50,678 nt of DNA from Armatimonadota bacterium. GTDB lineage: Bacteria; Armatimonadota; UBA5829. Position numbers and translations under genes: made by a program. The stretch spans positions 1 through 50,678 of the forward strand of contig JARYME010000008.1 of NCBI GenBank assembly GCA_029907315.1, in the 5' to 3' direction. Shown one piece after another: positions 1 to 50,678 of this stretch. The notes under the pieces are model-generated. The model was not told where the DNA came from. It saw nothing but the letters and a program-made list of their open reading frames with translations, and made no database searches. Numbering within the stretch: position 1 is the first letter of the stretch; every line of letters begins with the position of its first letter.

Positions 1-484
1 CGAACCCCGCGAGATTAATAGCTACATATGCAGAGCCAGACTGCGCCTTGAGGTTCGTCAGCCGTCGGAGGTTTCAGTTGCGCGACGTGAAGCACAAACC
101 TATTGCCAGCAGGCAGGGCTGTTTGGCGAGCGTCTGGAATCGTTCATGATCGGCGTAGGCGAGGCGATCACCAATGCGTTGAAACACGCCCACGGCGGGC
201 GAGTTTATGTAGGGAAGACCAGCGAGTGCGTTTGGGTCGGCGTTGCTGACAGAGGTCCCGGAATCTCCTCACTTATTCTGCCCAAGGCTACGTTGCAGAG
301 AGGTTATTCAACGAAGCCCTCGCTCGGTATGGGCTACACAATCATGTTGAATGTCGCGGACCGTGTTCTGCTCAAGACCGGCAAGCGAGGCACAACAATC
401 ATTCTCATGCAGAACATCACAAAGGCGGATGCCAATTCCGCGGGTTCGGGCTTTGCCGTCGATTGGGATATGCTACGCTGCTGA
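1..484 (+). CDS. Anti-sigma-factor-type ATP-binding protein (HATPase_c), 5'-truncated
   Basis: The reading frame is open from base 2 to the TGA at 482-484, so the gene enters from outside the window. The protein has a Bergerat ATP-binding fold: an N box (EAITNALKHA), a G1-like box (DRGPGI) and a glycine-rich G2-like segment (SLGMGYTIML), followed by the usual C-terminal GTTIIL strand. The compact layout matches the RsbW/RsbT/SpoIIAB class of serine kinases, which control sigma factors or anti-sigma partners by phosphorylation; that specific role is inferred from the family. No phosphatase or STAS partner lies in the window, but one could lie upstream. The 3' end overlaps the convergent URO-D-like gene by 12 bases. 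The family call is firm; the pathway is unknown. Confidence 0.8.
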   Translation, partial: EPREINSYICRARLRLEVRQPSEVSVARREAQTYCQQAGLFGERLESFMIGVGEAITNALKHAHGGRVYVGKTSECVWVGVADRGPGISSLILPKATLQRGYSTKPSLGMGYTIMLNVADRVLLKTGKRGTTIILMQNITKADANSAGSGFAVDWDMLRC

Positions 485-1699
485 CAGTTCGTGCGCGATA
501 TCGCAGTAAAGCCTTACTCGCTCAGGCGGGGTCAGCGGCGTAACAGGACTGCCAACGCTTAGTATGAACCTGCTCTTATTGCTTCTGCCCGCTTTTAACT
601 GGCGAGCGATTTCGTGCCTAAGGTCTTCTTCCGAGCCCTCCTGCAGCACGTTCACAGCGTCAAGGTTGCCCAACAGGGTGCGTCGACCGTTCAGATACGC
701 GGACATCTGCTCAATATCGATGTTGAAACCCTTCTTGCTTTCCTCAAAAGCCAGCGCATCGGTCTGAGTGGCAAGAATGTGTTCAAGCTTTCCCGCCGGG
801 TTGCCGCAGAAGTAGTAAATGCTTTTCATACCCTGAGATCTGATTTCGTCTGCCATTTGAGCGATCAGAGGAACGTTCAACTCAGCAAACACATCTGGAT
901 GGATCATATCCGTCATACATTCTTCTATCCAGATTGCTTTCGCTCCGAGCGCGGCAGAACGCTTGATACTGTACAGCTGCCTAAGAAGCAGTCTGCGACA
1001 AGCGTATTCCACCAGATCGCGGCGTTCTGCAATTCGAATCATCAAACCTTCAAAGCCCCACAGACCATAGCAGTTCCATAGAGGTGAGGACACGTGCGCT
1101 ATGGGATAGAGGTCTTTCGCAGGGCCATCCCTTAGGGCCTTCGCAAAATCATCTCTGCCTTCGAGGTCCGTTTCTTCACCTGTTTCCTGCGGTAACTTGA
1201 TGCGCCTGTTGATCTCCTCAAAAGTGTCAGGTGGGTTAACCGGTCTAGCGGATTCGACTGCTCCCTCCTTGTTCCAACCACCTACAGGGGGCCGCTCGAT
1301 CTTTCGCTGGAGGTCCGTCAGCGAATTGACCAGATAATCGCCGTCGAGTCGGTGATCAATGAATATGTGCTTCCGCTCGCTGCGGGAATAAAAGCACGGG
1401 ACTGCGTACCAATCGACGTCGAGAAATCTGCGGACGTCCGTCCACCACTGAATTTGCAGATCAATTTCAGGGGCGTACCTGTACCACCAAGGACACGATG
1501 TGAGGTCTTCCCATCGGTCGCGGATGTAGATCTCCTCGTATGGTATCACAACGCCAATTTCTGGCGTGCCCTGGGGCTCAAATGCGAAGTATATCCTCTC
1601 CGACGCGTTCACACCAGATACTACACGGCGGCACAGCAAATCTCCTCCTCCAGACAAAGGAAAACGGTGCGTTGGGTGAGTAGTTAGAGTATGGTTCAA
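473..1699 (-). CDS. URO-D superfamily protein (not haem HemE)
   Basis: A 408-residue protein with the overall layout of the uroporphyrinogen decarboxylase/MtaA superfamily: a central segment on monitoring an upstream partner (IWIEECMTDMIHPDVFAEL), an FCGN strand-turn and a C-terminal GNLDAVNVL...RFILSVGSP...TPPERVRLY segment. In methylcobamide methyltransferases such as MtaA the corresponding sites carry HxCGN and GC zinc ligands; here they read YFCGN and GSP, so the usual zinc site looks incomplete. It is therefore probably neither HemE nor a standard corrinoid methyltransferase. The frame opens at a TTG (1699) with no good ribosome site; a second TTG at 1639 sits just after GAGGAGGAGA (1641-1650) and may be the true start. 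It diverges from the fucose isomerase gene, suggesting shared regulation with sugar use. Confidence 0.75.
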   Translation of the reverse strand: MNHTLTTHPTHRFPLSGGGDLLCRRVVSGVNASERIYFAFEPQGTPEIGVVIPYEEIYIRDRWEDLTSCPWWYRYAPEIDLQIQWWTDVRRFLDVDWYAVPCFYSRSERKHIFIDHRLDGDYLVNSLTDLQRKIERPPVGGWNKEGAVESARPVNPPDTFEEINRRIKLPQETGEETDLEGRDDFAKALRDGPAKDLYPIAHVSSPLWNCYGLWGFEGLMIRIAERRDLVEYACRRLLLRQLYSIKRSAALGAKAIWIEECMTDMIHPDVFAELNVPLIAQMADEIRSQGMKSIYYFCGNPAGKLEHILATQTDALAFEESKKGFNIDIEQMSAYLNGRRTLLGNLDAVNVLQEGSEEDLRHEIARQLKAGRSNKSRFILSVGSPVTPLTPPERVRLYCDIAHELSAA

Positions 1700-1725
1700 A
1701 CGTCACGCATAAGAGGTGATGCATA

Positions 1726-3447
1726 ATGCCAAAAGCCCTTGCTTTGTCTGAGAATGTGACAAAAGTAGAACAGAATGCTCCTGTCATTGGGGTGTTTGTC
1801 GCCGGAGACCCTCGAATCGATGCCGCCAGTCGAAAACGCTGTCAGAACATAGTGAGGATGGCTGCTGACATTCTGGCTGAGCGTGTCAAGCTGCCTGACG
1901 GTTCGCCAGTCAAGGTTGTGTATGCGCCGATACTTGTGGACGGCGAGAAGCAGGCGGATATAGTAGCAAAGCAGTTTCAAGATGCCGGGGTAAAAGTACT
2001 CGTTTGCACGCCTGACACCTGGGCGTTTCCGCAGCTCAGCGTCATCTCGCTTTTGCAGCAGTTTCCGCCGGACACGCCCATAAACTTCACGTGCGGAAAT
2101 TCCGGTCCTAAGCCCGGGGTCGTCTTTTCTCACGCGGTGAACGGCGCCCTGGCACAGTACGGTAGACTGGCACATCTGAACGTGGGTACTTGGCCGGACA
2201 CTGGGATGGAGCCCGTCATGACTGAAAGCACGGCGCAGGCGCTTGTGGATTGGGCGTTTGCGGCAGTGACCACCCAAGCGCTCAAAGGCAGACGCGTGGT
2301 CGTGTTTGGGCACGACTCGATGGGCATGGAAACGGCGCTTGCACACGTAATCCCGACGCGCCACCAATTCGGAATAGAGATTACGCGCTTGGATATGAAG
2401 CTGCTCGCCGATATGATCGCCAAGAAGGCCTACGATCAGAAAGAACTCAAGGCGCTGCGTGGATTTATCGATAAGCACTTGGGCAAGCGGCTCGAGATTC
2501 GCGATGAGGCAGACTCAGAGCGGTTCAATCAGAGCTTGGCTCTGTATCTGATAATGCGCGACCTGCTGGCCGATTTAAACGCAGTCGGCGGAGGATTTAT
2601 GAGCCAGCTGGAATGGGGTTCAGACCTGCGAGGCATTCCGCTTCCGGTCGCAGACGTAGCAGAGTCGCTGTTCAACTCCACATTCGACCATAACGGCAAG
2701 AAGGTTCCTGTGCCCTTCGCAACAGAGGCGGATGTCCAGGGCCTGCTGACAATGCTTTTCTTCAGCGCCCTGACGGGCGGCAACCCGCCGCTGTTCATGG
2801 ATTTCCGCAAGGTGTGGGAGCGTTGGGAACTCGAAGAACTCGCAAAGAAAGTCGGTGTCAAGCTTCCGGCCAAGGAACTCTGGGCACAGAAGGGGTTGGT
2901 CGACGGTGACAACTCCGGAAGCGCTTCACTGGACTGGGCAGCAAAACCCGGTGCAAGCATCGCAGAGATAATGAAAAACGTGTCTATGCCGCTGGCTGAT
3001 GAGGGTTACTTCCCCGGACTCGGAAACTCAGTGACGTTTGTTTCGCCGGGAGGACTCAAGGGTATCGCTGGAAGACTGATGTACAGCAGTTTGTCCGGCG
3101 TGTTCAGTCTAAGCTGGGACGAAGCCGAAACCGCGGAGGTGCCACCGAAGCTTGCAAAAGCCCTATGCGAGGCTACCACTTCGACCTGGCCGCATACTTT
3201 TGTCGTGCCGAAGTACGCGTCGATGTACGAATACAAGCACTATCCTCCCGCCAACCACTTCCACATGATCCAGGATCTGCCAGTTGCGCGCCTGGAGTAT
3301 TGGATGGATCTCAACAATGTGCTCTCACAGGCACCGTGGGCAGCCAGACCAAAATTCATCGAAGGCGTAGATCGTCCGATCCCGCTTCTTTACCTTGCCA
3401 ACGGAGGCGAAGACAACGCTAAGTTGATGTTGGCGAGACGCAAATAA
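1726..3447 (+). CDS. L-fucose isomerase-family protein
   Basis: 573 residues, close to the ~590 of FucI. FucI interconverts L-fucose and L-fuculose (and D-arabinose/D-ribulose) in the cytoplasm using Mn2+. The metal-site pattern is visible: ATEAD (E334), LFMDFR (D359) and PANHFH (H511), matching the Glu, Asp and His ligands of the family. The N-terminal domain has the Rossmann-like GVFVAGDPRID start. The start is secured by GAGGTGAT (1713-1720) five bases before the ATG. It diverges from a URO-D-like gene, leaving little room for a promoter if that gene starts at 1699. No fuculose kinase or aldolase lies next to it. Family confidence is high; the true sugar could be another aldose, as this subfamily also occurs in rhamnose/fucose-type pathways. 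Confidence 0.85.
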   Translation: MPKALALSENVTKVEQNAPVIGVFVAGDPRIDAASRKRCQNIVRMAADILAERVKLPDGSPVKVVYAPILVDGEKQADIVAKQFQDAGVKVLVCTPDTWAFPQLSVISLLQQFPPDTPINFTCGNSGPKPGVVFSHAVNGALAQYGRLAHLNVGTWPDTGMEPVMTESTAQALVDWAFAAVTTQALKGRRVVVFGHDSMGMETALAHVIPTRHQFGIEITRLDMKLLADMIAKKAYDQKELKALRGFIDKHLGKRLEIRDEADSERFNQSLALYLIMRDLLADLNAVGGGFMSQLEWGSDLRGIPLPVADVAESLFNSTFDHNGKKVPVPFATEADVQGLLTMLFFSALTGGNPPLFMDFRKVWERWELEELAKKVGVKLPAKELWAQKGLVDGDNSGSASLDWAAKPGASIAEIMKNVSMPLADEGYFPGLGNSVTFVSPGGLKGIAGRLMYSSLSGVFSLSWDEAETAEVPPKLAKALCEATTSTWPHTFVVPKYASMYEYKHYPPANHFHMIQDLPVARLEYWMDLNNVLSQAPWAARPKFIEGVDRPIPLLYLANGGEDNAKLMLARRK

Positions 3448-3468
3448 TAAAAGCGGAAGATCCCCATG

Positions 3469-3510
3469 CTGTGGACCGGCTCAAGACGACCCGGTGAAGC
3501 CGGTCCACAG
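3469..3510 (+). terminator. Perfect 13-bp inverted repeat after fucI-like gene
   Basis: CTGTGGACCGGCT (3469-3481) is exactly complementary to AGCCGGTCCACAG (3498-3510), with a 16-base loop. It begins 21 bases after the fucose isomerase stop. There is no T-run after the stem, so it would be a hairpin-only terminator or an mRNA 3'-end stabiliser rather than a classic intrinsic terminator. Confidence 0.55.
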
Positions 3511-3692
3511 CTCACCTGAACTTGCTGTATCTGCTACGCGCGACCTTTCAGTGTTTCCCTTGTGACGCATCATAAGAAAAGCTAAATCGGATGCACCACA
3601 TTCCTCATAGTGTGGAACAACCTATTATGGCACACTCGCCCTTTGCTACGTGTTCTGCGGAAAATACCAGTGTTGATAACACGAGGGTTGAG

Positions 3693-4037
3693 ATGAAACT
3701 TGACCGCTTTGCATCCAGAAAAGGATTCACGTTGATCGAAATAATGATCGTGATCCTGGTACTCGTGGCGCTGATAGGCATAGCGTGGCCCAACTGGATG
3801 AAGGCCCGAGAGCTGGCACGGACACGCGCCTGCGTCTCGAACTTGCGTGAAATCGAGACGGCGAAAGAACACTGGGCTATGGAACAGAAAAAATCGGTCG
3901 GAGAGGAAGTGGCTCTAAGTGACTTGGTGCCCGCCTTCATAAAGTCTTGGCCTGCGTGCCCTTCGGGCGGCACATACGATCCTCAACCTGTGGGCACCGA
4001 TCCCACCTGCACCGAACCTGACCACAAGCTGCCTTAA
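3693..4037 (+). CDS. Type II secretion/type IV prepilin-like protein
   Basis: A 114-residue protein with a class III signal: a short basic leader ending in RKG, then FTLIE at residues 12-16 with the conserved Glu at +5, followed by a hydrophobic helix of about 20 residues (IMIVILVLVALIGIAW). A prepilin peptidase would cut after Gly11 and methylate the Phe. The rest is a small soluble domain that ends in a Cys-containing stretch (PACPSGGTY... TCTEPDH). The ATG at 3693 is preferred because the class III leader is then of normal length and GAGGG lies just upstream; the frame itself is open from 3591. It stands alone, without assembly ATPase or platform genes, as is common for the many orphan pseudopilins in some bacterial phyla. 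Role: pseudopilin or pilus-like fibre subunit. Confidence 0.85.
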   Translation: MKLDRFASRKGFTLIEIMIVILVLVALIGIAWPNWMKARELARTRACVSNLREIETAKEHWAMEQKKSVGEEVALSDLVPAFIKSWPACPSGGTYDPQPVGTDPTCTEPDHKLP

Positions 4038-4210
4038 TACGTAACAGAACGCCCTCTCGCTTGGCTTACCCGTGCAGGGCTCTCTATTCACGACCGACGA
4101 GCGGCACCATTCCCCTGAGCACGCCATCAATTATGTTTGTAAAGGCATTCTCGACCCCGACGTTGAACGATTCAGCGCGGATGCATATCCGTGAGCACTT
4201 GGAGGTCAAT

Positions 4211-6652
4211 ATGGCAAAGCCGAGAAGACAAACGTCGGGAGTATCAGGGGAGTCAACCGAAGTACGGGCTGACCGCAGGTGGAAATATGCCCTTGTTCAG
4301 CATCCCATGTGGTTGTTGATCGCGGAGGATTCGGTGTGCGCAGAACGTACTCCGCCGTGGGGCTGCCCCACAATTGAGGAATATGCGCAGCGGTTGCTCG
4401 CGTCACTCGACACCGTCGAGAAGTTCCCAGGAATCCATATTAACTTCGATTTCTCAGGTGTCGAACTGGAGGACGCAGCAAGACGCCAACCGGACATCGC
4501 GGCTAGACTGCGCAGACTGGTATCTGAAGGGCGTATATCCTTTGTCAACGGCACATATTCGCAACCGCACTTGCACATTCTCTCCCTGGAGTCCACTATT
4601 CGCCAGTTCGAGTACGGTTTAAAGGTTATCGAGGACGTAACCGGATACAGAGTCACCTGCTACGCCTCCCAAGAGCCGGGGTTTTCTCAAATGCTTCCCC
4701 AAATACTTTGCGCCTTTGGCTACGAATCCGCCACCACACCCGGATTCCCATTTGGCCTACGCATTGTTGAAGGGCTCCTGCAGCATTGGTCGGGACAGTG
4801 GGGGTGGGTGCACGGCGACGATGTGGTTGAGTGGGTTGGCAAGGATCTGAGCTCCATTCCAGTATGGCTGCGAAGCGTAGGCTGCCCAGACGAGCGTGCA
4901 GTCGCAGACGACATACAGCGCGGACTCCTGCATCCTACGCGACTGAGGGTTGATCTACCCGACATGGTGGAAGTCGAAGAAGCGTGGGTGAATAGCGTCT
5001 TACAATACAGCGACATGGTCAAGCTGGATCAAGAGCTTGCTGAGCTTGCTTCGCAGCACGAAACTCGACCACGCGTTACATTTGAGGCAAACTACGCATA
5101 CATAGAAGGCGTGGATGCCGAGGAGCTCTCACGGGCGAATACCCATGCAGAAATTTCCCTACTGCGACTGGAACGGTTGTTTGCATTCCTGCCTGGGGAG
5201 CTGCCGGACTTTCAGTTCGAGGAAGCCTGGCGCACTTTGCTCGCCGCGCAGCATCATGACGCGTATTGGACCGGTGCACCGGAGCTGCGAGCCAAATCCA
5301 TCGAGCGGCTTAGAAACTTGCAAGCGAGAGCCGACTCTGCCGCTATGAGCTTGGCACGCGATCTGGGACGCAAACTTCCTCCTGCACCTCAAGATGCCCA
5401 AGTCGTGCTATTAGTTTCGCCGGGGCACGAACCTTGCTGCCGCACTATAGAATTTGACTTACCGGCCGAAGATCTTGTGCCGGCAGAAGAATCCCCCGTT
5501 GTTCACTTTCAGAAACGGCGGACAGAGAACGGATCAGTTAGGGCTGCGGTCGTGTGTCCTGATATCGGCGTCGGGCACACTGCGCTCGTGCTGCGGCCCG
5601 GAACTGGGGGATTTGCGCGAAGGGTGGTGTTCGCGAAAAGCGCACAGTTGGAGAACGATCAGATCAAACTGCGAATGCTGCCGGATGGAAGCATTTCTCT
5701 TCTCAAGTGCGAGAACCGGTGTTTCCTTGCCGGGGACGCCAACAGATGGTATTACGTCGACAACGGCAGAAAAGTCGTGCCGGAACCGGTTGATGGTGAG
5801 AGGTTTGTGGAGAGGGGCCCCGTATATGAAGCAGCCCAGACATCCTCCGCCCTGGGCAGTATAGGAATGAAGACACGTATCACGCTTCTGAGAACAGAAA
5901 ATACTATCTGGGTTGATACGGAGCTTGTGTTTCCCCAGCCCACCGAAATCGGAGATTACTTTGACGATACTACCAAACTCCAGACAACTTGGCACGTGGG
6001 AAACGACGCTGTCATCCGGTACGTTTGCGGCGGATGTGTTGAGACAGCAAGCCGCGGAAAACCCTTTGTTGCTTACCCGGCGTTGGACGTGGCAACCAGG
6101 TACGGCTCACTTACGTTCAGATTTGACTGCGCCACGAAATGCTGGCTCGACGAGGACGGTGTTCTCCACTGTGTAGTTGCCTGGGGTCATAACGGTGATC
6201 ACTTTCACAACAGACAAGGCCCGCTTCCAGGAATAATGGGTCCGCTGAACTGGCTGAAGCCCATGGATTTGAGGCTTAAAGGAAAGTACGCTATGCGACA
6301 AATGATATCTCTCAACGCGCGGCTAATCTCCGATGCGGAGCTGGTTCAAATCGCTTGCGCTGCTCCTGCGGAGCCGTTTGTCGTTCCGGTGGAGACAGGA
6401 GAAAGCGAGATTCCTTGGTGCCAAACACTCTACAAAGGCCACACCCCCAACTTCATAACCCTCAGCGCCAGAAGGTCAGGAGCAGGCACTCTGCTGAGAC
6501 TACTGCACGCCGGCTCAAAGCCAGGGGCATTCCGACTACGCGAACCTGAACGCCGGCGCGTAGAATGGGCGAGAACATTGGACGGCAGGCGCATTTCGCT
6601 AAGTAGCGTGCCACCTTGGAAAATAATCGAAGTACTCTTGGTGCCAAAGTAA
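4211..6652 (+). CDS. GH38-like (alpha-mannosidase superfamily) protein with altered catalytic motif
   Basis: 813 residues. The N-terminal (beta/alpha)7-type domain has INFDFSG (about 75-81), repeated helix/strand units, and a segment QEPGFSQMLPQIL (from residue 154) that lines up with the DxFGxSxQLPQIL signature of GH38 alpha-mannosidases. A helical middle domain contains AQHHDAYWTGAPELR, similar to the GH38 HD motif, and a long beta-rich C-terminal half follows. In GH38 the signature Asp is the nucleophile; here that column appears to be Gln154 with Glu155 next to it. It has no signal peptide. The ATG at 4211 is chosen for the GGAGG seven bases upstream; the frame is open 50 codons further. 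Likely a glycosidase or lyase on alpha-linked sugars, but the chemistry is uncertain. Confidence 0.7.
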   Translation: MAKPRRQTSGVSGESTEVRADRRWKYALVQHPMWLLIAEDSVCAERTPPWGCPTIEEYAQRLLASLDTVEKFPGIHINFDFSGVELEDAARRQPDIAARLRRLVSEGRISFVNGTYSQPHLHILSLESTIRQFEYGLKVIEDVTGYRVTCYASQEPGFSQMLPQILCAFGYESATTPGFPFGLRIVEGLLQHWSGQWGWVHGDDVVEWVGKDLSSIPVWLRSVGCPDERAVADDIQRGLLHPTRLRVDLPDMVEVEEAWVNSVLQYSDMVKLDQELAELASQHETRPRVTFEANYAYIEGVDAEELSRANTHAEISLLRLERLFAFLPGELPDFQFEEAWRTLLAAQHHDAYWTGAPELRAKSIERLRNLQARADSAAMSLARDLGRKLPPAPQDAQVVLLVSPGHEPCCRTIEFDLPAEDLVPAEESPVVHFQKRRTENGSVRAAVVCPDIGVGHTALVLRPGTGGFARRVVFAKSAQLENDQIKLRMLPDGSISLLKCENRCFLAGDANRWYYVDNGRKVVPEPVDGERFVERGPVYEAAQTSSALGSIGMKTRITLLRTENTIWVDTELVFPQPTEIGDYFDDTTKLQTTWHVGNDAVIRYVCGGCVETASRGKPFVAYPALDVATRYGSLTFRFDCATKCWLDEDGVLHCVVAWGHNGDHFHNRQGPLPGIMGPLNWLKPMDLRLKGKYAMRQMISLNARLISDAELVQIACAAPAEPFVVPVETGESEIPWCQTLYKGHTPNFITLSARRSGAGTLLRLLHAGSKPGAFRLREPERRRVEWARTLDGRRISLSSVPPWKIIEVLLVPK

Positions 6653-6704
6653 TGGAAGACGCGCATGTGGTGGCACAACTGCTATAAACATGCCATAAAC
6701 ACCT

Positions 6705-6736
6705 TTCCCAGCGGGACCTCGTTCTCCCGCTGGGAA
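6705..6736. terminator. Bidirectional hairpin between convergent genes
   Basis: TTCCCAGCGGGA (6705-6716) pairs perfectly with TCCCGCTGGGAA (6725-6736) around an 8-base loop. It lies between the stop of the GH38-like gene (6652) and the end of the convergent secreted GH-like gene (6785), where a shared terminator is expected. T-runs on either side are short. Confidence 0.65.
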
Positions 6737-6784
6737 TAACAGTGTGCTGCTGTCGTGCTCTATCCAGGCGAGGTTTTTGAGAAG

Positions 6785-8788
6785 TTACAAGTTTACACCC
6801 AATTCGGCGGCTGTGTTTTTCATCTCGCTGATCATTCCGTCCAGGATCTCAGTTACACGGTCCTCGTAAGTAGTAGGCCAGTTCGGGTTGCGCACCATCT
6901 TTTCCCATCTGGGAAGAACGTCGCGCGCCTGCTTGAGCCCAGCAATGTATTCCCGGAAAAGCCTCTCAGCAGCGGGTTTGTGTTCGGGAGCGATACCCGT
7001 TGGCCTGACTATCTTCCGCAACTCGTAGAGCGCCTTCAGTGCTCGTATAGTTCCGTCTACAACCAGGCTCTCTTCCACCGCCAATTGGTAGCCCAGCTCC
7101 TTTGCGAGTTTGAGCGCCTTGGCGGCAGCCTGTACGTCTGCGTTGAGTCTGGCTTCGTCTTTGATATTCCCCCAGGGCGCCGGGAAAGCGTCCCAGAGAA
7201 CCGAGCCGAGCTCAGGCAGTTCGCCCTTCTTGAGCAAGTCTGCTGCTTTGCCGGGATGACCAGTCTTCTCACCGTACAGCCAGTGGGAGCCATAAACGTC
7301 CCACGCGACTTCTCCTATCACCTCACACCAGTCAGCGAACTTCTCAGGGTTTTTAATGTCGTATCGTACAGCGTAGGAGATCGCGAATTCTCGCGGGGAG
7401 CGGCCCTTTGCATTCCACGACCACTCCGCCGCGGCTTCAGTATTGAATCGGTAGTAGTTGACGCCCGGTGTAACGTAGCCAACTAGTATCTTCAATCCCT
7501 TATCCACAAACTCGTTGAGCCTGTAGTGCACGAATGAGGCACCCGTGAATGGTTCCCAGTATCCTGTGTGGGAGCAGAAGTTGGGTATTACGCCCATCCA
7601 TCTGCCCTTCTTCGCCTCTTCGACCACATAGGATGGAATTATTTGCATCCGACGGTTGTTATAGGTCAGAAGACTGTGGTAGTAAGTGACCTGCACATCA
7701 GGCGGGAGCTCAGCGAAAATGGCCTTGTTCTCGGGTTCGGTGGCTTCAGATGTCGTAACACGCAGTGTGAAATACCTTCCGAGCTTCTGTTTAGCTTTTT
7801 CCCAGGCCTTCAAAACGGTGCGCACTTCCAGAAGCTGCCACTTCTCATTTTTGCATTTGTCGCATTGGCAACCCGGCTGTCCATGCATATTTTCTGTAAG
7901 CCAGCAGTCGAGAGTTTTCACACCTGGGACGCTTGCCAACTGCACCATCCATTCGGCGATCATGTCGGCTACACCGGGTTGGGAGTAACACAGCGCACCA
8001 GGATGTTCCGTCTTACCTTTGAACTCTGGGTAGTGCTCAAATACGCCTAGTCTGCCAACCTGCTCAAGGTGCAGAATGACAGGAGCGAACTCTATGCCGT
8101 AAAGCGGAGCTTCGGTAACCAGAGGCATGCGGTCCGGCCGGACTGCAGCAAAGGGTTTACCCTGCGCGTCGACGCCTATGGCTGAGATCTGCTCCATAAT
8201 GTTCATCTTGCGGTCGCCGAGCCACTTGAGATGCTCATAGTTGTCAGCACCCCAGAGTCCGCGTTGAGCCATATCCGGCCAGTCTGTAACCTCTAAGACC
8301 GGAATCCGAATGGACGAGGGCGTGCTTCGACCTCGAACCAACTGCTGCAGCGTCTTCGCCGCGTAGTAAAGGCCATTGGGAGTCAGAGCGATCAAGCGGA
8401 GTTCGCCGGCTTTCTTGAGGAAAGTTGTTATTTTGTATGCCTGGTCGCTGTTCTTCAGCTTCTTCAAAGCATCCGCTTCTGCGCCGCCGAGTTGGAATCG
8501 CACAGTGAACGCGGCTTTCGAGCTCGGCGCATTTCCCCCGAAAGCATCCGCTAATTCCTTTGCCGCCTGTTTCAGTAGAACGCTTTGCCCGGGACTAGGC
8601 ACAATGCGCACCGCACCGCGCGGCACGATTATCTGCCCGCTGATTTTTATGGACTTCGGCAGCGGCACTGTGTAGCGCACCCACTGCAGCGCTTCCTGTT
8701 GACTGATATTCTTCTTCGTTAGCGGTGCGCATTGTGCGGCACATACCAAGACTGCGGCTAGGGTCAAGAGACACACTCTGCTGTACAT
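6785..8788 (-). CDS. Secreted GH20b/DUF4838-type glycoside-hydrolase-like protein
   Basis: 667 residues with an N-terminal signal peptide (hydrophobic LLTLAAVLVCAA, residues 7-18). Residues about 55-155 look like the GH20b zincin-like fold found before chitobiase and alpha-glucuronidase barrels: VRIVPSPGQ, AAKELADAFGG, LIALTPNGLYYAAKTLQQL. A TIM-barrel-like region follows, including GLWGADNYEHLKWLGDRKMN, the acidic LTENMHG and a cluster PGCQCDKCKNE near residue 303; a CxCxxC cluster at this place is typical of DUF4838-like relatives. The C-terminal part is helical. It probably acts outside the cytoplasm on amino sugar or uronic-acid glycans, but the substrate cannot be read from sequence. GGAGG lies 12 bases before the ATG, a long spacing. 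Divergent from hemL, with its own extended -10 promoter. Confidence 0.7.
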   Translation of the reverse strand: MYSRVCLLTLAAVLVCAAQCAPLTKKNISQQEALQWVRYTVPLPKSIKISGQIIVPRGAVRIVPSPGQSVLLKQAAKELADAFGGNAPSSKAAFTVRFQLGGAEADALKKLKNSDQAYKITTFLKKAGELRLIALTPNGLYYAAKTLQQLVRGRSTPSSIRIPVLEVTDWPDMAQRGLWGADNYEHLKWLGDRKMNIMEQISAIGVDAQGKPFAAVRPDRMPLVTEAPLYGIEFAPVILHLEQVGRLGVFEHYPEFKGKTEHPGALCYSQPGVADMIAEWMVQLASVPGVKTLDCWLTENMHGQPGCQCDKCKNEKWQLLEVRTVLKAWEKAKQKLGRYFTLRVTTSEATEPENKAIFAELPPDVQVTYYHSLLTYNNRRMQIIPSYVVEEAKKGRWMGVIPNFCSHTGYWEPFTGASFVHYRLNEFVDKGLKILVGYVTPGVNYYRFNTEAAAEWSWNAKGRSPREFAISYAVRYDIKNPEKFADWCEVIGEVAWDVYGSHWLYGEKTGHPGKAADLLKKGELPELGSVLWDAFPAPWGNIKDEARLNADVQAAAKALKLAKELGYQLAVEESLVVDGTIRALKALYELRKIVRPTGIAPEHKPAAERLFREYIAGLKQARDVLPRWEKMVRNPNWPTTYEDRVTEILDGMISEMKNTAAELGVNL

Positions 8789-8833
8789 TCGATTATACTT
8801 CCTCCAAGCCCGACGAATTGGCGATTAGGAGCA

Positions 8834-8842
8834 ATTATAGCA
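8834..8842 (-). promoter_or_regulatory. Extended -10 promoter for the secreted GH-like gene
   Basis: On the minus strand TGCTATAAT gives a perfect -10 with the TGn extension. No good -35 hexamer lies 17 bases upstream. The expected start near 8827 leaves a leader of about 38 bases carrying GGAGG. Confidence 0.6.
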
Positions 8843-8928
8843 CAACAAACCGCTGCACAATTGTTTCGACTCGCTTCCAAGCTTGTCGTAGGCAGCTTTT
8901 TAGACAGCACGGGGCATCTTCGGCTGCG

Positions 8929-8957
8929 TTGACAGCAATGTCGGCGGCTGTTATACT
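8929..8957 (+). promoter_or_regulatory. Sigma-70-type promoter of hemL
   Basis: TTGACA (8929-8934), a 17-base spacer, then TATACT (8952-8957). The predicted transcription start is near 8964, only 3-6 bases before GTG 8967 or ATG 8970, so the mRNA would be leaderless or almost so. Confidence 0.75.
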
Positions 8958-8969
8958 CCGCCTTCGGTG

Positions 8970-10280
8970 ATGCAAGTGGATTTCTCGCGTTCTGAGGAGC
9001 TCTACAAACGAGCGCTTCGGGTTATCCCGGGCGGCGTAAACAGCCCAGTAAGAGCGTTCAGATCCGTGGGCGGCAACCCCGTGTTTCTTGTCCAAGGGGA
9101 AGGCGCCTATGTTATCGACGAAGACGGAAACCGTTTCATTGACTATGTCTGTTCATGGGGACCCTTGATTTTGGGGCATGCGCACCCCGAGGTAGTGAAA
9201 GCCGTTTGCGAAGCTGCTCAGCGTGGAACAAGCTTCGGTGCTGCCACCGCACAGGAAGTGGAGCTTGCGGAGATGATCACGCAAGCATTCCCGTCAGTGG
9301 AGAAGGTGCGTCTCGTCAACTCCGGCACTGAAGCGGTGATGAGCGCCATTAGAGCCGCACGCGGCTATACGGGCAGATCGAAAATTGTCAAGTTCGAGGG
9401 TTGCTACCACGGTCACGCCGATGCTTTGCTTGCAAAAGCCGGTTCCGGAGTCGCCACTTTCGGTTTGCCCGACAGCGCCGGCGTGCCGGTAGGAGTAGCA
9501 GCAGACACCCTGGTGCTCCCATACAATGACGTGAAAGCCTTGGAGCAAGCACTTTCAAATCATGGCAGCGATGTTGCGTGTGTAGTTGTCGAACCCATCG
9601 CCGGCAACATGGGAGTTGTCATTCCGGAGAAGGGGTTTCTTGACCGCCTCAGGAACCTGTGCAACAAATACGGTATAGTTTTGATCTTCGACGAGGTCAT
9701 CACCGGGTTCCGAGTAGCCTACGGAGGAGCACAAGAGCTGTTCGGGATACGCGCCGATATGACTTGTCTCGGCAAGATACTCGGAGGCGGCCTGCCCGTG
9801 GGGGCCTATGGCGGCAGGCGCGAGATCATGGACGTAGTGGCTCCCGAGGGTCCCGTATATCAAGCAGGAACGCTCTCCGGTAATCCGCTGGCGGTAGCAG
9901 CCGGAATCGCTACACTCAAAGCACTTCAGGAACCCGGTTTCTACGAGCGCCTGGAACGTACTGCGGCAAGAGTTCAGCAGGGACTTGCGGACGCTGCCGG
10001 CTCGCACAGCCTCCAGACGTGCTGCAACCGAGTCGGATCGATGATGACTTTATTCTTCACACCAGGACCGGTAACCGACTACGCATCAGCCAAAACTGCT
10101 GACACTCAACTGTACGCGCGTTTCTTCCGAGGAATGCTCGAGCGGGGAGTATACTTTGCGCCTTCCCAGTTTGAGGCTGCATTCGTCTCAGCCGCACACT
10201 CAGACGCAGAAGTCAATTACACCCTCGAAAAGGCAGCTGAGGTTCTAGCGTCTATTCGGGATATCGATCCGTCCTCTTAG
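8970..10280 (+). CDS. hemL: Glutamate-1-semialdehyde 2,1-aminomutase
   Basis: 436 residues, the normal HemL length. It is a PLP enzyme that moves the amino group of glutamate-1-semialdehyde to make 5-aminolaevulinate, the C5-pathway precursor of haem, sirohaem and cobamides. Visible hallmarks: the start [23 protein letters not shown], the substrate-gate [19 protein letters not shown], the aspartate region [10 protein letters not shown], and the PLP lysine in [13 protein letters not shown] (about K269). GTG at 8967 directly precedes the ATG at 8970 in the same frame; no Shine-Dalgarno is present, and the promoter places the transcript start right at these codons. Other haem genes are not in the window, so hemL stands as its own unit. 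Confidence 0.95.
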
Positions 10281-10318
10281 AGACGCGATAGTCCCCAATG
10301 CAAAGGATTCTGCCGGGT

Positions 10319-10582
10319 CTAGGCATTCGCCCAGGTGTCTTGGTTGTTTTTCGACTGATGCCTTGGGGTTCTGACGACCAGCTGATCTTTCACCTGCCGA
10401 ACGCCGATCAGCCCAGACACTAGGTCCACCGCGAGCTTCTTAAGCTCCGGTGAATCCACCGCGCCGACCAACCACACGCAGCCTTCGCAACAGGAGACAT
10501 CGATCGACTGTCCAGCTAGTCGGAGATCGTGCAAGAGCCTTTCCCGCACAAGGCACAGGAGGGCGTGACTGGAGAGCGACAA
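10319..10582 (-). CDS. BON-domain protein
   Basis: A small protein of 87 residues. The segment ALLCLVRERLLHDLRL...VDVSCCEGCVWLVGAVDSPELKKLAV...IGVRQVKDQLVV has the alpha/beta pattern of BON domains (helix, two strands around a conserved Gly in VWLVGAV, helix, final GVxxVxDxL strand), seen in OsmY-like and secretin proteins and thought to bind membranes or phospholipid. Two adjacent Cys (SCCEGC) are unusual in the strand. No signal peptide is seen. The start is taken at TTG 10582, nine bases after AAGGAG (10592-10597); a TTG at 10627 is also in frame but lacks a ribosome site. It has a near-perfect promoter of its own upstream and converges with hemL. Confidence 0.7.
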   Translation of the reverse strand: MSLSSHALLCLVRERLLHDLRLAGQSIDVSCCEGCVWLVGAVDSPELKKLAVDLVSGLIGVRQVKDQLVVRTPRHQSKNNQDTWANA

Positions 10583-10659
10583 GGCAATCATCTCCTTCCA
10601 CGACCCTAGAAGGTCGCTTCGCAGCAAAGCTCGTGCCCGTCAATACCTTGCCAACAGGG

Positions 10660-10688
10660 ATTATATCCCCGCCCGAAGCGGCTGTCAA
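10660..10688 (-). promoter_or_regulatory. Consensus sigma-70 promoter of the BON gene
   Basis: Reading the minus strand: TTGACA (10683-10688), exactly 17 bases, TATAAT (10660-10665). Both hexamers match the consensus fully. The predicted start is near 10653, giving a leader of about 70 bases. Confidence 0.85.
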
Positions 10689-10751
10689 CAACGCATCCGC
10701 CGAAGAAACAGTCACGACCCACCCTGATGGCAGGTAATTTTCAGCCGACGT

Positions 10752-12659
10752 CTAAGCCGCACCTAATCGAAAATCCAGGGCACAGGCACCTCGGCTGAAC
10801 GTTATGACTGTGCGCTGGTTCTCGATGGACGCCAAAGCCTTGTCGAGGTTGGCAAGCTGCTCCGCAGCGGAGTCGTGCTCGAAGCTACCCGGCTCATAGT
10901 AGCGCAGGGCGTCGGTAAGTATCTGGCGGTAGTCGTCAAAGTTTCCGGGCTTTGAGTAGTATTCTCGATCCAGATACCGGCACATTTCTTCAGAGTCTTT
11001 CTCGCGCACCAGGATAGACACACATCCGCCTTTTCCTGCGCCGGTGAGTTTGCCTCCCAAATAGCCTGGACCTCGCCGCGCGATGTCCAGCAGTCTGTCC
11101 AATTGCGCGTTGGAAACTCGAAAGTCGAAACTCAATGCGTGCTGAAGACGGTCCACCAAGTCCCCCACTCTCAACCTGTACTGATCGTACTCCTCCGAAT
11201 CGGGCGAGAGCTCACCACACTGAACCCGCGCTTCGGCTTCCAAGAATATCCTCTCCAACTCTCGGCCGATCATGTTCTCTCTATGGAAAAATCTCGCTGT
11301 GGTCCGGGTGTGGTATCCGCCGATTGCACGTTTGGGCTTTGTGTAAAGTTTCTCGATGGTTTCGCGGTCCTTACCTAGGATCCTACCAGCCTCATCCGGG
11401 GTAAGTTTTATCGGCAGCAGGAGAATCAGTTCTTCAATCGCCTCGTTCGGAATCCCAAGAATAGTCTCATCCAAACTGCCAAACTTATGGTACCTTGCTT
11501 CTATTCTCTCCCAGTAATCAGGGTGAGACTCCAGGAGCGGCGTTTTCCCTCCAGGCGTGAACCCGAATTTTTCGAATACCAACTTTCCCAGCCAACCTTC
11601 GCCTGCCGCCGCCCCCTGCTTCTGTGCTTCCCTCACTGCCGCGATTATCAGCTTCATTATCTCATCGCCTATTTCCATCCAGCCTTTGCGCATGTTGAAA
11701 CTCTGATTGCCGGTTAGAGACTTGTTGACCTCCCACAGGGAATTTGCCAAGACGACGTGCACCCCTCGAAGAAACGGCAGCGGGGTCGATTCCAACACTG
11801 GCCTCGAGTGTCGGTTATAGAGGACCGTATTCGGCCCGTTCATCAAAATTGTTGTTTGGTCGTTTGCTCCTCCGTGCGTGCCCACGTACCACTCGGCTTC
11901 GCCGAGCATTGAACAAACCTGAGACGCGCTCCACGGCGGTAGCACATCGCGGTTGCAGAGATACATTGCCAAGAATCCGAGAACAACCACCGCGGACGAA
12001 GAACTGGTCCCTGCGCGGAAGGGAGCAGTTGCCGGACCGAATGTCAAGTCGGCTCCTCGCAAAGGCTTGCCACCCAATTCCCACATCGTGCGCAAATACG
12101 GAGACAGAACGTAGTTGACCCAGTTGCCCTGCGGTCGTCCGTAGTGGGGATATATCTTGGTTCGGTTATCCCAGTTGTCATCGAGCTTGCCTTCATATTC
12201 GTCCCAGGGCTGCCCAACAAATCGGTTGAATTCCGATGTCACGGATACCTGTTCGGGGGCAAAGAGCGGATTGAAGTTGGCGCAGTTCAGCACATCGTCT
12301 TCGCGAGGAGACACAGCCACAGGAATATCGCCGTCTATAGTGGTCGACATGTGATCGCCGGCGCACATATCGAGGTACTCCAAGAAAGCATTCAGACGGC
12401 CAGGGGCACGAATGACATAGGTCGGCTTATCGCCGACTCGCTCCATATGCAGTTTCACAGTCTGCGCCAGCCTTTCACGCTGGCGTGCCAGATACTCAGG
12501 TCTGGAATTTGCGTATATTTGCTCTCCCAGATACTCATCGAATCCGGAATCCCCAGCTTCGAGGACGGTGAGTATCTCTCTGGGGGACATAGGGACGGCA
12601 TTAACAGTGTACGCGTCCTGCGGTGAAACTTCGGAACTGTGTTTGGTAGACTTTTTCAT
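10752..12659 (-). CDS. Large galactokinase-like GHMP sugar kinase
   Basis: 635 residues, against about 390 for ordinary galactokinases. GHMP motifs are in order: motif 1 APGRLNAFLEYLDM (85-98), motif 2 PFRAGTSSSSAVVV (213-226), the catalytic-Asp segment THGGANDQT (D267), and motif 3 GKLTGAGKGGCV (around 540). In galactokinase motif 1 reads GEHTDY; here LEYLDM keeps Glu and Asp but replaces His by Tyr, so the sugar specificity may differ. The extra length is an N-terminal extension of about 80 residues and an expanded region after motif 2. ATP-dependent C1 phosphorylation of a hexose (galactose, fucose or similar) is the family function; the substrate is inferred only. The ATG has no Shine-Dalgarno and sits at the predicted transcription start. 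Diverges from recG. Confidence 0.75.
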   Translation of the reverse strand: MKKSTKHSSEVSPQDAYTVNAVPMSPREILTVLEAGDSGFDEYLGEQIYANSRPEYLARQRERLAQTVKLHMERVGDKPTYVIRAPGRLNAFLEYLDMCAGDHMSTTIDGDIPVAVSPREDDVLNCANFNPLFAPEQVSVTSEFNRFVGQPWDEYEGKLDDNWDNRTKIYPHYGRPQGNWVNYVLSPYLRTMWELGGKPLRGADLTFGPATAPFRAGTSSSSAVVVLGFLAMYLCNRDVLPPWSASQVCSMLGEAEWYVGTHGGANDQTTILMNGPNTVLYNRHSRPVLESTPLPFLRGVHVVLANSLWEVNKSLTGNQSFNMRKGWMEIGDEIMKLIIAAVREAQKQGAAAGEGWLGKLVFEKFGFTPGGKTPLLESHPDYWERIEARYHKFGSLDETILGIPNEAIEELILLLPIKLTPDEAGRILGKDRETIEKLYTKPKRAIGGYHTRTTARFFHRENMIGRELERIFLEAEARVQCGELSPDSEEYDQYRLRVGDLVDRLQHALSFDFRVSNAQLDRLLDIARRGPGYLGGKLTGAGKGGCVSILVREKDSEEMCRYLDREYYSKPGNFDDYRQILTDALRYYEPGSFEHDSAAEQLANLDKALASIENQRTVITFSRGACALDFRLGAA

Positions 12660-12665
12660 GGCAAT

Positions 12666-12694
12666 AGCTTACGCAAGCTACAGTGCAGAGTCAA
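12666..12694 (-). promoter_or_regulatory. Candidate promoter of the galactokinase-like gene
   Basis: Minus strand TTGACT (12689-12694), a 17-base spacer and TAAGCT (12666-12671; only 3 of 6 match). The predicted start is position 12659, the A of the ATG, implying a leaderless mRNA. Confidence 0.5.
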
Positions 12695-12827
12695 GGGACG
12701 AAGGCACGCTTGCACGTCGGCTGCCACGGCTTAATTTATATGCGGATTGCCCTTACCGCAAGAAAGCCCAAGCTTCTCAGAGCCCGTACATGCACCAATG
12801 ACAGAACGCATATAACGACGTGTTTGT

Positions 12828-12857
12828 TTGACACCAAACCTGCTCTGGCGTTATAAT
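12828..12857 (+). promoter_or_regulatory. Sigma-70 promoter of the recG transcript
   Basis: TTGACA (12828-12833), an 18-base spacer and TATAAT (12852-12857), both perfect. The start is expected near 12864, about 20 bases before the recG ATG. The TTG of the -35 box also opens the recG frame, but it cannot be the start codon of a transcript made from this promoter. Confidence 0.8.
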
Positions 12858-12870
12858 AACGCGGTCGCAC

Positions 12871-12880
12871 GGGGATCCCC
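12871..12880 (+). promoter_or_regulatory. GGGGATCCCC palindrome over the recG ribosome site
   Basis: A 10-base perfect palindrome in the short recG leader. Its left half, GGGGAT, is the only Shine-Dalgarno-like sequence before the ATG at 12885. A 10-base palindrome is too tight to form a hairpin by itself without opening its centre, so it might be a protein site or a chance BamHI-like sequence. Confidence 0.3.
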
Positions 12881-12884
12881 ATCT

Positions 12885-15026
12885 ATGGCACTGGCGAAAG
12901 CTCCTGACGTACAGCCCGCGAAGAAACCCCGGTCGACGGACCTTCCTGGGACGTTGGACACTTCCGTTCAATATGTAAAGGGTGTCGGTCCGCGGCTGGC
13001 AGGAGTTCTCAGCAAGCTCGGTATCTATACGGTACGGGACTTACTATTCTACTTTCCGCGTCGGCACGAGGATCGCACCCGGTTTGCGCGAGTGTCGCAA
13101 CTGCGGCACGGAGAAGCCGCCACAGTTGCCGGAACCATAGTGGCTGTAGACAATGTGCGCACGCGGGGTCCTTTGGTGCTCACCAAAGTGGTGGTAGACG
13201 ACGGTTCCGGAATCGTTGTGCTCACGTGGTTCAATCAGAAGTTCCGTCGAGAACAGTTTCAGAAACTGCGCGGCCAACGCATAGTCGCCTACGGGACAGT
13301 TCAATGCGGGCGATGGGGCGCGGAGATCGCGAACCCAGAATGGGAAGTCTATTCCGACGAATCGGACACGCTCTCAAGCGGGCGAGTGGTGCCGATATAC
13401 CCTCTCACTGAGGGTGTGTATCAGACACAGCTTCGAAGAATTATTCGGAACGCCATCGACAATTACGTGTCGATGGTGGAGGAAACTCTTCCGGACGACC
13501 TGCGTGGTCGACTGGGATTGGTTGGGATCCAGGACGCTATATCGAACATACATTTCCCTAAAGACGAAGCCGCACTGGAAGCTGCGCGAAAGCGACTAGT
13601 GTTCGACGAACTTTTCCTGCTGCAACTGGCGCTGGCGATGCGAAAGCGGGGATCTGAGGCTCCGGGGCGCGGAATCGAGTTTAAAATACCTGAGGATCTA
13701 CTGGACCAGTTGCGCCAGATATTACCTTTTGAGCTGACAAACGCTCAGAAGCGCGTCATACAAGAAATTGCTTCCGATATGGCGCGACCGGTTTGTATGA
13801 ACAGGCTTCTTCAGGGCGACGTCGGCTCCGGGAAAACGGTGGTTGCCCTCGCTGCAATGTTAATAGCAGCGCGCAACGGTTACCAGTCAGCCCTGATGGC
13901 GCCGACGGAGATTCTCGCTGAGCAGCATTACCTGGGCATTTCGGAGTACATAGGCAGACTTGACGTCATCGGCATACACGTAGATCTGCTGACGGGCAGT
14001 CTGAGCGCCAAGCAGCGGCAGGCTGTTAGGGACAGGATTGCGTTGGGCGAAACTCAGATTGTAATCGGGACGCACGCACTTATTCAGGAGAATGTGCAGT
14101 TTCACAAGCTCGGGCTTGTGATCATAGACGAGCAGCACCGATTCGGCGTTCTTCAGCGCGCGGCACTTTTGGAGAAAGGCCTGACCCCGGATATGCTCGT
14201 GATGACTGCCACGCCGATACCGCGAACGCTTACGCTGACGGTATACGGCGATTTGGACGTCTCAATCATCGACGAGCTTCCTCCGGGGCGGAAACCCGTG
14301 AAAACGCATTGGAAGCAAAAGAGCAATCGCAGGAAAGTTTACGAGGCGCTGCGGAAGATAATCGACCAGGGACGTCAAGCCTATGTCGTCTGCCCGCTCA
14401 TAGAGGAAAGCGAAAAGCTCCAAGCACAAGCGGCAAGCGATCTGGCTGAGTTCCTGGCGAACGAGATGTTTCCGGACCTGCGGGTTGGTCTTCTGCACGG
14501 GCAGATGAAGACCGAAGAAAAGGACGCCGTGATGAGCGCATTCCGCAGGGGCGAAATCGACATCCTGGTTTCGACGACGGTGATAGAGGTCGGAGTAGAC
14601 GTACCGAATGCCACGGTAATGGTTATAGAGGACGCCGACCGGTTCGGTCTTGCTCAGCTACACCAGCTCAGAGGCAGAGTCGGCAGGGGATCCGAGCAGT
14701 CGTTCTGCGTACTTATCTGCGAGGGGACCAGCGAGGAATCAATCAGACGAATGCAGATAATGGCGTCGACGACGGATGGTTTCGTCATAGCAGAAGAGGA
14801 TCTAAAACTCAGAGGACCGGGGGAGTTCTACGGGACGAAACAAAGCGGTATGATAGGAATGAAAATTGCGGACATATTCCGCGACGTCCCTGTGCTAGAG
14901 TTGGCACGAAAAGAAGCTTTTGAACTGATTGAGAAGGATCCGCAGTTGTCGCAGCCTGAGCATCGACTGCTCAGGGAAGACTTGTTGAAGAAGTACGAAG
15001 GACTGCAGTTGGTGACGGTAAGCTGA
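12885..15026 (+). CDS. recG: ATP-dependent DNA helicase RecG
   Basis: 713 residues, normal for RecG, the double-strand DNA translocase that remodels stalled forks and branches recombination intermediates. Domains: the N-terminal wedge/OB region with [17 protein letters not shown] and [15 protein letters not shown], Walker A GDVGSGKT (311-318), the DEQH box (415-418), TATPIPRTL (motif III) and the C-terminal helicase half with [18 protein letters not shown] and [10 protein letters not shown]. The ATG at 12885 is chosen because the promoter lies upstream of it and overlaps the longer frame. The stop shares one base with the coaD start (TGATG), so the two genes are translationally coupled. Confidence 0.95.
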
Positions 15027-15517
15027 TGATAGCCATATACCCAGGCAGTTTCGACCCGGTGACTTGCGGTCATCTCGATATAATTGAGCGTGCTACCGGG
15101 GTTTTCGACCACGTCATCGTGGCTGTGGCTAGAAACCTCGAAAAGCAGCCGTTGTTCACGGTCGAGGAACGCATGGAGCTGCTTCGCCAGGCATGTGGAC
15201 ACCTGAAAAACGTTAGTGTAGACTGTTTTGATGGTCTGACCGTAGACTATGCCCGCGAGAAGGGGGCAAAGGTGTTGATCAGGTCACTGAGAGCCGTTTC
15301 AGACTTCGAATACGAGCTCCAGATGGCACTAATGAACAAGCGTCTCAACCCAGATGTGGAGACGCTTTTTATGATGACGAGCGCGGAGTACTCGTTCTTG
15401 AGCTCGAGCCTTGTAAAGGAGCTGGCATATCTGGGGACGTCTGTCAATGGCCTGGTTCCGAAATGCGTTGAAGAAAAACTATTGGCTAAACTTAGGATGT
15501 CAAGGGCGGGAGGCTGA
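15026..15517 (+). CDS. coaD: Phosphopantetheine adenylyltransferase
   Basis: 163 residues, typical CoaD. It transfers AMP from ATP to 4'-phosphopantetheine, the penultimate step of coenzyme A synthesis. The nucleotidyltransferase motif is [14 protein letters not shown] with the TxGH signature at residues 13-16, and the C-terminal SSSLVKELA corresponds to the ISSTxVRE motif. Overlap by one base with recG indicates co-expression. CoA made here feeds the pta/ackA and fatty acid genes downstream. Confidence 0.95.
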
Positions 15518-15523
15518 CAAGAG

Positions 15524-16120
15524 ATGAACCAAGAACAACAGACCACTCGACGTGTCAACTACTACGGAGGGCTGCAGTCGCAGGAGGATATTCTGAAGCT
15601 TCTCGATTCGCTTGAGGAGCTGGCTGAAAAAAGCTATTCCCTCTTCGGTAAGGCTTGGGGGCTGGACCTCGAAGAGTTCCATATGTTGGTAAACAAGATA
15701 AGGGCTTCCCTGCCCGATCAAGTCAGGCGTGCCAGCCGAATGGCTACGGATAGCGACAAGATAATAGCTTCAGCTAAGGAAGAAGCCGAAGCTATTATCC
15801 AGAATGCCAACAAAGAAGCCGAGCGCATCGTTGCAGAAGCCCGGCAGATGGCTGCAAAGCTCGTTGATACCAGCGAGATAAACCAGATGGCAAAGGCGCA
15901 GGCTCAGGAGATACTTGCAAACGCAGAAAAGACCGCAAGGGAAACCCGACGCGGTGCCGATGAGTATGCTCGCGAGGTCTTGGCTGCAATTGAGAACCAT
16001 CTTGCGAAAGTGATGAGCACTCTCCAGAAAGGCAGGGAAAAACTGGAGAGTCGAATCGATGCAGAGAAAAGCGAACCAGAACCGATAATCCCCATGGGCC
16101 GTGGCGTGATCAGAAGATAG
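15524..16120 (+). CDS. DivIVA/ATPase-b-like coiled-coil protein
   Basis: 198 residues, unrecognised beyond its shape. Residues about 25-70 form a conserved helical N-terminal part (EDILKLLDSLEELAEKS... LVNKIRASLPDQVRRA). Residues about 85-180 are a long charged coiled coil rich in Ala/Glu/Lys (AKEEAEAIIQNANKEAERIV), similar to the stalk of ATP synthase b/H subunits and to DivIVA-like scaffold proteins. There is no transmembrane segment. Genes of this kind often sit after coaD in Gram-positive-type gene orders and are annotated only as ATPase or DivIVA-like. It begins seven bases after coaD, with only a weak AAGAG ribosome site. A cell-division or envelope scaffold role is a guess. Confidence 0.65.
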   Translation: MNQEQQTTRRVNYYGGLQSQEDILKLLDSLEELAEKSYSLFGKAWGLDLEEFHMLVNKIRASLPDQVRRASRMATDSDKIIASAKEEAEAIIQNANKEAERIVAEARQMAAKLVDTSEINQMAKAQAQEILANAEKTARETRRGADEYAREVLAAIENHLAKVMSTLQKGREKLESRIDAEKSEPEPIIPMGRGVIRR

Positions 16121-16259
16121 TCCGTAAGCTCGAGCAATTACCTGGGTCGCGTAATCTGCCGACCGCGCCACAGCGGCGGCATTCACCGTTTACCAATTGC
16201 CGCAGGGGGCAATCGTGTTGCAGATTGACAAGAAAAAATAATGAGTGTGGTGCTGAGAA

Positions 16260-17264
16260 ATGCCAAACGTGATGGAAGCAATCTATGCTAAGGCTCGAGA
16301 GGCAAAAAAGCGCATAACCTTGCCAGAAGCCGACGATGTAAGGACAGTTACAGCCGCGCAAAAGATTGTGGAGCAGGGACTGGCGGAGATCATACTCGTG
16401 AATTCACGAGAGAAGATCGAGGCAGCAGCCAAGCAAGCCGGAGCAGATATTTCCGGGTGCCGAATTGAGGACCCGGCGACATCTGAGCTGCGGGAAGAAT
16501 ATGCTAAACAGTTCTACGAGCTGCGCAAACACAAGGGGGTTACCCTCGAACAAGCATACGAGATAATCGCGGATCCGCTGTACTTCGGATGTATGATGGT
16601 GTATGCGGGCCACGCGGACGGTCAGGTGTCTGGAGCTACTCATTCGACAGCCGATACCATCAGACCTGCACTCCAGATTTTGAAGACTGCGCCGGGATGC
16701 AAACTGGCTTCGAGTTTCTTCGTGATGATAGTGCCCGATTGCCCGTACGGTGAACAAGGCGTCTTCATTTATGCGGACTGCGGTCTGGTGATCAATCCCA
16801 ACGCAGAAGAGCTTGCCGAGATAGCGATCCAGAGTGCGGAAACAATGCGCACTTTGCTTGGATTCGAGCCGCGTGTGGCGATGCTTTCATTCTCGACCAA
16901 AGGTAGCGGCAAAGATCCCATAGCGGACAAAGTGATCGAAGCTACCAAGATAGCGAACACCAGGAGGCCAGACCTGCTCATAGACGGCGAGCTTCAGGGT
17001 GACGCAGCCCTTGACGAATGGGTGGCAAAAAAGAAGGCACCGGGCAGCCCTGTTGCAGGTAGAGCTAACACACTCATTTTTCCCGACTTGAACGCGGGCA
17101 ACATCGCCTACAAACTTACCCAGCGGCTTGCCAAGGCCGAAGCCTACGGGCCAGTGTTGCAAGGGCTTCGCAAACCCGTCAACGACCTCTCGCGCGGGTG
17201 CGACGCCGATGATATACTGAACGTAGTGGCGATAACGGCCGTCCAAGCTACTCAGGTGAAGTAG
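16260..17264 (+). CDS. pta: Phosphate acetyltransferase
   Basis: 334 residues, the length of the short, single-domain Pta. It converts acetyl-CoA and phosphate to acetyl-phosphate and CoA. Characteristic stretches are KRITLPEADD near the N terminus, GATHSTADTIRPALQI, MLSFSTKGS, DGELQGDAAL and the C-terminal NDLSRGCDADDI. It is directly followed by acetate kinase, giving an acetate-producing/ATP-generating pair. The 139-base gap before it holds TTGACA (16225-16230) but no convincing -10, and no strong ribosome site precedes the ATG (weak GGTG). Confidence 0.95.
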   Translation: MPNVMEAIYAKAREAKKRITLPEADDVRTVTAAQKIVEQGLAEIILVNSREKIEAAAKQAGADISGCRIEDPATSELREEYAKQFYELRKHKGVTLEQAYEIIADPLYFGCMMVYAGHADGQVSGATHSTADTIRPALQILKTAPGCKLASSFFVMIVPDCPYGEQGVFIYADCGLVINPNAEELAEIAIQSAETMRTLLGFEPRVAMLSFSTKGSGKDPIADKVIEATKIANTRRPDLLIDGELQGDAALDEWVAKKKAPGSPVAGRANTLIFPDLNAGNIAYKLTQRLAKAEAYGPVLQGLRKPVNDLSRGCDADDILNVVAITAVQATQVK

Positions 17265-17371
17265 AGAACTTAAGACAACACTACGCCGATTTGTCGTCTG
17301 TCAGTGCGATTGGAACCGGCTTCTGAGCGCACTGAGAGCCGACGGAGAGGCGATAAAATCGAGGACCGACC

Positions 17372-18610
17372 ATGAAAGTGCTAGTTCTCAACAGTGGGAG
17401 TTCGTCGCTTAAATACCAACTTATCGACTCCGAGTCGGAAGAGGTGCTTGCCAAAGGTATTGCGGAGCGCATAGGTGTTAAAGGCGGAGGCGGAAAGATA
17501 AAGCACGAAACCGCCAAAAACGGCGCGGTGGAAGTAGAGGTCGACATGGCTGATCATGACCAAGCCATGGACCGCGTTTTCAAATTGCTGACGGACCCTC
17601 AGCACGGAGCGATCACGAGCGTTCAGGATATCTCAGCCGTCGGCCACCGAGTTGTCCACGGAGGGGAGCGGTTTGTCGAGCCGACCGTCGTGGATGATGT
17701 GATCTTGGCTGAGATTGACAAAATGAGCGTCTTGGCGCCGCTGCATAACCCGGCGAATTTGAAAGGTATAAAAGCGTGTATGCGCCTGATGCCGGGAGTG
17801 CCGCAGGTTGCCGTATTTGACACAGCTTTTCACGCAACCATGCCGGACTATGCATACATATACGCTTTGCCTTACAATTATTACACAGACTACGGCGTGC
17901 GCCGCTATGGGTTCCACGGGACGTCCCATAGATATGTCGCAGGACAGGCTCTCAAGCTTCTGGCTGAGCGGGGAGTGTCTCGTGAGAGCTCAAAACTCAT
18001 CACCTGCCACCTAGGCAACGGCTGTTCGATGACCGCGATAGTCGGAGGCAGGGTCGTCGACACGAGCATGGGCATGACGCCTGCCGAGGGGCTTGTGATG
18101 GGTACTCGAAGCGGCGACATCGATCCGGCGGTACTACTTTACCTGGCTCGTGAACTTCGAGCAACGCCCGACGAAATAGATGATCTGATCAACAAGCGCA
18201 GCGGTCTGCTTGGGATTTCCGGTATCTCTAGCGACATGCGCGATATCCAAAAAGCTGCTGCCGAGGGCAACAGGCGGGCTGAACTCGCGCTCAGCATTTT
18301 CTGCTACAGAGTAAAAAAGTACATAGGCGCATACGCCGCCGCAATGGGTGGATTAGACGCCGTAGTGTTCACGGGTGGCATTGGCGAGAACTCAAGTGAA
18401 GTCCGGTCGCGCGTGTGCAATGGACTAGAGTTTCTCGGTATCGAGCTCGACGAGAAAAAGAATAGGTCTGCGCAGGGCCTGTCGGAAATCTGTGCACCGA
18501 CGAGCAGGGTTCGACTGTTCGTGATACCCACAAACGAAGAACGAATGATAGCACGCGAGACCGTCGAAGTTCTGCAGTCACAGAAAATGGGAGCGGCAGT
18601 GCGCGGTTAG
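17372..18610 (+). CDS. ackA: Acetate kinase
   Basis: 412 residues, a typical AckA of the ASKHA fold. It makes ATP and acetate from acetyl-phosphate. Visible motifs: VLVLNSGSSSLKYQL at the N terminus, AVFDTAFHATMP, the signature YGFHGTSHRYV, CHLGNGCSMTAI, and VFTGGIGENSSEVR near the C terminus. GAGG lies seven bases before the ATG. Together with pta it forms the usual substrate-level phosphorylation route at the acetyl-CoA node. Confidence 0.96.
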   Translation: MKVLVLNSGSSSLKYQLIDSESEEVLAKGIAERIGVKGGGGKIKHETAKNGAVEVEVDMADHDQAMDRVFKLLTDPQHGAITSVQDISAVGHRVVHGGERFVEPTVVDDVILAEIDKMSVLAPLHNPANLKGIKACMRLMPGVPQVAVFDTAFHATMPDYAYIYALPYNYYTDYGVRRYGFHGTSHRYVAGQALKLLAERGVSRESSKLITCHLGNGCSMTAIVGGRVVDTSMGMTPAEGLVMGTRSGDIDPAVLLYLARELRATPDEIDDLINKRSGLLGISGISSDMRDIQKAAAEGNRRAELALSIFCYRVKKYIGAYAAAMGGLDAVVFTGGIGENSSEVRSRVCNGLEFLGIELDEKKNRSAQGLSEICAPTSRVRLFVIPTNEERMIARETVEVLQSQKMGAAVRG

Positions 18611-18615
18611 TTGAT

Positions 18616-18642
18616 GCGCCGTGTATAGTCTACTAACGGCGC
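18616..18642 (+). terminator. Small hairpin between ackA and the DUF177 gene
   Basis: GCGCCGT (18616-18622) pairs with ACGGCGC (18636-18642), loop 13 bases, starting five bases after the ackA stop. No T-run follows (GTGCATTT), so termination would be partial at best. Confidence 0.35.
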
Positions 18643-18660
18643 GTGCATTTAGATAAGAAA

Positions 18661-19206
18661 ATGAGACTGGACCTGACAGAAATAGTAACCCATCTGGGTA
18701 AGCAAATCAGCTACGAGATAGATGAACCGCCCATCGAGGATTTCGGCGGCGGTGTGTGGTGCGTCGCGCCGATTTTGGGACACGTCACTTTCACCAACAC
18801 CGGTCGCCACGTCGTTGCCAGGGGAAGCTTCAGCACGACGGTTGAACTGGAGTGTTCCAGGTGTCTCCGCGCTCACTCAATGCTGCTGGAGCTACCCATT
18901 GAGGAAGAGCTCCAAATAGCAGGACACACCATCGAGATGTTGGAAGCGGCAGACGAGGACGAGATTCCGGAAGAGGAGCGCGAACCTCTGTTTGTCGACA
19001 ATATATTTGACCTGACCGAGCTTATTCGGCAGAGCATATTGCTCGCCTTGCCGATAAAGCCCCTGTGCTCAGAAGAGTGCAGAGGGCTGTGCCCTCACTG
19101 CGGGGCTAATTTGAACGACGGTCCGTGCGGCTGTCCGCCGGACGTCGACGCCAACCCATTCGCAGCGTTGGCAGAGATATTCGAAAATGAGGAGTCTGTA
19201 GAATAA
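18661..19206 (+). CDS. YceD/DUF177 family protein
   Basis: 181 residues. It has the DUF177 layout: an N-terminal beta-rich part with the CSRCLR motif, an acidic middle (EAADEDEIPEEER), the helix FDLTELIRQSILLALPIKPLC, and a Cys-rich tail CRGLCPHCGANLNDGPCGC that could bind zinc. Members nearly always precede rpmF, as here with a single base between stop and start; they are linked to 23S rRNA/large-subunit accumulation. An in-frame GTG at 18643 is also possible, but it abuts the upstream hairpin, so the ATG is preferred. Confidence 0.85.
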   Translation: MRLDLTEIVTHLGKQISYEIDEPPIEDFGGGVWCVAPILGHVTFTNTGRHVVARGSFSTTVELECSRCLRAHSMLLELPIEEELQIAGHTIEMLEAADEDEIPEEEREPLFVDNIFDLTELIRQSILLALPIKPLCSEECRGLCPHCGANLNDGPCGCPPDVDANPFAALAEIFENEESVE

Positions 19207-19207
19207 G

Positions 19208-19405
19208 ATGGCATTACCGAAAAGACGACATTCGAACCAAAGAACTCGCCTTAGGCGAACTCATTACAAGTTGTCGCCGCCGACGTTGACCACGTGCCCC
19301 AGGTGCCACGAACCCAAGATGCCTCATCACGCGTGCCTCTCTTGCGGGTTCTACAACGGGCGCATGGTCCTCTCAGTTAAGGAGAAGCAAAAGAGGTCAG
19401 AATAG
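19208..19405 (+). CDS. rpmF: 50S ribosomal protein bL32
   Basis: 65 residues. It begins MALPKRRHSNQRTRLRRTHYK, the typical basic bL32 N terminus, and carries a zinc ribbon CPRC...CLSC. Located between DUF177 and plsX in the classical ribosome-lipid linkage. One base separates it from the DUF177 stop. Confidence 0.95.
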   Translation: MALPKRRHSNQRTRLRRTHYKLSPPTLTTCPRCHEPKMPHHACLSCGFYNGRMVLSVKEKQKRSE

Positions 19406-19414
19406 GACTCGCCC

Positions 19415-20401
19415 ATGGTAATAGCTGTCGACGCTATGGGCGGCGACCACGCCCCGGCCGAGATAGTCAAGGGAGCCCTGCAAGGTGCCAAACTCTACGG
19501 CGTAGATGTGGTTCTGGTCGGGGATGAGGCGCGCATAAGACAGTTCGTTTCGGACAGGGAGCTGGATTCGGCTTCCGTCAAGATCCGCCGAGCGTCCGAA
19601 GTGATAGGCATGGACGAAGAAGTCGATGCCGTGCGAACAAAAAAGGACGCCTCGGTGGTCGTTGCTGCTTCCATGGTGGCTGGCGGAGAAGCTGACGCCA
19701 TGGTCAGTATGGGCAACACAGCTGCTGCCATGGCCGTTGCGACGCTGAAACTCGGCCGCATACAAGGAATCGATCGACCCGCCATAGCCACAGGCTGGCC
19801 CGGCAGGACGGGTCCCACGATCTTGATCGATGCTGGAGCGGTGTCGGACTGCACTGTGGAAAACCTCGTTCAATTCGCCGTGATGGGCAGCATCTACGCT
19901 GAAAAGGCTCTGGGCATTCCGAATCCGCGGGTGGCACTGCTTTCGATCGGCGAAGAGCCGTGCAAAGGAAACGAACTCACGCGTGCCGCACATCAAGCTC
20001 TCAGCAACGCACCGGTCAACTTTGTCGGCAATGTGGAGGGTCGGCACCTGTTTGTGAGTGCGGCTGATGTCGTGGTCACCGACGGCTTTACCGGGAATGT
20101 AGCCTTGAAGGCGGCAGAGGGATTGGCTGAGCACATAGTGTATCTCATTCGTGAGGAACTGCGGCGCCGTCCTCTTAATTGGATCCCGCTGGCCTTTCTG
20201 CTGCCTTTTATAAGGCGTTTAAAGCGCAGGTTGGATTACAGCGAATACGGTGGTGCACCGCTTCTGGGCGTGAACGGCGTGTGCATAATAGGACACGGCC
20301 GATCGAACGCGAATGCTGTTGCGAACGCCGTGCGAGTGGCTAAAGAAGCGGTCAGTCAGGGTGTTGTCGATGCAATCCGAAATGCATTGGCTGCCGTCTG
20401 A
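19415..20401 (+). CDS. plsX: Phosphate acyltransferase PlsX
   Basis: 328 residues. It makes acyl-phosphate from acyl-ACP for the PlsY route of phospholipid synthesis. Hallmarks: the start VDAMGGDHAPAEIVKGA, ADAMVSMGNTAA, NPRVALLSIGEEPCKGNEL, NFVGNVEGR, VVTDGFTGNVALKA and EYGGAPLLGVNG. Starts nine bases after rpmF. Its stop is followed by a strong intrinsic terminator, separating it from fabH. Confidence 0.95.
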   Translation: MVIAVDAMGGDHAPAEIVKGALQGAKLYGVDVVLVGDEARIRQFVSDRELDSASVKIRRASEVIGMDEEVDAVRTKKDASVVVAASMVAGGEADAMVSMGNTAAAMAVATLKLGRIQGIDRPAIATGWPGRTGPTILIDAGAVSDCTVENLVQFAVMGSIYAEKALGIPNPRVALLSIGEEPCKGNELTRAAHQALSNAPVNFVGNVEGRHLFVSAADVVVTDGFTGNVALKAAEGLAEHIVYLIREELRRRPLNWIPLAFLLPFIRRLKRRLDYSEYGGAPLLGVNGVCIIGHGRSNANAVANAVRVAKEAVSQGVVDAIRNALAAV

Positions 20402-20438
20402 GCGCCATGCTCACGAACAGCGTTTTTGATAACACTTA

Positions 20439-20466
20439 ACGGCGGCGCTGCTGCCGCCGTTTTTTT
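20439..20466 (+). terminator. Intrinsic terminator between plsX and fabH
   Basis: ACGGCGGC (20439-20446) pairs with GCCGCCGT (20453-20460), loop GCTGCT, followed at once by seven T (20460-20466). This is the only textbook rho-independent terminator seen in the window. It lies inside what is otherwise a continuous lipid gene run. Confidence 0.9.
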
Positions 20467-20511
20467 GCGCCCGACGTGTGGGCAATCCGAGTAAGTGCTG
20501 AGGAAAAACGA

Positions 20512-21507
20512 ATGGGTATGCAAAAGAGAGCAGGGATAATCGGAGTTGGTTCCGCGGTGCCGAACAGAGTGCTGACAAACCACGACCTCGAGAAGATGGT
20601 CGACACCACTGACGAGTGGATCCGCACTATGACCGGCATCGAGGAAAGGCGCATCGCCGACGAGGGCGAAGCCACTTCGGACTACGCAATAAGGGCTGGA
20701 AGAAAAGCCATTGAGAGCGCAGGCTTGAGCCCGCAGGACATCGACCTGATCATACTTGCGACGTTCACCGGCGATACACCGCTACCGGCAACGGCTTGCA
20801 TTGTGCAGAACGCCCTGGGCTGTAAGGGAACACCTGCTTTTGACCTGGCAGCTGGGTGTTCGGGGTTCGTGTACGGTCTTGCCACCGCCGATGCCTTTGT
20901 TCGAAGCGGGCACTACGAACACGTGCTGGTGATAGGTGCCGATTTGTTGTCTCGCGTGACGAACTGGACCGATCGCAGCACCTGCGTTCTCTTCGGCGAT
21001 GGTGCCGGAGCAGCTGTTGTGGCGCCGGTAGACGAAGATGGAGGCTTCATGGCTTTTGAACTGGGAGCAGAGGGGTCCGGAGCTGGGGTGTTGTGTATAC
21101 CTGCAGGCGGTAGCAGGCACCCTTATACGCCCGAAGACTTAGCCGCCCACCGTGACAAGATCTACATGGAAGGCAGAGAAGTTTTCAAGTTCGCAGTCAA
21201 AATTCAAGGCGAAGCTACCGAGCGAGTCGTCGCAAAGTGCGGCTTGAGCGTTGAGGACATCGATCTTGTGGTTCCCCATCAGGCAAACACAAGAATCATA
21301 GAATCAGCCGTCAACAGGCTGGGACTGCCGATGGAGAAGTTCTACGTAAACCTGCAGAAGTACGGCAACACGTCTGCTGCATCGATACCGATCGCGCTGG
21401 ATGAAGCGGTTTCTGAAGGCAAGATAAAAAAGGGTGATATCATAGTCACGGTCGGCTTCGGTGCAGGACTCACTTGGGCTGCGGGGGTGATGAAATGGGT
21501 ATTTTAG
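20512..21507 (+). CDS. fabH: Beta-ketoacyl-ACP synthase III
   Basis: 331 residues. It starts fatty acid synthesis by condensing acetyl-CoA with malonyl-ACP. The catalytic triad is visible: C116 in LAAGCSGF, H256 in VPHQAN and N286 in YGNTSAAS. The ATG at 20512 lies eight bases after GAGG; a GTG at 20476 is in frame but close behind the terminator and without a ribosome site. It overlaps fabD by 13 bases. Confidence 0.96.
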   Translation: MGMQKRAGIIGVGSAVPNRVLTNHDLEKMVDTTDEWIRTMTGIEERRIADEGEATSDYAIRAGRKAIESAGLSPQDIDLIILATFTGDTPLPATACIVQNALGCKGTPAFDLAAGCSGFVYGLATADAFVRSGHYEHVLVIGADLLSRVTNWTDRSTCVLFGDGAGAAVVAPVDEDGGFMAFELGAEGSGAGVLCIPAGGSRHPYTPEDLAAHRDKIYMEGREVFKFAVKIQGEATERVVAKCGLSVEDIDLVVPHQANTRIIESAVNRLGLPMEKFYVNLQKYGNTSAASIPIALDEAVSEGKIKKGDIIVTVGFGAGLTWAAGVMKWVF

Positions 21508-22490
21508 CGTCCAAAAAGATCGCCCTTGTTTTTCCGGGGCAAGGGTCGCAAGAGGTTGGAATGGGTAGAAGTCTTGCTGAGAACAGCCCCGCCGCAGCGG
21601 CATTGTTCGCCAGAGCCGACGAAGTGCTGGGCTGCGGGATATCGAAGCTGTGTTGGGAGGGACCGGAGGAGGACCTTAGACAAACTATCAATACCCAGCC
21701 GGCTATCTATGCCACGTCCTGTGCAGCCCTTGTTGCTTTGTACGGTTCGACAGGTTCCAGCAGCGCAATTGAATCGCCGCTGCTGGAGGAAGACGCTCGG
21801 CGAAACGTGCTTTTCACAGCCGGGCACAGCGTGGGCGAATATGCAGCTCTGTTCGCGGCAGGTGCATTCTCATTTGAGGTCGGATTAAGGCTCGTACGCA
21901 CCCGAGCAGAACTGATGCAGAAAGCCGCAGAGGAGCACCCCGGCACCATGGCAGCAGTATTAGGTCTGTCTCCCGAACAAGTCAACGAAGTAGTGCGCAG
22001 GGCATCCGACGCCGGAACAATTGTTGCCGCCAATTTCAACAGCCCTATGCAAACGGTTATCTCGGGTGAACACGCCGCAATAGAGCGAGCATCCGAAATC
22101 GCGAAAGAGATGGGTGCAAAGCGCGTGGTACCATTGAATGTCGCTGGTGCTTTTCACTCGCCTCTTATGGCATCGGCAGCCGAAGATCTCGCGCACGTGC
22201 TTCAGTCGGTAGAGATTCGAGACACGGTCGTCCCCGTGGTTGCAAACTTTACAGCTGAAGCCCAGAGCTTAGCACACCAAATCCGAGAGAACCTTTCTAA
22301 GCAGATCACAGGCAGCGTACGCTGGACGGAGTCGGTACAGCGCATGCTTGACTCAGGGGTGGAAGCATTTATAGAATTAGGGGCAGGTAATGTGTTGGCA
22401 GGTCTTATCAAGCGCATCGCGCCTGCCGCTGAGGTGTACTCGGTAGGCGACAAGGCATCAGTCGATGCGCTTTTGAGTTTACAGGGTTGA
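21495..22490 (+). CDS. fabD: Malonyl-CoA-ACP transacylase
   Basis: 331 residues. It loads malonyl groups on ACP. Motifs: [12 protein letters not shown], the nucleophile elbow GHSVGEY with S112, and AFHSPLM with the active His. The start at 21495 lies inside the end of fabH and follows GGGGGTGAT, a strong ribosome site. It leaves five bases before fabG. Confidence 0.95.
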
Positions 22491-22495
22491 CGCAT

Positions 22496-23248
22496 ATGAA
22501 GAAACTGGACGGACAAGTAGCACTGATTACCGGCGCAGGCCGCGCCGGAAAAGGCATAGGTCGAGCAATAGCTCTAAAACTTGCCGGCGAAGGGGCAAAG
22601 ATCGTCATTGCCGACTTTGTTGCCGAGGCGGCAGAAGCAGTCGCAAAAGAAGTTGAGCAGATGGGCGGCGAAGCTCTCGCGCTGCAGGCAAACGTTGCAG
22701 ATGCGTCTGACGTCGAGCGGATGGTGCAAGCCGCAGTTGACAGGTTTTCCAAGATCGATATACTAGTCAACAACGCCGGCATAACGCGCGACAACTTGCT
22801 CGTGCGCATGAGCGAGGCTGAATGGGATGCAGTGTTGGACACCAATCTCAAGGGCGTATTCAACTGCACGAAAGCCGTTGCTAAGCTCATGATGAGAGAG
22901 CGCAGGGGCAAGATTGTAAACATGTCGAGCGTGATGGGCATAGTGGGAAATGTCGGACAAGCCAACTACTCCGCGTCTAAGGGAGGAGTTATAGCGTTCA
23001 CTAAGAGCGTTGCCAAGGAACTGGGTTCGAGAGGCATCAACGTTAACGCGGTGGCGCCGGGGTTTATCCAGACGGCTATGACCGAGGAAATGCCGGAAGA
23101 TGCCAGAAAGGGGATCGAAGACAGAATCCCCTTGAGACGACTAGGCACTCCGGAGGATGTCGCGGAGGTAGTGCTTTTTCTTTGCACCGACGCCTCAAGT
23201 TACATCACCGGCCAAGTCATCGCAGTTGACGGCGGACTGGCGATGTAG
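22496..23248 (+). CDS. fabG: 3-oxoacyl-ACP reductase
   Basis: 250 residues, short-chain dehydrogenase fold. It reduces 3-oxoacyl-ACP with NADPH. Cofactor motif [15 protein letters not shown], catalytic Ser in NMSSVMG, Y158xxxK162 in YSASK, and the C-terminal [16 protein letters not shown] typical of FabG. An in-frame TTG at 22487 is possible, but the ATG gives the standard N terminus. Ribosome site weak, so it probably relies on coupling to fabD. Confidence 0.95.
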
Positions 23249-23294
23249 ACTATAGCAAAAGACTAAGATCTCACAAGGCATGGAGGGAACGAAA

Positions 23295-23540
23295 TTGTCA
23301 ACTACTCTTGAGAGAGTCAGAAAAGTCGTTGTGGACAAACTGAAGGTTAGCCCAGAGGAAGTCACCGAAGAAGCATCCTTCGTCGATGACCTGGGCGCCG
23401 ACTCGTTGGACGTAGTGGATTTGGTAATGGGTTTCGAGGACGAGTTCGAAATCCAGATCCCAGATGAAGAGGCAGAGAAGATTCAAACGGTCAAGCAGGC
23501 TGTGGAGTATATAGACAAGAAGTTGGCTGAGCAGGGATAA
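23295..23540 (+). CDS. acpP: Acyl carrier protein
   Basis: 81 residues, an acidic helical protein. The phosphopantetheine-bearing Ser is S37 in [11 protein letters not shown], followed by the [17 protein letters not shown] helix typical of AcpP. The start is taken at TTG 23295, eight bases after GGAGG (23282-23286). An in-frame ATG at 23280 would place the ribosome site inside the gene and add five residues. Stop and fabF start are adjacent. Confidence 0.95.
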
Positions 23541-24779
23541 ATGCAGGATAGGAGAGTCGTTATAACGGGCCTTGCCGCGATTACGCCTGTCGGCAATACC
23601 GTCGACGAGTACTGGGAAGCAATTAAGGCTGGTAAGAACGGCATAGGCCCAATAACTCACTTCGATGCGTCCAACCACTCGACGAGGATCGCGGGTGAAG
23701 TCAAGGGCTTCGATCCGTCAAAGTTTGTCGATCCGAAAGAAGCTCGTCGCATGGACCGCTTCACGCAGTTTGCCGTTGCGGCAGCGAAGATGGCGCTGGA
23801 AGACAGCGGTCTGACCATCACCGACGAGAATGCGTGCCGAGTGGGCGTGTTGGTTGGTTCCGGAATCGGCGGCGTCGAGACTTGGGAAATAAACGATCGC
23901 AACCTTATTGAGTATGGTCCGAGACGGGTTAGTCCGTTCTTCGTGCCTATGCTCATCGCCAACATGGCAAGCGGCGTTATCGCCATTCAGACCGGCGCAA
24001 AAGGCCCGAACATGGCGGTTGTGACAGCGTGCGCTACGGCGAGCCACTGCATAGGCGAAGCCTGGCACATTATTCGGCGCGGTGACGCCGACGTGATGCT
24101 CTCTGGCGGCTCCGAGGCTGCCATAAGGCCGCTTTCGTACGCCGGGTTCTGTACAATGAAGGCGGTCTCGACGCGCAACGATGATCCAGAACACGCAAGT
24201 AGACCGTTCGACAAGGATCGCGACGGATTTGTTATGGGCGAAGGCGCCGGGGTGCTAGTGCTCGAAGAGCTGGAGAGCGCCAAAAAACGGGGCGCTAAAA
24301 TCTATGCGGAGATCGTCGGTTATGGACTGTCCGCGGACGCCTATGATATGGTTGCAATCCATCGCGATGGTGCCGCTCGGAGTATGCAGAATGCGCTCAA
24401 GAGCGCTGGTATCGAGCCGGAAAAAATCGATTATATAAATGCTCACGGCACATCAACCCCCATAGGCGATCCGGAAGAAACCAAAGCCATCAAACAGGCA
24501 CTCGGCGACCACGCCTATAAAGTTGCGATCAGTTCCACCAAGTCTATGATTGGGCACCTACTTGGGGCAGCGGGAGCGGTCGAGAGTATAGCTTGTATAA
24601 AAGCGATTACGGACGGGGTGATTCCGCCTACAAGAAATCTCTTCGAGCCTGATCCCGAGTGCGATCTCGACTACGTGCCTCACACTGCACGTGAGGCAAA
24701 AGTCGAGTACGCTATGAACAATTCTTTCGGGTTCGGCGGTCAGAACGCCACGCTCATATTCAAGCGCTTCACCGGGTAA
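23541..24779 (+). CDS. fabF: Beta-ketoacyl-ACP synthase II
   Basis: 412 residues. It elongates acyl-ACP. The Cys-His-His set is visible: C164 in [20 protein letters not shown] and [11 protein letters not shown], and the C-terminal [15 protein letters not shown]. Its ATG follows directly on the acpP stop. A long imperfect hairpin follows the stop. Confidence 0.96.
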
Positions 24780-24787
24780 GCCGTGAG

Positions 24788-24836
24788 CGGCAGCAGGTGG
24801 AATTTGCGCGTAGGTCCGCGGTTCCCCCTGCTGCTG
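24788..24836 (+). terminator. Imperfect hairpin after fabF
   Basis: GCAGCAGGTGGAA (24790-24802) pairs with TTCCCCCTGCTGC (24822-24834) with one internal mismatch and a 19-base loop. It starts nine bases after the fabF stop. No T-run follows, so it may act as a weak terminator or processing stem before the aminotransferase gene. Confidence 0.45.
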
Positions 24837-24868
24837 TTCACTCTTACGCTTACAGGAGGTAGCCGAAA

Positions 24869-26062
24869 TTGTTTATCTCAGACCGTGCCAAAAGGATAGC
24901 TCCTTCCCCCACTCTAGCCGCGTCAGCTAAAGCCAAGCAGATGCAAGCCGAAGGGATTGATGTCATAAACTTCGGCGCCGGCGAACCCGACTTCGATACG
25001 CCGCAGCACATAAAAGATGCGGCAATAAAATCTTTGCTCTCGGGATTCACCAAATACACTCCAACTGCCGGCACTCTCGAGCTTCGCAAAGCCATATGTG
25101 CCAAATTGGAGCGCGACAATGGCCTCAAGTACGAACCTTCGAACGTAATTGTTTCGTTAGGCGCCAAACATTCTATCTACAACGCCGTTTTGGCAACTGT
25201 GAACCCGGGTGATGAGGTGATTATCCCTGCACCATACTGGGTGAGCTATCCGGAGATAGTGGGACTCGCGGACGCCACGCCAGTCTACGTCCATACGGAC
25301 GAAACGACGGGGTTCACTATGACCATAGATCAGCTGCGAGAGGCCATTACCCCTAGGACGCGCATGCTGATACTAAACAGCCCTTCAAACCCCACCGGTG
25401 GAGTTTACAACCGAAAGCAGATCGAACAGATAGCAGAGCTAGCTGTTGAAAAGGGCTTCTACGTACTCTCAGACGAAATTTATGAAAAAATAATTTACGA
25501 CGGGCGAGAGCATGTCTCTATAGCTTCACTGGGACCCGATATAAAGAAGCTCACGATCACCGTCAACGGGTTCTCAAAAGCTTACTCGATGACCGGTTGG
25601 CGGCTGGGCTATGCCGCCGCAGAGAAGGAGATCGTCGCGGCGATGGAAGCTATTCAGAGCCACAGCGCATCCAATATGGTCTCGTTTACCCAGCCCGCGG
25701 CGGTCGCGGCACTCGAAGGGCCTCAAGACGTAGTGGATGCGATGGTCGCTGAGTTTGACAGGAGACGTCGGTACATTGTCGACCGCCTGAACTCGATAGA
25801 TGGCATATCTTGTCCGACCCCAGGCGGTGCGTTCTACGTTTTCCCGAACGTCTCGGGACTCTACGGCCGAAAGTACAATGGCAAAGTATTGCAGGGATCA
25901 GCCGATTTCGAAGCTTTCGCCCTTGAAGCAGCGCAGATAGCAACTGTTGCGGGCTACGGATTCGGCGCAGACAATTACGTGCGCTTCTCTTACGCAACGT
26001 CCATGGAGAACATAGAAAAAGGCATGGACCGGCTGGAAAAAGCAGTTCTCAGACTGGAGTAG
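24869..26062 (+). CDS. Class I aminotransferase (aspartate-type)
   Basis: 397 residues, subgroup Ib of aspartate aminotransferases. PLP lysine K237 in NGFSKAYSMTGWRLGY; other marks are INFGAGEPDFDTP, FTKYTPTAGTLELR, LNSPSNPTGGVY and DEIYEKIIYDG. It transfers amino groups between aspartate or related amino acids and 2-oxoglutarate. The start is TTG at 24869, eight bases after AGGAGGT (24854-24860), a strong site. It lies between the fab genes and rnc, not with amino acid genes. Given the mtnP/mtnA genes nearby it could also aminate ketomethylthiobutyrate, but this is speculation. Confidence 0.88.
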   Translation: MFISDRAKRIAPSPTLAASAKAKQMQAEGIDVINFGAGEPDFDTPQHIKDAAIKSLLSGFTKYTPTAGTLELRKAICAKLERDNGLKYEPSNVIVSLGAKHSIYNAVLATVNPGDEVIIPAPYWVSYPEIVGLADATPVYVHTDETTGFTMTIDQLREAITPRTRMLILNSPSNPTGGVYNRKQIEQIAELAVEKGFYVLSDEIYEKIIYDGREHVSIASLGPDIKKLTITVNGFSKAYSMTGWRLGYAAAEKEIVAAMEAIQSHSASNMVSFTQPAAVAALEGPQDVVDAMVAEFDRRRRYIVDRLNSIDGISCPTPGGAFYVFPNVSGLYGRKYNGKVLQGSADFEAFALEAAQIATVAGYGFGADNYVRFSYATSMENIEKGMDRLEKAVLRLE

Positions 26063-26078
26063 CAATTTTTACGAAGGC

Positions 26079-26813
26079 ATGAGTCTGGATGCGCGGACAG
26101 TAAAGAAGGTTTGCGGGAAACTCGGAGTCGAGATCCGCGATACCCGGCTTTTGGAACAAGCGCTGACGCACAAGTCATATTTGGGTGAATCGAGCGCTTC
26201 GGAATCCAACGAGCGACTTGAGTTTCTTGGCGACGCCGTTCTAGGACTGGTAGTGGCGGAGTACCTTTTCAAGCAGTTTCCCGACAGGCCCGAGGGCGAA
26301 TTGGCTAAGGCAAAAGCGGTAGCCGTAAGCGAGCCGGTGCTTGCTGAGAGCGCACGACAGCTTGGTTTGCCGGATTTTATACTGATGAGCTCCGGGGAAG
26401 AAGCAAGTGGAGGCAGAATGAGAGCCTCCATTCTTGCCGATGCGTTTGAGGCCGTCATCGCAGTAATATTCCTTGACAGAGGCCTAGACGCCGCGCGTGA
26501 CTTCATCCTGCGAGCTCTCGAATCAATCCTGATCGACATCGAGCGCAAAGAGCACATCAGGGATTACAAGACGCTTCTTCAAGAGCACACTCAGGGCATA
26601 TACAAGAAAGCACCTCGTTATGTGGTGATCGAAGAGACTGGAGCCGATCACGACAAAACATTCACTGTGGAAGCCCGCTTGGGTGACCGGGTGCTGGGCC
26701 GCGGGACAGGCAAGAGCAAGAAGCAGGCTGAACAAGCAGCAGCTTTGGAAGCACTGGAGACAGTCGACAAGTGGTCTGCGCCTGATTTGGAGACCTATCG
26801 GCAAATGAAATGA
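26079..26813 (+). CDS. rnc: Ribonuclease III
   Basis: 244 residues. It cleaves double-stranded RNA in rRNA and mRNA processing. The RNase III signature NERLEFLGDAVLGL (residues 45-58) and the second metal region ADAFEAVIAVIFLDRG are intact. A C-terminal double-stranded RNA-binding domain covers about 163-232 (DYKTLLQEHTQ ... GKSKKQAEQAAALEAL). GAAGG lies just before the ATG. The placement after the fab genes is the common fab-rnc order. Confidence 0.95.
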   Translation: MSLDARTVKKVCGKLGVEIRDTRLLEQALTHKSYLGESSASESNERLEFLGDAVLGLVVAEYLFKQFPDRPEGELAKAKAVAVSEPVLAESARQLGLPDFILMSSGEEASGGRMRASILADAFEAVIAVIFLDRGLDAARDFILRALESILIDIERKEHIRDYKTLLQEHTQGIYKKAPRYVVIEETGADHDKTFTVEARLGDRVLGRGTGKSKKQAEQAAALEALETVDKWSAPDLETYRQMK

Positions 26814-26895
26814 GACGCGGTGCCTGATAAAGTGTGGACGGTAGGGTTTCTGCGCACCGCAGGACGACGATGGATCTTGAGTAACGGAGGACGGG

Positions 26896-27702
26896 ATGAC
26901 GGATTACAAAGCGGAAATAGGTGTTTTTGGAGGATCGGGCTTTTATTCTCTGCTGGACGATTTTGAAGAGATCAAGATAGAAACACCGTATGGTCCGCCC
27001 AGCGACAAGGTAGCAGTTGGCACGGTTGCTGGTAGAAAAGTGGCTTTCCTGCCAAGGCACGGCAAGTCTCACCAGTATCCGCCTCACGCGATACCCTACC
27101 GCGCAAACGTATACGCGATGAAGTTGCTGGGAGTCACCCGGATAATTGGACCCAACGCCGTTGGCAGTTTGCAAAGCCACATCAAACCCGGCGACTTCGT
27201 CGTATGCGACCAGTTTGTCGACCGCACGTCCGGCCGCAAAGACACCTTCTATGATGGACCTATCACCACGCATATATCAACCGCCGAACCCTACTGCCCG
27301 ACGCTGCGTCGGATGGCGGTGGAGATAGGTCGTGAGCAAGGAGTAACTATGCACGACGGCGGGACCTGTGTAGTCATACAGGGACCGAGGTTTTCCACAC
27401 GCGCAGAGAGTCTGTGGTTTACCAAGATGGGCTGGAGCGTCGTGAACATGACTCAGTATCCCGAGTGCGTCTTGGCTCTCGAACAGGAAATATGTTATGT
27501 CAACATTGCGCTGGTGACGGATTACGACGTTGGAATAGTAGCAGAAGGCGGAGCCGAACCTGTTTCTGCAGCAGAGATTATCAACGTATTGAACGCCAAC
27601 AATGAGCGGGTAAAGCGCCTTATCCTCGAGATGATAAAGCGGATGCCCGAAACACGGGATTGCCCGTGCGCCACCGCGCTGAAGTACGCTAGATTGGGGT
27701 AA
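26896..27702 (+). CDS. mtnP: S-methyl-5'-thioadenosine phosphorylase
   Basis: 268 residues, nucleoside phosphorylase family. It splits methylthioadenosine with phosphate into adenine and 5-methylthioribose-1-phosphate. Motifs: GVFGGSGFYSLLDD, LPRHGKSHQYPPH, VVCDQFVDRT, GPRFSTRAES and NMTQYPECVLALE...VTDYD, the last favouring MtnP over purine nucleoside phosphorylase. GGAGG precedes the ATG. It is followed 12 bases later by mtnA, so both salvage steps are co-transcribed. Confidence 0.92.
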   Translation: MTDYKAEIGVFGGSGFYSLLDDFEEIKIETPYGPPSDKVAVGTVAGRKVAFLPRHGKSHQYPPHAIPYRANVYAMKLLGVTRIIGPNAVGSLQSHIKPGDFVVCDQFVDRTSGRKDTFYDGPITTHISTAEPYCPTLRRMAVEIGREQGVTMHDGGTCVVIQGPRFSTRAESLWFTKMGWSVVNMTQYPECVLALEQEICYVNIALVTDYDVGIVAEGGAEPVSAAEIINVLNANNERVKRLILEMIKRMPETRDCPCATALKYARLG

Positions 27703-27714
27703 GTGTAAGCTTTT

Positions 27715-28776
27715 ATGCATCGAACCGTTGATTACGTCCAAGGTAAGGTACTGCTGATCGACCAAACTCGTCTGCCGCACGAGCTGGTTATCCTGGAACT
27801 TGAAACTCCTGAGGAAGTGGCTGATGCCATTAAGACTATGAAGGTTCGCGGCGCGCCCGCCATAGGAGTGGCAGCAGCTTTGGGCATTGCACTGGCAGCC
27901 AGAAGTGCACCTGCTCGCGACCTGCAGTCCGCCTCAGCCGAAGCTGAAGATCCTGAGGAAATTCTCCGTAGGGTTGAGCGAGCAGCACATGTTTTGAGAA
28001 ACACCCGTCCTACCGCAGTCAACCTGTTCTGGGGAATCGAGAGGATGCTGAAAGCGGCACGCGAGTGCGCGCGGAAGAAGCACGACGCCGCAAAAATCAA
28101 GGAAGTACTGGAACAGACGGCACGCGCGATGGTTGAAGAAGACGAACAAGTCTGCCGCAAGATCGGCGAACACGGAGCGAAACTAATGCCCGACTATGGG
28201 CATGTGCTTACTCACTGTAACGCCGGAGCACTGGCGTGCGTTGCTTACGGCACTGCACTTGGCGTGATCAGAGCTGCTGTGGAAGCGGGCAAACGGGTGC
28301 ACGTGTACGCGGATGAGACACGTCCCAGGCTGCAGGGAATGAAACTCACCGCTTTCGAACTTGTCCAGGATGGCATTCCGGTGACCGTAATCACCGACAA
28401 TATGGCCGGCTCGTTAATGCGGGCTGGACGCATAGACTGCGTCGTCGTAGGTGCTGATCGCATCGCTGCGAACGGCGATGTTGCCAACAAAATCGGCACT
28501 TACTCTGTTGCTGTGCTGGCGCATCACCACGGTATCCCCTTCTACGTGGCTGCACCCACCTCCACTATTGATTTCTCCCTTGCGTCTGGCGATGAAATTC
28601 CAATAGAGGAAAGACCTCACGACGAAGTAACCCACATTGATGGCAAGCGCATTTGCCCCGTCGGCGCGGATGTAATCAATCCCAGCTTCGATGTAACCCC
28701 CGCCTCCCTGGTGACAGCGATCATAACGGAGAAGGGTATAGCCTATCCTCCGTACAAACAGAGCTTGAGAGCCTGA
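27715..28776 (+). CDS. mtnA: Methylthioribose-1-phosphate isomerase
   Basis: 353 residues, eIF2B-alpha/MtnA family. It opens methylthioribose-1-phosphate to methylthioribulose-1-phosphate. Hallmarks: MKVRGAPAIGVAAA, RPTAVNLFW, the active Cys in LTHCNAGALAC and the catalytic Asp in VVVGADRIAANGDVANKIGT. The distinction from ribose-1,5-bisphosphate isomerase rests on the mtnP neighbour and on these motifs. The ribosome site is weak. None of the later mtnB/C/D genes lies in the window, so the fate of the product is open. Confidence 0.93.
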   Translation: MHRTVDYVQGKVLLIDQTRLPHELVILELETPEEVADAIKTMKVRGAPAIGVAAALGIALAARSAPARDLQSASAEAEDPEEILRRVERAAHVLRNTRPTAVNLFWGIERMLKAARECARKKHDAAKIKEVLEQTARAMVEEDEQVCRKIGEHGAKLMPDYGHVLTHCNAGALACVAYGTALGVIRAAVEAGKRVHVYADETRPRLQGMKLTAFELVQDGIPVTVITDNMAGSLMRAGRIDCVVVGADRIAANGDVANKIGTYSVAVLAHHHGIPFYVAAPTSTIDFSLASGDEIPIEERPHDEVTHIDGKRICPVGADVINPSFDVTPASLVTAIITEKGIAYPPYKQSLRA

Positions 28777-28877
28777 AATATTTCTACCATCCGACGCACG
28801 CATTCCAAAAAGAACGTCGAACTTTGAAGCTCAGTGAGACTGGCGTCGGTTGGGTGTGACCGCGTACGGAGGACCAA

Positions 28878-29402
28878 ATGATAAGCGAAGCTACACTCAA
28901 GCAGCTTATTCGAGACGTGCCAGACTTTCCTACTCCTGGTATCCTTTTCAGAGATATAACCCCTGTGCTGCAGAACCCTCAAGCTTTTCGGGAGGTGATT
29001 TGCTCGATTGTCGAGTGCGCGCGTCCTATGAAACCCGATGTGATTGTCGGTATAGAGTCTAGAGGGTTCATATTGGGCGCGCCGGCGGCGTTTGAGCTGG
29101 GAACGGGGTTTGTACCGGTGCGAAAAGCGGGTAAGCTGCCAGCGGAGACCGTTAAGGCGGAGTACGCCCTTGAATACGGCACGAGCGCGGTCGAGATGCA
29201 CAAAGACGCTATCGAACCGGGAATGCGCGCAGTGTTGATAGACGATCTGCTCGCAACTGGCGGCACGGCGCGCGCGGCGGCGCAGCTCGTGGAGGAAGTC
29301 GGCGGCATTGTAGCTGGTATCGTCTTCCTAATAGAGCTCACGGCTTTGAACGGGCGCAAGCAGCTCGAAGGCTACGACGTATGCACCATAGTAAAGTATT
29401 AG
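28878..29402 (+). CDS. apt: Adenine phosphoribosyltransferase
   Basis: 174 residues. It makes AMP from adenine and PRPP. Marks: DFPTPGILFRDITPVLQ, VGIESRGFILGAPAA, FVPVRKAGKLPAET and the PRPP loop AVLIDDLLATGGTARAA. GGAGG lies six bases before the ATG. It recycles the adenine released by MtnP, two genes upstream. The preceding 100-base gap holds complementary CCGACGC (28791-28797) and GCGTCGG (28843-28849), a possible long-loop stem. Confidence 0.95.
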   Translation: MISEATLKQLIRDVPDFPTPGILFRDITPVLQNPQAFREVICSIVECARPMKPDVIVGIESRGFILGAPAAFELGTGFVPVRKAGKLPAETVKAEYALEYGTSAVEMHKDAIEPGMRAVLIDDLLATGGTARAAAQLVEEVGGIVAGIVFLIELTALNGRKQLEGYDVCTIVKY

Positions 29403-29411
29403 GAACGACCG

Positions 29412-30719
29412 TTGTGCGGTATGGGACGCATGCTCAACCGTATTTTCAAGTTTGAAGAGCGCGGAACCACCATCAGAACCGAGGTAGTCGCCGGTCTGAC
29501 TACCTTCATGACGATGGCGTACATTATTTTCGTGAACCCCAACGTGCTTTCCGCACTCGGTATGCCGTTCGAAGCAACTGTAGCCGCGACCTGCATAGGA
29601 GCTGCGGTACCGACTTTGGCCATGGGCCTATACACGAACTACCCCTTCGCGCTTGCCGCAGGTATGGGAATGAACAGTGCTGTCGTCAGCTTCGCGCTTT
29701 CACGAGGCGTATCGTGGCAAACGGCGATGGGAGTGGTGGTGCTTGAGGGTCTTCTGATCTTCCTACTGGTGCTGGTAGGCTTAAGAGAAGCTGTCATGCG
29801 GGCCATTCCGATGAACCTCAAGAGGGCAATAGGTGTCGGTATAGGCCTGCTTATTGCACTGCTCGGTATGGAGAGCGCAGGTTGGATAACCCATCCTGAG
29901 AAAGGACCTATACTCACCTATGGCTCGCTCCACAGTACCAAGACTCTTATCGCCACCACCGGGGTTGTTATCACAGCGGTGCTGATGGCGTGGCGCGTGC
30001 GCGGAGCACTTCTTCTGGGGATCTTCGGGACTACTGCAATCGCGTTCTTGCTAGGTGAAGCGAAGGCCCCGAAGCACTGGCTGGGATTGCCGGACTTCTC
30101 AACATTCGGAAAGGCTGACATACTGAGTGCAGCGTCCCCGGCTTTCGCTGCTGCCGTGTTCTCATTCATGATGGTCGATTTCTTCGACACTATGGGCACG
30201 GTCATAGGAGTCGGCGAACAGGCAGGCTTCGTGCGACCGGATGGACATATGCCCTACCTGAGGCGCGTGCTCTTAGTTGACTCGCTGGCAGCCGCATGGG
30301 GGGCGTTTTGCGGAGCCAGTTCGACTACGACCTACATCGAAAGCGCGGCTGGCGTCGGCGAGGGGGGCAGAACTGGCCTTACCAGTGTGGTGGTTGCGAT
30401 TTTGTTCCTCTTGGCATTGTTTTTCGCACCGGTTGTCGGGATGGTTCCAGCAATCGCAACAGCGCCTGTGCTCATAATAGTCGGGTTCCTATTGATGTCG
30501 CTCGTGAGGGAAATATCGTTCGACGACTTTGAAGAGGCTTTCCCCGCGTTTCTGACAATGATAGTGATGCCGCTGACGCTTTCCATCTCTCACGGGATCG
30601 GCTACGGCTTCATCGCTTACACTCTGATCAAACTTCTGCGCGGCAAACTGCGGCAAATACACCCCATTATGGCTGCGATAGCGGTCGTTTTCGCGATAAC
30701 ATTTGCCATTCAGGGCTAG
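29412..30719 (+). CDS. NCS2/AzgA-family purine permease
   Basis: 435 residues with about 12-14 hydrophobic segments. The N-terminal FEERGTTIRTEVVAGLTTFMTMAYIIFVNP is characteristic of the AzgA/PbuG (adenine, guanine, hypoxanthine) branch, as is MMVDFFDTMGTVIGVG in the middle and GASSTTTYIESAAGV. It imports purines by proton symport in the inner membrane. Start unclear: TTG 29412 has AGGA seven bases upstream, ATG 29421 and ATG 29430 are in frame. Its place after apt fits adenine uptake and salvage. Confidence 0.9.
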   Translation: MCGMGRMLNRIFKFEERGTTIRTEVVAGLTTFMTMAYIIFVNPNVLSALGMPFEATVAATCIGAAVPTLAMGLYTNYPFALAAGMGMNSAVVSFALSRGVSWQTAMGVVVLEGLLIFLLVLVGLREAVMRAIPMNLKRAIGVGIGLLIALLGMESAGWITHPEKGPILTYGSLHSTKTLIATTGVVITAVLMAWRVRGALLLGIFGTTAIAFLLGEAKAPKHWLGLPDFSTFGKADILSAASPAFAAAVFSFMMVDFFDTMGTVIGVGEQAGFVRPDGHMPYLRRVLLVDSLAAAWGAFCGASSTTTYIESAAGVGEGGRTGLTSVVVAILFLLALFFAPVVGMVPAIATAPVLIIVGFLLMSLVREISFDDFEEAFPAFLTMIVMPLTLSISHGIGYGFIAYTLIKLLRGKLRQIHPIMAAIAVVFAITFAIQG

Positions 30720-30761
30720 CGAACGCTTCGAGAAACTAAGTCTTTCGAACGGAAAAAGCCT

Positions 30762-30790
30762 TTGACATTCAGAGCCTTCATGCAGATAAT
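30762..30790 (+). promoter_or_regulatory. Promoter of the AbrB-efflux operon
   Basis: TTGACA (30762-30767), a 17-base spacer and GATAAT (30785-30790, 5 of 6). The start is expected near 30797, giving a leader of about 47 bases that contains the ATGAC-AA-GTCAT palindrome. Confidence 0.75.
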
Positions 30791-30805
30791 ATTAGTGTGA
30801 TTTGC

Positions 30806-30817
30806 ATGACAAGTCAT
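30806..30817 (+). promoter_or_regulatory. Palindrome ATGAC-AA-GTCAT, possible operator
   Basis: A perfect 5-base inverted repeat with a 2-base centre, flanked by looser symmetry (TTTG on the left, CAAA on the right). It sits about ten bases downstream of the predicted transcription start and just before the gene for a dimeric AbrB-type regulator, where an autoregulatory or efflux-regulatory operator is expected. Confidence 0.45.
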
Positions 30818-30843
30818 ATCAAAGCCCGGGGAGATGTTTGACC

Positions 30844-31110
30844 ATGAAAGATCAAGCCACACTTGAGCACAATTTCTTCGGCGCTGCAACCGTAGGTGAT
30901 CGCGGTCAGGTCGTCATACCTGCCGAAGCCAGAAAGAAACTGGGCATAAACCCGGGGGACAAATTGCTGGTTTTGGGACACCCAATGGGTGCCGGGCTGG
31001 TTCTGTGCAAGATAGACAAGGCACGCGACTTACTTGCTTTCCTGACGGAAAGCCTAAAGACGCTGGAACGCGCTGTAATGGAGGCTGGCGCCGATGCTGA
31101 GGCGCCCTAG
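30844..31110 (+). CDS. AbrB/SpoVT-type swapped-hairpin regulator
   Basis: 88 residues. Residues about 10-55 form a SpoVT/AbrB domain: AATVGDRGQVVIPAEARKKLGINPGDKLLVLG, a beta-barrel dimer that binds DNA in members of the family. The C-terminal helix (ARDLLAFLTESLKTLERAVMEAG) is a likely oligomerisation element. The ATG at 30844 is preceded by GGGGAGA. It heads the TolC-membrane fusion-RND operon and probably regulates it, perhaps through the palindrome upstream of its own start. It is not paired with a toxin gene, so an antitoxin role is unlikely. Confidence 0.85.
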   Translation: MKDQATLEHNFFGAATVGDRGQVVIPAEARKKLGINPGDKLLVLGHPMGAGLVLCKIDKARDLLAFLTESLKTLERAVMEAGADAEAP

Positions 31111-31164
31111 AATCACTTTGGCGTATTATTCGTTTCAACGAGAAACGCCGCGGAGGTGGCACAT

Positions 31165-32508
31165 TTGAGGTTCCTTGTAATAGTCTTTACCGCAACAGTG
31201 TTGTGTGCGGCTTGCGTTCAGGCTCAGGATGCGGCTCCTGCTGTGCAGGAAAAACTTACACTTGACCGAGCCTTGGAAATAGCCTTTCAGCGGAATCCAG
31301 ATTTGCGATCGGCGGTTGCACAGCTAGAAAAGTCCAAGGGCGGTTTGAGAGAAGCGCGAGCCAATTTCAATCCCAAATTCACCGCCGAAGTAACGCACCT
31401 CCGCCAAGGTCCGCAGGTGAGCTTTGTCGTCCCTGGGGGACCGCGCGTGAACATAATTCAAGAACACAACACGACTGCGGTCGTCAGCTTCCTCCTGCCC
31501 ATCGATGTATCGAAAAAACTCTCTTACGTTTCGGACATAGCAAAGTATCAATTTCAACTAGACTATCTATCTCTTCTTGCGGCATCGCAAAAGCTTATTT
31601 ACGATGTGAAGAATGCTTACTACGATTTATTGCGAGCGCAGGCTCAGAAGGAGGTTGCGCGTAAAGCAGTCGAAGCTGCAAAGGCTCGCCTCAAAGACGC
31701 CAACGCCCGTTATTCAGCAGGCACTGCGCCGAAGTTTGATGTTATGCGCGCCGAAGTCGACGTAGCTAATTTCAATCAACAGTTGATTCGTGCTCAATCG
31801 AGAGTTGCGATGGCGCGGGCCGCATTCAATAAGGTCTTGGGATTGGACGTAAATGCTCCTACGGAAGTTGCCCCGATAGATGTGCCCGCAGACCAATCGC
31901 AGCCGAGTCCTGACTTCGACCAAGCGCTTGAGGAAGCCTACTCGAAGCGCCCCGAGATCAAGACAGGCGAGACGGCGTTTGAGCTTGCCAAGAAGAACGT
32001 AAAACTGCAGCGCACCGGCATTTTGCCCACACTCGCAGCCACCGCGAACTACAACTACAACTTCCGAGTTTCGGGGTTCAGTACGTCGAACGAATCGTGG
32101 ACGGCTCTCTTGAATTTGAGCGTGCCGATATGGGACGGCGGCGTCACCAAGGCGAAAGTAGACCAGGCCAACGCCGATGTAGAGAAGTCGGCACAGACGC
32201 TCCAAAACATAAAACTCGCGGTAGCGCTGGACGTCAAGAACGCTACTCTGGCGCTGAACGACGCCTTGAAGAGAATGGCTACAGCGGAACAAAACGTGAA
32301 GCTGGCAGAAGAGGCTCTCCGCCTAGCGAACGTCAGATACAATGCCGGAGTGTCGACAATGGTTGAACTGAGCGATGCAGAACTGGCATTGACGCAGGCT
32401 CGTACAGAATACGTCAACGCTCGGTACGATTACGCGGCAGCAGTTGCGGCACTGGAGAAGGCTACCGGAAATCAGCCCGAGCTGGCTAAGCTCCGTCTGC
32501 TCGAGTAG
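31165..32508 (+). CDS. TolC-family outer membrane efflux protein
   Basis: 447 residues with a signal peptide (hydrophobic FLVIVFTATVLCAACVQA then AQD). Two repeats of the OEP coiled-coil/beta-barrel unit are visible: LTLDRALEIAFQRNPDLRSA...; PDFDQALEEAYSKRPEIKTGE...; the inner helices (KNAYYDLLRAQAQKEVARKAVEAAKARL and LANVRYNAGVSTMVELSDAELAL) are typical of TolC. It forms the outer membrane exit duct for the pump encoded downstream. The start is TTG 31165, eight bases after GGAGG (31152-31156); a GTG at 31156 overlaps that site and is less likely. Confidence 0.9.
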   Translation: MRFLVIVFTATVLCAACVQAQDAAPAVQEKLTLDRALEIAFQRNPDLRSAVAQLEKSKGGLREARANFNPKFTAEVTHLRQGPQVSFVVPGGPRVNIIQEHNTTAVVSFLLPIDVSKKLSYVSDIAKYQFQLDYLSLLAASQKLIYDVKNAYYDLLRAQAQKEVARKAVEAAKARLKDANARYSAGTAPKFDVMRAEVDVANFNQQLIRAQSRVAMARAAFNKVLGLDVNAPTEVAPIDVPADQSQPSPDFDQALEEAYSKRPEIKTGETAFELAKKNVKLQRTGILPTLAATANYNYNFRVSGFSTSNESWTALLNLSVPIWDGGVTKAKVDQANADVEKSAQTLQNIKLAVALDVKNATLALNDALKRMATAEQNVKLAEEALRLANVRYNAGVSTMVELSDAELALTQARTEYVNARYDYAAAVAALEKATGNQPELAKLRLLE

Positions 32509-32573
32509 GCAAGCTGCCGAGCAGTTGATGATGAAATGTGGACAAACCGACATTTGCCCGAGGAGGTCTGCCG

Positions 32574-34067
32574 TTGAGACAGAAGATTACAGCGATTTTG
32601 CTAATCATACTGGTGCTCGTGGGGCTGTGGGTTGCGAGCGCGATTAGAAAGCCTAAGGCTCCCCCACCCACTACGCAGCAGATATGGAAGAAAGAAGGGG
32701 TTCCGGTTGAAATCGCCCGCGTTATCCTTGGCGATATGGAGAAGACCGTGGAAGTAACGGGCGATATCAATGCTCTGACAAAGGCAACCCTTTCCGCAAA
32801 AATCCCTGGAAGAATAGCCCAGGTGTATGTGCGTGAGGGAGACCGCGTGTCGGCTGGAATGGTTATCGCCGTGCTTGACCAGCAAGACGCGCTGGCCAAC
32901 CTCAGGCAAGCTCAAGCGGCCCTCGACGCCGCACGCACCAGACTTTCACAGGCGATCACCAATGCCAAAGTGACCAAGATACAGACTGATGCGGCTATCG
33001 AACAAGCAAAGGCTGCTTTGGATGCTGCTGAAGCAAGACTTGCTGTCGTCAAGAAACCTGCTCGTAGCCAGGAAGAACTCGTGGCTATGAATAATGTGGC
33101 ATCGGCAAAAGCCAACCTCGACAACGCCAAAGCCAATTTCGAGCGCCACGAAAAACTCCTGAAGGAAGGGGCGATTCCCCAGTCGGCATACGATGCAGCC
33201 AAGGCGCAGTATCTGGTTGCCCAGGCTCAGTATAAGTCTGCTCGTGAACAGCTCTCGCTCGTTCAGGAAGGTGGCAGGAAGGAAGACATTAGGCAAGCCG
33301 AGGCTCAGGTGGCTGCGGCGCGAGAACAACTTCGAACTGCTAAGGCAAACGCTGCCCAGAATCTGGTTCGCGAGGAAGATGTCAGGCAGGCGAGAGCTGC
33401 CGTACGGCAGGCTGAAGCAGCGCTTGCGCTTGCCAAGCAACAACTTTCGTATACATACGTCAAATCGCCGATAGACGGTGAACTCGCGTCGCGGCTGGCT
33501 GATCCTGGCCAAGTGGTGGCTGCCGGCCAGCCAATCGCAGAAGTTGTGAACCTGGCTTCTGTATACTTTAAAGGCAGCATTTCGGAGATGGAGCTGGCCG
33601 GGATTCGCAAGGGACAGTCAGTAAACGTGAGGATCGACGCGCTACCCGGTCGAGTGTTCAAGGGTACCGTAGACGAGATATTCCCGGCTGCGTCGCCGCA
33701 GAGCCGCAGTTTTCCCGTGCGCATTCGTATTGACAGAACCAATATGCTTATCAAGCCGGGGATGTTTGCTCGCGGCAGCATAATAACGGCTGTCGATCGG
33801 AACGTTACGCTGGTTCCAAAAGATGCCGTGGAAGACCGCCGCGGTGCCAGGATGGTGTTCGTGCTTAAGCCCGACAAGACTGTGCGGCGCCAAGACATTC
33901 TCGTTGTGCAGGAAAACCGGGAGTATGTAGAGGTGGCTCCAACTCCCGGATTGAAACCGGGGGATATGGTAGTCACCCGCGGACGCCAGAATCTGCAGGA
34001 CGGTTCCTTGGTGAAAGTCGTCAACCATCGTTCCGAAGCTTCTGCCAAAACTTCTGTCGTGAGGTGA
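32574..34067 (+). CDS. RND efflux periplasmic adaptor (membrane fusion protein)
   Basis: 497 residues, longer than the usual ~380. One N-terminal transmembrane helix (ITAILLIILVLVGLWVASAI), a split lipoyl domain (ATLSAKIPGRIAQVYVREGDRVSAGMVIAVLD ... LSYTYVKSPIDGELASRLADPGQVVAAGQPIAEV) and between them an unusually long alpha-hairpin of about 190 residues that contains two Ala/Gln/Lys-rich arms. A beta-barrel and membrane-proximal domain follow. It bridges the TolC-like duct and the RND pump. TTG 32574 follows AGGAGG (32561-32566) by seven bases and is taken as the start. The frame is open for another 12 codons. Confidence 0.9.
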   Translation: MRQKITAILLIILVLVGLWVASAIRKPKAPPPTTQQIWKKEGVPVEIARVILGDMEKTVEVTGDINALTKATLSAKIPGRIAQVYVREGDRVSAGMVIAVLDQQDALANLRQAQAALDAARTRLSQAITNAKVTKIQTDAAIEQAKAALDAAEARLAVVKKPARSQEELVAMNNVASAKANLDNAKANFERHEKLLKEGAIPQSAYDAAKAQYLVAQAQYKSAREQLSLVQEGGRKEDIRQAEAQVAAAREQLRTAKANAAQNLVREEDVRQARAAVRQAEAALALAKQQLSYTYVKSPIDGELASRLADPGQVVAAGQPIAEVVNLASVYFKGSISEMELAGIRKGQSVNVRIDALPGRVFKGTVDEIFPAASPQSRSFPVRIRIDRTNMLIKPGMFARGSIITAVDRNVTLVPKDAVEDRRGARMVFVLKPDKTVRRQDILVVQENREYVEVAPTPGLKPGDMVVTRGRQNLQDGSLVKVVNHRSEASAKTSVVR

Positions 34068-34122
34068 GAGCAGCAAGCTCCAGCAATCGATGATCGAGAA
34101 TCGTTAACTCGGAGTAAACCCT

Positions 34123-37100
34123 ATGTGGCTAACCGACGTATCCATACGCCGACCTATATTCATTGTCATGTTCGTGCTCGCGCTGGTTGTTCTCGGCTGG
34201 CAGTCACGCTCGAGGATGCCGGCGGAACTTACCCCTAACATCGAGCTCCCCTACGTGACGGTCGTGACCGTATACCCTGGAGCCGGGCCCAACGAAGTCG
34301 AAACCACGGTTACCGAACCCATCGAGAAAGCCGTTATGTCCATCGGAGGAGTTCGCAACGTTACGTCTTCCTCACAAGAAGGACTCTCGACGGTACTCAT
34401 CGAGTTTGAGCTCGGAACAGATGCTGATGCCGCAGCTGCAGACGTGCGCGACAAGGTCGGCTCCGTTCAGGGAAGCCTTCCTGAGGACGCAGAGGATCCT
34501 AAAGTGATGAAGTTGGACGTCGGCTCGCAGCCGATTATGCTGATCGGCATGTACGGGTCGATGTCGCCGCGGGAGATGCGCATTCTTGCCGATGACGTTA
34601 TAACCGACCGGCTCGCCAAGGTCCGCGGCGTGGGAGCGGTGAACGTTATCGGCGGTGAAGAGCGAGAAATCAACGTTGCCGTAGACAAAGACCGCCTCCA
34701 GGCTTACGGCATCCCCATTACGGCGGTGGTGCAAGCAATCAAAGCGGCCAACCTCAACATACCGGCCGGCTCCATAAAGGAGGGGGCAAGGGACTACTCA
34801 GTCAGAACCGTCGGCGAATTTCAGACTGCGGAGGAAATCGCCAATCTTCGTCTGTATATCCCGGGCAAGGGAGGCGCACCGGGAACAACTATTCGCCTCG
34901 GAGATATTGCCACTGTAAGAGACACTGTTGCTGAGCCGAAGCAGATCAGCAGACTGAACGGCAAGCCCAGCGTAACCATCAGCGTTCAAAAGCAGACAGG
35001 CGCGAACACTGTAGAGGTCGCCAAAGGCGTAAAGAGAGAGCTGAAAGCCCTCAAATCGATACTCCCACGGGGAGTGAAACTGGTTGTTGCGCGTGATGAC
35101 TCCCAATTCGTCGAATACTCACTGCACGACGTAAATAAGAGCTTGACCGAAGGCATTCTGCTCGTAGTCGCAATTGTATTTCTTTTCCTACATACCGTAA
35201 GAGCGACTTTCATAGTTGCCATCGCAATTCCCACTTCAATAATGGCAACCTACATTCCGATAAGCGCGTTCGGGTTCACATTGAACAACATGACCCTGTT
35301 GGCTCTTTCCTTGGTGGTCGGAATCCTTGTCGACGACTCGATTGTAGTTCTCGAAAACATAGAACGCCACTTGAGAATGCGCAAGCACCCCAGGCAAGCT
35401 GCCCTGGACGGACGGTCCGAAATAGGTCTTGCTGCAATCACGATTACGTTCGTGGACATAGTCGTGTTTGTGCCGATTGCATTTATGGGCGGCATTGTTG
35501 GACAGTTCTTCCGCCAGTTCGGTATAACCGTCGCCACTGCAACCGCGTTTTCACTGTTGATGTCCTTCACGCTAACCCCAATGCTCGCTTCGAGGTGGAT
35601 GAAGAGCGCAGATGAGGAAGAACGCGACCAGCAAGCGCTCAGGGAACGCCTGGAAAACGGAACTGCCACCCTGAAGGACAAGGTGGACGCGTTTATCGGA
35701 CGCGTATTCGGTGCGGTCGAGCGCTTCCTGAGAGCGCTTGATAGGCGATATCGCGGTGTTCTGCAGTGGGCGCTGCACAACCGCTTCCTGACGGTTGTTA
35801 TCGGATTCGTATCGCTTCTCGTTGTCGTCGCTATGACGATGCCGCTGCCTGGTGCGGGCGCGGGTCCCGCAGCGGCAAAGATGATGATGCCTAGGGTGAT
35901 TGTCGCTTTATTGGCTTTGGCGCTCAGCGCTGCGGCGATGAAAATCGATGCTCGGAGCAAAGGAATCGCGCTGGGGTTCGGCATCGTGATGGCAATAATC
36001 GCGCTGACCGTCTACTTACCCTTCGGCTTCAGCATGTTCCCCGAAGTAGACCGCGGAGTATTCCAGATATCGGTCCGCACGCCTCCAGGGACGTCCTTGA
36101 AGGCAACCGATGAGGTCGTCAGAAAGATTGAGCGGGTCTTGGAGCACGTACCCGAGCTCAAAGGAGGGTTCTACTCCAGCGTTGTCGGTGCCTCCAGTAC
36201 GTCCATCTTTGGCGGCGACTCAGGTTCCGAATACGCCACCATCGAAGCCCAGTGTGTGGACAAATCTCTCCGAAAACGCAGCATCCAAGAGATAGCAGAC
36301 TCGGTGGCTGCGCAAATGGCTTCGATACCCGGTGCTGCGCTTATCAGCACATCGGTTTCGAGCGGCATGGGCGGTGGCGCGCGCCAAGGCATTCAAAAAG
36401 AAGTCCAGGGGCAGAGAATGAGCGATATCATCGAGGAGGCAAACAGAGTAGCCGCGGTGATGCGCCGTCTGCCTGGAGCGGTTGACGTCGACATCTCCTA
36501 CAAAGAAAGCAAGCCGGAACGAAGAATAATCGTGGACAAGCTGCGCGCGGCACAGTTTAATCTTACCGTCGCTCAGGTCGCGGCCGCAGTTCGAACGGCA
36601 ATAGACGGTAACGACAGCGCCAAACTTCGGGAGGAAGGCACCGAGTACCCTATTCGAGTTCAGTTTGCTCGTCCCTATCGCGACAAGGCGTCTGATATTA
36701 AGGACATCATCGTGGGATCTGTCGACGGTTCCCCGATCTATCTAAAGGACGTCGCGGACGTAAGATACGACCTTGCACCCACCAAGATCGACCGGAAGAA
36801 CCGCCAGCGTGTGGTCTATGTCACAGCAAACATTGCCTCCGGCGCCCACATGGGTAACGTCAGCAGGCAGGTCGACAGCGCGCTCAAGAAAATCGAACAT
36901 GTCCCAGGCACGACAATAGGCACCGGCGGCTTTGAGCAAATCATGTACGAAAGCTTCGGATACATGTTCTCGGCGCTGTTCCTGGCTATAGCTTTGGTCT
37001 ATATGCTGATGGGAGCGCTCTTCGAGTCTTTCCTAACACCGTTCGTAATCATGTTCAGCTTGCCCCAGGCGATGGTCGGCGCTCTGTTGGCTTTGCTTAT

Positions 37101-37554
37101 TACGGGCAGATCGCTGTCTATTGTGGCGATGATCGGAATCATCATGTTGATGGGTCTTGTGACCAAGAACGCCATACTGCTGGTTGACTATACAAACACC
37201 TTGAGGTCGCGCGGTAAGAGCCGCGACGAAGCGATACTCGAAGCCGGACCCACAAGGCTAAGGCCCATTTTGATGACTACCTTGGCTATGATCGGGGGCA
37301 TGCTTCCGACTGCCCTCGCACTTTCCAGAGGTGCGGAGATGCGCTCGCCGATGGCAATCGCCGTTATCGGTGGTTTAGCCCTTTCAACACTGCTCACGCT
37401 GATCGTCATCCCGGTGATGTACACGATAATCGACGACCTGTGGCAGGGCTTCGCTCGTCGCTTCTACCCTCCCGCTAGGGCAAGGAAAGCCGAGCCGGAG
37501 CTTGCGCCGGTATCCGGTGAAGCATTCGCGTCCGGCTCTGAAAAGGAAGGTTAA
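34123..37554 (+). CDS. RND efflux pump, HAE1-type, with inserted membrane segment
   Basis: 1143 residues; AcrB-type pumps have about 1030-1050. It begins LTDVSIRRPIFIVMFVLALVVLGW (TM1). The proton-relay Asp pair is in GILVDDSIVVLENIERH (about residues 402-403), and the late conserved GLVTKNAILLVDYTN is intact. After TM7 (about 554-570) there is an insertion of about 60 residues (571-631) rich in Ala/Leu/Met that looks like two extra hydrophobic helices, with PGAGAGPAAAKMMMPR between them, before FGFSMFPEVDRGVFQI resumes the normal family sequence. Substrates (drugs, solvents, lipids) cannot be read from sequence. It is the last gene of the operon, whose members are close and in transport order. 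Confidence 0.92.
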   Translation: MWLTDVSIRRPIFIVMFVLALVVLGWQSRSRMPAELTPNIELPYVTVVTVYPGAGPNEVETTVTEPIEKAVMSIGGVRNVTSSSQEGLSTVLIEFELGTDADAAAADVRDKVGSVQGSLPEDAEDPKVMKLDVGSQPIMLIGMYGSMSPREMRILADDVITDRLAKVRGVGAVNVIGGEEREINVAVDKDRLQAYGIPITAVVQAIKAANLNIPAGSIKEGARDYSVRTVGEFQTAEEIANLRLYIPGKGGAPGTTIRLGDIATVRDTVAEPKQISRLNGKPSVTISVQKQTGANTVEVAKGVKRELKALKSILPRGVKLVVARDDSQFVEYSLHDVNKSLTEGILLVVAIVFLFLHTVRATFIVAIAIPTSIMATYIPISAFGFTLNNMTLLALSLVVGILVDDSIVVLENIERHLRMRKHPRQAALDGRSEIGLAAITITFVDIVVFVPIAFMGGIVGQFFRQFGITVATATAFSLLMSFTLTPMLASRWMKSADEEERDQQALRERLENGTATLKDKVDAFIGRVFGAVERFLRALDRRYRGVLQWALHNRFLTVVIGFVSLLVVVAMTMPLPGAGAGPAAAKMMMPRVIVALLALALSAAAMKIDARSKGIALGFGIVMAIIALTVYLPFGFSMFPEVDRGVFQISVRTPPGTSLKATDEVVRKIERVLEHVPELKGGFYSSVVGASSTSIFGGDSGSEYATIEAQCVDKSLRKRSIQEIADSVAAQMASIPGAALISTSVSSGMGGGARQGIQKEVQGQRMSDIIEEANRVAAVMRRLPGAVDVDISYKESKPERRIIVDKLRAAQFNLTVAQVAAAVRTAIDGNDSAKLREEGTEYPIRVQFARPYRDKASDIKDIIVGSVDGSPIYLKDVADVRYDLAPTKIDRKNRQRVVYVTANIASGAHMGNVSRQVDSALKKIEHVPGTTIGTGGFEQIMYESFGYMFSALFLAIALVYMLMGALFESFLTPFVIMFSLPQAMVGALLALLITGRSLSIVAMIGIIMLMGLVTKNAILLVDYTNTLRSRGKSRDEAILEAGPTRLRPILMTTLAMIGGMLPTALALSRGAEMRSPMAIAVIGGLALSTLLTLIVIPVMYTIIDDLWQGFARRFYPPARARKAEPELAPVSGEAFASGSEKEG

Positions 37555-37601
37555 AGCAGAGTCTGGTTTGGGCCGGATATGCTCGCGTAATGGCAGCTAG
37601 C

Positions 37602-38759
37602 TTAGAAACCGAATTCCTCGCAGAGTCGCCAGCACATAAGCTGCATCCGGCCAAGATGGTACGGGCCTTTCCACAAATTGCCTTTCAAGCGGTGGGAAAC
37701 CGTGCCGTCGCGGTGCAGATATCCGAACCACTCACCGTATTCCGGATCAGGAAAGTGAGAATATGTGTAATCGTGAATCCTGTGGTGCCAGTTGAGCCAC
37801 TTCCTGTCACCGGTTGCACCGTAAGCCATCAGGGTGGCGATGAGGGCCTCGGTGTGCGGCCACCAGAGCTTCATATCCCACTCGTATTGCACGCACGGCT
37901 TGTTTTCGAGATCGGTGTAGTATAAGAGGCCGCCAAACTCATCGTCCCACCCGCGCTCAAGCGACCATTCGAGTATCGGAACAGCACTAAGTGCGAGTTC
38001 GCGGTCTCCGCGGATTCGCGCCTCCTCCATGATGAACCAAGCTGATTCGATGGCGTGCCCCGGCAGAATCATACGTCCTTCAGGACAATCGGGAATGAGC
38101 TCACCGTTGGGGCCCACCCGTTCGAGAAGTGCGCGCAGCTGCGGTTTGCAGAAGTGGTTAAATATTTCGAACAGCGAGCGATCGATGGTTTCGCTGTATA
38201 TTGGTCGATCGTCCACTCGCCGCGCGATTTGGCACGTCGGAATCAATATCATCGGCATCGCGTGGCTTTTTGAGGGACGGACACCCGGAATCTCCTTTGG
38301 CTCAAGCAGCCCGGGCGTCGTGTAGAAACGCATCAGCGTGTCAAATGTTTGGGAGGCTCTTGCTCGATAGCGGTCTTCACCGGTCGCTCTTGCAAGCTCT
38401 GCAAAACCCATAACGGCGAACACTTCGGAGAACACGTATCGCCTCTTGCGCAGAGGGGTACCATCGCGGGTGGTCAGGAAGAACATCCGCCCGTCCGTAT
38501 CGAAGCAATGTTTTTCTAAGAAGTCCGCGCCATGGCGGGCAAGTTCCAACCATTCTGACCGCTTCTCGACCTCGTTGTAGAGTCGCGCGTAGAGCCATGT
38601 GATCCTGCCCTGGAGCCACACTGGTTTGTCGCCGCCGTAAACAGAGCCGTCGCGATCCAAAAAGGTCAAGAAACCGCCGTTTTCCCAGTCGACGCTGTAC
38701 CGCGTCCAAAACGGTATCGTGTCCTCAAGCAGACCCTTTTTGTAGACCTCCGCGTACAC
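37602..38759 (-). CDS. AGE-family sugar epimerase (N-acylglucosamine 2-epimerase type)
   Basis: 385 residues, the usual size of the (alpha/alpha)6-barrel AGE family, which interconverts N-acetylglucosamine/N-acetylmannosamine, glucose/mannose or the reducing end of cellobiose. Visible: DWENGGFLTFLDRDGSV, WLQGRITWLYARLYN, LPGHAIESAWFIMEEA, KLWWPHTEALIATLMAY, GYLHRDGTVSHRLKGNLWKGPYHLGR. The His residues in PGHAIESAW and WWPHTEA are the likely acid/base pair. GTG 38759 is chosen because GGAGGT is seven bases upstream; GTG 38789 is in frame. It converges with the RND gene and diverges from the phosphomannomutase, with which it shares a sugar theme. Confidence 0.88.
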   Translation of the reverse strand: MYAEVYKKGLLEDTIPFWTRYSVDWENGGFLTFLDRDGSVYGGDKPVWLQGRITWLYARLYNEVEKRSEWLELARHGADFLEKHCFDTDGRMFFLTTRDGTPLRKRRYVFSEVFAVMGFAELARATGEDRYRARASQTFDTLMRFYTTPGLLEPKEIPGVRPSKSHAMPMILIPTCQIARRVDDRPIYSETIDRSLFEIFNHFCKPQLRALLERVGPNGELIPDCPEGRMILPGHAIESAWFIMEEARIRGDRELALSAVPILEWSLERGWDDEFGGLLYYTDLENKPCVQYEWDMKLWWPHTEALIATLMAYGATGDRKWLNWHHRIHDYTYSHFPDPEYGEWFGYLHRDGTVSHRLKGNLWKGPYHLGRMQLMCWRLCEEFGF

Positions 38760-38888
38760 GCCAGCCACCTCCGCCAAGGATGCTACCACGAGTTGACACT
38801 GCTAAGCAACAGCACCGTTCCGGTTCAGGTTTCACGACTGGGTAATATTAAGTAGGGCAAGTCGTACACCATATTGAACAAACCTCTT

Positions 38889-38913
38889 CGTGCCAAACAT
38901 TCAGGTTGGCACG
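38889..38913. other. 8-bp hairpin in the divergent intergenic region
   Basis: CGTGCCAA (38889-38896) pairs with TTGGCACG (38906-38913) around nine bases. It lies between the divergent epimerase and phosphomannomutase genes, upstream of both starts. A T-run begins ten bases later (38923). It could be a leader structure or an operator; no known element is recognised. Confidence 0.35.
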
Positions 38914-38972
38914 GGTGTTGAGTTTTTCTTACCTTCCGTCCGTTCGCCTAGCAAGATACGCATTTTCCTTCG

Positions 38973-38981
38973 TGCTATAAT
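38973..38981 (+). promoter_or_regulatory. Extended -10 promoter of the phosphomannomutase gene
   Basis: TGCTATAAT: a perfect -10 with TGn extension and no good -35. The start is expected near 38988, leaving a 17-base leader that carries AGGAGG. Confidence 0.65.
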
Positions 38982-39004
38982 CTACGCTGACAGGAGGTTG
39001 AGAT

Positions 39005-40369
39005 ATGGCTCTAGGATACCGAGAAATCAAGAAAGACATATTCAAGGCGTATGACATCAGGGGGCTTTACCCCGAGGAGATAGATGACGACGTGGCCTAC
39101 CGCATCGCCAGGGCATTTGTGGTTGCGATGAAGTGCAAACGAGTCGTTGTAGGTCACGATATGCGCGAATCCGCTGAGACCTTTGTACCTGCGACCATAA
39201 GGGGTCTGATCGACCAGGGCGCCGACGTGATACCCATAGGGTTGTCGTCGACGCCGATGTACTACTTTGCCGTTAACCACCTCAACGCAGATGCCGGTAT
39301 ACAGTGCAGCGCATCGCATAACCCCGCCGAATACAACGGATACAAGATGACAGGTCCCGGCGCAGTTCCAAGTATAGCGTTCGTTTCTAATGAGGAACTC
39401 TGGAAGATGGCCTGCGCGGGCGAGTTTCCTGAGCCGAGCGAAAAAGGCAAACTGCTGCCGCATCAGGACGTGCGCGATGCGTATGCCGAGGCTGTCTTGG
39501 ACAACGCCGGTATTCGAGACTTCGGCGGGCTTAAACTGGTCGTTGACTGTGGCAACGGTATGGGTGGCTATGTGCTGCCTGGGATTTTCCAACGAGTCGG
39601 CAATGAGCCCATTCGACTCTACTGGCGGTTGGACGGGTCTTTCCCCAACCACGAAGCTAACCCTCTAAAGACTGAGACACTCCTTACACTCAGAGATCGA
39701 GTAGTGGACGAAGGTGCCGACCTCGGCGTGGCTTTCGACGGGGACGGTGACCGAGTAGCCTTTGTAGACGAAAAAGGAAACATCATTCCTGGCGATTTCG
39801 TTACTGCGCTCATCGCCCGCGAAATGCTGAAGAAGAAGCCAGGAGCAAGAATTCTCTACGATCTTCGCTCCAGTTGGGTCGTTCCCGAGGAGATCAGAAA
39901 GGCTGGAGGAGAGGCAGTTGAATGCCGGGTCGGACACGGCCTGATAAAGAAGCAAATGCGCGAGGAAGGCGGTTACTTCGCCGGAGAGCTGTCTAGCCAC
40001 TATTACTTCAGCGATTTCTACACGACCGACAACGGCGACCTCGCTATGCTGAATATGATTAAGCTCTTGCTGCATGAGGGAAAGCCGGCGTCGGAGATAG
40101 TCGCTCCGCTTCGCCGCTACTACCATTCCGGAGAGATAAACTCCGAAGTCCAGGACGTTCAAGCTGTTCTCAAGAGGTTGGCGGCGAAATACGACGGTTC
40201 GGCAAAGCGTACGACGTGGCTCGACGGCTACAAAGCCGAGTTCGACGACTGGTGGTTTAATGTTCGGCCGTCCAACACCGAGCCTTTGATCCGGCTGAAC
40301 CTGGAAGCAAAAACCCGAGAACTGATGCAGGAAAAGGTCGAAGAACTGCTCCGAGAAATCAGGAGCTAG
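39005..40369 (+). CDS. Phosphomannomutase/phosphoglucomutase
   Basis: 454 residues, alpha-D-phosphohexomutase family. It interconverts mannose-6- and -1-phosphate (and often the glucose forms), feeding GDP-mannose or nucleotide sugar synthesis. Motifs: FKAYDIRGLYP, the phospho-Ser S104 in CSASHNPAEYNGYKM, metal loop FDGDGDRVAF (D245-D249), the sugar loop GELSSHYYF and the phosphate loop RPSNTEPLIRLNLEAK. AGGAGG lies ahead of the ATG. Its promoter is separate from that of the divergent epimerase. GELSSH favours dual PMM/PGM enzymes such as AlgC. Confidence 0.93.
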   Translation: MALGYREIKKDIFKAYDIRGLYPEEIDDDVAYRIARAFVVAMKCKRVVVGHDMRESAETFVPATIRGLIDQGADVIPIGLSSTPMYYFAVNHLNADAGIQCSASHNPAEYNGYKMTGPGAVPSIAFVSNEELWKMACAGEFPEPSEKGKLLPHQDVRDAYAEAVLDNAGIRDFGGLKLVVDCGNGMGGYVLPGIFQRVGNEPIRLYWRLDGSFPNHEANPLKTETLLTLRDRVVDEGADLGVAFDGDGDRVAFVDEKGNIIPGDFVTALIAREMLKKKPGARILYDLRSSWVVPEEIRKAGGEAVECRVGHGLIKKQMREEGGYFAGELSSHYYFSDFYTTDNGDLAMLNMIKLLLHEGKPASEIVAPLRRYYHSGEINSEVQDVQAVLKRLAAKYDGSAKRTTWLDGYKAEFDDWWFNVRPSNTEPLIRLNLEAKTRELMQEKVEELLREIRS

Positions 40370-40399
40370 CTGCCTTGCAGCAAGCTGCACGAAACCCAA

Positions 40400-40424
40400 G
40401 GGCTGGAAGCTGAGCTTCCAGCCC
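40400..40424 (+). terminator. Hairpin after the phosphomannomutase gene
   Basis: GGGCTGGAAGC (40400-40410) pairs perfectly with GCTTCCAGCCC (40414-40424), loop TGA. It starts 31 bases after the stop. No T-run follows; this is a stable stem that may end or protect the transcript. Confidence 0.55.
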
Positions 40425-40445
40425 ACGCATTCCGGATAACACACG

Positions 40446-41672
40446 ATGCAACGCAACAGAGACGTAATCATACTTCGTGATCTTGCCAAGCGCTACGCTG
40501 AGATTGCAGCTGATCCCGTGCAGGATGAGAGAAGGAAACTTTGGCGAGACCACAACAGTTTCGTCCCTACAAGAGTACCCATCCTGATCCTTGATTGGCC
40601 CTGCCTACACGAAATCCCTGAGGTCGTAAACCTTCAGTGTAAGGATCCGTTCTATAGGGCCCACGAGCAGCAGCTGAGGCTAAACCTCTTTCACGCTTCT
40701 TGCGGGGATGACCACGTTTTTGAACCCTGGATCACTCAGCGAGCGGCGGTTGTCACGCCTGAGGGTCTATGGGGCCTTCCGATAGGGAGAATCCCCTCGG
40801 ATGTCCCGGGCGGCTCGTGGAAGTTTGACCCTGCGATCAAGGCTCTCGAAGACGCCGACAAGATGTTTGTCCCGAAGCACGTGATCGACGAGGAAGCCAC
40901 CGCCAGTATGGTTGAGCGTTTGCAAGACGCCGTGGGCGACATTCTTGAAGTGAATGTCGATAGGTCGCCTGCCTGGAGTATCTGGGGAGCAGACATCTCG
41001 ACGTATCTTTCGTATCTGCGCGGTCTCGACCAGCTGATGTGGGACATGGTCGACAACCCGCAGTGGCTGCACAAAGTATTGGCGTTTATGCGCGACGGCA
41101 TCCTCAAAGCGCAGGAGGAAGCAGAAAAGGCGGGTGATTGGCAGCTTGCCAATAGTTACAACCAGGCTGTGCCGTATGCACGCGAACTGCCGGATCCGAA
41201 GGCGAATAGCGGGCCAGTAACGAGGGACAAACTTTGGGTGTTTATGGCCGCTCAGGAGTATACGCTCATCTCGCCGGAAATGCACTGGGAGTTTATGCTC
41301 CAGTACCAGCTGCCTATCATATCTAAGTTTGGCCTTTCGGCCTATGGCTGCTGTGAGGATCTGACCAACAAGATAGACATTCTCAGGCGCATTCCGAATC
41401 TGAGAAGAATCGCTGTCACGCCGGTTGCAAATGTCAGGCGGTGTGCCGAACAAATCGGAACCGACTACATATTGTCGTACCGACCCAACCCGGCTGAGAT
41501 GGTGTGCTGCGGGTTCGACCCAAACCATATCCGGCGCGTCCTCAAGAGGGCTCTGGAGGATTCGAAAGGGTGCTTCGTCGACATCACCTTGAAAGACGCG
41601 CAGACGGTCGAGCATCAACCTTGGCGCCTAAAGGAGTGGGTTAAGATAGCAAGAGAAGTGGCGGAGAGCTGA
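40446..41672 (+). CDS. URO-D superfamily protein (second, different subfamily)
   Basis: 408 residues. The pattern resembles a non-haem subfamily of URO-D-like proteins rather than HemE: a C-terminal AYGCCEDLTNKIDILRRIPNLRRIAVTP...GTDYILSYRPNPAEMV and, upstream, WGADISTYLSYLRGLDQLMWDMVDNP. A CC pair in YGCCEDL and the later MVCCGFDPN could be metal or corrinoid-linked sites, but this is inference. It shares the fold, not much sequence, with the first URO-D-like gene at the left end. The ribosome site is weak; GATAAC lies six bases before the ATG. The location next to sugar genes suggests a catabolic or C1-transfer role rather than haem synthesis. Confidence 0.75.
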   Translation: MQRNRDVIILRDLAKRYAEIAADPVQDERRKLWRDHNSFVPTRVPILILDWPCLHEIPEVVNLQCKDPFYRAHEQQLRLNLFHASCGDDHVFEPWITQRAAVVTPEGLWGLPIGRIPSDVPGGSWKFDPAIKALEDADKMFVPKHVIDEEATASMVERLQDAVGDILEVNVDRSPAWSIWGADISTYLSYLRGLDQLMWDMVDNPQWLHKVLAFMRDGILKAQEEAEKAGDWQLANSYNQAVPYARELPDPKANSGPVTRDKLWVFMAAQEYTLISPEMHWEFMLQYQLPIISKFGLSAYGCCEDLTNKIDILRRIPNLRRIAVTPVANVRRCAEQIGTDYILSYRPNPAEMVCCGFDPNHIRRVLKRALEDSKGCFVDITLKDAQTVEHQPWRLKEWVKIAREVAES

Positions 41673-41768
41673 ACAGGCACGAAGCCGTGACTCGGCGGAT
41701 CCAGCCCTCCGCTGACGAGAGCAAGCATTTATTAGTTGTCTCCCCTGGATATAAACTCGCCTCCGCCG

Positions 41769-42095
41769 CTACTGCTCATACGAGACTATGTCTGACGCTG
41801 AGCGTACCAACAGCACCGGCCTCAGGTCTCCGTCGCGCAGCTCTGACGAGCAGATTGCCGTCAGCGCAACTCTATCTCCTACGTTCGGCGGTGTCACCCC
41901 AGACGGCACCAACACCTTCAAGGGTTCGCACTCAGAACCGTCGCTGATCAGGAACCAAGAGGGGTTGGCAGCCGGGTCGCGCTCGGTAATGATGCCCCAC
42001 GTGCGTATCAGCAGACCAATTGTGTTCAGGCCATACCCTCCCCTAACTCCGCGCTGACCCGCGCCAGTTGCCTCGTCGTATTTCCAGTCGCCGCC
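41769..42095 (-). pseudogene. Orphan C-terminal OB-like domain, remnant of a secreted protein
   Basis: Read on the minus strand, 109 codons run from just after a TAA (42096-42098) to TAG (41769-41771) without a usable start codon. The peptide is coherent: GGDWKYDEATGAGQRGV, GGYGLNTIGLLIRTWGI, ...WFLISDGSECEPLKVLVPSG..., VGDRVALTAICSSE..., PVLLVRSASDIVSYEQ. This looks like the OB-fold-type C-terminal module seen at the end of many large secreted proteins of Armatimonadota (from memory, not searched). The expected N-terminal body is absent; the adjacent upstream reading frames do not continue it. It is the main content of the 536-base region between 41672 and 42209, in which I see no other gene. 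It is the tail of a lost gene, or of a gene broken by a frameshift near 42096. Confidence 0.6.
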
Positions 42096-42208
42096 TTATT
42101 CCATTGTTCCGTACGTTTCCCAGTAAAACATACAGTTTGGAGGTTTAAAGGTGAACAGACCGAAAAAACTAAGAGTGCGCCAAGCTAAAAATTGAGGTTG
42201 AGAAGTGT

Positions 42209-44509
42209 TCAGCAAGTTGGGCGCTGCGGCACTTCCATCACGGCTGCTGCTTCCGCCGTGCCATACGCGTGGGGACCATACCCCTTGCCAAGATTGGAGT
42301 TTTCCAGAATACGCTGCCACGACTTTTCCAGAACACGCTTGTGGTTCGGATCGCCGAAAAGGTCCACCGCATTGGCAAGCGCCATTGTTATAACACCGAA
42401 ATGACCGTGGTGGCCAACCTTGGGGCACCCCGTATACTGCCAAGCGCACTTTTCGTCGTCCCACCGGTCCTCAATCAGGTCATCGACCGCCCGCCTGACC
42501 GGTTTGAGAACCCGGTCGTCGCCGGAGAGCCTGTAGTAACGGCAGAGGGCATTGATTCGTATGGCGCTGAGGAACGTAGCCTCACCTTCGTGCTTCTCCC
42601 CTTCGCAGTTGCAGGTTGCATAGCCGGGCCTACGCAGCCAGCCTCCACGCGCAGGATCTTGAAGTGCCAAAACTTGATCTACGAGTGTCCGCGCAGCCAT
42701 TATGTAGCGCGGCTCCCAATCCAGCTCGTATAATGCGCAAAGTGCTATGATAGGCCATCCGTATTCCCTGGCCTCGCATCCACGTCCCGCAAATGGAAAC
42801 TTCCCATCCTCAACAAGTTTGGCGAGGTTGTCGCCGATTTTGTCCAGCGTAAGCCGCACCCACGGATCCCCAGTAACGAAATAATGGTAGACCATCCCTT
42901 GCGTAAAGAGGTGGCTTATGTTGTACGGGTCGAGACAAAGGTAGGGATTGCCACCAGGAACAGGGTTCAGCTCACAGTACAGTTCACGAATTTTTTCCAC
43001 GGGATGAAAACCCCCGACGTGCCCGACACAGTGGGCGTGGACCATACCCGGCCGTATCGGATAGTTATCCCTGATTCCGCGGTTCGTATAGTACCGACAA
43101 ACCTCGTCCAGGAAGTATGCTTTGAGATCTTCGTTTACGTGGTGGATCGTGTCTACTTCGGATGTGTGCCGAGCCGTCACGAAGGCACGGTGATAGGCTG
43201 CCACGTTGCCTGTCCGCGCGTAGTGAATGTACAACTGCCGAGCAGTGTCGTACTCGTTGTTCGCCCAGTTGCATTTTCGCTCGCCAAACCAATCTCCCCA
43301 GTTCATTGCCCCGTAATCGCGTGAGCTTTCGACTGCGTCCAGGTAGCTTTCGAAAGCCTTTGTACTCCACTCGTCGTAGGCTTCCTGGGCAGCTGAGCCG
43401 GCCGGCGCTATGGGACCCCATACGCCTGTCGAAACGGCATACACTGGGTCGGCGGACGGTACGAGCGGCGCGTTTGCATGTTCTGCCAGCTCCACACCGC
43501 TGCATTCAGTATCCAGCCACACCTGCCATCTGCGTGCTTGACCTGTGCGCAACCGGTAACAATCGCCTTCGAAGAGATAATCGTGCTTGTACCAGGGCTG
43601 CATGTGATCAAACGCACCCTGTTGGAAACGAGGCAGCAGACCAACCGACACGCCCTCCTCATATGCTTCGAGGCTCTTAGGCCACTGCTGTCGGAAATCA
43701 CGCAGCGCAAGAGCTACTCTCCCATGTGGGTATTCGACCTCCATCCAACCGGGAGCCTTAGTGCCGCGAACTCCGATATTGTCTATCGTGTAATGCAAAT
43801 CGTCAACTTGAAGGAGTCGCACCTGCCCGGCCGGCAGCCCGACGAACCCCGGCGCGCTTCCTATAGCAACCTTGCTCAGCCCCCCTTGAAGCACCATGTC
43901 TAAAGCGAGCTCTTTCAGCCTCTGGACGACACCGCTTTCAGCGTCCATCACGATAAGAGGCTCGATCATGACTTTGCGTGTGCCGGCAAAAACATGAATC
44001 CATATTCGGAAGCTGAACCATCGCCGTCCCGCGTGATTGCTCATAGATCCTGATACCGCGTAGGTTCTTCTTACAGGCCCGTCGACCTCGACCTCGAAAT
44101 CGGATGTAGTTCCTCGCCAAATTTGGCCCGCGGCGTCGACCGCGCGAAGTGTCAAGCGGAGATCTTGCCCAATCCGTGCTGTGCAATCCGCGCCAGGTTG
44201 GACGGTCGTGTCGATACTTGGAGCACTAGGCTCTTGGGCAACTGAGTCGATTGGGCAGAGGGTGAAAGACTGTGTTTCGCCAGGTGGGGGATCAGCAAGG
44301 AAGTCGAGTAGTACCCAGCGCGCGCTGCCGTCAGGCCACTTCCCAGTGATTTGTACCTGAGCCGGGATCGACCGACCCGCTTGGTCAAATATCGCCAGTT
44401 TCGAACCAGCCGGGATGTCCCCTCGGCGAACTGGTACTCCTCCCGTAACGGGTCTCATACCGGAAGCCCTGCTGATATTGCTGACTCTTATCGGTATTCC
44501 CGAACTCAC
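42209..44509 (-). CDS. YetA/PcRGLX-like rhamnogalacturonan exolyase family protein
   Basis: 766 residues. The N-terminal RIFT-barrel segment has the family's pattern: RPVTGGVPVRRGDIP, LAIFDQAGRSIPAQVQITGKWPDGSARWVLLDF. The middle has YAVSGSMSN and long beta stretches; the C-terminal half is an (alpha/alpha)-toroid-like region with NWGDWFGERKCNWANNEYD, MVHAHCVGHVGGFHP and GEKHEGEATFLSAIRINALCRYYRL. Related proteins are exo-acting rhamnogalacturonan lyases or proteins of unknown function from pectin loci. No signal peptide is visible with this start. GTG 44509 follows GGGAGG by six bases and is preferred to ATG 44539. It diverges from queG. Confidence 0.75.
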   Translation of the reverse strand: MSSGIPIRVSNISRASGMRPVTGGVPVRRGDIPAGSKLAIFDQAGRSIPAQVQITGKWPDGSARWVLLDFLADPPPGETQSFTLCPIDSVAQEPSAPSIDTTVQPGADCTARIGQDLRLTLRAVDAAGQIWRGTTSDFEVEVDGPVRRTYAVSGSMSNHAGRRWFSFRIWIHVFAGTRKVMIEPLIVMDAESGVVQRLKELALDMVLQGGLSKVAIGSAPGFVGLPAGQVRLLQVDDLHYTIDNIGVRGTKAPGWMEVEYPHGRVALALRDFRQQWPKSLEAYEEGVSVGLLPRFQQGAFDHMQPWYKHDYLFEGDCYRLRTGQARRWQVWLDTECSGVELAEHANAPLVPSADPVYAVSTGVWGPIAPAGSAAQEAYDEWSTKAFESYLDAVESSRDYGAMNWGDWFGERKCNWANNEYDTARQLYIHYARTGNVAAYHRAFVTARHTSEVDTIHHVNEDLKAYFLDEVCRYYTNRGIRDNYPIRPGMVHAHCVGHVGGFHPVEKIRELYCELNPVPGGNPYLCLDPYNISHLFTQGMVYHYFVTGDPWVRLTLDKIGDNLAKLVEDGKFPFAGRGCEAREYGWPIIALCALYELDWEPRYIMAARTLVDQVLALQDPARGGWLRRPGYATCNCEGEKHEGEATFLSAIRINALCRYYRLSGDDRVLKPVRRAVDDLIEDRWDDEKCAWQYTGCPKVGHHGHFGVITMALANAVDLFGDPNHKRVLEKSWQRILENSNLGKGYGPHAYGTAEAAAVMEVPQRPTC

Positions 44510-44547
44510 ATTCCACCTCCCGCGGTATCTAAAAATCATCTTAGCGG

Positions 44548-44569
44548 AGCAGGAATTCTATTTCCTGCT
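44548..44569. repeat. Inverted repeat AGCAGGAA / TTCCTGCT in the divergent queG region
   Basis: AGCAGGAA (44548-44555) is the reverse complement of TTCCTGCT (44562-44569), centre six bases. It covers the -35 area of the queG promoter and lies just upstream of the YetA-like gene start. It might be an operator for the YetA-like gene or for both. Confidence 0.4.
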
Positions 44570-44585
44570 GAGTTGGGCTCCATCA

Positions 44586-44594
44586 TGCTATGAT
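44586..44594 (+). promoter_or_regulatory. Extended -10 promoter of queG
   Basis: TGCTATGAT: TGn extension plus a -10 of 5 of 6. The predicted start is position 44601, the G of the GTG start codon, so the mRNA would be leaderless. Confidence 0.5.
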
Positions 44595-44600
44595 TAAACT

Positions 44601-45542
44601 GTGATTCTGGATAAAATACAGTCCCGCGCACAGAACCTCGGCCTCGCCGCAGTAGGCGTTGCTCCTGCAGTGGAAGAAGTGCTCGCAAGGTTTCCTTGGG
44701 CTCAGTCGGTCATCTGCGCCGCGCTGTCATACCTACCGCCGGAAGAACCTCCGCCGGATGCTCGCCCACGAGGTCTCGTCGCTCGGTTCGCTCGCGGGGT
44801 GGATTATCATCTGGTTCTCCGACAAAAGCTGCAAAGCCTACGAGAAATCATTCTAGGCATATATCCCGACGCGCTGGCGGAGGTCTGCGTAGACACGACG
44901 CGAATACCCGAACGAAAGCTGGCAGTGCTCTCGGGAATTGGTTTCAGGGGGTGGAACGCAAACGTATTTGTGGGCGACAACGGCTCGTGGGTTGTGCTGG
45001 GAGAAATAGTGACCGATCTTCGACTGCCGCCGAATCCAAACCCTCAGCAGAACAAATGTGCCGAGTGCAAGGAGTGCATGAAGCGATGCCCCACCCAGGC
45101 AATAAAACAGCCCTATGTTGTCGACCGGAATCTGTGTCTGTCCGACGTTACGCAGCGTCGTGGAGTCATTCCTCCGGAGCTTAGGCTTAAGCTCGGAAAC
45201 AGAGTCTACGGATGTGACGTCTGCCAAGAAGTGTGCCCACTGAACCGAGATGTCGCTCCCTCGACTCCAGAATTCGCTCGTCGAGTGTTTCCGGGGGCAC
45301 ACCCAGACCTGATAGAATTGATGTTGATGACCGAAGACGATTTCCAAGCCCGCGTTCGGCACAGCTCCATAGGATGGATCGGACGCAGCACCATCCGTCG
45401 AAATGCCGCAGTGGCTGCCGGAAACCTTGAATCTGAAGAGGCTGTCTCAGCACTTGAACAACTTGCCCAAGACGTTGATCCGGCGGTTGCTGAGCACGCC
45501 ACTTGGGCAATTGAGCGAATAAGGCAGAGACTTTCGAGATGA
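44601..45542 (+). CDS. queG: Epoxyqueuosine reductase QueG
   Basis: 313 residues. It is the last enzyme of queuosine synthesis and reduces the epoxide on tRNA-bound epoxyqueuosine using cobalamin and two 4Fe-4S clusters. Clusters: CAECKECMKRCP (C153 onward) and GCDVCQEVCPLN (C205 onward). The C-terminal segment has HEAT-like repeats (GRSTIRRNAAVAAGNL, ...VSALEQLAQDVDPAVAEHATWAI), as in QueG. The GTG has no Shine-Dalgarno, and the promoter predicts a leaderless message. It heads the run to trmFO, so two tRNA modification enzymes are present. Confidence 0.93.
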   Translation: MILDKIQSRAQNLGLAAVGVAPAVEEVLARFPWAQSVICAALSYLPPEEPPPDARPRGLVARFARGVDYHLVLRQKLQSLREIILGIYPDALAEVCVDTTRIPERKLAVLSGIGFRGWNANVFVGDNGSWVVLGEIVTDLRLPPNPNPQQNKCAECKECMKRCPTQAIKQPYVVDRNLCLSDVTQRRGVIPPELRLKLGNRVYGCDVCQEVCPLNRDVAPSTPEFARRVFPGAHPDLIELMLMTEDDFQARVRHSSIGWIGRSTIRRNAAVAAGNLESEEAVSALEQLAQDVDPAVAEHATWAIERIRQRLSR

Positions 45543-45567
45543 TCCGTGAGTTCGCAGAGGAGGACAC

Positions 45568-47274
45568 ATGAAACACCGGAAATCGATGTCGGCACTGCTC
45601 TTACTACTAGGGTTGTTGTGCGCTTCGGCGCACGCGCAGCCCATAGTCAAGAACATAGCGCCCGGCATAACCCTTATTCAGGAGGTGCAAACTAACCCTG
45701 GCTGTCCTCTTGTCATAAACTGTGTCAGTATCGACTTGTCTGATCCCCGTGTCCAGATCAAGGCGGCTCTTGGCAAAGGCGCCGTTCTGGCGAATGATCC
45801 GACAAAAGGGCGCGAGACTATAAGCAGTCTCACCGCTCGGACCGGCGCGCTCGTAGGAGTAAATGCCGATTTCTTCCCCTTTACAGGCGACCCACTAGGT
45901 ATCTGCATAATTGACGGAGAGCTCATAAGCGAACCGGCCGGAAACCGAGCCGCCGTTGCAATCACCAACGATCGCGCTGTGTTTTTCGACACTCCAAAGA
46001 TGAATGCAGTGCTGACTACTGCCTCGGGAGCTATGCGAACTGTTGCGGGCATAAACCGCCCAAGATCCTCGGGCGAAATAGTCGTCTACACCAGTGCCTT
46101 CGGACCCGTCACAGTCAATCCAAACGGCGGTGTTAATCTGGTGTGCGCGCTGGAAACTCCACCCGTGCGTGTTAATACGCCACTCAGGCTCGCTGTCAGA
46201 GAGATAAAGCGCGGAGCGGTCAGCGCCCCCGACTCCAAGGATACCTTAATCGTGTCAGCTGGCGGCGAAGCGGCAGCTTTCATCGAGAATAACATTGCGG
46301 TGGGCGACACGATAACCGTTCAATTTGACATAAAGAGCCCCAACGACTGCGATTGGACAAACGTCTTGCAAGCAGTCGGCGGTGGTCCGTGGCTGCTTCG
46401 CGGCGGAAAGCGGTGGATCGATACAATCGCTGAGGGTTTTTCGGTGACGGGCTTCGAACAAGCCAGGCATCCGCGAACCGCCGTAGGCATCACCTCCGAC
46501 AACAAGCTGCTTCTGGTGACGGTCGACGGCAGGCAAAGCATAAGCGCGGGCATAAGTTTGCCCGATCTTGCTGATTTGATGAAGCGTCTTGGTGCAGTAA
46601 CTGCGATCAATTTAGACGGCGGAGGTTCGACTGCACTCTCGGTCCGAGGAATTGTAATCAACTCTCCTTCGGGCGGAATCGAAAGAGAGGTGGCAAATGC
46701 CCTGCTCGTGTTCGCGCCGATTGAAGACCCGGGACCGGTCCCACAGCTCAGTATAAGTGGCTTGCCATCGGAGGCGGTTTCCGGGTATGGCTTGCTGCTA
46801 GGTCTGTCGAGTTCCGACGCTTCGCCGCCGTCCGAGGAGCTACTTAACAAAGTGATCTGGGGGACCATAGGGGGAATCGGTTTCGTAAACCAGAAGGGTT
46901 ACTTTACACCTATCAAATCCAGGAAGGGCGCGGTTGCCGCAATAGTCGGACGGCAGATTCTTGAGGCGCCGGTGACGGTCATCCCAGGAGCACCTGAGCG
47001 ACTGGCAGTCGGTCTTGAGGATGCTGAGACTGATCGTTCGATTGTGCGGGTGACAGCCTACGACATCAACGACAACCCGGTGCCATCATGCCGAGTCTCG
47101 CTTACGGTAACCGGAGGTAAACCGGACGCACAAACCGGTTTCACCAACGAGCGAAGCGTGTTCGAAACACTCATAACTTGGGGCTCTACTGCAACGCAAG
47201 ACAGGCTCGTAGTTGCCACTGCGGGTAGTCTGCGTGCCGAAGCAAGACCAAAACCTAGAACGAGCAACCGGTAA
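45568..47274 (+). CDS. Secreted phosphodiester glycosidase (NAGPA) family protein
   Basis: 568 residues. A signal peptide (SALLLLLGLLCASAHA) is followed by the NAGPA/DUF2233 domain up to about residue 380: GALVGVNADFFPFTGDPLGICIIDGEL, QAVGGGPWLL, HPRTAVGITSDNKLLLVTVDGRQS and the signature AINLDGGGSTALSVRG. The rest resembles two Big/Ig-like beta domains. Family members hydrolyse GlcNAc-1-phosphodiesters or act in sporulation/cell-wall polymer metabolism. GAGGAGG lies four bases before the ATG. The neighbour nagZ fits a cell-wall theme, although the exact substrate is open. Confidence 0.85.
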   Translation: MKHRKSMSALLLLLGLLCASAHAQPIVKNIAPGITLIQEVQTNPGCPLVINCVSIDLSDPRVQIKAALGKGAVLANDPTKGRETISSLTARTGALVGVNADFFPFTGDPLGICIIDGELISEPAGNRAAVAITNDRAVFFDTPKMNAVLTTASGAMRTVAGINRPRSSGEIVVYTSAFGPVTVNPNGGVNLVCALETPPVRVNTPLRLAVREIKRGAVSAPDSKDTLIVSAGGEAAAFIENNIAVGDTITVQFDIKSPNDCDWTNVLQAVGGGPWLLRGGKRWIDTIAEGFSVTGFEQARHPRTAVGITSDNKLLLVTVDGRQSISAGISLPDLADLMKRLGAVTAINLDGGGSTALSVRGIVINSPSGGIEREVANALLVFAPIEDPGPVPQLSISGLPSEAVSGYGLLLGLSSSDASPPSEELLNKVIWGTIGGIGFVNQKGYFTPIKSRKGAVAAIVGRQILEAPVTVIPGAPERLAVGLEDAETDRSIVRVTAYDINDNPVPSCRVSLTVTGGKPDAQTGFTNERSVFETLITWGSTATQDRLVVATAGSLRAEARPKPRTSNR

Positions 47275-47287
47275 CGGAGAGTGACAA

Positions 47288-48910
47288 ATGTCGGATATGA
47301 CGATTGAACAGAAGGTCGGTGCTATGCTGGCATTCGGATGGGCCGGTGAGGAACCGACATTAGTGAACGACCACGCGCGCGAGCTACTGGAAGAAATGCA
47401 GGTCGGCTCAATAGTACTCCTGGGGCGCAATGTATCACCCGATCTGCGCCAGACCGCCGAAACAATAAACGAACTTCAGTCTTTGTCGTCAGAGCCGCTG
47501 TTCATTATTGCAGATCAGGAAGGAGGCATGGTGGCGCGGTTTGTTGAGGGTGTTACCGTATTTCCCTCTAACATGGCTCTCGGCGCAACCGGTGATCCCA
47601 CTCTGGCTTACAAGGCAGCATCCGCAACAGCCCGGGAGCTAGGTGCAATGGGTGTCAACTTCAACTTTGCCCCTTGCGCGGACGTCAACAACAATCCAGA
47701 TAACCCGATAATTGGCACCAGGTCTTACGGTGAGTCTGCAGATAAGGTGGCTGAGTTCACCGCTAGTGCCATTACTGGTTACCAGAGATCCGGTATGATC
47801 GCGTGTGCAAAACATTTCCCGGGGCACGGCGACACCGCAGTCGACTCCCACCTAGCTCTTCCTTCAGTACCCTACCCTCGTGAAAGGCTGGACGCGGTTG
47901 AGCTGAAACCATTCAGAGCGGCGATTGAGGCAGGCGTCGGTTCAATCATGACCGCTCACATCCTATTTCCCGCGCTTGACAGTTCTCTGCCGTCTACGCT
48001 TTCGCCCAGAGTTGTTACGGGTCTGCTTCGAGAAGAGCTGGGTTACGAAGGTGTTGTGGTCACTGACTGCATGGAGATGAAAGCGATAGCAGACAACTTC
48101 GGTACGCCGGAGGCAGCGGTGATGGCGATTGAGGCCGGAGTCGACCTCGTGCTGGTCAGCCACACATTGTCCACACAGCGTGAAACCCGGGAGGCAATAC
48201 TGAGAGCCGTTAAAGACGGCAGAATCAGCGAGCGGCGTATCGATGAATCCGTGAGCCGTATAGTAGCTCTAAAAAAGCGATTTTCCCTGGCTGCACGAAG
48301 ACAAGTTGATCCAAGTAAGATTAAACTTGTCCTGAGATGTCCGAAGCATATCGCTCTACAGCAAGAAATAGCCGAAAAAGCCGTTACACTCGTCAGAAAT
48401 GAGGAGAAACTGATTCCTCTCAGGCTACACGACAGCGAGCGTGTAGTTATCACGGGACTCCATCCGACCGTTGAGCCGCTTTCGGAAGCCGTCAGGCACC
48501 GCCACGCCAACACCTTGGCACTCCGTGTCGACAGTTCTCAAGGACAAGCGGCCATTCGTGAAGTGCTCGATTGCTCGTCAAACTGCGGCGCAGTAATCGT
48601 GGCGACGTGTCCGAGGGAACCCTGGCGCCAACCTATTGACCTCGAACTTCAAAACAGACTGATTAAGGATTTGGTTTCAGCTGGCCGTAAGATCATCGCA
48701 GTGGCTGTTAGAGAGCCATATGACATACGGAACTTCCCTGAAGTCAAGACGTATATTTGCACGTACGGTTATCGCGGAGGGATGCTCGAGGCGGCTGCTA
48801 AGTTGATCTTCGGCGAGATAGAACCGCAAGGTAAGCTGCCCGTTACTATCCCTGAGTCCGCGACAAGCAAAGTTGAGCAGCCATTGAGCGAAATTCCTGA
48901 GTATTTCTGA
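47288..48910 (+). CDS. nagZ: Beta-N-acetylhexosaminidase, GH3 family
   Basis: 540 residues. The N-terminal TIM barrel has ADQEGG, the GH3 His of the catalytic loop in KHFPGHGDTAVDSH (H176, H180) and the nucleophile D260 in VVTDCMEMKAI. The His/Asp dyad pattern is that of NagZ-like beta-N-acetylglucosaminidases, which release GlcNAc from muropeptides, rather than of beta-glucosidases. A C-terminal GH3_C-like domain of about 200 residues follows (LVRNEEKLIPLRLHDSERVVITG ... PQGKLPVTIPES), so it is longer than the one-domain NagZ of enterobacteria. No signal peptide. GGAGA precedes the ATG. Confidence 0.9.
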   Translation: MSDMTIEQKVGAMLAFGWAGEEPTLVNDHARELLEEMQVGSIVLLGRNVSPDLRQTAETINELQSLSSEPLFIIADQEGGMVARFVEGVTVFPSNMALGATGDPTLAYKAASATARELGAMGVNFNFAPCADVNNNPDNPIIGTRSYGESADKVAEFTASAITGYQRSGMIACAKHFPGHGDTAVDSHLALPSVPYPRERLDAVELKPFRAAIEAGVGSIMTAHILFPALDSSLPSTLSPRVVTGLLREELGYEGVVVTDCMEMKAIADNFGTPEAAVMAIEAGVDLVLVSHTLSTQRETREAILRAVKDGRISERRIDESVSRIVALKKRFSLAARRQVDPSKIKLVLRCPKHIALQQEIAEKAVTLVRNEEKLIPLRLHDSERVVITGLHPTVEPLSEAVRHRHANTLALRVDSSQGQAAIREVLDCSSNCGAVIVATCPREPWRQPIDLELQNRLIKDLVSAGRKIIAVAVREPYDIRNFPEVKTYICTYGYRGGMLEAAAKLIFGEIEPQGKLPVTIPESATSKVEQPLSEIPEYF

Positions 48911-48926
48911 GCCAGGAGGTGGTGCC

Positions 48927-49904
48927 GTGAAAATTCGCGTTGCAGTAACCGCTCTGCTTATTGCGGCTTTGGGTGCTGCAGCCGTGGTATATTTCGCCAA
49001 CGAACCGGCGACTCGCACGCAGCTCGTGCAAGCGTGGTCTTTGCTACCCAAGGAAAGCTACCGCGCAATGGGAGTAACCGATCCTTTTGTCTCGTGGTCG
49101 CCGGATTCACGTTCTGTGGTATTCGGTCTCTACGGATTGCATTCCCACGCATACAAGATTTTCCTGTGGAAAGTCGGCGATAAGCAACTCGAGTACGTCA
49201 CAGCTGGTGTATCCCCAAGTTTCCTCTCGAACGATGAAATCATATATCTGAAGAAGCAGCCGTCTGGTAAAGCAGCTGGAATCTTCCGTCGAAATCTCAG
49301 GACTCGCTCGGAGAGCGAAGTCGCGGTAGCTCTCAAGAATAATGACTTCTTCACCGACTTAACGGGCTTCAGCTATGATCAGAAGCACAAGACGCTTCAG
49401 GTGTGCATGGTCGAATACACGCGGTTTCGGACCCCGGGCCCGGAGGAGTACGATTTGAACGGCAACTTCGTTAGGCCGGTTTCCTCGAGGCTTGGGGAAG
49501 GAATTGTGGACTACAGCTTCGACCCCACCGGCCGACGATGTGCAATCATGGTGCGCGAGCGTTACACTCGTCCCGTGAGCCTCCAGCTTGCTGATGGAAA
49601 CAGCAGTCGAGGCCGCGAAATCGCGAGAGGGAAGATCAACGCGGTGGCCTGGTCGCCCAACGGAAGCACGGTAGCTTACGCTGAGGGCAAGGAAGTCATT
49701 GCGCTCAATCCGCAAACTCTTGAGCGCACTGTGGTCGCGCGATTCGGTGACCCAAGCGACGAAAAAGACGGCCGTTACGTAGCGAGGCTGGAGTGGTCTC
49801 CGAACAGTCGATACCTCGCCGCATTTGTGTACGTGCCCAATCTTGCTGGAGACTACCCGCTTTACTACGTGCTTGATATGTCCGAGCTGCAGGAACGAGA
49901 CTAA
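48927..49904 (+). CDS. Membrane-anchored beta-propeller (WD40/TolB-like) protein
   Basis: 325 residues. The N-terminal hydrophobic helix (VAVTALLIAALGAAAVVYFA) is a signal anchor or signal peptide. The rest shows repeated PD40/TolB-type blades: VSWSPDSRSVVFGL, DYSFDPTGRRCAIMV, VAWSPNGSTVAYA, LEWSPNSRYLAAFV. It probably acts as a scaffold in the periplasm or at the membrane; no function is recognised. The GTG start follows AGGAGGT by six bases. Sits 16 bases after nagZ, in the same run as trmFO. Confidence 0.7.
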   Translation: MKIRVAVTALLIAALGAAAVVYFANEPATRTQLVQAWSLLPKESYRAMGVTDPFVSWSPDSRSVVFGLYGLHSHAYKIFLWKVGDKQLEYVTAGVSPSFLSNDEIIYLKKQPSGKAAGIFRRNLRTRSESEVAVALKNNDFFTDLTGFSYDQKHKTLQVCMVEYTRFRTPGPEEYDLNGNFVRPVSSRLGEGIVDYSFDPTGRRCAIMVRERYTRPVSLQLADGNSSRGREIARGKINAVAWSPNGSTVAYAEGKEVIALNPQTLERTVVARFGDPSDEKDGRYVARLEWSPNSRYLAAFVYVPNLAGDYPLYYVLDMSELQERD

Positions 49905-49988
49905 CAGCCCTTATCAATCGATTCAGCTCTGGATCAGCAGTTGCTTTCCATACCTCGACTGCAGCAACGTTCCGAAGGATGGATATTT

Positions 49989-50678
49989 GTGACCAACACA
50001 ACTGACGGCGAGATTATTGTTATCGGAGGCGGTTTGGCGGGCGTCGAAGCTGCCTTCCAGGCAGCTAGACGAGGTGTGCGCGTCAACCTGTACGAGATGC
50101 GCCCTCTGGTTATGACACCGGCGCACCGCACGGGCAAATTGGCTGAACTTGTATGCTCGAACTCTTTCAAATCGGATTCGCCGTCCACCGCCCACGGACT
50201 TCTGAAGGAAGAAATGCGCAAGCTGGGATCATTGGTCTTGCAATGCGCTGCCAAAGCCGCTGTTCCGGGCGGTGACGCCCTATGTGTTGATCGAGAGGCG
50301 TTCGCGGATCTCGTGACAGCATCAGTTGAAGATCATCCAAATATATCCGTAATCCGACAGGAGGTCACACAAATCCCCGACAAAAGGCCATGCGTCATAG
50401 CCACGGGACCACTCACCTCGCCGGCACTGTGCGAATCAATCAAACAAGTGACCGGTTCGCGCAACCTTCATTTCTTCGATGCGATTGCTCCGTCCGTAGA
50501 AGCCGACTCGATCGATATGACCAAGGTGTTTCGCCAATCCCGATATGGCAAGGGCGAACCAGCTTACTTGAACTGCCCTCTCACCAAGGAGGAATACGAG
50601 GCTTTCGTGGACGCCCTTATTTCTGCTCAAACCGCTGAGCTTCATTTGGAAGAAGAGAAAGACCCCGCGTACTTCGAG
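49989..50678 (+). CDS. trmFO: Folate-dependent tRNA (m5U54) methyltransferase TrmFO, 3'-truncated by the window
   Basis: 230 codons are open to the last base of the window. It is an FAD enzyme that methylates U54 of the tRNA T-loop with methylenetetrahydrofolate. The N-terminal FAD motif IIVIGGGLAGVEAAFQAARRG, YEMRP, the active-site cysteine in LVCSNSFKS (C56) and the SPTAHGLLKEEM-like stretch (here SPSTAHGLLKEEM) are characteristic. GTG 49989 is preferred: AAGGA lies nine bases upstream and the protein then starts just before the FAD motif. Previous gene ends 84 bases upstream. Confidence 0.93.
   Translation, partial: MTNTTDGEIIVIGGGLAGVEAAFQAARRGVRVNLYEMRPLVMTPAHRTGKLAELVCSNSFKSDSPSTAHGLLKEEMRKLGSLVLQCAAKAAVPGGDALCVDREAFADLVTASVEDHPNISVIRQEVTQIPDKRPCVIATGPLTSPALCESIKQVTGSRNLHFFDAIAPSVEADSIDMTKVFRQSRYGKGEPAYLNCPLTKEEYEAFVDALISAQTAELHLEEEKDPAYFE

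Follow-up and report, generated by a model that had tools for sequence, protein, structure and literature searches.

A startless OB-fold segment between convergent genes of an Armatimonadota bacterium: probable relic of a gene with a tandem C-terminal module

Between two convergent genes of an Armatimonadota bacterium lies a short segment that reads like the end of a conserved protein and has no protein in front of it. What this orphan domain is, and how it came to stand alone, is the question taken up here. The window, that is, the whole stretch of DNA analysed, comprises 50,678 nucleotides (positions 1 to 50,678 of contig JARYME010000008.1). A sequence-only reading of it had offered three origins for the segment: recent loss of an N-terminal part, a frameshift close to 42096, or a cassette-like module that moves between secreted proteins.

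The orphan segment and its fold

The open segment preceded by a stop, for which the sequence-only reading had named no strand, is real and lies on the minus strand (Table 1). Its sense codons run from 42095 to 41772 and are closed by the TAG, while stops interrupt the given frame on the plus strand. The claim that it has no start codon is correct for the first 58 codons and fails from there on: the first in-frame ATG, GTG or TTG is a TTG at codon 59, within the barrel, and seven such codons occur from this point onward.

Table 1. Coordinates of the orphan segment and of the features around it in the window
Feature	Coordinates	Strand	Remarks
Left neighbour	40446..41672	+	408 aa; Pfam match absent; G002 homologue 90% identical
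Spacer, module stop to stop of plus-strand neighbour	41673..41768		no convincing relative in G000, G001, G002
Extra segment relative to G002, ~520 bases	41685..42205		GAAG at both edges; edges ± about ten bases
Orphan OB2 module	41769..42095	-	108 codons + TAG; start codon absent before codon 59
In-frame TAA immediately 5' of orphan module	42096..42098	-	
Upstream A+T-rich stretch	42099..42208	-	G+C 0.40 versus 0.48-0.59 in eight other window spacers
Right neighbour, PcRGLX-like	42209..44539	-	776 aa; G002 homologue 74% identical

The open frame was dropped as evidence by itself. The longest open run within the 536-base spacer that separates the neighbouring genes is 113 codons, and runs of at least 108 codons appear in 610 of 2000 first-order shuffles of this spacer. 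Since equally long runs are so frequent in shuffled sequence, the case for the orphan rests on homology. Its codon-use score, 0.126 per codon, is within the variation among 108-codon pieces cut from window genes (0.156, sd 0.057), and all five alternative frames score negatively. The test is weak, since short pieces of spacer on both sides each have one frame that scores 0.10 to 0.12. Three promoter-like sites lie near the segment where 0.3 are expected, none of them positioned to explain a start. The single Rfam match around the segment (E 0.9) is far below its gathering score, a scan for terminators near the segment found none, and the folding of 42090-42240 on the minus strand (z -0.63) and of 41640-41790 on the plus strand (z -1.85) is unconvincing.

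A protein search, the check that had been advised for this segment, did return homologues. In the bacterium's own genome 39 places match at E <= 1, the orphan itself counted, the best of the others being 53% identical (E 3.9e-25). Against a profile of the family, built from 118 other members with the orphan excluded, the segment scores 112 bits, with the linker motif region GLNNIGLLVRTWG included in the match; no other stop-to-stop frame of at least 20 codons in the window exceeds 6.6 bits.

An AlphaFold2 model of the orphan is an OB-fold barrel (pLDDT 90.4, pTM 0.72). Its structural alignment gave top 50 chains with Z of 9.2-10.6, the best one (Z 10.6) over 83 residues at an rmsd of 2.5; MCM, PriB, SSB and RPA chains, which are OB folds, are among the best. 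From this model we predict with confidence that the orphan adopts an OB fold. Foldseek against the PDB found nothing at E <= 0.001 with the model (best 0.005), a PDB search with the single sequence reached no lower than E 0.78, and neither Pfam nor NCBIfam held a family at E <= 1.

A family of tandem barrels at the ends of varied proteins

The orphan corresponds to OB2, the second of two barrels in a tandem module (OB1-OB2) found at the C-terminus of diverse proteins whose N-termini are hydrophobic, in one class of Armatimonadota. Of the 38 other own-genome places, 32 have a match that ends at most 40 residues from the end of the protein. At least 110 residues precede OB2 in 112 of the 118 relatives, and a held-out half-set profile finds OB1 just upstream of OB2 in 111 of these 112 (E <= 0.001). 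The six relatives with less room are three frames cut by contig edges, C102, L152 and the TAG-split L103. The pair of barrels, modelled from an intact relative (L106), reached a pLDDT of 88.6 and a pTM of 0.83. By a simple hydropathy test, a hydrophobic N-terminal stretch is present in 28 of the 29 own-genome members that have an upstream stop; of 19 window genes picked as likely cytosolic controls, one has it. The orphan lacks two of these family features: it has no OB1 in frame upstream, and no protein body with a hydrophobic N-terminus precedes it. Three relatives (C102, in the own genome, L152 and L175) resemble it in having the second barrel without the first; unlike the orphan, which has neither that nor a start, they keep a hydrophobic N-terminus ahead of OB2.

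Profile searches found 51 OB2 matches at E <= 0.001 in the own genome and 28 to 89 in each of seven other genomes of the class, the figure of 89 coming from 150 of the 164 candidates of G016. A survey of 28 class genomes and 223 other sampled genomes of the phylum, in which at most 19 candidates per genome were scored, so that counts per genome are lower bounds, detected the family at E <= 1e-8 in 24 of the former and in 2 of the latter. The four class genomes with no module at this threshold are G006, G010, G012 and G024; three of them share one genus, and their relatives are rich in modules. The two genomes outside the class have single matches (G161:C466:6680 and G207:C9:57269), in frames of 1268 and 3303 residues. 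The relatives from outside the own genome number 80, that is, 79 named loci from genomes and one from a viral collection; the loci bear mostly Armatimonadetes or Armatimonadota labels, some just "bacterium" and one Abditibacteriota. All 80 were fetched by the conserved motif GxNxIGLL, and the invariance of this motif among them is therefore partly built in. One module-bearing frame, of 899 residues (L165), was found on a contig of 33 kb that is catalogued as viral.

The bodies of the proteins differ widely. When 20 of the 38 own-genome proteins were scanned with Pfam, 16 matched a family at E <= 0.001, two of them (L030, L034) only below the curated cut-off, and four had no match. Among the bodies are two subtilases, a papain-like protease that also has a lectin domain, propellers of the kelch and RCC1 types, a phosphodiester glycosidase and, slightly under the curated cut-off, a nuclease-like domain. 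On contig C96 of the own genome, five module matches lie inside 12 kb (L013, C96:21000-35500), at 22154, 26776 and 29603 on the plus strand and at 30224 and 33773 on the minus strand. Binding of ligands or partners is common among OB folds, and the intact module may have such a role, as an accessory domain outside the cell, while the activity would reside in the varied bodies.

The family shares with OB folds of the RPA14, RMI2, PriB, SSB and MCM type the barrel strands seen in the orphan model and the structural matches listed above; it differs from them in being a C-terminal tandem on proteins with a hydrophobic N-terminus. In sequence the resemblance is faint: RPA14 approaches the OB2 family at E 0.003, the Pfam family RMI2 matches 6 of 54 OB2 members weakly (best E 0.003), and tRNA_anti-codon matches 9 of 44 OB1-OB2 tandems weakly (best E 0.00015), the Pfam matches being below the curated cut-off in the first member of each set, for which the comparison was made. 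OB1 resembles the first ~60 residues of a solved endonuclease/exonuclease/phosphatase-domain protein (E 0.004), and NCBIfam gave five families for the relatives, one member each, with a best E of 0.014.

The site in the window and in the sister species

A profile search for OB1 in every frame of 42061-42500 gave no signal, and neither a protein body nor a start codon for the orphan was found in any frame. An upstream frameshift or exon-like frame was rejected on this ground. The frameshift near 42096 is unsupported, all the more since the next gene is just 113 bases away from the module, and so is the idea that an upstream frame might restore a full gene. The A+T-rich stretch in front of the segment shows no trace of OB1, and G000, G001 and G002 contain no convincing relative of it.

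Both neighbours, of which the left one is presumably uroporphyrinogen-decarboxylase-like, have homologues in the sister species G002 (C5:12891-15176 and C5:15228-16448). These are convergent too, and synteny is kept on both sides; their stops are separated by 33 bases in G002 versus 536 in the window. The intact gene for which a comparison with sister genomes had been advised was looked for in G002 and is absent from this nearly empty site. At E <= 1e-20 the incomplete genome G001 has neither neighbour, and the two neighbours have their best matches far apart or on separate contigs in G019, G028 and G035. With no third genome to polarise it, the comparison fits an insertion here and a deletion in the sister alike.

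In G002 the 33-base spacer folds together with both gene ends into a strong hairpin (L075, z -3.53), which is likely a two-way terminator. When the flanks of the segment in the window are joined, as though such a hairpin had been split, the 39-base version gives z -1.85, and 17% of 2000 random 30-base sequences put in place of the right flank give an equally good fold.

Relic, insertion or living domain

We favour, at a probability of about two in three, reading the segment as a recent gene relic. A module-bearing gene would formerly have occupied the minus strand at this site, having been gained after the split of the two species or else wholly lost in the sister. A deletion would then have removed all of that gene up to the OB1/OB2 linker; the 3' end, which was spared, would now be untranslated and too young to have decayed. 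What is observed is homology to the end of a longer gene whose start and body are gone. We infer the gain of the parent gene, the direction of change relative to the sister and the deletion, since neither a parent gene nor a remnant of its body turned up.

How recent the loss might be can be approached from two sides. In leave-one-out comparisons of full segments, the profile score of the orphan beats those of 84 of the 118 family members, namely 31 of 38 from the own genome and 53 of 80 from outside, the latter being biased upward because they were fetched by the conserved motif. In a simulation of neutral drift with substitutions and indels, the indel rate being assumed to be one tenth of the substitution rate, the frame was still open in only 11% of cases after 0.05 changes per site; with substitutions alone it was open in 35% after 0.1 changes per site, which makes the limit on age a loose one. 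Three flanking genes differ from those of G002 at 56 to 70% of fourfold sites, near saturation. The high family score, together with an open frame that is improbable after modest neutral drift, suggests that the loss of the N-terminal part, as first proposed, is recent, though it is undatable.

Genes of this family do come, go and decay. Between the 38 own modules and 30 of the 44 in G002, 25 reciprocal best matches were found at 70% identity or more, and two further pairs at 54 and 58%. The remaining 11 own modules include C154, which is reciprocal at only 38%, and some of them may pair with the 14 G002 modules outside the comparison. One G002 module gene (L171, G002:C1:50331) has two in-frame stops, whereas its counterpart in the own genome (C5:2094), 82% identical across 166 residues, is open for 620 codons. 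Four places in G016 look broken, by a linker TAG, a lone second barrel, shifted frames and a cut barrel, respectively. At the first of them (L166/L103, G016:C151:18391) a small one-frame protein of OB1 and OB2 is interrupted within the linker by a single TAG in frame, and ~13 kb away, at 31336, stands an OB2 that lacks OB1. Thus other module genes decay in the class as well, which backs the relic.

The orphan resembles the truncated pseudogenes of bacteria in being a 3' gene fragment without start or body, placed in a spacer and absent from the same site in the next species. It departs from them in that its frame is fully open and scores like that of a living member, and in that its parent gene is absent from the searched genomes. 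Several observations count against a relic. The break falls on the domain linker, as an event at the level of the module would also predict, and continued use of the domain could account equally well for the scarcity of decay. Foreign DNA would also be compatible with the A+T-rich stretch at 42099-42208 and with the G+C content of the module, which just 2 of 30 own modules attain, and one relative, L165, is on the viral-collection contig.

The main rival to the relic, which we regard as possible and considerably less probable, is that illegitimate or ectopic recombination placed a fragment consisting of OB2 alone between the convergent genes, either as a moving cassette or as stray DNA from another strain. 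The ~520 extra bases with the 4-base GAAG at either edge, the coincidence of the break with the domain linker and the existence of OB2 without OB1 elsewhere (C102, L152, L175) all speak for such an event, as do several repeats. Near the segment are an 8-base direct repeat (41653-41660 and 42200-42207) and, in the flanks, an inverted pair that is exact over 8 bases (41668-41675 and 42206-42213). The module itself is bounded by an imperfect inverted repeat of 19 bases (74%; 41765-41783 and 42076-42094). The latter was reached by 62 of 2000 shuffles, and a comparable one, at the 5% level, by none of 22 other own modules, so that it is no feature of the family. The edges of the extra segment, however, are no better than those of shuffled sequence, 884 of 2000 shuffles reaching them, and several chance pairs in the region attain the sizes of these repeats. 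None of the short direct or inverted pairs is clearly beyond chance. The 536-base spacer would be too short for a recombinase gene.

A copied cassette should leave its donor behind, and the absence of one therefore counts against insertion, although a foreign donor, or one since lost, is conceivable. The own genome contains no close copy of the orphan (the closest DNA is 74% identical over 101 bases), and near-identical DNA is missing from G000, G001 and G002. In the 28 class genomes, the own one included, the best protein match is 53-55% identical; with none above 55%, donor and parent are equally unfound. Plasmids and phages gave no match at E <= 0.01, viral contigs a weightless match of 10 residues, and a search of genome contigs with the orphan only gave no confirmed match. 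In a tree of 112 OB2 domains, inferred from few alignment columns, the orphan sits in an unresolved fork with no close partner.

That module DNA can pass between genes is suggested by two own-genome paralogues, L025 (C88:34754) and L027 (C162:319), which have ~180 bases of OB2 in common at 90-95% identity; before this patch they are 52-65% identical, over the last codons 67%, and the downstream DNA is unlike. Such an exchange of module DNA favours an insertion; movement of the orphan, which has no near-identical donor, as a cassette between proteins is unproven. A broader version, in which OB2 would be a semi-independent unit, exchanged patchwise between genes for secreted proteins and able to live without OB1, so that the window copy would be a reservoir or leftover outside any gene, seems to us doubtful, and more so than insertion as such.

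It is unlikely that the domain is still made, from a non-standard start, by readthrough of the TAA or by coupling to the upstream frame. The open frame, the gene-like codon use and the high family score would suit a living domain; G016:C151:18391 carries its single in-frame TAG in the same linker, and OB2 proteins without OB1 do occur. Against this, no start codon precedes codon 59, the frame upstream of the TAA contains no OB1, and the sister offers no copy for a test of selection.

Slightly less credit still can be given to a sequencing or assembly error that broke or joined an intact gene. The genome consists of 186 contigs at 97% completeness and is apparently a metagenome assembly. However, a slip at the level of bases would not suffice, with OB1 in no nearby frame and so little room before the next gene; no near-identical copy elsewhere would invite a false join, and both flanks are syntenic with the sister. 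Finally, the notion that the orphan is the detached C-terminus of the PcRGLX-like neighbour, which lies on the same strand with its end just 113 bases away, is close to refuted, the homologues of that gene in G002 and G019 ending without the module.

As a relic the orphan fragment would be ordinary and matters little alone; what it adds is that the family undergoes gain and loss of genes between sister species. More interesting is the OB1-OB2 family, which has no name of its own in Pfam or NCBIfam searches. One open-licence library yielded no text that joins Armatimonadetes with an OB fold or with a secreted domain of unknown function; one article (PMC12419801) mentions Armatimonadota and the OB fold, the family not being the subject in the part consulted. 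For this widespread and probably extracellular double barrel, the finding raises two testable questions: what it binds, and why it has been multiplied in one lineage.
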